A stretch of 40,257 nt of DNA from an uncultured Coriobacteriaceae bacterium (GTDB lineage Bacteria; Actinomycetota; Coriobacteriia; Coriobacteriales; Eggerthellaceae): the NCBI GenBank assembly GCA_902764575.1, contig CACWWI010000005.1, positions 1 to 40,257 of the forward strand, read 5' to 3'. Positions 1 to 40,257 of the stretch are shown one piece after another. A program made the translations under genes and the position numbers. How positions within the stretch are numbered: the stretch's first letter is position 1; the number at the start of each line of letters is the position of its first letter. The notes under the pieces are model-generated. The model searched no databases, was not told the DNA's origin, and saw nothing but the letters and a program-made list of their open reading frames with translations.

Positions 1-771
1 AAGTCTCTTCGCAGCCGAGCATGCGTCGCACCGATATGGGCAGGTTCGCGAACACAGGAGCATCAATATCGGGATGAACAGCAGCCACCGCCTCGGCAAC
101 GAGCATGGAGGCGGCGACGGAAGGAGACGTGTTGTTCGCTTTCACAAACGACATGAAGCCTTCCGAGTCTATCCGCAAGCCCCAGTCGCTCAGCTCGTTG
201 CTACGGGAGGGCGAAAGCTCGGGTAGGTGGTAGGGCGTTCCCTGCGGCTGCCTGTTGGGCATCTCGAAGCCCGGGCTCACCTCGTAGGTGCTCGATATCG
301 GATCGAATTCCTCCGCCTCGGACATGGCGCCCGCGTCGGTGCGAATCCCGCAGGGGTCGTATTCCTTGCCGTCGCGCATGCAGTAGTAGTGATAGAGCAC
401 CGACTCCGCGAACATGTCAATGCCCTGTGGTACATAGTGAAAGTCGTGACCTTGCCATCGCAGGTGAGGTCGAGCATGTGGTAGTTGGTCTCGCGCCCTC
501 CCACGGGGCGCAGCCATATCCCGCGGCCCACCTCCATGGGAAGCGGGTTGGCGGCATAGTACACGGCACCGCCCTCGATCTGCAGGGTGTCGGAAAGGTA
601 GGGCATGCGCGCAATCGTGCGGTCGAGCGCCTTTTGCAGAAGGTCGGCGTCCACCTCGTCTTTGTGGGTGAACTCCACCACGTAAACGGGAATGTCTACT
701 GGAAGAAAAACATAAGGAGAGGATGAGAGAGCCAGCTCCTTCTTTTCAAATACCGGGCGTGCGTCGCTCAT
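1..771 (-). pseudogene. HXXXD-type acyltransferase (condensation/alcohol-acetyltransferase-like), frameshifted, partial
   Basis: The gene starts at the ATG at 771 and runs off the left edge. The first ~115 residues resemble the N-terminal half of condensation-domain-like acyltransferases (text such as RTIARMPYLSDTLQ). The frame then breaks at about 422-427. Adding one G in the run there restores a continuous reading to base 1 (VLYHYYCMRDGKEYDPCG ... FANLPISVRRMLG). The restored frame reads MYHRGIDMFAE, so the break falls inside the catalytic HXXXD motif (HRGID). Without repair the protein stops at 277 after 164 residues. The gene lies 36 bases after the AMP-ligase gene on the same strand, so they are probably co-transcribed, with the ligase supplying an activated acyl group. 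Either a recent pseudogene or a one-base sequence error; substrate unknown. Confidence 0.72.
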
Positions 772-807
772 GGTTTCAAGTTCCTTTCGTTTGGAATGGC
801 CGAGCCG

Positions 808-2847
808 CTACGGCAAGGCCTTAAGTGCTTTGTCGAATTCCTCCCACTTCTCGGCAGCCTCTTTGTCCCGCACCAGAAAACCCTTTACGTTCAAATCGCC
901 ATCGTAGAGGAAGTCCATGCAGTACTCGGGCTTCCCCCCGCGCCTCTCGGTATGGAAGTTGTCAACCGAGCCCAAGATGATGCGCGCGCTCGTGGAGGTG
1001 TCTTTGCGCTTATCGATGACGTATTCGGCGCCATCGTCGCTAAAGGACACGCGTAGCCACTCCGACATGAGCGCGATGCGCACGCGGATATCGCCCGCGC
1101 CCGAATAGGCGTACATGATGCGCTCGATGAGCATTTCCTCCACCGCGAGCCGAATTCTTGCCGCCCGATTGCGCTTGTATCCGATATTGCTGGCCAAATC
1201 GCTGACGAGCGACGTTACCGGCCCGATTGCGTAACTCGAATTCTTCACGGTGATCTCGAACACCGTAATGCCACCCGCGAGCTCTTCGTCCACCTCGATT
1301 TCGAGCAGCTTCCCAAGCATGCTCATGTACAGGGCGCGTTGGTCGATCTTCCCGTTGACGTTGAGGGGAAATTCGCTATAGGAGAAGATGTGCGCGGGCA
1401 CCTTGTAACGGGGCATGCGAGTGCGCAGGGCCTCGAGTATGCGCCCTTCGTCAAACGGCGCGCTCCCATGGGTTTTCACGCAAGCCTCGACGCTCTCGCC
1501 GAAGATGGCGTGCGGTGCGCCCATGACCTTGGCATCCTCCACGCCCTCGATGGAGGTGAGCTCCGCTTCGATCTCGGCCGGGGAAATGTTCTCGCCGCCG
1601 CGGATGATGACGTCCTTGATTCGCCCGGCTAGATACAGGTATCCATCAGGGTCCAAAAGCCCCAGGTCTCCGGTGTGCAGCCAGCCGTCCGCATCGATGG
1701 CTTGCTCGTCGGTGGACAGTCCCTCATAGCCGTTCATGAGGCAAATGCCGCGCGCCAAGACTTCGCCCACTTCGCCGGTTGGCAAAGTGGAGCCGTTCAA
1801 GTCCGCGATGCGCAACTCGACGCCATCCACGGCGCGCCCGACCGTATTCGCGCGCAGCTCAACGAGGTCGGAAGGGTGCACCATGGTAAGCGGCGCGCCC
1901 TCGCTCTGGCCGTACATGTTGATGAAGGTGGCGTTCGCGAAATCGAGTTCGAGGCGCATCATCTGCACCGGCGTGGACATGCCGCCGGCGATAAGGCATG
2001 TGCGCAGATGGGGCGCGACCTTTTCGCCAAATCCATCGGCGTCTACCAGGCCTTGGTAAACGGCGCCGACCGCGGCCATGTCGCTCACCTGGTTTTCGCC
2101 CACAAGGGGCACGAGCGCATCGGCCCGATAGCTGGCGGGTAGGCACACCACAGAGCCCAGTATGAGGTAAACGAAGCTGGCGAGCAGGCCCAGGATGTGG
2201 AAGAGCGGTACCGCGATGCAGGCAGAACCGCCCATCGTTCCCTCGAGGCCCGCTATAAGGGCTCGCGCGTCGGCGGTGAGAGCTCGCTGGGAGATGCACA
2301 CGGCCTTGGGGGCCGACGTCGTGCCGCTCGTGAAGATGATGAATGCGGTATCGCCTTCCTCGTTTGGCTGGCGCTGCTCGGCGAGGGCTTCCGCTTTGGA
2401 AAAGGTGCTTGCGAGGTCGCAGGCGTCGCCCCTTGCGTCCACGCAGCGGGAATGCTCGATGCCCGCTGCATTGGCAAGCGCCTCCATCGCGTCGTCGCGG
2501 CGCTTGGTCTGGCCGTTGTCGCCGCATATGAGAAAGCGCGCATTCGCCTTCTTTAGCAGCTCGGCCGCATCGCCGACATCCATGCTGTAGTTGACCAGCA
2601 GCGCAACGCCGCCAGCGCGCACGATGGCGAAGAAGGCCACGAGCCAGTTCGCTGAGTTGTATCCCCAAAGCGCCACGCGGTCGCCCTTGGCCAGGCCCAT
2701 GTCGTGCAGGCGCGCAGCAAATCCGGCCACGGCGGCGCGAAACTCGCCATACGTGACGGAGCCTCGCGAATCAACGATAGCCGTGGCGTCGTCTAGCCCC
2801 CGGGTTAGCATCTCAGAAAATAGCATGCACCAATACCAGCCTTCCAA
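808..2847 (-). CDS. Acyl-AMP ligase fused to a GHKL/anti-sigma-factor-like ATPase domain
   Basis: Residues ~10-505 form an ANL-family adenylation enzyme that activates a carboxylate with ATP. Visible motifs are the P-loop TSGTT (173-177), YGQSEG (312-317), HTGD (391-394), GRIKDVIIRGGENIS (408-422) and NGK with the catalytic Lys at 500. Residues ~515-650 are a second domain resembling the HATPase of RsbW/SpoIIAB-type anti-sigma kinases, with a G1-like FSDDG at 602-606. Its N-box reads EEMLIER, so the usual Mg-binding Asn is replaced by Glu and kinase activity is doubtful. The TTG at 2847 has GAGGT nine bases upstream; the ATG at 2826 is an alternative. No carrier-protein domain is fused. The acid substrate cannot be told from sequence. 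Confidence 0.85.
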   Translation of the reverse strand: MEGWYWCMLFSEMLTRGLDDATAIVDSRGSVTYGEFRAAVAGFAARLHDMGLAKGDRVALWGYNSANWLVAFFAIVRAGGVALLVNYSMDVGDAAELLKKANARFLICGDNGQTKRRDDAMEALANAAGIEHSRCVDARGDACDLASTFSKAEALAEQRQPNEEGDTAFIIFTSGTTSAPKAVCISQRALTADARALIAGLEGTMGGSACIAVPLFHILGLLASFVYLILGSVVCLPASYRADALVPLVGENQVSDMAAVGAVYQGLVDADGFGEKVAPHLRTCLIAGGMSTPVQMMRLELDFANATFINMYGQSEGAPLTMVHPSDLVELRANTVGRAVDGVELRIADLNGSTLPTGEVGEVLARGICLMNGYEGLSTDEQAIDADGWLHTGDLGLLDPDGYLYLAGRIKDVIIRGGENISPAEIEAELTSIEGVEDAKVMGAPHAIFGESVEACVKTHGSAPFDEGRILEALRTRMPRYKVPAHIFSYSEFPLNVNGKIDQRALYMSMLGKLLEIEVDEELAGGITVFEITVKNSSYAIGPVTSLVSDLASNIGYKRNRAARIRLAVEEMLIERIMYAYSGAGDIRVRIALMSEWLRVSFSDDGAEYVIDKRKDTSTSARIILGSVDNFHTERRGGKPEYCMDFLYDGDLNVKGFLVRDKEAAEKWEEFDKALKALP

Positions 2848-2947
2848 AGGCGCGCTACCTCACCATGAGCAAATTGTACCTGCTATTTACTAGAGTCCAA
2901 AGGCCAAATGAGGGATCGAAGGAGGATTGGCCCGTAACGCTGCCCGG

Positions 2948-3829
2948 TTAGCCAAGGTCGAGCTCTTCCAGGGAGAAGCGGGCGCACACGTTCTCCTCGC
3001 TTGCGATGGTGGACGCCGCGAGCCTTGCGCCGATCGCGCAGGATTCCTCCAGGCCCTTGCCGTAGGTGAGGCCGATTGCCACCCCGGCGAAGAACGAGTC
3101 TCCCGCCCCGGTGGTGTCGACCACCTCCACCACGTGCGCGGGGCAGCAGCCGCTCACGCCGTCCATCTGGGCGAAGACGGAGCCCTGCGCGCCCATGGTC
3201 ACCACCATGCTGCGAAGGCCGATCTGCGCGAGCTTCCCGGGAAGGGCGGCCCGCACCTCCTCGGGCGGCGCGTCGTCGAGATGCGCTTGGAACAGCACGC
3301 CCGCCTCCTGCTGGTTGCACACGAGGCACGAGACCTTCCCCAGAAGGTCGCGCCGCTCGCAGGCGATCGCTATGTTCGACACCGGCGTGTAGACCGCTTT
3401 GCCGTGCCGCTGCGCGAGGTCGAGGACCCGCTCGAGGATGGGCGCGTCGATGTCGAAGTCGATGCAGACGCTGCTCGCCTGCGAGATTATCTCGTCGCCC
3501 CGGTCGACGAGGATGCGCTCGATCCCGCTGGTGTCGGGGCGCCGCGATATCGACGCCACCACATCGCCGGCCTCGTCGAAGATGGCGAGCCACATTCCCA
3601 GCCCGCCTTCGGCGCGGCCGATGTAGCTGGTGTTGCAGCCGCGCTGCGCAAGCCTGCCAACAATATCGTCCGACAGCCCGCTCTCGTCGACCACGCTCAC
3701 GAACGCGGGCGCCAGCCCGACGTTCGCGATGTCCTCGGCGATATTGCGGGCCACGCCGCCATGCACCTCGATAACACGGCCGGCATTCCTGCCCGCCGGG
3801 ACGTACTTCCCGTGCGGATGCCCTTTCAC
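2948..3829 (-). CDS. PfkB-family sugar/nucleoside kinase, 5'-truncated
   Basis: A ribokinase-fold kinase that would transfer phosphate from ATP to a sugar or nucleoside. The C-terminal signature DTTGAGDSF carries the catalytic Asp and anion hole, and an N-terminal GGVARNIAEDIANVG sugar-binding segment is present. The only start is GTG at 3829 and no ribosome-binding site precedes it. Family-like sequence (VIGTTFVDV) continues in frame upstream to about 3850 with no start codon, so about ten N-terminal residues with the first beta-strand and the true start have been lost. At that point the sequence changes to the surface-protein remnant on the other strand. This may be a pseudogene despite an otherwise intact frame. 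The nearest relatives I recall are ribokinase-like proteins with VDVKG near the N terminus; substrate unknown. Confidence 0.75.
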   Translation of the reverse strand: MKGHPHGKYVPAGRNAGRVIEVHGGVARNIAEDIANVGLAPAFVSVVDESGLSDDIVGRLAQRGCNTSYIGRAEGGLGMWLAIFDEAGDVVASISRRPDTSGIERILVDRGDEIISQASSVCIDFDIDAPILERVLDLAQRHGKAVYTPVSNIAIACERRDLLGKVSCLVCNQQEAGVLFQAHLDDAPPEEVRAALPGKLAQIGLRSMVVTMGAQGSVFAQMDGVSGCCPAHVVEVVDTTGAGDSFFAGVAIGLTYGKGLEESCAIGARLAASTIASEENVCARFSLEELDLG

Positions 3830-3852
3830 GTCGACGAACGTGGTGCCTATGA

Positions 3853-4050
3853 CGCTCCATCGATTCCGACTGGGAAGCCATTTACGTCTTAGGCGAAAAT
3901 AACAGCAACGTCAACATCACTGCCAAAGATGTCACGGCAAATGACAGCGTTGTGGACATCAAGGCGTACGAGGGCACGACCGCTCGGGTCGACGTCGATA
4001 GCGTCACGTCCACGAGTGGTGGTGGCACTGGCGTTGTAATGTCTGTCGCG
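3853..4050 (+). pseudogene. Remnant of a repetitive beta-rich surface protein
   Basis: A plus-strand frame without a start codon reads WEAIYVLGENNSNVNITAKD, then DVTANDSVVDIKAYEGTTARVDVDSV and a Ser/Gly-rich tail. The alternating Asn/Thr/Val pattern is typical of parallel beta-helix or adhesin repeats. The frame opens after a TGA at 3850-3852 and closes at 4096-4098 inside a palindrome. Nothing comparable flanks it, and it opposes the strand of its neighbours, so it looks like the leftover end of a larger gene whose other part was removed by a rearrangement that also truncated the adjacent kinase gene. Confidence 0.45.
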
Positions 4051-4085
4051 CTTCGCGCTCTTGATGTATGCGCCCTTACGGGCGC

Positions 4086-4108
4086 GGGCGCTCGGTGAGC
4101 GCCCCTAC
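4086..4108 (-). repeat. REP-like palindrome with GTAG foot
   Basis: Perfect 8-bp stem GGGCGCTC / GAGCGCCC with a 3-base loop, followed by CTAC, which reads GTAG at the 5' foot on the minus strand. The TAG of this foot supplies the stop codon (4105-4107) of the exporter gene. Two near-identical palindromes occur at 35435-35565. Established knowledge: REP hairpins mobilised by RAYT transposases carry a GTAG-type tetranucleotide at the foot. Confidence 0.7.
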
Positions 4109-6309
4109 AGGCGACCTGCGGGCTCGTTGGAGTCGAGCATCTGGCGTTTCACGAGCTCGGTGAACAAGCCGCCTTTCGCCAGCAGCTCGTCGTAGGTGCC
4201 CTCCTCGGCTATGCGCCCGCCGTCGACCACGAGGATTCGGTCGCAATGGCGGATGGTCGATAGGCGGTGCGCGACCACCAAGCGCGTGCAGGCGAGCGCG
4301 TCGAGCGAGTCGCTCACGTGCTTCTGCGTCTTGTTGTCCAGCGCGCTCGTGGCCTCGTCGAGAAGCAGGATGCGCCTACCCCCGCACACGGCGCGTGCGA
4401 TCAGCAGCCTCTGTCGCTGCCCGCCCGACACGCCGCCCGAGCTTTCGGAGACCAGGGTCTGCATGCCCTGGGGCATCTTGCGGATATCCTCGGCGATGCC
4501 CGCCACCTCGGCGGCTGCCCAGGCGTCGTCGATGGTCGCGCCGGGCGTCGAGAGGGTGATGTTGCTCGCCATGTCGCCCATGAAGAGCTTCCCGTCCTGG
4601 AGCACCGTGCCGATTTGCCGGCGCAAGCTCCGCAGATCCACGCTCTGCACGTCGTGGGACCCGTAGAATATGCTGCCGCTGTCGGGCACCTCGAAGCCGA
4701 GCAGCAGGCGCAGGATGGTCGACTTCCCGCAGCCGCTCTTGCCGACGAGCGCCACATACTCGCCGGGCCGCACCGTGAACGACAGGTCACGCAGGATGGT
4801 GGGCCCGCCTTCGCCGTAGCTGAACGTCACGTTCGACACCTCGATGCCGCCGGTGAGCGACTCCACGCTCGGCTTGCCCTCATCGGCCTCAGGCGCCGTC
4901 TCCAGGATCGGCGCCAGAAGCTCCAGCAGCGGCTTCACCTCCGCGGTTTGACCCGCGATCGCGGCGAACTCCATGATAGCGAAGCTGACTTGGCCGTATG
5001 CCGCGTTGAAAGCCATGAAGTCGGCGACGCCCACACCCGTTTTCGCGGCAAGGTAATAGACGAGCACGTTGCCGAGGAGGGCCGCGAACGCGACGAGCGC
5101 CGGCAGCGCGCGCAGGGCGGTGGGACGGTTGTAGGCGAGCTCCGCGTACTCCGAATAGGACCTGGCCCATCGGGCGAAGGCCCTCTTCTCAGCGCCGGCC
5201 AGCTTGATCTTCGGCACGCCGTTCAAAAGCGCGGTCACGAGGCCTGACAGTTTGGAGTTCGCCTGCTTGGCTTTCTTCTCGTAGCCCATGGTGGCGTATG
5301 TGATGGAAACCGTGAGCGCCGCCTGCACGGCGACGATGATGAACGCCGGCGCCGCCAACGCGGGCGCGAAGGCCGCGATCTGCACGATGTAGAGGAGCGC
5401 GAACAGCGCCGTGAGCCCTGATCCGAAGACGGCCGTGATCATCTTCTGGACCAGCAGGTACACGTTGCCGACCCGGTTTGCCAGGTTGCCCGACGAGAAC
5501 CGCTTGAAGAACGTCGCGGGCAACGAGAGCACGCGCGAGAAGATCGCCGCCTCGGTGACCACTTCCGCCTTCGCAGCCATGCTCGCCGTGACCAGGTTGC
5601 GGCATATGGTCGTGAGCACGCCGCACACGGTGGCACCCAGCAGCAACGCGGCCACGGGCCCGATCAGCCCAATCTGGCCCGAAGGCGCCACCAGCCCGAA
5701 GGCGACCTTGTTCGCCCAGGCGGGCGCCAGTCCGACGAGCGTCACGATGAGGGCCGCCACGATGACGATCGCGAAGTCGTGGCGGTCAAACGACCCGAAG
5801 ATGAACGACACGAGGTCGCGAACCGTTAGCGGCTTGGCGGGCAGGGGCTTATAGAACAGGAGGGCCTCCTCGCGGATGCGCTGCGCGACGGAAGCCGTAA
5901 CCTTCGTCTTTCGTCCCGTCGAAGGGTCCGTGTAATAGTAGCCGGAAAGGCCTCGGGGCAGCAGGGCGATGGCCTGACCCGTGTCGAGGTGCGCGAGCAT
6001 CGCGCCGTATGTCCGCTTGTGCCAGTTTCCTTTCAGCCGTACCGCACGGCGCATGGTCGACGAGGGGCGGCAGAGCCAATCCAGGCGCTCGTCGGTGCCT
6101 TCCACGCCGTCTGGGATGACGCCAGGCTCGGCTTCCAGGTACTTCAGGCAAGTTTTCGCCGCCTTGCCGACTTGCCATTCGTCGTCAGAGAACGCGGCGC
6201 GCCGTTGCGAGTCCGACACGCTGCGGGCGAGCTGCAGGTAAGCCTGCTCCTCCATGGCGTCGTCCAGCCTCGCCCGGGCCTCGATTTGCGATTCCGTCCA
6301 TCTAGTCAT
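4105..6309 (-). CDS. NHLM-type bacteriocin export ABC transporter, ATP-binding/permease subunit without peptidase
   Basis: Inner-membrane exporter half-transporter of 734 residues. The first ~170 residues form the cytoplasmic N-terminal domain typical of the second ABC protein of NHLM systems (GNWHKRTYGAMLAHLDTGQ; FYKPLPAKPLTVRDL). About five to six hydrophobic membrane segments follow, then an ATPase with Walker A GKSGCGKST, signature SGGQRQR, Walker B ILLLDEATSALD and switch His in VVAHRLST. The ATG at 6309 overlaps the end of the upstream ABC gene by eight bases (ATGACTAG), indicating translational coupling; longer starts are less likely. It probably pairs with the C39-ABC protein to export a peptide. 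The stop codon lies within a REP-like palindrome. Confidence 0.88.
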   Translation of the reverse strand: MTRWTESQIEARARLDDAMEEQAYLQLARSVSDSQRRAAFSDDEWQVGKAAKTCLKYLEAEPGVIPDGVEGTDERLDWLCRPSSTMRRAVRLKGNWHKRTYGAMLAHLDTGQAIALLPRGLSGYYYTDPSTGRKTKVTASVAQRIREEALLFYKPLPAKPLTVRDLVSFIFGSFDRHDFAIVIVAALIVTLVGLAPAWANKVAFGLVAPSGQIGLIGPVAALLLGATVCGVLTTICRNLVTASMAAKAEVVTEAAIFSRVLSLPATFFKRFSSGNLANRVGNVYLLVQKMITAVFGSGLTALFALLYIVQIAAFAPALAAPAFIIVAVQAALTVSITYATMGYEKKAKQANSKLSGLVTALLNGVPKIKLAGAEKRAFARWARSYSEYAELAYNRPTALRALPALVAFAALLGNVLVYYLAAKTGVGVADFMAFNAAYGQVSFAIMEFAAIAGQTAEVKPLLELLAPILETAPEADEGKPSVESLTGGIEVSNVTFSYGEGGPTILRDLSFTVRPGEYVALVGKSGCGKSTILRLLLGFEVPDSGSIFYGSHDVQSVDLRSLRRQIGTVLQDGKLFMGDMASNITLSTPGATIDDAWAAAEVAGIAEDIRKMPQGMQTLVSESSGGVSGGQRQRLLIARAVCGGRRILLLDEATSALDNKTQKHVSDSLDALACTRLVVAHRLSTIRHCDRILVVDGGRIAEEGTYDELLAKGGLFTELVKRQMLDSNEPAGRL

Positions 6310-8461
6310 TGCGCACCAGCTCCGCATAGGCGCCGTCTCTGGCCATGAGCTCGGCATGCGTCCCGCGTTCGACCACCTTGCCGTAGTCGAGCACTATGAT
6401 CTCGTCGCAGTCGCGGATGGTTGATAGGCGGTGCGCCACCACGATGCACGTGGCGCCGCGGTCGCGGATGCGCCGGATGACCTCGACCTCGGTTTGGGCG
6501 TCGAGCGCGCTCGTAGCCTCGTCCAGGATGATGATGGTAGGGTCGACCGTGAGCGCCCGCGCGATTTCCATGCGCTGCAATTGGCCGCCCGAGAAGTTGC
6601 GGCCGCGCGGCGCGACCACGGACTGGTACCCGCCCTCGCGCGCTGCGATGTCCTGGTGGATCCCCGCGTCGCGGCAAGCAAGCATGACCTCGAACTCCTC
6701 GATGGACGAGTCCCACAGCGTGACATTGTCGTGCACCGTGTCGTTGAAGGTGACGATATCCTGGTCGACGACGGATAGCGACCCGCGCAGGAGGGGGCGC
6801 GGCACCTGGCCCAGAGGAATTCCGTCGAACTCAACCGACCCCGACCAGGGAACGTAGAGACCCGACACGAGCTTCGCAATGGTAGACTTGCCGCTTCCCG
6901 ACCCGCCCACGAGGGCAACCCACTGACCGGGCTCCAGGTGAAGGTCAAAGCCCTCGATGAGCGGCGGCTCGAGCGGAGAGTAGCCGAACGTGAGGCCTTT
7001 CAGGTCAATGCGGCCGCTCAGCTTCTTGTGTCCGACGCCTTCCGCCTCGGGCGCCTCCTCGACATCCTCCGCAACATCGGTCGGGTAGCGCATGACGTCC
7101 TCGATGCGCTCCATCTTCGTGCGCATCTCCTGCACCGTCTGGCCGAGGACGATTATCTGATTCATCGGCGCCATGAACGCGGTGAGGAAACCCGTGAAAG
7201 CCAGCAGGGCCCCCGGCGTGAAGTCGCCCTTCACGATGAGCCATATCCCCAGCACCAAAACGACGATGTTGGCGAGCTTAGTGATGGCCTGGGGTATCGT
7301 GCCCAGGTACTCGTTGACCAGGGTCGTGTCCGCCGCGATGTCGTAATTGGCCGCCTGGTAGCCCGACCACCGGCTGAAGAAAGTGGATTCGGCGCCGGCG
7401 GCCTTTATGGTCTCGATCATCTCCATGCCGTTGACCGTCGTGGAATAGAGCCTGCCCGACGCGCTTGCGCTGGCGCGCATGAGATTGAGGCGCTTGTTCG
7501 ACACATACCGCGCCACCAGGATGCTCGCCGCCATGGATAGCACGCCCACCATGGTCAAAAGGATGCTGTAGTCCAGCATGATGGCCAGGTAGAGCACCAG
7601 CAGGACCGCGTTTATCAGGATGGGCGCCAGCTGCCCGACGAGCGTGGCCGCCACCCTCTCGTTGTCGGATTGGCGCATCTGCAGGTCGCCGACCATCCGC
7701 TGCGCGTAGAACCCGACGGGCAGGCGCAGCAGGTGGTTCATGAACCGAGCAGACGACACGACGGCCGACTTGCCCTGGATGCTCACCAGGTAGTGGGCGT
7801 TGAGCACCGAGGCGGCTCCCGACACGAGCGCGAGGACGAGCATGAGCAATGCCAGGTTGTCTATCCACCCCGGGCTCTCGCCGCTCAAGATGCGGTCCAT
7901 GAACACCTGGCCGAGCGACGTGGTCGCGATCGCCACGACCGAGACGACGGCGGCGGTCAGCATGACGAACGCGATGCTGGATTTCAATCCCGAAAGCCGC
8001 TTGAGCGCGAACTGCAGCGTGTTCGGCTCTTCTCCGCCCGGCTCGAAGGCGTCGGTCTTCCGGAACAGCAGGGCGGCCCCGTCGTAGGACTCCTCGAATT
8101 CCGCCAACGTGACCTTGGTTTGCCCGTGCGCGGGGTCGTTGAGGTGTACGTGGCCTCCCCGGAAGCCGGCCACCACGACGAAACCGCTCTGCTTCCAAAG
8201 CGCGATGCAGGGCAGCGTCTCCTCGTTCACGAGCTCGGCCGCGCCGATTTGCGCAGACTCGGCGGACAGACCGTAAGCGCGCGCGGCCCTGAGCACGTTT
8301 TCGGCCTTCACGCCGTCGCGCGACACTCCGCAGTCCGCCCGCAGCTTCTCGAGCGGCACCCAGCGGCCGTGATATGCCAGAATCATAGCGAGACAGGCGG
8401 CGCCGCACTCGAGCGCCTCCATCTGCATGACCTGCGGAACTTTTACGACTCCCCTAGCCAT
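6302..8461 (-). CDS. NHLM-type bacteriocin export ABC transporter with C39 peptidase-like domain (catalytic His apparently lost)
   Basis: A 719-residue exporter with an N-terminal C39 domain (1-140), a membrane domain of about six segments (~160-450) and an ATPase with Walker A GGSGSGKST, signature FSGGQLQR and Walker B IIILDEATSALD. C39 members cleave double-glycine leaders using Cys, His and Asp. Here the oxyanion Gln (Q13) and Cys (C19, in LECGAAC) are present and the Asp is in NDPA (D109). The position where relatives have His in HFVVV reads SGFVVVAGF, with Gly at 93. The domain may therefore bind a leader without cutting it, as in the C39-like domain of HlyB-type exporters. It starts at ATG 8461, 15 bases after the membrane-fusion gene. 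Confidence 0.88.
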   Translation of the reverse strand: MARGVVKVPQVMQMEALECGAACLAMILAYHGRWVPLEKLRADCGVSRDGVKAENVLRAARAYGLSAESAQIGAAELVNEETLPCIALWKQSGFVVVAGFRGGHVHLNDPAHGQTKVTLAEFEESYDGAALLFRKTDAFEPGGEEPNTLQFALKRLSGLKSSIAFVMLTAAVVSVVAIATTSLGQVFMDRILSGESPGWIDNLALLMLVLALVSGAASVLNAHYLVSIQGKSAVVSSARFMNHLLRLPVGFYAQRMVGDLQMRQSDNERVAATLVGQLAPILINAVLLVLYLAIMLDYSILLTMVGVLSMAASILVARYVSNKRLNLMRASASASGRLYSTTVNGMEMIETIKAAGAESTFFSRWSGYQAANYDIAADTTLVNEYLGTIPQAITKLANIVVLVLGIWLIVKGDFTPGALLAFTGFLTAFMAPMNQIIVLGQTVQEMRTKMERIEDVMRYPTDVAEDVEEAPEAEGVGHKKLSGRIDLKGLTFGYSPLEPPLIEGFDLHLEPGQWVALVGGSGSGKSTIAKLVSGLYVPWSGSVEFDGIPLGQVPRPLLRGSLSVVDQDIVTFNDTVHDNVTLWDSSIEEFEVMLACRDAGIHQDIAAREGGYQSVVAPRGRNFSGGQLQRMEIARALTVDPTIIILDEATSALDAQTEVEVIRRIRDRGATCIVVAHRLSTIRDCDEIIVLDYGKVVERGTHAELMARDGAYAELVRND

Positions 8462-8476
8462 GGTTGCGCGGCTTCC

Positions 8477-8953
8477 CTATCTCCCTAGCAGCAAGCGTAT
8501 CGGCGCGAGCCTCTCCACCGTGATCTCCATGGAAAGCGGCACGCCCTCGGGCAGCCCGGACGTATCGTCCTCGAAGGTCACCGGATAGGCCCAGTTATCC
8601 TTCATCAGCGCTTCGGCCAAGTAATCGCCGGGCACGATCTCGCCCGCTTCGGCGCGCGAGACCGGCAAGGTCGATATGCTGCTGACTTTCAGGGTCACTC
8701 CCTCGATGCCGAGAGCTTCGCCATCGATGTCGGCCTTATCGCCCACATGCATCTTCACGACGTCTTCTTCAGAAAGGAAGCATATCGCCCGCCCGTCGAC
8801 GACGGCGGCCGTCGTGGGCACCCGAGTCGCGATGGTCCCGAATACGGCCCAGGCCAGAAGGCCTGCGAGCAGCACGACGAAGGCAACGAGCGCCACCCAT
8901 GCGCTCGGAGGCGTAACGCGCACGCATTTCTCGAGTTCGTCTGCGCTATGCAT
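8477..8953 (-). CDS. Short HlyD-like membrane-fusion/secretion protein of the NHLM exporter
   Basis: Begins with HSADELEKCVRVTPPSAW, a prefix typical of NHLM secretion proteins, followed by one hydrophobic helix (VALVAFVVLLAGLLAWAVFG) and an extracytoplasmic beta-rich domain of ~110 residues. It lacks the long coiled-coil hairpin of full HlyD proteins, as expected for single-membrane bacteria. It probably forms the outer part of the ABC exporter encoded next. The ATG at 8953 overlaps the upstream stop by eight bases (ATGCATAG), the same junction type as between the two ABC genes. Longer starts at 8980 (with GGGAAG upstream) and 9001 are possible. Confidence 0.75.
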   Translation of the reverse strand: MHSADELEKCVRVTPPSAWVALVAFVVLLAGLLAWAVFGTIATRVPTTAAVVDGRAICFLSEEDVVKMHVGDKADIDGEALGIEGVTLKVSSISTLPVSRAEAGEIVPGDYLAEALMKDNWAYPVTFEDDTSGLPEGVPLSMEITVERLAPIRLLLGR

Positions 8954-9500
8954 GTCGCCCGAACCCCCCTTCTTGCTCATCACTAGGCTGCTTCCCATCA
9001 TTCAAGCTCGAATAGCTTGCGCAGCAAAGAACCAGCACTACCAGCATCAACAGGTTTGCCGGTGAAAGAAACGTCCCGGAAATATCCTCCCAGCCGAAGG
9101 GCTTCTGCAGGAACAGCATCCTGAGCGCGTAATACAGAGCCTCTTCGCCGATCAGGGACAATTCGAACAGAACACCGCTCACTACCACTCTCTTGAGCCG
9201 CGGCATCTGCGCTATCTTCCTGTTCGCCAACCCGAGTATCACGACAACCAGGGCAAATGAAACCAAATGCAAAAGCGGCCCTACCACTTGCAAGTTGCAG
9301 GACCAATATATTTCGGACGCTGCGAAAGGAGTCAGGCATATAAGGCCCAGTCGGATGCCGAACACCAACGGAACCAGAATAAGAATCGTATCGGCTAATG
9401 CATAGACCACTTGGGGAGTCTGGTCGCTGTATATCAAGCCGAATACTTGAATGGCCAACTCAATTGCTATCAGGCAATACGCCACTACTCTTAAATTCAC
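8946..9500 (-). CDS. Polytopic membrane protein, first gene of the NHLM export operon
   Basis: I do not recognise a named family. The 184-residue protein has about five hydrophobic segments (for example VVAYCLIAIELAIQVFGLIY, the region around LVPLVFGIRLGLICL, LVSFALVVVILGLANRK and ANLLMLVVLVLCC) and a short hydrophilic tail rich in Asp, Glu and Gly. It starts with GTG at 9500 with a G-run upstream and overlaps the next gene, so it is coupled to the exporter. It could be an immunity protein, an export accessory or an unrelated transporter component. Confidence 0.6.
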   Translation of the reverse strand: MNLRVVAYCLIAIELAIQVFGLIYSDQTPQVVYALADTILILVPLVFGIRLGLICLTPFAASEIYWSCNLQVVGPLLHLVSFALVVVILGLANRKIAQMPRLKRVVVSGVLFELSLIGEEALYYALRMLFLQKPFGWEDISGTFLSPANLLMLVVLVLCCASYSSLNDGKQPSDEQEGGFGRHA

Positions 9501-9772
9501 GTCCTTGCACCCCCCGACCAGCTAATCATTTTTTGCCATCGTACTACAAATCGCGGAGCTTGAGTTGGTATCGAAGGGGTGACGTTTTGGAACCCCTGTG
9601 CAGGAATGCTGGAAGCCGAACTGTTCCCATAATTCTCGGTCGTATCGCAAACCGAAAACCAGCCTATGGGCCCCTTGACTCAGCCAAGGTTTTTTCCTGG
9701 CCCTCTACGACAACCTGCGGGCGGGGCACGCGCTATAGTGGAAGGCGAAACGGCCACGCAAAGGAGATGCCA
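9501..9772. other. Divergent intergenic region without a gene
   Basis: 272 bases between the GTG of the export operon (minus) and the methyltransferase-STAS gene (plus), expected to hold both promoters. A TATAGT hexamer at 9734-9739 is a candidate -10 for the plus-strand gene but has no good -35. A short inverted repeat AGGGGT/ACCCCT lies near 9576-9599. No convincing leader-peptide gene was found on either strand; the only minus-strand frames are 28 codons or shorter and lack ribosome-binding sites. Confidence 0.4.
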
Positions 9773-11056
9773 ATGAGCGATGTGACTAGCTCGAATGAAG
9801 CAGCGATCGATTACGCCCTGCTCGAAAAGGTGAACCCGGTGTTTCTCACCGCGAAGATGACGCTTTTCCAGCTTGCCGCCAACGGGGACGCCGACGCGGC
9901 CGCGCTCGCGGAGAACATGGGGCTGACGCTGGAGGAAACGCAGAACAGCGCGAACACCACCGCCTCGCCCGAGCAGGTGCTGGGCGGCACCATCATGCTC
10001 GAAGCCCGCTACCGCACGATGGCGGGCCTGGCGGAGAGCTCCGGCTACACGCTGGTCGACCTGCCGTGCGGCTACACCCCGCGGGCAATTACGTTCGCGA
10101 AGAAGGGGCTGCCCTATTACGGGCTGGACCTCCCCGTGGTGATTCGCGAGATCTCGGATCAGGTGAAGGCGATGGTGTCGCCCGAGGAGCGCGAGCTCAT
10201 CCACTACCGGGAGGTGGATGCCACGAACTACGCCTCGCTGGAAGAGGCGGTGGCCGACATCGACGGTGAAGTCTGCATAAACACAGAGGGCCTGCTCATG
10301 TACTTCACCGATTCCGAGGCCGGGGCGCTCTGCAGCAACATCCGCCGCATCCTGGAGAAGAAGGGCGGCTGCTGGTACTTGGCCGATTCGGAATCTTCCC
10401 TTCAGTACATCGCCACCATGCGCGCGCTGGTGGGCGACCGCTTCCTGCAGATCATGCAGAACGCCAAGCAGCAGACGAAGGACAAATCGGACGTGGAGAT
10501 TGGCAAAAACTCCCTGATGATGAACCCAGCCGATATGGAAGGCTCCACCAAGCGCGCCATGGCGTTCCTCGCCGGGCACGGCTTGAAGGCAGAGCGCGTC
10601 ATCGTGGGGGAGCACCTGCCGGAGCTGGATTCGCTCTCCAAGGTGAGCCCGGAGCAAGCAAGCGCCATACGCGAGGGCATGAACAGCTGCGCCTTCTGGA
10701 AGATCACCCCCGATGAATCCGCACCTGCCGTCGAGCTTCCCTCGTCCGAGACGAAGAACTTCGCCATCAACGCCTCGATACAGAACGGCACCCTGTCCCT
10801 TGCGCTGTCGGGGCGGCTCGACACCATCACCGCACCGACGCTGCTCGCTTTCTTTGAGGAGGCCCAGAAAGAGCACGCGATTGAATCCGTCGTGGTGGAT
10901 TGCAGCGATCTCGACTACGTCTCCTCTGCGGGCCTGCGCGTTCTCGTGATCATGCGCAGGGCGTGCGAAGGCGGCGTGACGCTCGCCAACGCCAACGAGT
11001 TCGTCGCAGACGTCGTAGAGCAGACCGGCTTCGGCGCCGTGCTAACGGTCGTGTAA
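9773..11056 (+). CDS. SAM-dependent methyltransferase (leucine carboxyl methyltransferase-like) fused to a C-terminal STAS domain
   Basis: A 427-residue two-domain protein. Residues ~10-310 resemble the LCMT/PPM1 O-methyltransferase group: a SAM-binding stretch VDLPCGYTPRA (95-105), YYGLDLPVVI and the hallmark EGLLMYF (172-178). Residues ~325-427 are a STAS domain as in anti-sigma-factor antagonists (LALSGRLDTITAPTL; VVDCSDLDYVSSAGLRVL), with Ser residues at the usual phosphorylation site. The start is ATG 9773, six bases after AAGGAG; the longer frame upstream is not coding. The metallo-hydrolase gene follows 34 bases later. The fusion implies that methyltransferase activity or location is controlled by a serine kinase of the RsbW type; the ligase-ATPase fusion at 808-2847 is a possible partner. 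Methyl acceptor unknown. Confidence 0.85.
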   Translation: MSDVTSSNEAAIDYALLEKVNPVFLTAKMTLFQLAANGDADAAALAENMGLTLEETQNSANTTASPEQVLGGTIMLEARYRTMAGLAESSGYTLVDLPCGYTPRAITFAKKGLPYYGLDLPVVIREISDQVKAMVSPEERELIHYREVDATNYASLEEAVADIDGEVCINTEGLLMYFTDSEAGALCSNIRRILEKKGGCWYLADSESSLQYIATMRALVGDRFLQIMQNAKQQTKDKSDVEIGKNSLMMNPADMEGSTKRAMAFLAGHGLKAERVIVGEHLPELDSLSKVSPEQASAIREGMNSCAFWKITPDESAPAVELPSSETKNFAINASIQNGTLSLALSGRLDTITAPTLLAFFEEAQKEHAIESVVVDCSDLDYVSSAGLRVLVIMRRACEGGVTLANANEFVADVVEQTGFGAVLTVV

Positions 11057-11090
11057 CCCGAATCGAACAACTGCGACCAAGGAGGCGCTG

Positions 11091-11885
11091 ATGCTCGAAC
11101 TCATCGTGCTCGCGAGCGGCAGCTCGGGGAACGCCGCGATCGTGCGCGACGCCGCCGCCGGGCGCTCCCTGCTCGTCGACTGCGGCATTTGCAAGCGCGA
11201 GTTCTTCGCACGCTGCGACGATGCGGGCGTCGACCCGCTCGAGATCGAGTGCGTGCTCGTCACGCACGCGCACACCGACCACACCTCCGGGCTCGGGGTG
11301 GTCCTGCGCGGGCTGGCCAAGCTCGGGCGCACGCCGGCGCTCTACGCCCATCCGGCGACGCGCGCGGCGAGCAAGCCGATAGCCGAAGTTGAGCAGCTCG
11401 TCGAGCAGCGCGACCTCGCGCACGGCGAGCCGTTCGAAGCGGCCGGCATCGCCGTCGTTCCCTTTCCCACGAGCCACGACTCCGAGGGCTCCACGTGCTT
11501 CCGCTTCGAGGCGGGCGGCGACGCCATCGGCTATGTTACCGACACCGGCATCGTCACGCCCGAGGCGCACGAGGCGCTGCAACGCGTGCGCGTGCTCGCC
11601 ATCGAGAGCAACCACGACGTGAAGATGCTGCAGGAAGGCCCCTACCCGTACCCGCTGAAGCAGCGCATCCTGGGCAGCGGGGGCCACCTCTCAAACGCCC
11701 AGTGCTGCGAGGAGGTCGCGTCGCTTCTGCACCCCGGCCTCCAGCACGTGGCGGCCATGCACGTGAGCGAGCACAACAACACGTTCGCCCTGCCCGCCCG
11801 CGAGCTCGAGGAAACGCTCGCCGCGCGTGGCCATGGCGCGCGCGTGCACGTGGCGCGCCCCGACAGGCCCATCGCGATCCGCTGA
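11091..11885 (+). CDS. MBL-fold metallo-hydrolase, WalJ/YycJ-like
   Basis: 264-residue metallo-beta-lactamase-fold protein. The N terminus LELIVLASGSSGNAAIV is characteristic of the YycJ/WalJ group, followed by the metal-binding HAHTDH (59-64), an HxxD-like TSHDSEGS segment, YVTDTG and the C-terminal metal His in MHVSEHNN. Members are probable di-metal phosphodiesterases or nucleases; in Bacillus, WalJ is linked to the WalRK cell-wall system and DNA repair. No walR or walK genes are visible here. A strong ribosome-binding site (AAGGAGG) lies just after the methyltransferase-STAS gene, so the two are likely one transcript, though a functional link is not obvious. Confidence 0.85.
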   Translation: MLELIVLASGSSGNAAIVRDAAAGRSLLVDCGICKREFFARCDDAGVDPLEIECVLVTHAHTDHTSGLGVVLRGLAKLGRTPALYAHPATRAASKPIAEVEQLVEQRDLAHGEPFEAAGIAVVPFPTSHDSEGSTCFRFEAGGDAIGYVTDTGIVTPEAHEALQRVRVLAIESNHDVKMLQEGPYPYPLKQRILGSGGHLSNAQCCEEVASLLHPGLQHVAAMHVSEHNNTFALPARELEETLAARGHGARVHVARPDRPIAIR

Positions 11886-11926
11886 AGCAGCGCATGCCCG
11901 ACGCCGGGGACGCCGCGCCCGCTGCG

Positions 11927-11955
11927 TGAAGACACGTTCGGAATTGGGTTATAGT
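11927..11955 (+). promoter_or_regulatory. Candidate promoter for the small ORF and PPC-domain gene
   Basis: TGAAGA at 11927-11932 and TATAGT at 11950-11955 are separated by 17 bases. It stands just after the metallo-hydrolase gene and about 35 bases ahead of the small frame at 11995. Confidence 0.4.
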
Positions 11956-11994
11956 TAGCCGAGCGCATAGGCCAAGGGAAGGAGCGCTTTGCCG

Positions 11995-12090
11995 ATGATG
12001 GCCTTTGTATCTATGATACACACCATCGCAGCGCGCATGTTCTCCTTGATGGCCGAGGTTCGGAAAATGTCTACGAGGCTTACAGCTTAG
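11995..12090 (+). CDS. Small 31-residue ORF translationally coupled to the PPC-domain gene
   Basis: The frame reads MMAFVSMIHTIAARMFSLMA and ends KMSTRLTA. It is rich in Met (six of 31) and moderately amphipathic. GAAGGAG lies ~12 bases upstream of the ATG (a TTG at 11989 is closer). Its stop TAG at 12088-12090 overlaps the AGGAGG that serves the next gene's ATG at 12100, so translation of this frame could control entry at the next gene. It might be a leader peptide or a chance frame; no homologue is known to me. Confidence 0.35.
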   Translation: MMAFVSMIHTIAARMFSLMAEVRKMSTRLTA

Positions 12091-12099
12091 GAGGCCGGC

Positions 12100-12540
12100 A
12101 TGGATTACCGCAAGCTAGGCAGCAGCTACTACATCAGGATGGACAAGGACGACGAGATCGTTGCGACGATCCGCGACGTCTGCCGCCGCGAGGGCATTGC
12201 GTCCGCGACGTTCTCGGGCATCGGGGGCTGCCAGGACGCGGAGATCCAGGTGTTTCGCCCCGAGCTAGGCGAGTTCGAAACCGAGCGCATCGAGGGGCTG
12301 CTCGAGCTCGTGTCGCTGACGGGGAACCTCATCCAGAAGGACGACGGCGAGCTCTCGCATCACGTGCATGCGCTTTTCGCCTACCAGTGCGACGGCGAGC
12401 CGCGCATCGCGGCCGGCCACCTGAAGTCTACCACCGTGCTGTACACGGCCGAAATCGAGCTGCGCCCCGTGGAGGGCGGCATCATCGGCGCATCGCTCAA
12501 CCTCGACACGAACACCTACTTCTGGGGCTTCCGCGATTAG
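12100..12540 (+). CDS. PPC/PCC-domain (DUF296) protein
   Basis: 146-residue protein matching the bacterial stand-alone PPC domain. It begins with a beta-strand of the form YYIRMDKDDEIVATIRDVC, contains the FSGIGGCQDAEIQVF turn and the metal-binding-like HHVHALFA segment, and ends with a conserved aromatic tail (NTYFWGF). Stand-alone PPC proteins form trimers and often carry a His-bound metal; in plants the domain is attached to AT-hooks. Earlier annotation calls them DNA-binding, but no DNA-binding motif is visible here. A clean ribosome-binding site (AGGAGG) precedes the ATG and overlaps the stop of the small upstream frame. Confidence 0.85.
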   Translation: MDYRKLGSSYYIRMDKDDEIVATIRDVCRREGIASATFSGIGGCQDAEIQVFRPELGEFETERIEGLLELVSLTGNLIQKDDGELSHHVHALFAYQCDGEPRIAAGHLKSTTVLYTAEIELRPVEGGIIGASLNLDTNTYFWGFRD

Positions 12541-12598
12541 ATGAAGGGCGCGTGCTCGGCGAGAGGCTTTGCATGAGGAACGAGGGTCGTGCCTATCG

Positions 12599-13042
12599 TT
12601 AATCGGTTACGACCTCGCCGGGCCAGGTGTTGATGCCGCCGAACTCCACGATGTTCGTGTAGCCCATGTCGGCGAGCTTCTGCGCCGCCTGCTTGCTGCG
12701 CCTGCCGCTGCGGCAGTACACCATGATCAGCTGGTCCAGGTCGGGCAGCTCGGCGGGTTGCGCCTTGTCGATCGACTCGTTGGGGATGTTGATGGCGCCC
12801 GGGATGTGCCCCGAGGCGAACTCGTCCACACGCCGCACGTCCACGATGACGTAGCCGCTCTCGGACTGCATCATCGACTGGGCGTCCTGCTGCGATATCT
12901 GCCGGTAGGCTGCAGAAGACGCGGACGTCGTGGATGTTGCGGACGTCGATGCGGACGACTTCGAGGAAGCCGCGCAGCCGACCAGCGCCGCAACCCCAAG
13001 CGCTGCGAGGATCGCCACCGCCAGGACTGTTTTCCTTTGCAT
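12599..13042 (-). CDS. Rhodanese-domain lipoprotein
   Basis: 147 residues. The N terminus MQRKTVLAVAILAALGVAAL is a signal peptide ending in a lipobox (LVGC, Cys23), so the protein should be lipid-anchored outside the membrane. A Ser/Thr/Ala linker (24-45) leads to a single rhodanese domain with DVRRVDEFASGHIPGAINIP and the active-site loop CRSGRRS (Cys110). Such proteins transfer sulfane sulfur or act as redox or sulfide-binding proteins; the loop is the six-residue sulfurtransferase type. The ATG at 13042 has GAAGGGAG upstream. Longer frames running in from 13645 are shadows of the opposite-strand YdeI-like gene. Confidence 0.88.
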   Translation of the reverse strand: MQRKTVLAVAILAALGVAALVGCAASSKSSASTSATSTTSASSAAYRQISQQDAQSMMQSESGYVIVDVRRVDEFASGHIPGAINIPNESIDKAQPAELPDLDQLIMVYCRSGRRSKQAAQKLADMGYTNIVEFGGINTWPGEVVTD

Positions 13043-13177
13043 GGTTCGCTCCCTTCGCCCTGTTTCAAAGTCGGTTAATTCTATCATCGGCTGGCGCGCC
13101 CATCGGGCAAGGCGCCCAGTCGTAAGCCGCCCGACACCCAGCGCGGGCATGGCGCATCGGCGCGCCTTGCGCGAACG

Positions 13178-13183
13178 TATAAT
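13178..13183 (+). promoter_or_regulatory. -10 hexamer TATAAT placed for a leaderless transcript
   Basis: A consensus TATAAT ends exactly seven bases before the ATG at 13191, so transcription would start at or next to the start codon. No clear -35 is seen and there is no ribosome-binding site. Confidence 0.55.
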
Positions 13184-13190
13184 GATTCCC

Positions 13191-13772
13191 ATGGCAACGG
13201 AATCCGAGAACATACTCGCCCACATTTGCGACAGGCGCGCGTTCCGCGAATGGCTCGAGCGCAACCACGCCACCGAAGCCGATTGCTGGGTCGAGGTCAA
13301 GCGCGGCCGTCCGACGGACGAGGGGGCGTTCTGGTACCTCGACGCCGTGGAGGAGGCGCTCTGCTTCGGGTGGGTGGACAGCATCCACAAGGAGGTCGAC
13401 GGCGTGCGCATGCAGCGCTTCACGCCGCGGAAGCCCAAGAGCCCCTGGACCGAGCTCAACAAGGAGCGCGTGCGCCGGCTCGAGGCGCTCGGGCTGATGA
13501 CCGATGCGGGGCGCGCCGTGCTGCCTCCCATGGGGCCGAGGAGCTTCCGCGTGGACGACGACGTGGCAGCCGCGCTCAAGGCTGCACGGTGCTGGACGAA
13601 GTTCAAGCAGTTCCCGCCGCTGTACCAACGCGTCCGCGCGTACAACGTTGCCTTCTACAAGGGACGTGAGCCGGAAACCTACGAGAGGGCGCTCGCGAAC
13701 CTGATCGCTCGCACGAAGCGCGGCGAGATGTACGGCGAATGGAACGACTACGGCCGCCTGCTCGACTACTGA
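13191..13772 (+). CDS. YdeI/OmpD-associated family protein
   Basis: 193-residue protein of the YdeI-like family. The N-terminal fold carries the repeated aromatic pattern WVEVKRGRPTDEGAFWYLDA and VEEALCFGWVDS, followed by the RFTPRKPKSPWTELNKERV segment and a C-terminal helical region. Family function is poorly defined; bacterial members are small cytoplasmic proteins sometimes linked to stress resistance. The start is set by a TATAAT seven bases upstream, which makes a leaderless mRNA likely; an in-frame ATG at 13182 overlaps the hexamer and cannot be the start if that promoter is used. It converges with the YigZ-type gene 18 bases downstream. Confidence 0.82.
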   Translation: MATESENILAHICDRRAFREWLERNHATEADCWVEVKRGRPTDEGAFWYLDAVEEALCFGWVDSIHKEVDGVRMQRFTPRKPKSPWTELNKERVRRLEALGLMTDAGRAVLPPMGPRSFRVDDDVAAALKAARCWTKFKQFPPLYQRVRAYNVAFYKGREPETYERALANLIARTKRGEMYGEWNDYGRLLDY

Positions 13773-13790
13773 CGCACACCGCCGCCAGGT

Positions 13791-14429
13791 TCACGGCAAG
13801 TAGCGCAGCTCCTGCGAGCCGATGGTGCACGTCGCCCGCGCGTTGGAGAACTCGCGGATGCCGTCGACGAGCGCATGCGCGAGCTCGGTGGGGACGGACA
13901 GGTGCAGCGTCACGTTCTCCGCGAAGTCGGTGCTGTCGACGTGCGCGCCCCAATCGGGCGCGCGCTTGGCCAGCGGCTCGTACAGCGGATAGGGCACGAC
14001 GGCGTCAACCAGCCGGCAGGGCACGCGGCGCACGATGCGCGCGGCCGCCAGCGCGTCGGTGGCCGCCTTGGTGTAGGCGCGCATGAGCCCGCCCTTGCCC
14101 AGCAGCGTGCCGCCGAAGATGCGCGCCACCACGCAGGCGGTGTCGGCCACGTCGGCGCCCTTCACGGCGTTGAGCACCGGCAGCCCCGCGCATCCGCGCG
14201 GCTCCTTGGCGTCGGAGTAGAACTCGCTGCCGTCGGCGAGCACCCACGCCGACACGTAGTGGCTGGCGGCGGGGATGCGCTCGATCACCGCGTGCCTGAA
14301 CGTGATGGCCTCCTCGGCCGATTCCGCATGCACGGCGAACCCGAAGAACTGGCTCTTGCGGTCCTCGTACAGCGACTCGCCCGTCCCGTCGGGAGCAACC
14401 GTCCGATATGCCCTCATCGCTTCTTCCAT
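13791..14429 (-). CDS. YigZ/IMPACT family protein
   Basis: 212 residues. It has the two-domain build of the YigZ/IMPACT family: an N-terminal UPF0029-type domain with KSQFFGFAVHAES, AWVLADGSEFYSDAKEP and the GCAGLPVLNAV turn, and GGTLLGKGGLMRAYTKAATDA in the family signature region, then a C-terminal DUF1949-like domain. In eukaryotes IMPACT modulates translation-stress kinase activation; bacterial YigZ is implicated in nucleotide or ribosome binding without an agreed role. The ATG at 14429 is preceded by TATAAT with a seven-base gap and no ribosome-binding site, so it is probably leaderless. The longer upstream frame is not supported. Confidence 0.87.
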   Translation of the reverse strand: MEEAMRAYRTVAPDGTGESLYEDRKSQFFGFAVHAESAEEAITFRHAVIERIPAASHYVSAWVLADGSEFYSDAKEPRGCAGLPVLNAVKGADVADTACVVARIFGGTLLGKGGLMRAYTKAATDALAAARIVRRVPCRLVDAVVPYPLYEPLAKRAPDWGAHVDSTDFAENVTLHLSVPTELAHALVDGIREFSNARATCTIGSQELRYLP

Positions 14430-14436
14430 GCGCACG

Positions 14437-14442
14437 ATTATA
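14437..14442 (-). promoter_or_regulatory. -10 hexamer TATAAT placed for a leaderless transcript
   Basis: On the minus strand TATAAT is followed by seven bases and then the ATG at 14429. The spacing is identical to that of the neighbouring YdeI-like gene. Confidence 0.55.
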
Positions 14443-14543
14443 GAATGAGTTTCTGGGCATTCCCTCCACGCGTTCCAACGACCAGCTTTCACATACCCCG
14501 CAAGCTTGCGCAACATGCCTTCCACCTGCACATGATAATCCGA

Positions 14544-14582
14544 GTAAGTTACTTGCATTTCTAATAGACAATGTCCTATAAT
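14544..14582 (+). promoter_or_regulatory. Promoter with adjacent palindrome ahead of the ArsS operon
   Basis: TTGCAT (14553-14558) and TATAAT (14577-14582) are spaced by 18 bases. A short palindrome AGTAAGTTACT (14544-14554) overlaps the upstream edge of the -35 and could be an operator. A GAGAGAGGA ribosome-binding site then precedes the ATG at 14618. Confidence 0.6.
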
Positions 14583-14617
14583 CGGCCACATCGCATTTAC
14601 CGAGAGAGAGGACCATC

Positions 14618-14956
14618 ATGGAGACGTATTACAACCCTGCAGGACTGGCCGACTTTTCCGCCGACGGCGTGGGCGCGATGTCGCCCGAGCTTTGGGACAA
14701 GTTCATGAGCTACTACGGTTCGGTGTTCCAGGACGGCGCGCTCACCTCGCGCGAGAAGTCGCTCATCGCGCTGGCCGTGGCCGCCGCCGTGCAGTGCCCC
14801 TACTGCATCGACGCCTACACGAACAGCTGCCTGCAGCAGGGCTGCGACGAGGCCGAGATCGCGGAGGCCTTCCACGTGACGAACGCCATCCGCGGCGGCG
14901 CGGCGCTGGCGCACGGCGTGCAGGCGCTCAAGATCATCCGCGAGCAGGAGTTCTAG
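14618..14956 (+). CDS. Carboxymuconolactone decarboxylase/AhpD-like protein (arsenosugar-associated peroxidase-like)
   Basis: 112-residue all-helical AhpD-fold protein with the redox motif CPYCIDAYTNSC, giving a CxxC pair plus the helix with GCDEAEIAEAF. AhpD-like proteins act as thiol-disulfide or peroxidase partners. The gene lies 45 bases before the radical SAM gene and shares its promoter; the pairing of an AhpD-like protein with ArsS is a known arrangement of arsenosugar-biosynthesis loci. Its proposed role is redox support for, or detoxification linked to, ArsS. The Cys pair looks intact. Confidence 0.85.
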   Translation: METYYNPAGLADFSADGVGAMSPELWDKFMSYYGSVFQDGALTSREKSLIALAVAAAVQCPYCIDAYTNSCLQQGCDEAEIAEAFHVTNAIRGGAALAHGVQALKIIREQEF

Positions 14957-15001
14957 GAACCCGCTAGCCCGCGAGCGCACGAAAGAACGAGAGAGGGAAT
15001 C

Positions 15002-15991
15002 ATGCCGGAGAAAACCGTTGCCGCGGCCATGGAGGCCGTACCGCCGTTTGTCGAGATGGTGCCCGAGGAGCACCGCCTGACGAATAGCCCGCTCACCACG
15101 ATGCAGGTGAACATCGGCTACAGGTGCAACCTCGCCTGCCGCCACTGCCACCTGTCGTGCGGCCCCAAGCGCGAGGAGATGATGAGCCGCGAGGTCATGC
15201 AGGCGTGCCTCGATGCGTACGAGCGCAACGGTTTCTCGGCGGTCGACATCACGGGCGGCGCGCCCGAGATGCACCCCGAACTGGAATGGTTCCTGCGCGA
15301 ATGGCAGAAGCGCGGCGTGAAGCCCATCTGCCGCACCAACCTGTGCATCCTCACCGACCCGCAGTACGCGCACTTCGCGCAGCTGTATGCCGACGTCGAC
15401 GCTACGCTGTTCGCGTCGCTGCCCTTCTACAGCGCGCGCAACGTCGACAAGGTCCGCGGCGAGGGCGCGTTCGACACCTCGCTCGAGGGCTTGCGCTTGC
15501 TGAACGACGTCGGCTACGGAGACCACGACGGCGAAGGCGACACGCACACGATCACGCTCGTGTTCAACCCGTCGAGCGCCACGTTCCCGCCGCCGCAGGC
15601 CGCCATAGAGAACGAGTACCGCACGAAGCTCACCGCCATGCACGGCGTGCACTTCAGCAACCTCGTGGCCATCACGAACAACCCATCCGGCCGTTTCGCC
15701 GAGGCGCTCAACCGCAAGGGCAACCTGGAAAAGTACCTCGTGCGCCTGCGCGACGCGTTCAACCCAGCCACGACGGGGGGCATGATGTGCCGCAACCAGA
15801 TCAGCGTCGACTGGGAGGGCAACGTGTACGACTGCGACTTCAACCAGGCGCTGGGGCTGCCGATCGAAGGCGGCAAGACCATCTTCGATTTCGCGCGCGA
15901 GGAGCAGCCGGCGCGCACGGTTGTGTTCGCGAACCACTGCTACGGCTGCACCGCCGGCGCCGGCAGCAGCTGCGGCGGCGAGACGGCGTAA
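15002..15991 (+). CDS. arsS: Radical SAM protein ArsS (arsenosugar biosynthesis-type)
   Basis: 329 residues. The radical SAM cluster motif is CNLACRHC (Cys 42, 46, 49), followed by the SAM-binding GGAPEMHPE. The C-terminal half matches the DUF3641-type ArsS extension: MMCRNQISVDWEGNVYDCDF, NQALGLPI and the Cys-rich ending HCYGCTAGAGSSCGGE. Known ArsS proteins join the adenosyl group of SAM to a methylated arsenical. No arsM-type arsenic methyltransferase or arsR is visible in the window, so the arsenic substrate must come from elsewhere or the enzyme acts on another thiol-bound substrate. The position that is selenocysteine in some relatives is an ordinary Cys here. GAGAGGGA precedes the ATG. 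Confidence 0.88.
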   Translation: MPEKTVAAAMEAVPPFVEMVPEEHRLTNSPLTTMQVNIGYRCNLACRHCHLSCGPKREEMMSREVMQACLDAYERNGFSAVDITGGAPEMHPELEWFLREWQKRGVKPICRTNLCILTDPQYAHFAQLYADVDATLFASLPFYSARNVDKVRGEGAFDTSLEGLRLLNDVGYGDHDGEGDTHTITLVFNPSSATFPPPQAAIENEYRTKLTAMHGVHFSNLVAITNNPSGRFAEALNRKGNLEKYLVRLRDAFNPATTGGMMCRNQISVDWEGNVYDCDFNQALGLPIEGGKTIFDFAREEQPARTVVFANHCYGCTAGAGSSCGGETA

Positions 15992-16030
15992 CGCCAGCGC
16001 GCACCCGGCAGCCCCTCGGGCGCCGATACC

Positions 16031-16429
16031 CTATGAGTCGAGAATGCCCTGGTCCTTGACGGCCTGAATGACCTCTATGTCTGCCGGCAGCCAGTCGACG
16101 GAATCGACGTTGCCCGCGTCGAGCCAACGGGCTGCCCTGTGCTCGTGGAGCTCCAGCTGGCCGTCCACAACGTGGCAGAGGAAGCAGTGCATGTGCAGGT
16201 GGAACGCCTCGTAGTCGTAATCAACCACGGTCACGAGCGAGTCGACCGCGATGCGCACCTCCAGCTCCTCGTGCACCTCGCGCACGACGGCCTCTTCGGG
16301 CGTCTCGCCCGGCTCGATCTTGCCGCCCGGGAACTCCCACCCGCCGGCGAAGTCCCCGTACCCGCGCTGGGTCCCGAGTATCGTGCGCCCCTGCTTGATG
16401 ATGGCCGCGACCACATTGACGGTTTTCAT
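16031..16429 (-). CDS. MutT-like Nudix hydrolase
   Basis: 132 residues starting MKTVNVVAAIIKQGRTILGT, typical of 8-oxo-dGTP/CTP pyrophosphohydrolases of the MutT/NudG type. The Nudix box runs through GGKIEPGETPEEAVV and REVHEELEV, with the catalytic Glu residues kept; the last Gly of the box is replaced by Glu. Upstream GGWEFPGG is also typical. It would remove damaged nucleoside triphosphates from the pool. A strong AGGAGG lies just before the ATG, and the gene follows the fructosamine kinase-like gene by 21 bases on the same strand, so they probably form an operon. Confidence 0.9.
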   Translation of the reverse strand: MKTVNVVAAIIKQGRTILGTQRGYGDFAGGWEFPGGKIEPGETPEEAVVREVHEELEVRIAVDSLVTVVDYDYEAFHLHMHCFLCHVVDGQLELHEHRAARWLDAGNVDSVDWLPADIEVIQAVKDQGILDS

Positions 16430-16450
16430 TGGCCTCCTCCTGCCTGCTGG

Positions 16451-17266
16451 TTACGCGTAGGGGCGGGCGGCGGCGAGGGCGCGTTGCGTGTAGCCGCGGC
16501 CGAACAGGGCGCAGTGATGCAGCAACGGCGCCAGCTGGTGCAGCAGCACGCGGTCGCGCCAGCCGTCTGCGAGCGGCGAGGCCTCGTTGTATGCGGCGAT
16601 GATCCGATCGAGGTACTGGCACCCGAACAACGCGAGCATCGCCAGGTCGGTCTCGGCGTGGCCTCCGTGCGCCATCGGGTCTATGAGCACGGCGCCCACG
16701 CGGTTGCCGGGATCCGCATCCCAGAGCAGGTTGCCCGACCACAGGTCGCCGTGGATGCGCGCCACGGGCATGCCCGCGCGCACGAGAAGCCCGGGCTGCG
16801 GGGCATCGAAGTCGCCGTCTGCCAAACGGCCGGCCACGCGCTCGAACAGCGCCGCTTCCTCGCGTCCGAACGCGCCGGCATCGAGCGCCTGGCGCACGTA
16901 GCTCATCACGCGCCACTCGGCGAAGAACGCACCCCACGAGCGCGGGGCGTCCGCCTCCGCAACCGTTGGCGTGATGGAGGCGGCGATGCGGTAGCCGCCC
17001 TCCCAGCCGTCGGGCGGCGCGCCCCACCACGCGGCACCCGCCGCATGCGTCACGGCCAGAGCAGCGCCCACGCGCTCGGCAGCCTGCGCGCTGGCCGGCC
17101 CAGCGAAAACGCGTTGCTCGACCAAGGTGAAGTCGTCCGCCGAAACGACGTGCGCCACCGGCATCCCGCCTGCCGCCTCGGCCTGCCCCAGCCAGCGCAG
17201 CGCCGCAGCCTCCCCCACGAGGGAGGACGTCCCCGGCGTGCCCCGTTTCATGAACGTATCCATCAT
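16451..17266 (-). CDS. Fructosamine kinase-family phosphotransferase
   Basis: About 271 residues of the protein-kinase-like (APH) fold. The catalytic loop reads RIHGDLWSGNLLWD, and the metal-binding segment LIDPMAHGGHAETDLAML matches the IDPA..G..E.DLAM signature of fructosamine-3-kinases. An N-terminal part with VEQRVFAG and the WWGAPPDGW region fits the family. These enzymes phosphorylate ketoamines formed by glycation so that they decompose. GTG at 17272, ATG at 17266 and ATG at 17263 are all possible starts; AGGTGG lies just before the two ATGs, and 17266 is used here. Paired with a nucleotide-sanitising Nudix gene, it suggests a damage-repair operon. Confidence 0.86.
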   Translation of the reverse strand: MMDTFMKRGTPGTSSLVGEAAALRWLGQAEAAGGMPVAHVVSADDFTLVEQRVFAGPASAQAAERVGAALAVTHAAGAAWWGAPPDGWEGGYRIAASITPTVAEADAPRSWGAFFAEWRVMSYVRQALDAGAFGREEAALFERVAGRLADGDFDAPQPGLLVRAGMPVARIHGDLWSGNLLWDADPGNRVGAVLIDPMAHGGHAETDLAMLALFGCQYLDRIIAAYNEASPLADGWRDRVLLHQLAPLLHHCALFGRGYTQRALAAARPYA

Positions 17267-17318
17267 GCCCACCTATCTGCGCGGTACCGACCGCAGCCGC
17301 GAGCGGCCCTCTCCCCGC

Positions 17319-17588
17319 TCATCTGCCGTTGAAGTGCCCGATGGCTATTGTAGCCAAGAGCGCACGGGGCAGGCACGGCGCGGGCCTCATGAATGGCCCA
17401 CGTCGCGCACGCCAAGTATGGCCGGTCCCGTTAGCGTGCCCTTCGTGCCAACCCGGGGGCACCACGTGCATTACTTTATCGGGCATCTTGCCCACGCCCC
17501 TCCTCTCGTTGAATTCTCGCCCATCGAGATTTATGGCATGCCTCACCTCGATGGAATTGCCGCAGAACTCGCATTGAACGCGAGCGAA
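17319..17588 (-). pseudogene. Possible remnant of a small zinc-ribbon protein; rest of 17267-17600 shows nothing else
   Basis: A minus-strand frame without a usable N-terminal start reads VQCEFCGNSIEVRHAINLDG, followed by FNERRGVGKMPDKVMHVVPP. The CxxC pair and low-complexity-free text look protein-like, while the last ~30 residues do not. The frame is closed upstream by a TGA at 17589-17591, exactly at the outer edge of the inverted-repeat element at 17587-17800, so the 5' end may have been displaced by that element. The evidence is weak; no second CxxC is seen. Confidence 0.25.
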
Positions 17589-17800
17589 TCACCGATTGAT
17601 AGCATTTTCGCCAAAAATCGCTATTAAATGGTTAATTGAATACGAATCGAAGCGGCGCCCGAATCAACGGACAGACGAATGCCCCCGTCATCGCCTCGTC
17701 GAAAACGACCATAAGCGAGACCAAGCAGAAACAGCCACCCCCAACTAACCATTTAATGCGATTTTTTGGCAGTCTTTGACGAAATCGATGATCCAAAGAG
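17587..17800. repeat. ~205-bp inverted-repeat element, copy A
   Basis: The left arm (17587-17636) and right arm (17745-17792) are imperfect inverted repeats of ~50 bases. The arms share a core of ATTAACCATTTAAT followed by GCGATTTTTTGGCAG and, further out, AATCGATGAT or a variant. The same arms bound copy B at 22620-22835, with the same total length. A central block (CCCCC..ATCG..CT..CGAAAA) is also weakly shared. No ORF lies inside. It may be a MITE-like element, or a structured RNA or regulatory cassette. Confidence 0.75.
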
Positions 17801-17849
17801 CATCAGACAGCATTTTGAGGCGCCCAGGGCCGCGCTTATCGCCCGTGTT

Positions 17850-17915
17850 GGCCGGAATCGGCGATGAAGCCTGTCCGACAGGCGATGTCGGGGCCTGGCC
17901 GGATCGGCATGAAGC
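17850..17915. repeat. Imperfect direct repeat around a small palindrome
   Basis: GGCCGGAATCGGCGATGAAG at 17850-17869 recurs with two deletions as GGCCGGATCGGCATGAAGC at 17897-17915. The interval contains the palindrome CCTGTCCGACAGG. It lies between copy A of the inverted-repeat element and the stop of the glycosidase gene. It could be a recombination or protein-binding site, or decayed sequence. Confidence 0.4.
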
Positions 17916-17971
17916 GGGAAACCCGGCACTCGCCCGAAGGGAGGGTGCGCGCTGCCTCCTCTGCCCGAGGT

Positions 17972-20900
17972 CTAAGACGATGGAAGCCGTCCCCGCCCAT
18001 CGGGCAAGCCGCCGCGCGTCGCCAGGCGCAGCACGCGGGTGGCGTTCGCCTCGAGCTGATGCCGGCCCAGTTCGCCGGACGAAAGCGCTGCCAGGATGTC
18101 CTTGAAATCGTCCTTGCTGCCGGGCATGAACAGGTCGCCTCCCGCAGCGGCCACGCGGCTGGCCCGCGCGATGGGCCAGCGCTCGCCGCGGTTCTTGAGC
18201 GGCAGCACCCAGTCGGTCATCACGACGCCGTCGAACCCACATTCCGCGCGCAGGTAGCCCTCGATCAAGCCGCGGCTCTCGGACGTGTGCGTGCCGTTCA
18301 GCAAGTTGTACGAGGTCATGACGGCTGCCGGCCGGCTCTCGCGCAGGCAGGTCCCGAAGCCCCTCAGGTAAACCTCGCGCAGGGCGCGCTCGCCCACCTG
18401 GCTGTTGTTGAAGTAGCGGTTCGTCTCCTGGTTGTTGGCCGCGAAGTGCTTGATCGTTGCGCCGCGCCCCGGGTGCGCCTGCACCCCGTTCACGAGCGCG
18501 GCGGCCATCTTGCCGCTGACGAGCGGGTCCTCGCTGAAGTACTCGAAGTTGCGCCCGCAGAGCACCGAGCGGTGGATGTTGAGCGCCGGCGCCAGCCATA
18601 GGTCCACGCCGAAGCGCTCCATCTCGGCGCCGACAACGTCGCCGCACGTGCGAGCGTATTCGAGGTTCCACGACTGCGCGATGGCCGTGCCGATGGGGAG
18701 CGCCGTGCAGTACTGCGCCAGCGCCTCGGCACCGCGCGGCGGCTTCTTGCCGCTCAGGAGCTTCAGGGCCACCGCCCGCGCGGGGGCGCTCAGCACGTCG
18801 AGGATGCCTTCGGGGATGGAGCCCGCGCCCAGCGCATGGGCGCCCTTGTCGTCGCGGTAGAACTCCCGCGCAAGCCGCAAGCCCGCAGGCCCATCGGCCA
18901 TGACGACGGGCTCGAAGCCCACGCTCCGCAGCTGGGAGGCGGTCTCGCCGGCCGCCCCCGCCACGAGGGTCGACGCGTTGCCGATCACGGCGAACAGGCC
19001 GCCTATCCCGGAGAAGCGCCCGACGCCCGCGTAGGCGAGCTCCCGGTCGGTCAGGGACGCCACCACGGGATCGACCTCGGGGTCGGCGTCGTACGCGACG
19101 TCGACCACCTGGAAGCATCCAGGGTCGAGCATCAACCGGGGAAGCCCGCCGAGCTGCTCGTCGCGCGCAACGCGGTCGTAGGCCACCTCGTCGATGCCCG
19201 CGGAAGCGACGATGGAGCGCACCGTGCGCAGCACCACGCCCCGGCCGAGCCCGACGACGGCAACCGCCCGCGCGTCCGCGCTGCACGTCCCCGCCCGCAC
19301 AACGTACTCGCCCGCCTCCAGCACATAGGCGCAAGCCTCCTCGCTGTAAGACGCAAGGTCGGCGAAGTCGAACGCCACCTCCACGCGCTCGGTTGCGCCC
19401 GGCTGCAGCAAGCCCGTCTTCGCGAAGCCGGCGAGCTCCTGCCACGGCTTCCTGAGCTCCCGCTCGGGAGCGGTCACGTAAACCTGCACGACCTCCTTGC
19501 CAGGGAAATCGCCGGCGTTTCTCACCTCGACCGAAACGGTGGCGCGGCTGCCTGCCAGCTCCACCGACGCTTCGCCCAGCTCGAACTCGGTGTAGGACAG
19601 CCCGAACCCGAACGGGAACAGCGCGCGTTTGCCCACCGTGTCGAAGTAGCGGTACCCGACGTAGACGCCCTCGCGGTACGGCGTGTCGTCGAGGCCACCC
19701 ATCTCGATATCGGGGCAGTAGTCATCCCAAGCAGACCACGTGGTGGCAAGCTTGCCCGACGGCACCGCAGCTCCTAGCAGCACGTCCGCCAGGGCATTGC
19801 CCATCTCCGAACCGAGCTGCGAGAGCACCAGGATGTTCCCCACGTCCTTCACGGGGCTCAAGTCCACCGGGCCGCCCGTGTTAAGCACGAGCATGAAGCG
19901 CTCGTAGCGCCCGTTCAGCGCCAGGATGTCGCGGACTTCGGTCGCGGTGAGCAGCACGTCGCCGGCAACCGGCTTGCGATCGCTCCCCTCGCCCGATATG
20001 CGCGAGAGCACGTAGATGGCGGCATCGGCGGAATAGTCGAGCGGGATGTCGTACTCGGGCTCGGGCATGACCGCCCCCATGGCGTAGGAGATGACGAAAT
20101 CGCCGGCCGCCTTCGCCTCGCGCTTCAGCTGCTTGCGGAAGGCGGCCTTCGCCGCCAGGCGGCGCTCGTCGTAGGCGTCGAGCCACGCCCCGCTCGTCAG
20201 CTCGAAGCCGGCGTCCAAGAGCCCGCGCTCGATGCCGACCACCACATGGGCGTTCACGTCGCCCGACCCCGTGCCGCCCTTCACGCCATGGCGCACCCCG
20301 TTGCCGAACGCCGCGAGCCTGCAGGGCGCCCCGAGCGGGAACGAGCCGTCCTTGCGCAGCAGCACCATGCACTCCGCCAGCCCCTCGCGAATGCGCGCCA
20401 AGTGGTCGCGCTCGTAGTCGAGCAGTTCCCCGCTTTTAGCAGGCGCAGCGGCCGGCCGACGTTCCCCGCCATCGCGGTTCGCGCCCAGGCCGTCCGGGCA
20501 TTCGCGCTGCCCGACCTGCTTCTTGAAGAAGCCGCTCATCGCATCGATGGCGATGCGGCTTTCCGGGTAGTGGGGGAACGCCACCGAGAAGACGTGCACG
20601 AGCTTGCGCTCGCCGCCGCGCGGGAAGTCCAAGAGCTCGTTCGCAACGCGCGACGAAGCAAGCAGGCCCTGCAGCTTCATCGTGTCGTTGCGGATGAGGT
20701 CCTCTTCGCTCGTTACGAGGTAGATTGGCGGAAGCTGCGTGCGGCCCACCATGGCGCCGGGGTCGAGCAGGTAGCGCTCGTACGGGCGGCCGAGGTCTTC
20801 GTCGCCGGTCACGACGTCGCTGATGGTGCGCATGAGGTCCGTCCGCTGGGTGTCGAGCATGATGGAGATGAAGCCGGCCGCGCGGAACTCAATCCCGCAG

Positions 20901-21400
20901 GGAGCGATGCCGAAAGCGTCGCGCAACGCGGCGGAACCCTCGAGCGCAAGTGCGAAGTAGGCGAGCAGCGCGCCCGCCGAGTCGCCCGTGATGAAGCAAC
21001 GGCCCAGGTCAAGCCCAAGCTCGCCCGCATGCTCGGCGACGTACCGCAGCGCAGCCATGACGTCGTCGACTTGATGCCAGAGCGTCACGTCGGGAATGCG
21101 CCGGTAGCTGATGCTGACGACCGTATAGCCCCTGCGCGCCCATTCGTAGTTGAAGTTGGCGTTCAGGTCCTTGTACGAGGCGAAAAGCCCGCCGCCGTGA
21201 ATGTTCACGACCACCGGGGCGTCGGCAGGCGCGTCGGGCAGCCGGTAAACGTCGAAGAGGTGGCCCCGATCCCCGTCGTCGATGTAGGCGATATCCCGTT
21301 CGATCGAGAGGTCAGACGTGTCTTGCGCCTGCTTGGCCAAACGGCGCGCGTCGTTCGTCTCGAAGATCGTGCGCCACAAGAGCGCCCCGGCTTTCGACAT
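17972..21400 (-). CDS. Alpha/beta-hydrolase (esterase) fused to a circularly permuted GH3 glycosidase
   Basis: A 1142-residue fusion. Residues 1-~310 are an HSL-type carboxylesterase with the oxyanion HGGG (68-71) and nucleophile GDSAG (Ser141). A charged linker (~310-345) follows. The GH3 part is in permuted order: the C-domain-like segment comes first (~345-590: PLGAPCRLAAFGNGVRHGVK, NTGGPVDLSPV, SGKLATTWSAW), then a fibronectin III-like domain (~620-720), then the catalytic barrel (~790-1120) with VMADGPAGLR, RNFEYFSEDP, KHFAANNQET (from 984) and the nucleophile region VMTDW (Asp1063). C-domain-first GH3 beta-glucosidases are known from rumen bacteria. No signal peptide is seen, so it acts in the cytoplasm. 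The fusion suggests removal of both acyl and sugar groups from acylated glycosides. Confidence 0.85.
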   Translation of the reverse strand: MSKAGALLWRTIFETNDARRLAKQAQDTSDLSIERDIAYIDDGDRGHLFDVYRLPDAPADAPVVVNIHGGGLFASYKDLNANFNYEWARRGYTVVSISYRRIPDVTLWHQVDDVMAALRYVAEHAGELGLDLGRCFITGDSAGALLAYFALALEGSAALRDAFGIAPCGIEFRAAGFISIMLDTQRTDLMRTISDVVTGDEDLGRPYERYLLDPGAMVGRTQLPPIYLVTSEEDLIRNDTMKLQGLLASSRVANELLDFPRGGERKLVHVFSVAFPHYPESRIAIDAMSGFFKKQVGQRECPDGLGANRDGGERRPAAAPAKSGELLDYERDHLARIREGLAECMVLLRKDGSFPLGAPCRLAAFGNGVRHGVKGGTGSGDVNAHVVVGIERGLLDAGFELTSGAWLDAYDERRLAAKAAFRKQLKREAKAAGDFVISYAMGAVMPEPEYDIPLDYSADAAIYVLSRISGEGSDRKPVAGDVLLTATEVRDILALNGRYERFMLVLNTGGPVDLSPVKDVGNILVLSQLGSEMGNALADVLLGAAVPSGKLATTWSAWDDYCPDIEMGGLDDTPYREGVYVGYRYFDTVGKRALFPFGFGLSYTEFELGEASVELAGSRATVSVEVRNAGDFPGKEVVQVYVTAPERELRKPWQELAGFAKTGLLQPGATERVEVAFDFADLASYSEEACAYVLEAGEYVVRAGTCSADARAVAVVGLGRGVVLRTVRSIVASAGIDEVAYDRVARDEQLGGLPRLMLDPGCFQVVDVAYDADPEVDPVVASLTDRELAYAGVGRFSGIGGLFAVIGNASTLVAGAAGETASQLRSVGFEPVVMADGPAGLRLAREFYRDDKGAHALGAGSIPEGILDVLSAPARAVALKLLSGKKPPRGAEALAQYCTALPIGTAIAQSWNLEYARTCGDVVGAEMERFGVDLWLAPALNIHRSVLCGRNFEYFSEDPLVSGKMAAALVNGVQAHPGRGATIKHFAANNQETNRYFNNSQVGERALREVYLRGFGTCLRESRPAAVMTSYNLLNGTHTSESRGLIEGYLRAECGFDGVVMTDWVLPLKNRGERWPIARASRVAAAGGDLFMPGSKDDFKDILAALSSGELGRHQLEANATRVLRLATRGGLPDGRGRLPSS

Positions 21401-21546
21401 GCTCCCAACCCCCTATACCCGAAGCTGCGCAGTTTCAGTTATACCGAGTATAGAGTGAGCAACTCGGCTGATTCACGGGTTTGCGCCAGTTTCATCGAAA
21501 GCCGTTCAACAGCAGACCTTTTGCGGCATTGCCTCGGTAGCGGCCC

Positions 21547-22515
21547 CTATCCCCGCAACCCGGTCTTGAGCCAGGGGAACAACGCAACTCGCAAATCCGC
21601 GCGCGCTTGCGTGAATTCAAGGTCGCGGGGGCGTAAGCGGCGCTTCAGCTGATGCGCCAGCTGAATCGCGACGTTGTCGAACGCGCCCGGCGAGGCAATC
21701 ATGGGCTTGCGCACGGTTATGACCGTTATGTCCTTGTATCCCAGCACGTTACGGCGGCCTGCATCCCGCGACGCGCTCTGCGACGTCAGGTGCTCCTGGT
21801 CGCTGTCGTATTCGATGACGGTAGCCGCCTCGACCCAATGGAGATCGCAGCGCATCGAGCTGTACCCGTGCATTCTCGAAGCGCGCACGCCGAGCGGCGT
21901 CTTCGGGTTCATATCGGGAAACGCGAACCCGTAACCGCCCATGCGCACAGGCAGGCAAAGGAGCAGCACAAGCGCCGTCTCGGCAGGCGAGTTCGACCCG
22001 TCGACCACCCAGCGCAGCGCCTTTCGCGCAGTCGCAGCCCCGCGCACGCCCGCCGCCCGGCTGCAAAACGATAGCAGCTTGCTCTTGCTGGTCACAGGCG
22101 GGCGCTCGTCGAATCGATCGCTGTAGGGGCAGGGGGCGTACGTCCCGCACAGCTCCATGCCGAGCTTGACGAGGTCAAGGAAGTCCAGCCGATTCGCCAT
22201 TTGCACGAACGTCATCTCGGGGGATGTTATATAGGCGTTGTCCGCAATCCTGCAGAACATGCCTGGGATCGGGGGCGTCAACAGAACGCGGCACACATGG
22301 TCCTTGGACCGAAATGCCTTGCTCGACGAGGGCACAATCACCTCGAGCTTGTCCTGGCTTTGGTCAAACGCGGGAATCGGGATTCTCTCGACATCGGTCA
22401 ACGAGCTCGCGCAGTCCGCTAGCGTCGTAATTCGCGCAGGACGCAGCTCGCTGCGGCGCCAGCGCTCGGCGCGGATGAAATCGAGCGCGGATGTGTGGCC
22501 TAGAACGAGTTTCAT
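21547..22515 (-). CDS. Orphan AbiEi/DUF559-like protein with putative nuclease fold
   Basis: 322 residues; I recognise the general type but no named family with certainty. The middle part (LTPPIPGMFCRIADNAYITS; SPAETALVLLLCL) resembles AbiEi-type or very-short-patch-like proteins. The C-terminal part contains RCDLHWVEAATVIEYDSDQEH, close to the D...W...(I/V)EYD..H pattern of DUF559/Vsr-type PD-(D/E)XK nucleases. ATG 22515 has GGAGG nine bases upstream; the longer frame to 22605 is not supported. No antitoxin or modification gene adjoins it. It sits between the permuted glycosidase gene and the second inverted-repeat element. Confidence 0.55.
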   Translation of the reverse strand: MKLVLGHTSALDFIRAERWRRSELRPARITTLADCASSLTDVERIPIPAFDQSQDKLEVIVPSSSKAFRSKDHVCRVLLTPPIPGMFCRIADNAYITSPEMTFVQMANRLDFLDLVKLGMELCGTYAPCPYSDRFDERPPVTSKSKLLSFCSRAAGVRGAATARKALRWVVDGSNSPAETALVLLLCLPVRMGGYGFAFPDMNPKTPLGVRASRMHGYSSMRCDLHWVEAATVIEYDSDQEHLTSQSASRDAGRRNVLGYKDITVITVRKPMIASPGAFDNVAIQLAHQLKRRLRPRDLEFTQARADLRVALFPWLKTGLRG

Positions 22516-22619
22516 ACGCGTCAGCCTCCATGAACGAGCCCCCATGCGCCCAACGCCCCAAACGAGCTTCGTGCGAGGAAGCGCCCAAGGGCGAACCTTG
22601 CGCATTAGCGTAGCATGAG

Positions 22620-22835
22620 CGGCCTTCGATCATCGATTTTGAGCAAAACTGCCAAAAATCGCTATTAAATGGTTAATCGATCCCAGCCTTGAACGACATC
22701 TGGATTTGCAGCGAGGCAAACCCCCACGTTATCGTCTTGGCCGAAAATCTGGGAAGCGACCTGTAACCCAATCTGGCACGATGATTAACCATTTAATGCA
22801 ATTTTTTGGCAGTTTTCGGCGAACACAGTGATTTA
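22620..22835. repeat. ~205-bp inverted-repeat element, copy B
   Basis: The left arm (22628-22678) and right arm (22783-22832) carry the same inverted core as copy A: GCCAAAAATCGCTATTAAAT on the left and ATTAACCATTTAATGCAATT on the right. The outer part of the left arm in reverse complement (AAAATCGATGATCGAAG) matches the outer right arm of copy A. The interior differs except for a central CCCCC..TATCG..CT..CGAAAA block at 22721-22746, at the same offset as in copy A. The rest of 22516-22961 holds no gene I can support. Confidence 0.75.
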
Positions 22836-22961
22836 GAGCGAAATTGGGGCATTGAAAGCCGTTCGACCCCGGGCGCGCCTTCGAGGAGCCGCTATTAACC
22901 CACGTTCGTGCGCAGGCCAGCCGAGCAAGCCCGCCTCTTGCCCCGCGCGACGCCGCCCGGC

Positions 22962-23636
22962 TCAGCGTGCAGCGAACGAGGGCGCAAGCAGCTCGGAGGG
23001 GTCGTGGATGTAGGCGTCCAGGTCGGCGACGGGCAGCGGGTTGGCGGCGTCGTAGCCCCACGACACGCCGATGGCGCGCACGCCCGCGTTGCGGGCGACG
23101 TGCACGTCGACGATCGCGTCGCCCAGGTAGGCGGCTTCGCCCGGCTGCACTCCCAGTTCGTCGAGCATGCGCAGCAACGTGGTGGGGTTGGGCTTGCGCG
23201 GCGCGGGCGGCGCATCGCCACGCACCGCGTCGAACAGGCCGGGGAAGAACCGCTCGGCCAGCTGGCGTGCGCCCTCGTCGAACTTGTTGGACAGCACGGC
23301 GGTCTTCGCCCCGCGCCGGCGCAGCTCCTCGAGCGATTCGACGATGCCCGGGAAGGGCTCGGTCAGGGGATAGCCGCTGCCGATGTAGATCGAGCGCCAC
23401 AGCTCGAACGTCTCCTCGCGCAGCTCCCGTGGCGTGCCCGGCGGCACCGCGCGCTCGATGAGTCGCGCTCCCCCGTCGCCCATGAACCCCAGGACCTCCT
23501 CGTAGGTGCGCGCCGGAAACCCCATCTGCACGAGCGCCTCGTTGGTCGCAACCACCAGGTCCGGCAACGTATGCAGGATGGTGCCGTCCATGTCGAACAC
23601 GAACGCCTTGATCTCCCTATCCGCCGAAGCCCCCAC
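22962..23636 (-). CDS. HAD-family hydrolase, phosphoglycolate phosphatase-like
   Basis: 224 residues of the HAD subfamily IA fold: motif I FVFDMDGTIL with the nucleophilic and acid Asp pair, a helical cap (residues ~20-90), motif II VLSNKFDEG, motif III Lys in PRKPNPTTL and motif IV YLGDAIVDVHVA. It probably removes phosphate from a small phosphometabolite. GTG is the likely start at 23636, preceded by a G-rich ribosome-binding region. It stands alone between the second inverted-repeat element and the divergent substrate-binding lipoprotein gene. Confidence 0.87.
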   Translation of the reverse strand: MGASADREIKAFVFDMDGTILHTLPDLVVATNEALVQMGFPARTYEEVLGFMGDGGARLIERAVPPGTPRELREETFELWRSIYIGSGYPLTEPFPGIVESLEELRRRGAKTAVLSNKFDEGARQLAERFFPGLFDAVRGDAPPAPRKPNPTTLLRMLDELGVQPGEAAYLGDAIVDVHVARNAGVRAIGVSWGYDAANPLPVADLDAYIHDPSELLAPSFAAR

Positions 23637-23896
23637 TCAGCACCGCCCTTCCGCCTGGTTTGGTCACCTTGGATGGTACCGCACATCAGCGAGGCAGCGG
23701 GACGGCCAATCGCACTCGGAAGCGCTCAGGGCGCATCAAGGCGCGCTTCCTGCGCGTTCTGCTTGCCAATAGGAGCAAATTACCACCTTTTCAGCACCGA
23801 AACGCTTTCGGGAAATCATCTATTTCTGGGTTAGAATATTGGGACGAGTTTATCCAGATCGACCTCGCTGCGGCGAGCGCCTGATGGGAGGCAGAT

Positions 23897-25552
23897 TTGA
23901 GGACGTTCCTGGCACATAGGAACGCGCTGTGCCTGTTGCTCCTGTGCGCGCTCGTCCCGTTGGCCATCGCCGGATGCTCGTCCCCCGCCAACTCGGATGC
24001 ATCGCAAGGCGCAGACCAGCAGCTCGACACGTCCCGCTACATCGTCTGCATCGAGGACGAGCCCGACACCGTCGACTTCCAGTGCACGTCCATTCACTAC
24101 ACCGTTGCTACGAACGTGTTCAACCGCCTGGTGGAAACCGAGAGGGCAGCGGGCGAGAGCGCCCGCGTCGCGCCCTCGCTCGCGGAATCATGGGAGGTCT
24201 CCAACGACGGGCGCGTTTACACCTTCCACCTGCGCGAGGGCGTGACGTTCAGCAACGGGTCGCCCCTCACCTCCTCCGACGTGCTCTACACGTTCACGCG
24301 GCTGCTGACGCACCCGAACTCATGCAACACCGACATCGCCGAACCCATCCTGGGGGCATCCCGGCTCATGCGCGGGGAAACGGACCAGCTCGAGGGCTTC
24401 GAGGTGCTCAGCGACCGCGATTTCGCCATAACGCTGGAGCAGCCCTTCGAGGCGTTCCTCGCGTGCCTGTCGATGCCCGGCGCCTCGATCATGGACGAAG
24501 AGACCACGACTGCTGCCGGCGACCGCTTCGGTAAGGACCCCAGCTGCACCGTGGGCACCGGCCCGTTCGTCCTGCAGAAATGGGAGCCCGGCGTGGGAAT
24601 GCTGCTCGCAGCCAACCCGAAGTGCTGGGACGGCGCCCCGCGCTGCGAAGGGGTCGACCTGCGCTTCATCACGGAGCCCGTCGAAGCGCGCACGATGTTC
24701 GAGAACGGGCAGATCGACGTCCTAGACCTAGACGAGGTGGGCAACTCCTCCGAGTTCTTCATCCATGGCGACATCTACCAAGACCGGCTCTACAGGGTGC
24801 AGCGCGTCGCCATCACGTACTTCGCGCTCAACGAATCCATCGCACCGCTCGACGACGTGCGCGTGCGCAAGGCGCTGCAGCTCTCCCTCGACCGCCAGAC
24901 GCTGCTCGCGGCGCTCTACAGCGGCCAAGGCTCGGTCGAGAACGGTATATTCCCCCATGGCTTGTACGGGTTCAACCCCGACCTCCCGGAAATCCCCTAC
25001 GACCCGGACCAAGCCAGGAGGCTGCTCGCGGAAGCCGGGTATCCCGACGGGCTGGACCTCACCATCAGCGTCAAGTCCTCCGCGTCACAGCGCGAGATGA
25101 CCTTGTCGCGACTCGCCGCATCCATGTGGAAGGACGTGGGCGTGCGGGCAACCATCAAGGTCGTCGATGGAAGCGACTGGATGGACCTGCGGACGAGCGG
25201 CAAGCTCGCCTGCTATCCCGCCACGTGGACGGCCGACTACGACGATCCCGACAACTTCATCTACACCTTCTTCGGCAATCGCGAGAACACGACCTTCCGC
25301 AGCCTCTGCTACCCGAACGAGGACGTGATGAGGCGCGTGCGCAACGCGCGGGCGATCACCGACCCCGCCGCGCGGCTCCGGGAGTACCACAACCTGGAGC
25401 AAACCATCGCGCAGGACGACGCTGCATGGATCCCCCTCTACTCGAGGCTTTACCTATACGTGGCCTCGGAGAGGGTCGACAGCATCTACGCCTCGTGGAA
25501 CGGTTCGGTGAAAAACGAGTTCCGCAAGATGGCGCTCAAGGAAACGCCCTAG
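23897..25552 (+). CDS. Family-5 ABC substrate-binding lipoprotein (oligopeptide-type), orphan
   Basis: 551 residues. A signal peptide ends in a lipobox (AIAGCSS, Cys27), so the protein is lipid-anchored outside the membrane. The body is a full DppA/OppA-type fold: SLAESWEVSNDGRVYTFHLR, VTFSNGSPLTSSDVLYTF, TVGTGPFVLQKWEPG, VRVRKALQLSLDRQTLL-like text and WTADYDDPDNFIYTFFG. Members bind peptides, nickel chelates or other solutes. It starts at TTG 23897, six or seven bases after GGGAGG. No permease or ATPase genes adjoin; instead the Cache-GGDEF-EAL gene follows 15 bases later. It may therefore act as a ligand-presenting partner of that sensor. Ligand unknown. Confidence 0.9.
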   Translation: MRTFLAHRNALCLLLLCALVPLAIAGCSSPANSDASQGADQQLDTSRYIVCIEDEPDTVDFQCTSIHYTVATNVFNRLVETERAAGESARVAPSLAESWEVSNDGRVYTFHLREGVTFSNGSPLTSSDVLYTFTRLLTHPNSCNTDIAEPILGASRLMRGETDQLEGFEVLSDRDFAITLEQPFEAFLACLSMPGASIMDEETTTAAGDRFGKDPSCTVGTGPFVLQKWEPGVGMLLAANPKCWDGAPRCEGVDLRFITEPVEARTMFENGQIDVLDLDEVGNSSEFFIHGDIYQDRLYRVQRVAITYFALNESIAPLDDVRVRKALQLSLDRQTLLAALYSGQGSVENGIFPHGLYGFNPDLPEIPYDPDQARRLLAEAGYPDGLDLTISVKSSASQREMTLSRLAASMWKDVGVRATIKVVDGSDWMDLRTSGKLACYPATWTADYDDPDNFIYTFFGNRENTTFRSLCYPNEDVMRRVRNARAITDPAARLREYHNLEQTIAQDDAAWIPLYSRLYLYVASERVDSIYASWNGSVKNEFRKMALKETP

Positions 25553-25567
25553 GCCCGGGAGCAGCGG

Positions 25568-28472
25568 ATGCATTCGATTCGGCTCAAAATAACGGCGATT
25601 CTCGTGGCGGCTGTCCTCGTGGCCGGCCTTTCCGTGTTCCTGGTGGGCTCGTTCACGATCCAGGCCGAAACCGACCGTGAGTCAGTTAAGACGATGAACC
25701 TGGTCGCCCACGACACCCAGCTGTCCCTGGAGGCCTACACGGGCAGCATCGAGCAGTCCGTGGAGCTCATCGGTAACCTCGCGGGCGATACGCTGGACAG
25801 CGTCGAGCTGGTGAGGGGCGGCGTGGTGGGCCCAGCTGCGGTATCGGGGCAGCGGACCCCCGAGCAAGCGGAACGGCTGGATGCCTACCTCTCGCAATAC
25901 TGTGAGAGGATCCTGGAAGTCGCCTCCGTCGTGGCCAGCCACACGCCCGGCATCGTGACGTACTTCTATTGCATCAACCCCGATATCAGCGACACGCAGC
26001 ACGGGTTCTTCTACTCCCGCGCGGGGAAAACCGGTTTCGCCGAGAGGGAGCCGATCGACGTCCGGGAGCTCGACCCGAACGACACGGAGCACACCGCTTG
26101 GTACTACACGACGATCGCGCGCGGGCGCCCCTCGTGGGTTGGGCCCTATAGGGCGCGGCTCCAGGACGATCTGTTGATCGGCTCCTACCTCGTGCCGATC
26201 TACCGCTCGGGCACGCTGATAGGGGTAATCGGAATGGACATCCCCGTGGAGACCCTGGTCGAGCAGGTGAGCTCCGTCAAGGTGTACGACACGGGGTTCG
26301 CCTGCCTGTTGGACCCCGAAGGCCGCATCCTCTACCATCCGGAAAAGGAAGCCGGCACCACGCTCGACCTAGAGGTTAGCCAGAACATCTTCCAGCAGGA
26401 GAACAGCGGCGACACCCTCATCCGCTACACATCCAACGGCGAAGAGCGCCAGTTATCCTTCACCACGCTCGCCAACGGCATGAAGCTCGCCGTTGTCGCA
26501 CCGACCAAGGAGATCAACGCGTCGGCGGCGGCGCTCGGCCGCAACGTCCTGCCCCTCACGGCGCTCATCATCGCCGTCTTCGCGGGGCTCTCCCTGCTGG
26601 CGATGCGCCTGATCACCACACCGCTGGTGCGCCTGACCGCCGCCTCCCAGCGGCTCGCCGCGAAGGACTACGACGTTGAGCTGGACTACACCAGCAAGGA
26701 CGAGGTGGGCGCGCTCACCGATTCGTTCAAGCAGATGCGCGACCAGCTGAAGCAGGACATCGAGGAACTCAACCGCAAGGTGCTCACCGACGACCTGACG
26801 GGGCTTCCCAACCAGCGACATTTCTTCCAGCTGGCAGAAGAGGAGAAGGCGCGCCTGATCGAGGAGGGCAATGAAGCACTTCAACCGGCAGCACGGGTTC
26901 GACGAGGGCGACCAGCTCATCCGCGAGGTGGCGGGCATCCTGGCCAGCGCGTTCGGCGAGCAGTGCGTGGCCCGCTTCGGCCAGGACCACTTCGCCGCCA
27001 TCTCGGACGAAGAGCACGTGGAAGAACTGGCAGCCAACGTCTTCGAGCAGGGCCGTCGCGCGAACAACGGCGTCAACCTGCCCATAAGCGCCGGTATCTA
27101 CCGGTTCAGCATGGAGGACGTGAGCATCGGCGTCGCATGGGACCATGCGAAGTTCGCGGGCGACCAGCGCAACGGCATCTACGAATCGGGCTTCAGCTAC
27201 TTCGACGCCGACATGCTGAAGCAAGTCGAGAACATGCGCTACGTGATCAACCACTTCGACCAGGCGCTCGAGGAGAACTGGATCGTGGTGCACTACCAGC
27301 CCATCGTCCGCGCCATCAACGGCCACGTGTGCGACGAGGAGGCCCTGTCGCGCTGGATCGACCCGACCAGGGGCACGCTCCATCCAGACGATTTCATCCC
27401 GGCGCTCGAGGAAGCTGGCCTCATCTACAAGCTCGACCTGTACGTGGTCGACCGCGTGCTCGAGAAGATCAAGCTTCAGGAGGAATCGGGCCTGACCATC
27501 GTCTCGCACTCCGTCAACCTCTCGCGGTCCGACTTCGAGGTGTGCGACATCGTCGAGGAAATCCGCAGCCGGGTGGATGCTGCGGGCATAGACCGCAGCA
27601 AGATACCGATCGAGATCACCGAGAGCATCATCGGCGCCGACTTCGACTTTATGAAGGAGCAAGTCGAGCGGTTCCAGGCGCTCGGGTTCCCCGTGTGGAT
27701 GGACGACTTCGGAAGCGGCTACTCGTCGCTCGACGTGCTCGAGGACATCAAGTTCGACCTCATCAAATTCAACATGAGCTTCACGCAGAAGATCGGCAAG
27801 AGCGAAGAGGGCCGCATCGTCCTGACGGAGCTCATGAAGATGGCGACGGCGCTGGGCGTAAACACCATCTGCGAGGGCGTGGAGACAGAGGAGCAGAGCA
27901 GGTTCCTCCAGGAAATCGGCTGCTCCAAGCTGCAAGGCTTCCTCTTCAGCAAGGCGCTGCCCCTCGAGGGAATCATCGAGCGCTACAAAGCAGGCATCCA
28001 AATTGGCTACGAGAATCCCGCGGAATCCGAGTATTTCGAGGCCATAGGCAAGGTTAACCTGTACGACCTTGCAATCATCACGGCCGAGGACGTGAACGAG
28101 AACGAGAGCCTGCTCCAGAACGCTTTCAGCACACTGCCCATGGGCGTTATGGAGGTCAAGGGCAACGAGGCCGTCTTCGTGCGGACAAACCAGTCGTACC
28201 GTGAATTCGCCAACCGGTACCTTGGAATCGACTTCTCCGACCAAATGGCGAGCGGCGGTTTCCGCCCCCTCGGTTCGGACTCGCCGTTCACGAAGCTCGT
28301 GCTCGAGTGCTGCGAAACCGGCAACCGGGCGTTCCTCGACGACAAGATGGCCGACGGGTCCGTGGTGCGCTCGTTCATCCGCCGCATTAGGACGAACCCC
28401 GTCACCGGAGCGACCGCCATGGTCGTCGCAATCCTGTCGATCACCTCGCCGTCGCAAGAGCCTTCGGCATAG
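25568..28472 (+). pseudogene. Cache-HAMP-GGDEF-EAL-PAS-like cyclic-di-GMP protein broken by an internal deletion
   Basis: From ATG 25568 the frame encodes a membrane helix, a large double-Cache-type sensor (to ~26500), a second helix (LTALIIAVFAGLSLLAMRLI), HAMP and the start of GGDEF (DDLTGLPNQRHFF). At ~26869 the text jumps from RLIEEGN to KHFNRQHGFDEGD in another frame: the beta-strand normally between them (about 12 residues) is missing, and the shift fits a deletion of 3n+2 bases. Downstream the frame continues through a degenerate GGDEF site (FGQDHF), a complete EAL domain and a PAS-like tail to 28472. The upstream frame runs on out of phase to 28057 as non-homologous text. Sensor and output are therefore uncoupled. 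Confidence 0.8.
26871..28472 (+). CDS. EAL phosphodiesterase fragment with its own ribosome-binding site
   Basis: The downstream half of the broken gene could be translated alone: GAGGAGGG lies directly before ATG 26871. The 533 residues contain the rest of a GGDEF domain (active site FGQDHF, so no diguanylate cyclase activity expected), then an EAL domain with all key motifs: EALSRW, VNLSRSDF, EITES, DDFGSGYSSL and EGVETEEQ. Known chemistry of intact EAL domains is hydrolysis of cyclic-di-GMP to pGpG. The C-terminal ~150 residues (STLPMGVMEVKGNEAVFVR and on) look like a PAS domain. No membrane anchor or sensor would be attached, so the product would be a soluble phosphodiesterase. Confidence 0.65.
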   Translation: MKHFNRQHGFDEGDQLIREVAGILASAFGEQCVARFGQDHFAAISDEEHVEELAANVFEQGRRANNGVNLPISAGIYRFSMEDVSIGVAWDHAKFAGDQRNGIYESGFSYFDADMLKQVENMRYVINHFDQALEENWIVVHYQPIVRAINGHVCDEEALSRWIDPTRGTLHPDDFIPALEEAGLIYKLDLYVVDRVLEKIKLQEESGLTIVSHSVNLSRSDFEVCDIVEEIRSRVDAAGIDRSKIPIEITESIIGADFDFMKEQVERFQALGFPVWMDDFGSGYSSLDVLEDIKFDLIKFNMSFTQKIGKSEEGRIVLTELMKMATALGVNTICEGVETEEQSRFLQEIGCSKLQGFLFSKALPLEGIIERYKAGIQIGYENPAESEYFEAIGKVNLYDLAIITAEDVNENESLLQNAFSTLPMGVMEVKGNEAVFVRTNQSYREFANRYLGIDFSDQMASGGFRPLGSDSPFTKLVLECCETGNRAFLDDKMADGSVVRSFIRRIRTNPVTGATAMVVAILSITSPSQEPSA

Positions 28473-28557
28473 CCCTCTAGTGTCCCGTTTTTGTCCCACA
28501 TCACAGCGCCGCGAAGAGCGACAATGGCGCCGTGATGAAGAGAAACGGAGCACAACC

Positions 28558-28752
28558 ATGAGATGCCTTCATTCCAGCAACGACTACTTCCGCTTCCTCG
28601 ACAACATGGACAGGAACCTCGGCCAACACCCCGACCTCGCCGCGGCGGCGCTCACGCTCGAGTATCCCGCGCTGCGCTTCGAGGAGGCGCGGGCGGTGTT
28701 CTGCGACTGGCGTGCCCATGCGCGCTCGCGCCACGAGGCATCGAGCAGCTGA
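28558..28752 (+). CDS. Small 64-residue hypothetical protein
   Basis: ATG 28558 is preceded by GGAG at a normal distance. The protein begins MRCLHSSNDYFRFLDNMDRN and continues with an Ala/Leu-rich helix and a basic end. It is soluble, has no membrane segment and carries two Cys. Codon use matches its neighbours, and third positions are mainly G or C, which supports real coding. Function unknown. Confidence 0.55.
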   Translation: MRCLHSSNDYFRFLDNMDRNLGQHPDLAAAALTLEYPALRFEEARAVFCDWRAHARSRHEASSS

Positions 28753-28756
28753 ACGG

Positions 28757-29278
28757 CTACGGATGCTGGATGAGAACTTCACCGTCGAGCGATTCGATAC
28801 GAATCGACTTCACGGCGTAGGCGTCCACCTCGATCTTGGCGATCGACGGCGGGTTGCCGCCGCGGGGCCACGACACGGACCCCGGGCACACGACGTATTG
28901 CGCGGGGCGCACTTCCTTGCCCCAGCTGATGTTGGCGATGTGCGTATGGCCATGGACGCACACGTCGGGGATGGGGTCGCCCGGCGCCAGGGCACCCGAC
29001 CCGAACGCGGAGATGCGCACGTCGCGCGGGTAATGCGCCACGAGGAACCGCACGCCGTCGACGGTGAGGCGCGCATACCTGCCCACGTCGGGGCCGTACT
29101 CGGGATAGTCGTTGTTGCCGAGCACGGCGGTCACTGGCGCGAGCGTCTCGAGCTCGCGCAGAATCGCGGGGTCGCAGATGTCGCCGGCGTGGATGATGTG
29201 GTCGCAGTCGGCGAGCGCCTCGTAGGCTGCCAGCGGCAAGCGCCCGTGGGTGTCCGAAAGCACGCCGATCGTGGTCAT
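28757..29278 (-). CDS. Metallophosphoesterase, YfcE/MJ0936 family
   Basis: 173 residues with the complete calcineurin-like metal-binding set: LSDTHG at the N terminus, HAGDICD, LGNNDYPE, VAHYPRD and VHGHTHIAN. This short form hydrolyses phosphodiesters such as bis-pNPP in known members; the physiological substrate is unclear. Its stop lies within a few bases of the convergent small gene's stop, and its start lies 18 bases after the end region of the gene on its right, so both minus-strand genes could be separately transcribed or overlap. Confidence 0.9.
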   Translation of the reverse strand: MTTIGVLSDTHGRLPLAAYEALADCDHIIHAGDICDPAILRELETLAPVTAVLGNNDYPEYGPDVGRYARLTVDGVRFLVAHYPRDVRISAFGSGALAPGDPIPDVCVHGHTHIANISWGKEVRPAQYVVCPGSVSWPRGGNPPSIAKIEVDAYAVKSIRIESLDGEVLIQHP

Positions 29279-29296
29279 GAGCCTAGCCAGCCGCCT

Positions 29297-29740
29297 CTAC
29301 TTGAGCATGCCCTTGGCGAAGCCCACGACGTCGTCGAGGCCGAGGCCGTCGCTCAAGTCGACGCCCGCCATGCCCTTGGCGAAATCGATGTGCGCGAGGT
29401 TCGACAGGATGTCGGTCGGGAGGCCCGCCTGCGCGCCGCTCGATTCGCCCACGCCGCCGAGCAGGCCGCCGAACAGCGACTCGGCCATGGAATGAGCGCT
29501 GCCGCCGTTGTCGGCCAGCATGCCGGAGGCCACGCCGCCGATCTTGCCGAAGTCGACCGACTGGCCGCCCATGAGCGTCGCGAGCGCCGCCATCGCCTCG
29601 CTCACCTCGTCGCGCGATATGTCTTCCTTGCCCGTCGTTTCGCGCATCGCCGAATACGGGTGCTGCGCCAGATGCGCCAGGAAATCGGGGTTGGACTGGA
29701 TGGACTCGACCAGGCCCTTGACGTTATCTTGAGTGGACAT
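29297..29740 (-). CDS. Hypothetical protein, Gly/Ala-rich, 147 residues
   Basis: I do not recognise a family. From MSTQDNVKGLVESIQSNPDF the protein has a helical N-terminal part (to ~60, with SRDEVSEAMAALATLMGG), a Gly/Ser-rich middle (SLFGGLLGGVGESSGAQAG) and a short C-terminal helix. It has no signal peptide or membrane segment. ATG 29740 has GGAGAG upstream and a TATAAT-type promoter ~40 bases away. The frame to 29860 is an unsupported extension through a hairpin. Confidence 0.7.
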   Translation of the reverse strand: MSTQDNVKGLVESIQSNPDFLAHLAQHPYSAMRETTGKEDISRDEVSEAMAALATLMGGQSVDFGKIGGVASGMLADNGGSAHSMAESLFGGLLGGVGESSGAQAGLPTDILSNLAHIDFAKGMAGVDLSDGLGLDDVVGFAKGMLK

Positions 29741-29780
29741 GGGGGCTCTCCTCACTCGACGAACAGATAGATCTGCCTCG

Positions 29781-29808
29781 ATTATAAGCCAACCCCCGCG
29801 CCCGACAA
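29781..29808 (-). promoter_or_regulatory. Promoter of the 29297-29740 gene
   Basis: On the minus strand TTGTCG (29803-29808) and TATAAT (29781-29786) are 16 bases apart, with the -10 about 40 bases ahead of the ATG. Confidence 0.6.
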
Positions 29809-29811
29809 CAA

Positions 29812-29857
29812 GGCAGCGCCCAACGCCTTGCCCGGCGGCATGGCGTTGGGCGCTGCC
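29812..29857 (-). terminator. Long perfect hairpin after the SNF transporter gene
   Basis: A perfect 16-bp stem (29812-29827 with 29842-29857) and 14-base loop start 22 bases beyond the transporter's stop on the minus strand. It is followed by TTGTTGTC, a weak U tract, so it is probably a terminator or an mRNA-stabilising end. Confidence 0.65.
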
Positions 29858-29878
29858 CAAACTACGAGAGATGCCCTG

Positions 29879-31291
29879 TTAAACGACAGGCGGCGCCATC
29901 CAGGTGCTCACAACCGGCACCCAGCCCATGATGAGCACGATGATAATGAGGACCGGGACCACGTACTTCATGTAGACGCGGGTCCACTTGGGGAACTTCG
30001 CGCCCTTGCCGGTGTCGGCCTCGGCCAGGAAGTTCTCCCAGCCCCAGCCCTTCTTGGACGTGCAGAACAGGCAGATGATCAGCGCGCCCAGCGGCAGGAT
30101 GTTGTTCGACAGGATGAAGTCCTCGATGCCCTGGATATCGCCCAGGCCGGGGATCGTGAATCCCGACCACAGGTTGAAGCCGAGCGCGCACGGTATCGAC
30201 AGGATGATGATGGCCACGCCGTTGATGGCGACGGACTTGCCGCGCGACCAACCCCACTGGTCCATGGCGAACGCGATGATGCCCTCGAACACGGCGATGA
30301 TGGTGGAAAGCGCCGCGAAGCTCATGAACACGAAGAACAGCGAGCACCACAGCTGGCCGAGCGGCATCTGCTCGAACACGCTCGGCAGCGTGATGAACAC
30401 GAGGCCGGGGCCCGCGTCGGGCTGCACGCTGAACGCGAAGCAGGCCGGGAAGATGATGAGGCCGGCCATCAGCGCGACGAACGTGTCGAGCGCGCCGATG
30501 CGGATGGACTCGCCGGTGAGCGAGCGCTCCTTGCCGATGTAGCTGCCGAAGATGAGCATGGAACCGATACCAAGCGACATCGTGAAGAACGACTGGCCCA
30601 TGGCCGCGTAGGCCGCCTGCCCGAACGTCCCCAGCTGCTCGCCGAGGTTGTTGCCCGCGAAGAGCTTCCCGAAATCGGGGATGAGGTAGAACGCCAGGCC
30701 CTCGCCTGCGCCCTCGAGCGTGACGGAGCGGATGCAGAGGAGTGCGAGCACCACGAGCAGGCAGATCATCATGACCTTGGTCACGCGCTCGACGCCCTTC
30801 CGCACGCCGGCGGCGCAGCACGCGAGGCCGATGGCGCACACGACGAGCATCCAGAAGATGAGCTCGCCCGGGTTGCCTAGCATGCCGCCGAACACGGCCG
30901 CAACGCCCTCGGCTGACTGGCCGACGAAGGCGCCGCTCGCGCTCTTGTACACGTAGGAGAGCATCCAGCCGGCCACGACGGTGTAGAACATCATGAGCAG
31001 GAACATGCCGCCGTAGCTGAACCATTTCACGATGTGCCACTTCGTGCCCTTGGGTTCAAGCACATCGTACGCGCGCGCCGACGACTTCATCGAGCCGCGG
31101 CCCACGGCGAACTCCATCACCAGGATGGGCAAGCTGAATGCCACCAGGAAGATGATATACATGACGACGAACGCAGCGCCGCCGTACTGACCCGTGATGT
31201 ACGGGAAGCGCCACACGTTCCCCAAGCCGATGGCGCAGCCAGCGCTGATAAGGATGAAGCCCAAACGGCTCCCGAATTTCTCTCGTTCCAT
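29879..31291 (-). CDS. Sodium-dependent transporter, neurotransmitter:sodium symporter (SNF/NSS) family
   Basis: 470 residues with about 11-12 membrane segments. The first helix carries the family signature GCAIGLGNVWRFPYITGQYGG, which forms part of the Na+ and substrate site in LeuT-like proteins. Bacterial members import amino acids such as tryptophan, tyrosine, leucine or alanine with Na+. The ATG at 31291 lies six bases after AAGGGG; the in-frame ATG at 31297 overlaps that site and is less likely. It is a single-gene unit with its own candidate promoter and a strong hairpin at the end. Substrate cannot be read from sequence. Confidence 0.93.
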   Translation of the reverse strand: MEREKFGSRLGFILISAGCAIGLGNVWRFPYITGQYGGAAFVVMYIIFLVAFSLPILVMEFAVGRGSMKSSARAYDVLEPKGTKWHIVKWFSYGGMFLLMMFYTVVAGWMLSYVYKSASGAFVGQSAEGVAAVFGGMLGNPGELIFWMLVVCAIGLACCAAGVRKGVERVTKVMMICLLVVLALLCIRSVTLEGAGEGLAFYLIPDFGKLFAGNNLGEQLGTFGQAAYAAMGQSFFTMSLGIGSMLIFGSYIGKERSLTGESIRIGALDTFVALMAGLIIFPACFAFSVQPDAGPGLVFITLPSVFEQMPLGQLWCSLFFVFMSFAALSTIIAVFEGIIAFAMDQWGWSRGKSVAINGVAIIILSIPCALGFNLWSGFTIPGLGDIQGIEDFILSNNILPLGALIICLFCTSKKGWGWENFLAEADTGKGAKFPKWTRVYMKYVVPVLIIIVLIMGWVPVVSTWMAPPVV

Positions 31292-31323
31292 TGACATCCC
31301 CTTCTTTGGAAACAAACGCAAGC

Positions 31324-31352
31324 ATTGTACTCGTAGTTGCCCCGATAATCTA
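31324..31352 (-). promoter_or_regulatory. Candidate promoter of the SNF transporter
   Basis: On the minus strand TAGATT (31347-31352) and TACAAT (31324-31329) are 17 bases apart, about 30 bases ahead of the start codon. Confidence 0.4.
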
Positions 31353-31451
31353 GACAAAATGGCCGCTACCTTTTGCGACATCGAGCGCACTCTCATTATC
31401 TGAGTCTATTGGACTAAAGTTTTCGAAAAGGTAACGCTTAGGTTTTCTTAC

Positions 31452-31480
31452 TTGTATGCGTACATGTTGAGGCGTATAAA
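31452..31480 (+). promoter_or_regulatory. Promoter of the hsp20 gene
   Basis: TTGTAT (31452-31457) and TATAAA (31475-31480) with a 17-base spacer give a strong vegetative-type promoter and a leader of ~75 bases. A TGTATGCGTACA inverted repeat spans the -35. I see no CIRCE element and no HAIR-type HspR site. Confidence 0.6.
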
Positions 31481-31563
31481 TAAGCCATGCAAAAGGAAAG
31501 CGCGACGATGACCGCCAGTACAAACTCGGGGCGGCCATCACCAAGAGAGGAAGATGATTAGTT

Positions 31564-32004
31564 ATGACCATGATCGTACCGCGTAGAAGCCGCAGCTTGT
31601 TCGACCCCTTCATGAACGACCCGTTCGACGCATTCTTCGGCAACATGCCCGCTCCGCAGGCAACGCCCAACCTGATGCGCACCGACATCAAGGAAACCGA
31701 GGACGGTTTCGAGATCGTCATGGACCTGCCCGGTTTCGACAAGGAGAACGTCGCCGCCGAGCTGAAGGACGGCATTCTGAAGGTCAGCGCCAAGACGACC
31801 TCCGACACCGAGGAGAACACCGGCACCTACCTGCGCCGCGAGCGTTTCACCGGCCAGTGCAGCCGCCAGTTCTACGTCGGCGAGGACATCGAGGAAGCCG
31901 ACATCAAGGCCAAGTTCGACAACGGCACGCTGCAGATCAGCGTTCCGAAGAAGGTCGAGCAGCCGAAGCTCGAGGAATCGCGCACCATCGCGATCGAGGG
32001 CTAG
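31564..32004 (+). CDS. Hsp20/alpha-crystallin family small heat-shock protein
   Basis: 146 residues. The N-terminal arm contains RRSRSLFDPFMNDPFDAFFG. The alpha-crystallin domain (~38-135) has the typical TDIKETEDGFEIVMDLPGF and YLRRERFTGQCSRQFYV, and the GTLQISVPKK ending. It acts as an ATP-independent chaperone that holds unfolding proteins. It has its own promoter and an intrinsic terminator downstream, so it is monocistronic. An AGGAAG site precedes the start; the second ATG (MIVPRRSR) two codons on is also possible. Confidence 0.94.
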   Translation: MTMIVPRRSRSLFDPFMNDPFDAFFGNMPAPQATPNLMRTDIKETEDGFEIVMDLPGFDKENVAAELKDGILKVSAKTTSDTEENTGTYLRRERFTGQCSRQFYVGEDIEEADIKAKFDNGTLQISVPKKVEQPKLEESRTIAIEG

Positions 32005-32106
32005 AACCGCTAACCGGCGGCGGGTCCCTGCAACCCCTCGGGGGCCCGCCGATCCAAGCTCGTTTACCCGTAAGGCTGGTTTCCCCTCCTACCAGCCGAT
32101 TTGAAA

Positions 32107-32145
32107 GGCGCCTGGGTTACTCTCCTCCCGGGCGCCCTCCTTTTT
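32107..32145 (+). terminator. Intrinsic terminator after hsp20
   Basis: The stem GGCGCCTGGG / CCCGGGCGCC with one mismatch closes a short loop and is followed by CTCC and five T. A weaker GC-rich inverted repeat lies just before it near 32020-32050. Confidence 0.75.
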
Positions 32146-32187
32146 ATGAGAGAATCGTCTGCACGGGAAGCCGTTGAAGGGAGCATC

Positions 32188-32787
32188 ATGGACGCACCGA
32201 AACTCGTCGACATCGAGCAAGTGAGCGATGGCTGGATCAAGAAGTACGTCCTCACCTACCAGATGCCCAACGGCTCGATGCACCCCTACGAGGTGGCCTC
32301 CCGCAAATCCCTCGACGACTACCGGGCGCTGCTCGAGCGCAACGCGGCGGGTCTGCCGCCGAAAGGCGCCGACGCCGTCTGCATCGTGGCCCGAACGCCT
32401 GACGATACGCTCTTGATGATCAGGGAGTTCCGCTACCCGCTGAACAGCTGGTGCATCGCGTTTCCCGCGGGGCTCGTCGACGAGGACGAGAGCCTGTTTA
32501 CCTGCGCCGACCGCGAGCTGCGCGAGGAAACCGGATACGGGGTGGTTGAAGGCACGGACGTGCGGCCCCTTCCCCAGGCCGGCTACTCCTCGACGGGCAT
32601 GTCCGACGAAACCGTGCAGGTCGTGTTCGTGGAAGCAGAGAAGGTCGCCGACGCGCACCCCGAACCCAACGAGCTCATCGACGTGTTCGAGTTGCCCATC
32701 GCCGACGTGCGCACGTTCCTCGACGAGAACCAGCTTCCCATAGGCACGCGTGCCCAGCTGATCCTGGAATCGTTTGCCCAGGGTTAG
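32188..32787 (+). CDS. Nudix hydrolase, ADP-ribose pyrophosphatase-like
   Basis: 199 residues. The N-terminal region (YVLTYQMPNGSMHPYEVASR) and MIREFRYPLNSWCIAFPAGL are typical of NudF-like enzymes. The Nudix box follows as GLVDEDESLFTCADRELREE with TGYGV, keeping the catalytic Glu residues. Such enzymes split ADP-ribose or other nucleoside diphosphate derivatives. ATG 32188 has GGGAG six bases upstream; the longer frame begins inside the terminator and is not used. It is transcribed alone between the hsp20 terminator and the convergent isochorismatase-type gene. Confidence 0.9.
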   Translation: MDAPKLVDIEQVSDGWIKKYVLTYQMPNGSMHPYEVASRKSLDDYRALLERNAAGLPPKGADAVCIVARTPDDTLLMIREFRYPLNSWCIAFPAGLVDEDESLFTCADRELREETGYGVVEGTDVRPLPQAGYSSTGMSDETVQVVFVEAEKVADAHPEPNELIDVFELPIADVRTFLDENQLPIGTRAQLILESFAQG

Positions 32788-32816
32788 AGAATTCGATTGA
32801 GCGGCGCAGCGGCGGC

Positions 32817-33392
32817 TTACTCGTCGTCCGCGGAGGGGCGGTTGATAACCTCGATCTGCAGGCCCTCCATGATGTCCAGCGCCTTCTCGTTCATGGCGGG
32901 GTCGGGCGCCGCGGTGCAGGCGGCATCGACGATGATGGGCACGTCGGGGCACGCCGCACGTGCGATGACGGCGTTGGACAGCACGCACATGTTCGACACG
33001 AGCCCCACGAGCTCGATGCTCTCGAACGGCAGCGTTCCCACGCTCATCGCGACGGCCTGGCGGTTTATCAGGCGCTCGAACAGGGCGGTGGAGCCGAACG
33101 TCGGCTTGAGGAACACCTCGTCGTAGTCTTCCTGCTTGGAAGCGATGCTCCCGTAGAGGTCGTGGCCCTCCGATCCCTCGATGCAGTGCGGGATGGGCAG
33201 CTTGCGCCCTTCCTGGGTGTCGAGGTAGTCCTTGTGGTGGGTGTCGTAGGTGAAGCAGATGGTGTCGCCCGCCTCGCGGTACTCCTCGATCTTGCGCGCG
33301 ATGGGACCTTCCAGTAGCTCGGCGCCCTCGAACCCGAGCGCACCGTCAACGAAATCGTTCTGGTAGTCCACAACGATGAGCAGTCTCTTCAC
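32817..33392 (-). CDS. Isochorismatase-family cysteine hydrolase, nicotinamidase-like
   Basis: 191 residues with the full catalytic triad of the family: Asp9 in IVVDYQNDFVDGAL, Lys96 in VFLKPTFGS and Cys136 in GLVSNMCVLSNAV. The TYDTHHKDY segment provides metal-binding-like residues as in nicotinamidases. It probably hydrolyses nicotinamide or a related amide. The start is GTG 33392 with AAGGA seven bases upstream. It follows the TrpR-like regulator gene by 24 bases and is probably the last gene of the citramalate synthase transcript. Confidence 0.88.
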   Translation of the reverse strand: MKRLLIVVDYQNDFVDGALGFEGAELLEGPIARKIEEYREAGDTICFTYDTHHKDYLDTQEGRKLPIPHCIEGSEGHDLYGSIASKQEDYDEVFLKPTFGSTALFERLINRQAVAMSVGTLPFESIELVGLVSNMCVLSNAVIARAACPDVPIIVDAACTAAPDPAMNEKALDIMEGLQIEVINRPSADDE

Positions 33393-33416
33393 AGTCGTCC
33401 TTCCCTTAGGCGAACA

Positions 33417-33734
33417 TTAGGAGACATTGTGGTCAACATTGTCCAGCGCGTCAAGTGCGGCACGATAGCCCCCCGACCCATAGCTCAGGCACTTCGAGAC
33501 GCGTGCGATGGTCGTGGCCGACGCGCCGGTTGCCTCGGCGATCTTGGCGTACGACTTGCCCTCGTCGAGCATGCGCGCCACTGCCAGGCGCTGCGAACTC
33601 TCACGGATCTCCCTGATGGTGAACATGTCTTCGAGCAGGGCGTAGAGCGTGTCCTTGTCGTTGATGGACACGAGCACGTCGAGCAGGTTCTCGACATCGT
33701 CTGTGCGCAGGTCGTTAACGGGCATCGTTATCAC
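33417..33734 (-). CDS. YerC/YecD family TrpR-related DNA-binding protein
   Basis: 105 residues of the TrpR-like fold. The helix-turn-helix is visible in GKSYAKIAEATGASATTIAR followed by VSKCLSYGSGGYR, the conserved ending of YerC/YecD proteins. It has no known small-molecule ligand in the family. The start is GTG 33734, eight bases after AGGAGG; ATG 33725 is the alternative. Both overlap the last codons of the citramalate synthase gene (stop 33715), so the two are translationally coupled and the regulator may act on this operon. Confidence 0.85.
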   Translation of the reverse strand: MITMPVNDLRTDDVENLLDVLVSINDKDTLYALLEDMFTIREIRESSQRLAVARMLDEGKSYAKIAEATGASATTIARVSKCLSYGSGGYRAALDALDNVDHNVS

Positions 33735-35346
33735 CCATTCCCCCTCCTCGCGACGCATTGCGCCGTACGAGGCCGTATTCGATCGATTCCACGAGGGCGT
33801 TCCACGACGCCTCGATGATGTTCTCCGACACGCCGACCGTGCCCCAGGTGCCGTACTCGTCGCGCGTGGTGATGGCGACGCGCGTGATGGCGTCGGTTCC
33901 CGTGCTCTCGTCGAGCAGGCGCACCTTGAAGTCGACCAGGTGCATATCCTGTACCTCCGGGTACGACGTTGATAGCGACATCTTGAGCGCCTTCGAGAGG
34001 GCGCCGACCGGGCCGACGCCTTCGCCCGTTGCCACGAAGCGGTCGTCGCCCACGTGCACCTTGATGGTGGCCTCGGATTGGGCGTCCTTCGCGAGGGCGC
34101 CGGTGTCCTCGCGGTCGTCCACGATCACGCGGAAGCTCTCCAGCGTGAAGAACGGCTCGTACTTGCCGAGCATGCGCGCTATGAGCAGGGCCAGGGAGCC
34201 GTCAGCCACCTCGTAGGAATGGCCCGCCGCCTCCTGGCGCTTCACCTCTTCGAGGATGGCCTGCACGGACTGGGGATCGTCGCTCAGGTCGAAGCCGAGC
34301 GCGCGCGCCTTCGCCACGATTGAGGCCTTGCCGGCGAGCTCGCTCACGATCATGTGGGCGTCGTTGCCCACCGCGCTGGGGTCGACGTGCTCGTAGGCGG
34401 AGGGGAAGCGCGCTATGGCGCTCGCGTGCAGCCCTCCCTTGTGGGCGAACGCGGCAGCGCCCACGTAGGGCGTGTGCTTCCAAACGGCGAAGTTGCACAC
34501 CTCGGCAACATAGGCCGCCACGCCCGTCATCTGGCGCAGGTTCTCGGGCCCCACGCACGTGTAGCCCATCTTTAGCTCCAGGTCGGCGATAACCGTGAGC
34601 AGGTTGGCATTGCCCACGCGCTCGCCGTAGCCGTTCACCGTGCCCTGCACCTGACGGGCGCCCGCCCGCACGGCCGCGAGCGTGTTGGCCACCGCGCAGC
34701 CGCTGTCGTTGTGGCAATGGATGCCGATGCGCGGAGCTTCCTGCGGGCCCGACAGCGCTTCCACCACCGCCGCGACCGCCTCTTCCACCTCGAAGGGCAG
34801 CGCGCCGCCGTTCGTTTCGCACAGGTCGAGCGAATCCGCCCCGGCGCGCGCGGCCGCCTTCAGGCAATCGAGCGCGTAGTCGGGGTTGGCACGGTAGCCG
34901 TCGAAGAAGTGCTCGGCATCGAAGATGACCTCCAGGCCGTGCCCCTTCAGGAACGCGACCGAATCGGAGATCATGCGCAGGTTCTCGTCGAGCGTGGTCT
35001 GCAGGGCGCGCAGCACCTGCTCGTCCCAGGTCTTGCCCACGATGGTGGCGATGGGCGCACCGCTCGCCACCAGGTCGGCGAGCCCCGGGTCGTCCTGCGC
35101 GGCAACGCCCTTCTTGCAGGTGGAGCCGAACGCCGCGATGCGCGCGTGCCCGAGCGGGTTGTTCCGCAGCTCCTCGAAGAAGGCGATGTCCTTGGGGTTG
35201 GAAGCGGGGAAGCCGCCTTCGATGATGTCGATGCCGAACTCGTCGAGGCGCCTCACGATGTTCAGCTTGTCCTCGAGCGAGAGCGCAACGCCCTGCGCCT
35301 GTTCGCCATCGCGCAGGGTGGAATCGTATGTGATGATCTTTGGCAT
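33715..35346 (-). CDS. cimA: (R)-citramalate synthase
   Basis: 543 residues of the isopropylmalate/citramalate synthase family. The catalytic DSTLRDGEQAQG lies near the N terminus; the HCHNDSGCAVANTLAAV metal and substrate site and GTVNGYGERVGNANL are intact. A C-terminal LeuA-dimer allosteric domain (~380-530) is present. The length and the DSTLRDGEQ opening fit CimA, which joins pyruvate and acetyl-CoA for threonine-independent isoleucine synthesis. ATG 35346 has AAAGGGAG 12 bases upstream; ATG 35358 is an alternative. The TrpR-like and isochorismatase-type genes follow in one transcript. No leuCD or ilv genes are in the window. Confidence 0.92.
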   Translation of the reverse strand: MPKIITYDSTLRDGEQAQGVALSLEDKLNIVRRLDEFGIDIIEGGFPASNPKDIAFFEELRNNPLGHARIAAFGSTCKKGVAAQDDPGLADLVASGAPIATIVGKTWDEQVLRALQTTLDENLRMISDSVAFLKGHGLEVIFDAEHFFDGYRANPDYALDCLKAAARAGADSLDLCETNGGALPFEVEEAVAAVVEALSGPQEAPRIGIHCHNDSGCAVANTLAAVRAGARQVQGTVNGYGERVGNANLLTVIADLELKMGYTCVGPENLRQMTGVAAYVAEVCNFAVWKHTPYVGAAAFAHKGGLHASAIARFPSAYEHVDPSAVGNDAHMIVSELAGKASIVAKARALGFDLSDDPQSVQAILEEVKRQEAAGHSYEVADGSLALLIARMLGKYEPFFTLESFRVIVDDREDTGALAKDAQSEATIKVHVGDDRFVATGEGVGPVGALSKALKMSLSTSYPEVQDMHLVDFKVRLLDESTGTDAITRVAITTRDEYGTWGTVGVSENIIEASWNALVESIEYGLVRRNASRGGGMGDNDAR

Positions 35347-35434
35347 GTGCTGCGCCATCTCCCTTTCTGGCAAATCGAGAGCGTGCGCACTATTGTACTC
35401 CATTGTGCGATAGTGCGTGGATATCGCTGCGCGC

Positions 35435-35565
35435 GGGCGCACGGAGTGCGCCCCTACCAACGGCCCGCCGCCCACATCGCACATCCGCGTGTCCGGAGCC
35501 TGCCAGCACGCGGGACTGCGTTATGTGGGCGTGTTGTCGCCGGTAGGGGCGCACTCCGTGCGCCC
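35435..35565. repeat. Inverted pair of REP-like palindromes
   Basis: Two identical hairpins with stems GGGCGCAC/GTGCGCCC occur at 35435-35457 and 35543-35565 in opposite orientation, each with a GTAG foot pointing inward (CTAC at the right of the first, GTAG at the left of the second). The 85-base interval holds no gene. The stem is closely related to the palindrome at 4086-4108. The arrangement resembles a BIME of two REPs. Confidence 0.75.
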
Positions 35566-35580
35566 GCCGCCGAAGGCGGC
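35566..35580 (-). terminator. Short UUCG hairpin after the envelope-protein gene
   Basis: On the minus strand GCCGCCTTCGGCGGC folds into a six-pair stem with a tetraloop of the stable C(UUCG)G type. It lies ~35 bases after the stop of the large gene and directly joins a REP-like hairpin. There is no T tract, so termination strength is uncertain. Confidence 0.45.
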
Positions 35581-35616
35581 ATTCCAAAACTGCCGCATAT
35601 TTTGCTGCGAGTGCGG

Positions 35617-38600
35617 TTAGTTGGCTTTTGGTTGGCCGAGGGCGCGGCGGAAGCTTAGGAAGCGCTCGAAGCCGCCGGCTACTACGAGGCCCAGGCCGAG
35701 GGGGATGGCGAACGGGGCGAAGGGGTTGTCCGCGAGCACGCGGCGCACGTCCTCGCCTCCGGGGTTGACGGCGTTGATCTCGGTCCAGCGGGCGCCGGGC
35801 GTCGACGCCATGGCGTTATCCCTGGCCGCCTGCACTTGCTGGGTGATCTGCGCGCTCACGTCGGGGTTGATGAAGATCTCGGGCACCTCGGTTTGCGTGG
35901 CAGGCGTGGTGGGCGCCGTTGCCGGGGTGCCGGTTTGCTCGGTCGTGGGCGAAGACGGTTCGGGGGCCGTCGTCTGGCCCGAGCCCTGCGGCAGGTTCGT
36001 CTCCTCGTACACGATGTGATCGATCTCGGACACGGTCATGCTGGGGGTGGCGGGCGTTACCTCGCCTGGCGTCTGGCCCCCACCGTCGGTGGGGTTGCTC
36101 GGCTGCCCCGAGCCCGAGCCGCTGCCGGGCGTGCCCTGCTGCCCGTCGCCCGAGCTTTCGTCGTCGGAATCGCCGACGCGCACCGTGAGCGGCATCACGT
36201 TGGAATACGCCTCGCGGCCGTCGGCCGCACGCGCGATCACACGGACGTACGTGATGGGCGTGGCCTTGCTGGAACTACCGCTGCTGGCCTCGCTGTCGCC
36301 CGAGCCCTCGGGCTTCTTCTCGATGGGGTTCGTGGGAACGGCGAGCTGGGGGCCAGTGCGGTTGGGCACGGTGGTCCACGTTTCGCCGCCGTCGATGGAG
36401 CTCTGCCACTCGTACGTGACCGACGAGGCGTCCACGTCACCGTACACGGTGGACTGGAAGATGGCGGTATCGCCCGCACGCGGCGGATCGTAGGCAAGCG
36501 ACACCGCGAACCCGCTGCCGACAACCATCGTCGCAGGCTCGGACGTCGCCCCGCGCTTCTTGCCCTCCTCGTTCACGAGGTCGGTTTCCATGATCACCCG
36601 GAACTGATGCCCCAGGCGGTCCTCGGTAGTGGGGATGCGCAAGGTCTGCACTGCGCCGTTCGGAACGTCGGTCCAGGTAACGCCATCGCTCGATTCCTGC
36701 CAATGGAAGCCGAAGCGCGCATTGCCGATCTCGTTGTTGGGAATGGCCGAGAACACGGCGGTGTATCCCAGGGGGGCGGGCACGTAGCCCACGCGCACCC
36801 TGAGCGTCGGGTCGGTGGGCGCATCGTCGGTGGGAGCGCTCTTCATGTTCACGTGGATCGTGTGGATCCAGCGCAGCGAATCGGGCTCGATGGTGGCCTC
36901 TGCAGGCTCGGTGGCGCCGAACAGCAGGCGGAACTGCGTGTTGTCGACCAGCTCGGGCTCCGTCTTCTCGCCCTCCCCGCCGGCATCCGTGTCGGCGCTC
37001 GTGCTGCTGCCGCTCTCCGTGTCGGCGGTCGCGGCGGCACTCGAGCTGCTGGCGCTGCCCTCGGACTTGCCCGACGCCGCGCCGCTCGCGCCCTCATCCG
37101 CCTTGGGCGTTTCCGGCTGGCTCGGTTGCGTCGAGCCGCCGCCGTTGGCCAGCTGCTCGGCCGAGTACTGGTACGAGAGGATGGCGACCATGGGGCTCGA
37201 AGGCGTCCCGTCCGCATAGCTCCCCTCCAGCGCATGCGGGTAGTAGCTCCTGGCGGCTGTCAGGTCGCTCCACGCGACCTCGGTCGTGCCGTACAGCCCC
37301 TCGAACGTGATCGACTCGATCTGGCTCACGTCCTCGATGCCCGCATCCTTCAGGAGGCTTGCCAGCGAGGGACCGCTGCCGCGGACGACCTGCCAGCCGT
37401 TGCTGCCGTACATCGAGTACATGGCCTCGGTCGTTCCCAAGGCCTGGAGCTCATCGACGCCGTAGAGCTTATCGATGGATTTCGGGGCGCTCTGCTTGCT
37501 CTCGTCGGCGGAAGGGCTCTCGCTCGACTGGCTCGGCGATTCGGCGTCGGCGCTTTCGGCCGATTTGCTGCTCGCGCTCGAGGACGATTCGCTGCCGCCC
37601 TGCTGCCCGTCGGGGTTGGCCGAAGAGCCGGACTCCGACCCTTCCTCGGAACCGGATTCGGTCCCTGCACCTAGGTTGGCAATCACGCGGAGCTGTCGCT
37701 GCGGGCGCCATGCGCCCTGGCCGTCATCTTCTTCGGGCTGGTCGGAGCCACCGCCCTCGTCACCGCCGCCGCCCTGGGGGTTCCCCGAGGTCACGTGGAC
37801 CTGCGCCGACGAGCTGGCCTCGCCGAGGCTCATCGAGCAGTTCACGATGAAGGCGGCGTCCTTCTCCATATGCAGAACGCCGTCGGATCCGATGGTCGCC
37901 ACGTCCTCGCCCACCTCGTCGCCCGTGTTCGACTTGAGGCTCCATTCGAAATCGGACAGCAGCCCGCTCAGCCCTTCGGGCAGCGAGGAGCGGTCCTTGT
38001 CGGTGAACACGGCGATGGTCTCGTGGCTCAAGGGGTCGGCGATGGTCACGCGCGCGCCGAAGGCATACGACTCACGCTGCTCCTCGGTAAGGCTGACGGT
38101 CTGGTCCGCCACCAGAACCTCGCCATTGGGCGAGAGCAGCTCGAGCGCCTTCACCTCGGGGTTGAGCACGTCGATCTTGAAGGACGCCTCGAACGGCTTG
38201 CCCTTGTGCTTCTCCTTGAAGTCCGCGCTCACGTACTTCTCGTCGGAGGCCTTCAGCGAGCAGGTGACCGTGACGGTGCCCGCCGCCTTGCCCGTAATCG
38301 TGACGACGCCCTTTTCGACCTTCAGGTCGACGCATTCGGGCTTGTCCACATTCCAGTCGAGGTAATCGCTGATGATCATGTCGTCCGAGGCGGCAGCAGG
38401 GCTCGCCTGCCCGGAGGAAGACTCGCTGGAGGGCTGCCAGGCGGGAATCGCGACCACCTGGATAATGCCGCTCACCGAGCTCATCTGGAGCCGGGTCTCG
38501 TTCTTGCCATCGGCCGTATCGCCGGCGCTGCCCACGCGATCGCCCTTGAGCTCCTTGCCGTCGATGCTCTCGACCTGCCAGAGCTCCACGTCGTTGAGCG

Positions 38601-38751
38601 TGCCCTCCTTGTGGTTCGAGAGCGAATCGGTTACCACGGCACCGAACGCGAGGCACTCGACGCGGAACGACGCCCAGAACACGAGCGCGAACACGAGGAC
38701 GATGCGAATCGCCTTCGCGGGAATCGACTTGGATGTGATCAGGGCGCCCAT
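35617..38751 (-). CDS. Large Ig-like, Ser-rich membrane-anchored envelope protein
   Basis: 1044 residues. A hydrophobic N-terminal helix (~14-37) and a C-terminal helix (IPLGLGLVVAGGFERFLSFR) with a basic tail place the bulk outside the cell. In order: a Big2-like region (DWNVDKPECVDLKVEKGVVT), Ser/Gly/Glu-rich linkers (~320-430 and ~560-620), a domain with KLYGVDELQALGTTEAMYSM and SLASLLKDAGI that resembles cofactor-free oxidoreductase-like surface domains, and two Ig-like repeats (FHWQESSDGVTWTDVPNG; YEWQSSIDGGETWTTVPN). It has no LPXTG motif. The start is at 38751, one base after the preceding stop, so it is coupled to the DUF2149 gene. It is probably the effector or partner of the ExbB/ExbD-like channel. 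Confidence 0.75.
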   Translation of the reverse strand: MGALITSKSIPAKAIRIVLVFALVFWASFRVECLAFGAVVTDSLSNHKEGTLNDVELWQVESIDGKELKGDRVGSAGDTADGKNETRLQMSSVSGIIQVVAIPAWQPSSESSSGQASPAAASDDMIISDYLDWNVDKPECVDLKVEKGVVTITGKAAGTVTVTCSLKASDEKYVSADFKEKHKGKPFEASFKIDVLNPEVKALELLSPNGEVLVADQTVSLTEEQRESYAFGARVTIADPLSHETIAVFTDKDRSSLPEGLSGLLSDFEWSLKSNTGDEVGEDVATIGSDGVLHMEKDAAFIVNCSMSLGEASSSAQVHVTSGNPQGGGGDEGGGSDQPEEDDGQGAWRPQRQLRVIANLGAGTESGSEEGSESGSSANPDGQQGGSESSSSASSKSAESADAESPSQSSESPSADESKQSAPKSIDKLYGVDELQALGTTEAMYSMYGSNGWQVVRGSGPSLASLLKDAGIEDVSQIESITFEGLYGTTEVAWSDLTAARSYYPHALEGSYADGTPSSPMVAILSYQYSAEQLANGGGSTQPSQPETPKADEGASGAASGKSEGSASSSSAAATADTESGSSTSADTDAGGEGEKTEPELVDNTQFRLLFGATEPAEATIEPDSLRWIHTIHVNMKSAPTDDAPTDPTLRVRVGYVPAPLGYTAVFSAIPNNEIGNARFGFHWQESSDGVTWTDVPNGAVQTLRIPTTEDRLGHQFRVIMETDLVNEEGKKRGATSEPATMVVGSGFAVSLAYDPPRAGDTAIFQSTVYGDVDASSVTYEWQSSIDGGETWTTVPNRTGPQLAVPTNPIEKKPEGSGDSEASSGSSSKATPITYVRVIARAADGREAYSNVMPLTVRVGDSDDESSGDGQQGTPGSGSGSGQPSNPTDGGGQTPGEVTPATPSMTVSEIDHIVYEETNLPQGSGQTTAPEPSSPTTEQTGTPATAPTTPATQTEVPEIFINPDVSAQITQQVQAARDNAMASTPGARWTEINAVNPGGEDVRRVLADNPFAPFAIPLGLGLVVAGGFERFLSFRRALGQPKAN

Positions 38752-38754
38752 GCG

Positions 38755-39111
38755 CTACTTGCCGTTCGCGTTGCCGCCGTTGGAGGAGCCGTTCTTGGAC
38801 GTGTCCTCCACCAGGTAGTACTTGCCCGTTTCGGGATCTTGGTACACGGTGCCCTTCTCGACGTAGGAGTTGCCGTCGCCGTTGATCTGGTCGGTTGCCT
38901 GGTTCACCTGGCTCTGGTCAAGCTCCTCGCCCATCTGCACCTGCGTTACCTTGCCCAGGTCGACGTTCCACGCCACCACGAGCGCGACCATCAGGCCGCA
39001 GGCGAACACGAGCATGACGTCCCCGACGTTGCTGAGCGAGCTCATGGGATCGACGTCTTCGGCGGGCTTCGCCTTGCGGAAGCTGCCGCTGTCAGAGAAA
39101 TAGCTCGACAT
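38755..39111 (-). CDS. DUF2149-family, ExbD/TolR-like protein
   Basis: 118 residues. A short cytoplasmic N terminus (DVDPMSSLSNVGD) leads into one hydrophobic helix (MLVFACGLMVALVVAW), with an Asp (D31) at the membrane entry corresponding to the proton-carrying Asp of ExbD/TolR. A ~70-residue external part with KYYLVEDTS and a Gly/Asn tail follows. DUF2149 proteins are known beside MotA/TolQ/ExbB-like channels in archaea and some bacteria. The gene lies between the channel gene (nine bases) and the envelope-protein gene with a GGAGG site, so the three form one operon. It is probably the stator partner of the channel. Confidence 0.82.
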   Translation of the reverse strand: MSSYFSDSGSFRKAKPAEDVDPMSSLSNVGDVMLVFACGLMVALVVAWNVDLGKVTQVQMGEELDQSQVNQATDQINGDGNSYVEKGTVYQDPETGKYYLVEDTSKNGSSNGGNANGK

Positions 39112-39120
39112 CGCGTCCTC

Positions 39121-40257
39121 CTAACGTGCGGTCGTGTCGTTGCGGCGCTGGCCTTCACCGCCGCTCGGCGCTGGGTTCGAAGCCTTCGGCGTCATGAACA
39201 CGGGGCGCGGGAAAACGCCCTGCGTGGACGTGCTTGCGGGCTCAGGAGCGGACTCCGGCGTGGGCGCAGGCGTAGCTGCGGGCGCGGGTGCGGGCTCCGG
39301 CGTGGGCGCAGGTGCGGGCGTAGCTGCGGGCGCAGGCGAGCTCGAGACGAGCGCGTCATACGACGGCAGCGTGCCGGGCTGCTCGGTGCCGAACGTCGCG
39401 GTGTACCATTCTCCCAGCTCGGAAGAGGGGTCCCAGAGCGGTGTCTGGGTCGGCTGGCTTGCAGGCGCCGCTTGTTTCGCGGGCGCCGCCTGGCTCGCGG
39501 GCGCTGCCTGGCTCGCGGGCAGCGGCTGGCTCGAATACGTGAACGACCCTTCGGGCTGCTGCGCCGAAGGCGTCTGGGAGATGGGCTGCGTAGCGCGCGT
39601 CGGTTTGAACTCGGGCTTCGGCTCCTCGGCCTCGGCGTCGTCGCGCTTGGGGGCCAAGTTCTTCAAGGAAGGGGTCCTGGGCGACACGGGGCCGGTGGTC
39701 TGCTCGTAGAGGAACGCGTAGTTCGACGGCTCCTCGATGGTGATCTTCCCCTCAGCGCGCATTTCCTCGATCTTCTGCAGCATCGTGGCCATGGCGCTGT
39801 CGAGCGCCGACATGTAGTTGCCGTACCACATGCCGCGCACCTTGCCGATGACCAGGCATACCGCCGCCACGACCAGGCCTGCCACCGTGGTGTCGAACGC
39901 TACGAGCAGCGAGCTCGACAATGCGGCGGTGTCGGCGCGGCCGAGCGCCTGGATGCCGGGGCCCAGGGGAATGAGCGTGCCCATGAGGCCGAGCATGGGG
40001 GCGACGCGCGCCGCCATGTTGTTGCGGCCTGTGATGCGGTCGTAGTGGCTCTCCTCCTCGGAGACGAGCCTCCGGATGAGCGCGATCAGGGCATCGCCGG
40101 GCAACGTGCGGTAGTCGTACACCGTGAGCAGCGCCACCTTCTGGCGCTTGATGAGCCCGGATTCCTCGATGACGGCGGGTAGGTTCTCCTCGTCTGCCGA
40201 CATGAGCGCAGCGAGGAACTTGGGCATGGTCACCTTGAAGTACCTGTGCTCGGTAAT
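39121..40257 (-). CDS. MotA/TolQ/ExbB proton-channel family protein, partial
   Basis: The frame is open to the window edge (ITEHRYFKVTMPKF), so the N terminus and probably the first membrane helix lie outside. The channel helices are clear: RVAPMLGLMGTLIPLGPGIQ and SLLVAFDTTVAGLVVAAVCL, matching helices 2 and 3 of ExbB/TolQ. The ~200-residue C-terminal extension is unusual: it has Ala/Gln repeats (SQAAPASQAAPAKQ) and a Pro/Ala-rich run recalling the TonB spacer. It would use the proton gradient with the ExbD-like protein to move or energise the envelope protein encoded next. Confidence 0.85.
   Translation of the reverse strand: MTEHRYFKVTMPKFLAALMSADEENLPAVIEESGLIKRQKVALLTVYDYRTLPGDALIALIRRLVSEEESHYDRITGRNNMAARVAPMLGLMGTLIPLGPGIQALGRADTAALSSSLLVAFDTTVAGLVVAAVCLVIGKVRGMWYGNYMSALDSAMATMLQKIEEMRAEGKITIEEPSNYAFLYEQTTGPVSPRTPSLKNLAPKRDDAEAEEPKPEFKPTRATQPISQTPSAQQPEGSFTYSSQPLPASQAAPASQAAPAKQAAPASQPTQTPLWDPSSELGEWYTATFGTEQPGTLPSYDALVSSSPAPAATPAPAPTPEPAPAPAATPAPTPESAPEPASTSTQGVFPRPVFMTPKASNPAPSGGEGQRRNDTTAR

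Follow-up and report, generated by a model that had tools for sequence, protein, structure and literature searches.

Background

REPIN/RAYT systems couple REP doublets to REP-associated tyrosine transposases (PMC3116915, PMC2817692) and are the principal known example of a vertically maintained enzyme accompanied by a population of tiny, scattered DNA elements of its own. Correia or NEMIS elements are Neisseria MITEs with 24-bp inverted repeats, TA ends and target-site duplications (PMC2229807).

The window considered here, meaning the whole stretch of DNA that was analysed, is one contig of 40,257 bp (65% G+C) from the 2.48-Mb draft genome of an uncultured Coriobacteriaceae bacterium. Its two long inverted-repeat elements are read, with a probability of about 0.6, as cognate DNA partners of the adjoining orphan nuclease in a two-part system of nuclease and hairpin elements.

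Two hairpin elements of the window

16451-17272, minus strand: fructosamine-kinase-like (FK) gene
17587-17800, no strand: element 1, a long inverted-repeat element, the copy downstream of the nuclease gene
17588-17639, plus strand: element 1 left arm, best-paired stretch 17610-17638
17677-17691, plus strand: element 1 central core, degenerate, GAATGCCCCCGTCAT, which matches the family core weakly (7.0 bits)
17742-17792, plus strand: element 1 right arm
17972-21400, minus strand: esterase-GH3 fusion gene, sited between elements 1 and 2
21547-22515, minus strand: orphan nuclease gene of the Vsr/DUF559-type PD-(D/E)XK family; conserved start at Met31 of the 352-aa ORF 21547-22605
22620-22835, no strand: element 2, a long inverted-repeat element directly upstream of the nuclease gene
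22629-22680, plus strand: element 2 left arm, best-paired stretch 22645-22678
22718-22732, plus strand: element 2 central core, degenerate, AAACCCCCACGTTAT, which matches the family core weakly (7.4 bits)
22783-22832, plus strand: element 2 right arm
22962-23636, minus strand: HAD-family gene

Element 1 is placed between the fructosamine-kinase-like and esterase-GH3 fusion genes, and element 2 between the HAD-family and orphan nuclease genes, ~105 bp upstream of the nuclease coding region as counted from Met31. The initial annotation had described two copies in the same orientation with conserved inverted arms of ~50 bp, and both are found. Each spans ~205 bp and is AT-rich (45-46% G+C, against 65% for the window). 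The left arms (17588-17639 and 22629-22680) are 81% identical and the right arms (17746-17792 and 22786-22832) 83% identical, while the inverted match from arm to arm is 79% over 29 nt in element 1 and 85% over 34 nt in element 2. The left arms contain GCCAAAAATCGCTATTAAATGGTTAA, of which the right arms carry the near-complement, shifted by one base. Arm motifs are common to the copies as described, except that the ATCGATGAT end is confined to two of the four arms, the right one of element 1 and, in inverted form, the left one of element 2. RNA-folding z-scores of the two elements are -3.2 and -4.5, a signal mostly accounted for by the arms.

The interiors have diverged, as had been noted, to 50% identity, which is the shuffled level (0.51; 195 of 300 shuffles were equally good). 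The central CCCCC..ATCG..CGAAAA block highlighted in the initial annotation therefore lacks significance by itself, but it sits at the position of the conserved core in relatives.

The esterase-GH3 protein (1142 aa) joins an alpha/beta-hydrolase esterase to a GH3 glycosidase whose C-terminal domain precedes its N-terminal domain. The place of its gene between the two elements is probably incidental because the orthologous nucleases of G013 and G004 have no such neighbour. Excision of the segment by recombination between direct copies, an early suggestion, is not borne out: the orthologous loci in two congeners hold three elements of the same type, with different genes between them. Mobility of the 5-kb "accessory segment" as a unit is conjectural. 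FK-HAD synteny was tried as an empty site and rejected, as other genes lie between FK and HAD in G008 and the junction is not clean.

Elsewhere in the window, positions 16031-16429 encode a MutT/NUDIX-like protein that also matches the PADLOC candidate defence model PDC-S07 (E=2.8e-48). A further inverted repeat of 60 nt, 77% complementary around a 15-nt loop, lies at 35433-35567, upstream of a gene starting at 35484.

The orphan nuclease family

Relatives of the window nuclease occur in 110 of 138 genomes of the same bacterial family, with up to 15 genes per genome and seven matches in its own genome. Pfam, NCBIfam and PADLOC leave the window protein alone unnamed. Across the nuclease family, 24-27 of 46 members match DUF559 or MTES_1575 weakly (E<0.1, best 2e-7), the window protein alone matching neither; MTES_1575 is a Vsr-type REase (PMC3710099). 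An alignment of the 46 members shows E209, D254, E265, D281 and R284 to be invariant, and all five are present in the window protein. The best match of the family profile to a solved structure is 3r3p (E=0.001), which covers the putative catalytic region and is deposited as a mobile intron protein. This entry is the homing endonuclease I-Bth0305I. The DUF559 and MTES_1575 matches, the invariant residues and the 3r3p match together suggest that the orphan family has nuclease activity. A profile search matched none of the family members to a Y1 transposase family. A single-sequence AlphaFold model of the window nuclease has a pLDDT of 32.

The nuclease is under purifying selection, with dN/dS of 0.08-0.26 in orthologue pairs. 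Nuclease loci are syntenic between genera in some cases and not in others. At some chromosomal positions shared between genera, the family nuclease differs from genus to genus or is missing (L136, L138, L159 and L167; L132, L143, L152 and L153). A phage or plasmid origin was considered and rejected: phage matches were lacking, and two Collinsella records hold relatives at 26-29% identity. The hairpins near these two relatives are single copies in that collection, and no nuclease relatives were found in the viral contigs searched.

Hairpins beside nuclease genes

The association was surveyed at 69 loci with 70 family genes, picked by similarity to the window protein from genomes representing one species each. 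Inverted repeats are concentrated in the 500 bp next to the nuclease genes: the first 250 bp hold 20 upstream and 16 downstream (~11 and ~9 per 10 kb), against ~0.3-0.4 per 10 kb past 1.5 kb from the gene, and 283 kb of shuffled sequence contain none. At the strict search threshold, 47 of the 68 non-window loci have at least one long inverted repeat near the gene and 21 have no hairpin.

The elements follow one design, ~130-190 bp in total, in which gene-specific arms of 25-50 bp enclose a loop of 60-120 bp with a core close to its centre. Arms are common to the elements of one locus and differ from locus to locus. The core, AAAAC(C/A)CCAGGTCGC, was captured in a PWM built from the loops, and 55 of 64 elements score above the 95th percentile of shuffled loops. 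It often stands at the exact loop centre (40/41, 41/41, 42/42, 27/28), and its direction relative to the gene varies, even between two elements at one locus. Because the same loops served both to train and to score the PWM, a held-out test on loci without a detected hairpin carries more weight: core matches number 2.96 per 10 kb near the gene and 0.16 far from it, an 18-fold difference, with a core near the gene in 7 of 22 loci.

Co-variation of arms and nucleases

Arm similarity tracks protein similarity (Pearson 0.35; Mantel 0/2000). A low rank correlation (0.10) places the signal in the closer pairs, and co-variation is equally good with the N-terminal and C-terminal parts of the protein. 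The nearest same-genus relatives of the window nuclease, 72% and 51% identical to it, adjoin elements whose arms are recognisably related. Across genera, the G090 nuclease is 85.5% identical to that of G017, and the arms of the flanking elements are 97-100% identical at best. The orthologous nucleases of L132 and L143 are 85% identical, in genomes ~93% identical nearby; the arms of their downstream elements are very different, each pair still palindromic, which suggests rapid paired change or element replacement.

Dispersed copies and turnover

Queries with 16 elements against seven genomes revealed several scattered element types. Several nuclease types have ~10-20 further intergenic sites in addition to the gene-side copies, and the ends of dispersed elements match those of elements adjoining the nuclease gene. 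In the complete genome G017, 17 copies of one type were aligned, namely 15 dispersed copies and the gene-flanking pair, and all 17 are intergenic. Their arms, TGGACAAAATCGGCCTTCGGGACTGATTTT, are near-invariant and the core, GACCAGGGGTTTC, is kept, often itself inverted, while the flanks are unrelated; among the 15 dispersed copies, identity is 89-94% in the arms, 60% in the interiors and 27% in the flanks. A perfect parS-like 16-mer, TGTTTCACGTGAAACA, lies ~22 bp outside one arm in 5 of the 17 (L218, L220, L221, L226 and L227). The 16-mer is 15/16 in one flank context and is joined by a conserved one-sided tail, TGATGCTnnnAGTCAT.

A second type, common to G102 and G100, has ~13 copies in G102. 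G100 still carries elements of this type, with the left arm changed in three of seven. At L284 of G100 (C1:2211500-2218500), the nuclease of the L128 type (the G102 type) is a 5'-truncated remnant without its N-terminal half. In the window's own genome, tens of matches to the type adjoining another family gene are dispersed. Locus L124 of this genome (contig C136) carries a tandem series of elements in which each arm is a hairpin (TACAACCGCAAATTTGCTGCA), with many dispersed copies.

Turnover was followed by seeking the flanks of twelve G102 copies in three congeners. Three sites are filled in G102 and G100 alike, and other sites are element-less in relatives; with elements present in one species and absent from another, the elements turn over. 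In the cleanest filled/empty pair (L194 vs L251), G100 lacks 379 bp that include a 155-bp element and have a 6-bp repeat at the borders, a difference that insertion or deletion fits equally well. The check for empty sites and target duplications proposed in the initial annotation turned up element-less sites, but these differ from the filled ones by more than the element, and no clean target-site duplication was found among the filled/empty pairs from G102 flanks in the three congeners.

The window's own type behaves differently. With a 26-nt arm and at most three mismatches, the two element sites are the only matches in its own genome (2.5-Mb draft), and control matches were zero. The arm sequence has no match in the 138 genomes of the same family, nor in viral contigs. 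Ten exact matches, each single, in unrelated bacteria were rejected as true copies and read as chance. The genome-wide arm search that had been recommended therefore returned no further copies of the exact sequence, but the structure recurs widely, with the same design at 47 of 68 relatives. This element type is probably old or inactive because only the gene-proximal pair remains and its cores are degenerate.

Weighing the explanations

Association, architecture, arm-protein co-variation, dispersal, arm conservation, purifying selection and presence or absence between species are established observations. The proposed system would consist of a single distinctive Vsr/DUF559-type PD-(D/E)XK nuclease gene and short non-coding elements, each with two inverted nuclease-specific arms around a 60-120-bp spacer and a core near the centre. 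Judged from sequence, the most likely mechanism is arm binding and core action by the nuclease: nuclease molecules would bind both arms of an element and cut or nick the central core. Cutting might lead to REPIN-like copying or moving of elements, or might preserve them through break repair, and the nuclease may mobilise its elements. Against the proposal stand the missing clean target-site duplication, the lack of dispersed copies and the weak core of the window type, the 21 of 68 loci that are hairpin-free and the differing arms at L132 and L143.

The main rival, itself unlikely, takes the protein for a DNA-binding regulator and the elements for operators at its own gene and regulon. AbiEi sets a precedent by autoregulating through inverted repeats (PMC7319586), and in favour of this reading the arms co-vary with the protein, elements often lie directly upstream of the gene and dispersed copies are intergenic; however, elements lie downstream of the gene about as frequently as upstream, the orientation of the core is independent of the gene, lengths of ~130-190 bp with 25-50-bp arms are unusually long and the invariant nuclease-type residues suggest cleavage. 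The pairing of one arm type with one nuclease type, across genera too, speaks against ordinary MITEs moved by an unrelated transposase, for which nuclease proximity would be an insertion preference or hitch-hiking. Terminal inverted repeats, lengths of 120-200 bp, intergenic placement and presence or absence between species fit such MITEs, yet arms are kept while interiors diverge, clean target-site duplications were not found and no such transposase was noticed, which makes this reading improbable. Of the three guesses in the initial annotation, a MITE was nevertheless the closest, relatives being dispersed and intergenic with a presence that differs between species; what it missed is the constant partner, the adjoining orphan nuclease gene.

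It is highly improbable that the elements are chromosome-organising or segregation sites recognised by a nuclease-like protein, in a role like that of matS or parS. The dispersed sites are intergenic, their arms and core are strictly conserved, and in G017 a perfect parS 16-mer stands at a constant spacing from 5 of 17 copies, but parS accompanies one element type in one genome only, positions differ between congeneric species and each genome has several partner types. A structured non-coding RNA closed by a long stem, another of the original guesses, is the least credible reading: the strong predicted hairpins are offset by the lack of any Rfam match, by a core oriented at random, either way relative to the gene, and by dispersed copies lying in any orientation relative to genes.

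Comparison with known systems

The partnership of nuclease and hairpins is apparently undescribed so far, no earlier description having been found in the open-access literature searched, a body that leaves most subscription journals outside it. More tentatively, and at somewhat less than even odds, it might be a new kind of system, in which Vsr/DUF559-fold nucleases, from as many as 15 related genes in one genome, each co-evolve with private hairpins through paired arm recognition and core action, making it a second, independent REPIN/RAYT-like partnership or a nuclease drive on the host chromosome. If true, a second case on an unrelated nuclease fold would mean that partnerships of this sort arise repeatedly, and their beginnings, their persistence and the upkeep of their specificity could be tested directly. 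A large gene family without a name, present in most of the genomes sampled from this bacterial family, would gain a likely role, and a series of nucleases whose matching DNA sites can be read would become available.

Like MITEs in general, the elements are short, non-coding and dispersed, with terminal inverted repeats. They share with Correia/NEMIS elements a length of ~105-155 bp, terminal inverted repeats, an intergenic, non-coding nature and an internal motif resembling a protein-binding site; no recurrent adjoining partner gene is described for Correia, whereas here the arms track a particular nuclease and target-site duplication was not found. I-Bth0305I (3r3p), one of the Vsr/EDxHD homing endonucleases, is the best solved-structure match over the putative catalytic region, but the family nuclease is not intron-borne, has an extra N-terminal region of ~200 residues and is tied to palindromic elements. 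The AbiEi antitoxin and its operators likewise link a DNA-binding protein to inverted repeats (PMC7319586), and the nuclease N-terminus resembles AbiEi as judged by eye only; no AbiEii toxin partner is seen, and elements here also lie downstream and genome-wide.

REPIN/RAYT comes closest. In both systems the enzyme genes are distinctive, and each is adjoined, often on both sides, by palindromic elements cognate to it; both have inverted doublets, dispersed between genes, whose arms are conserved and whose spacers vary (the window's own type is not dispersed), and in both the enzyme-element pairing is maintained through sequence change. The enzyme here is of the Vsr/DUF559-type PD-(D/E)XK kind, whereas RAYT is a Y1/HUH tyrosine transposase. 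Further differences are arms of 25-50 bp that mostly form no hairpin on their own, the absence of the constant GTAG/GT(A/G)G head from the listed arm sequences, a common core near the spacer centre and ~2-20 copies per type, against often more than 100 in REPIN. By this analogy, the nuclease-hairpin system would work like REPIN/RAYT but stand outside that family.
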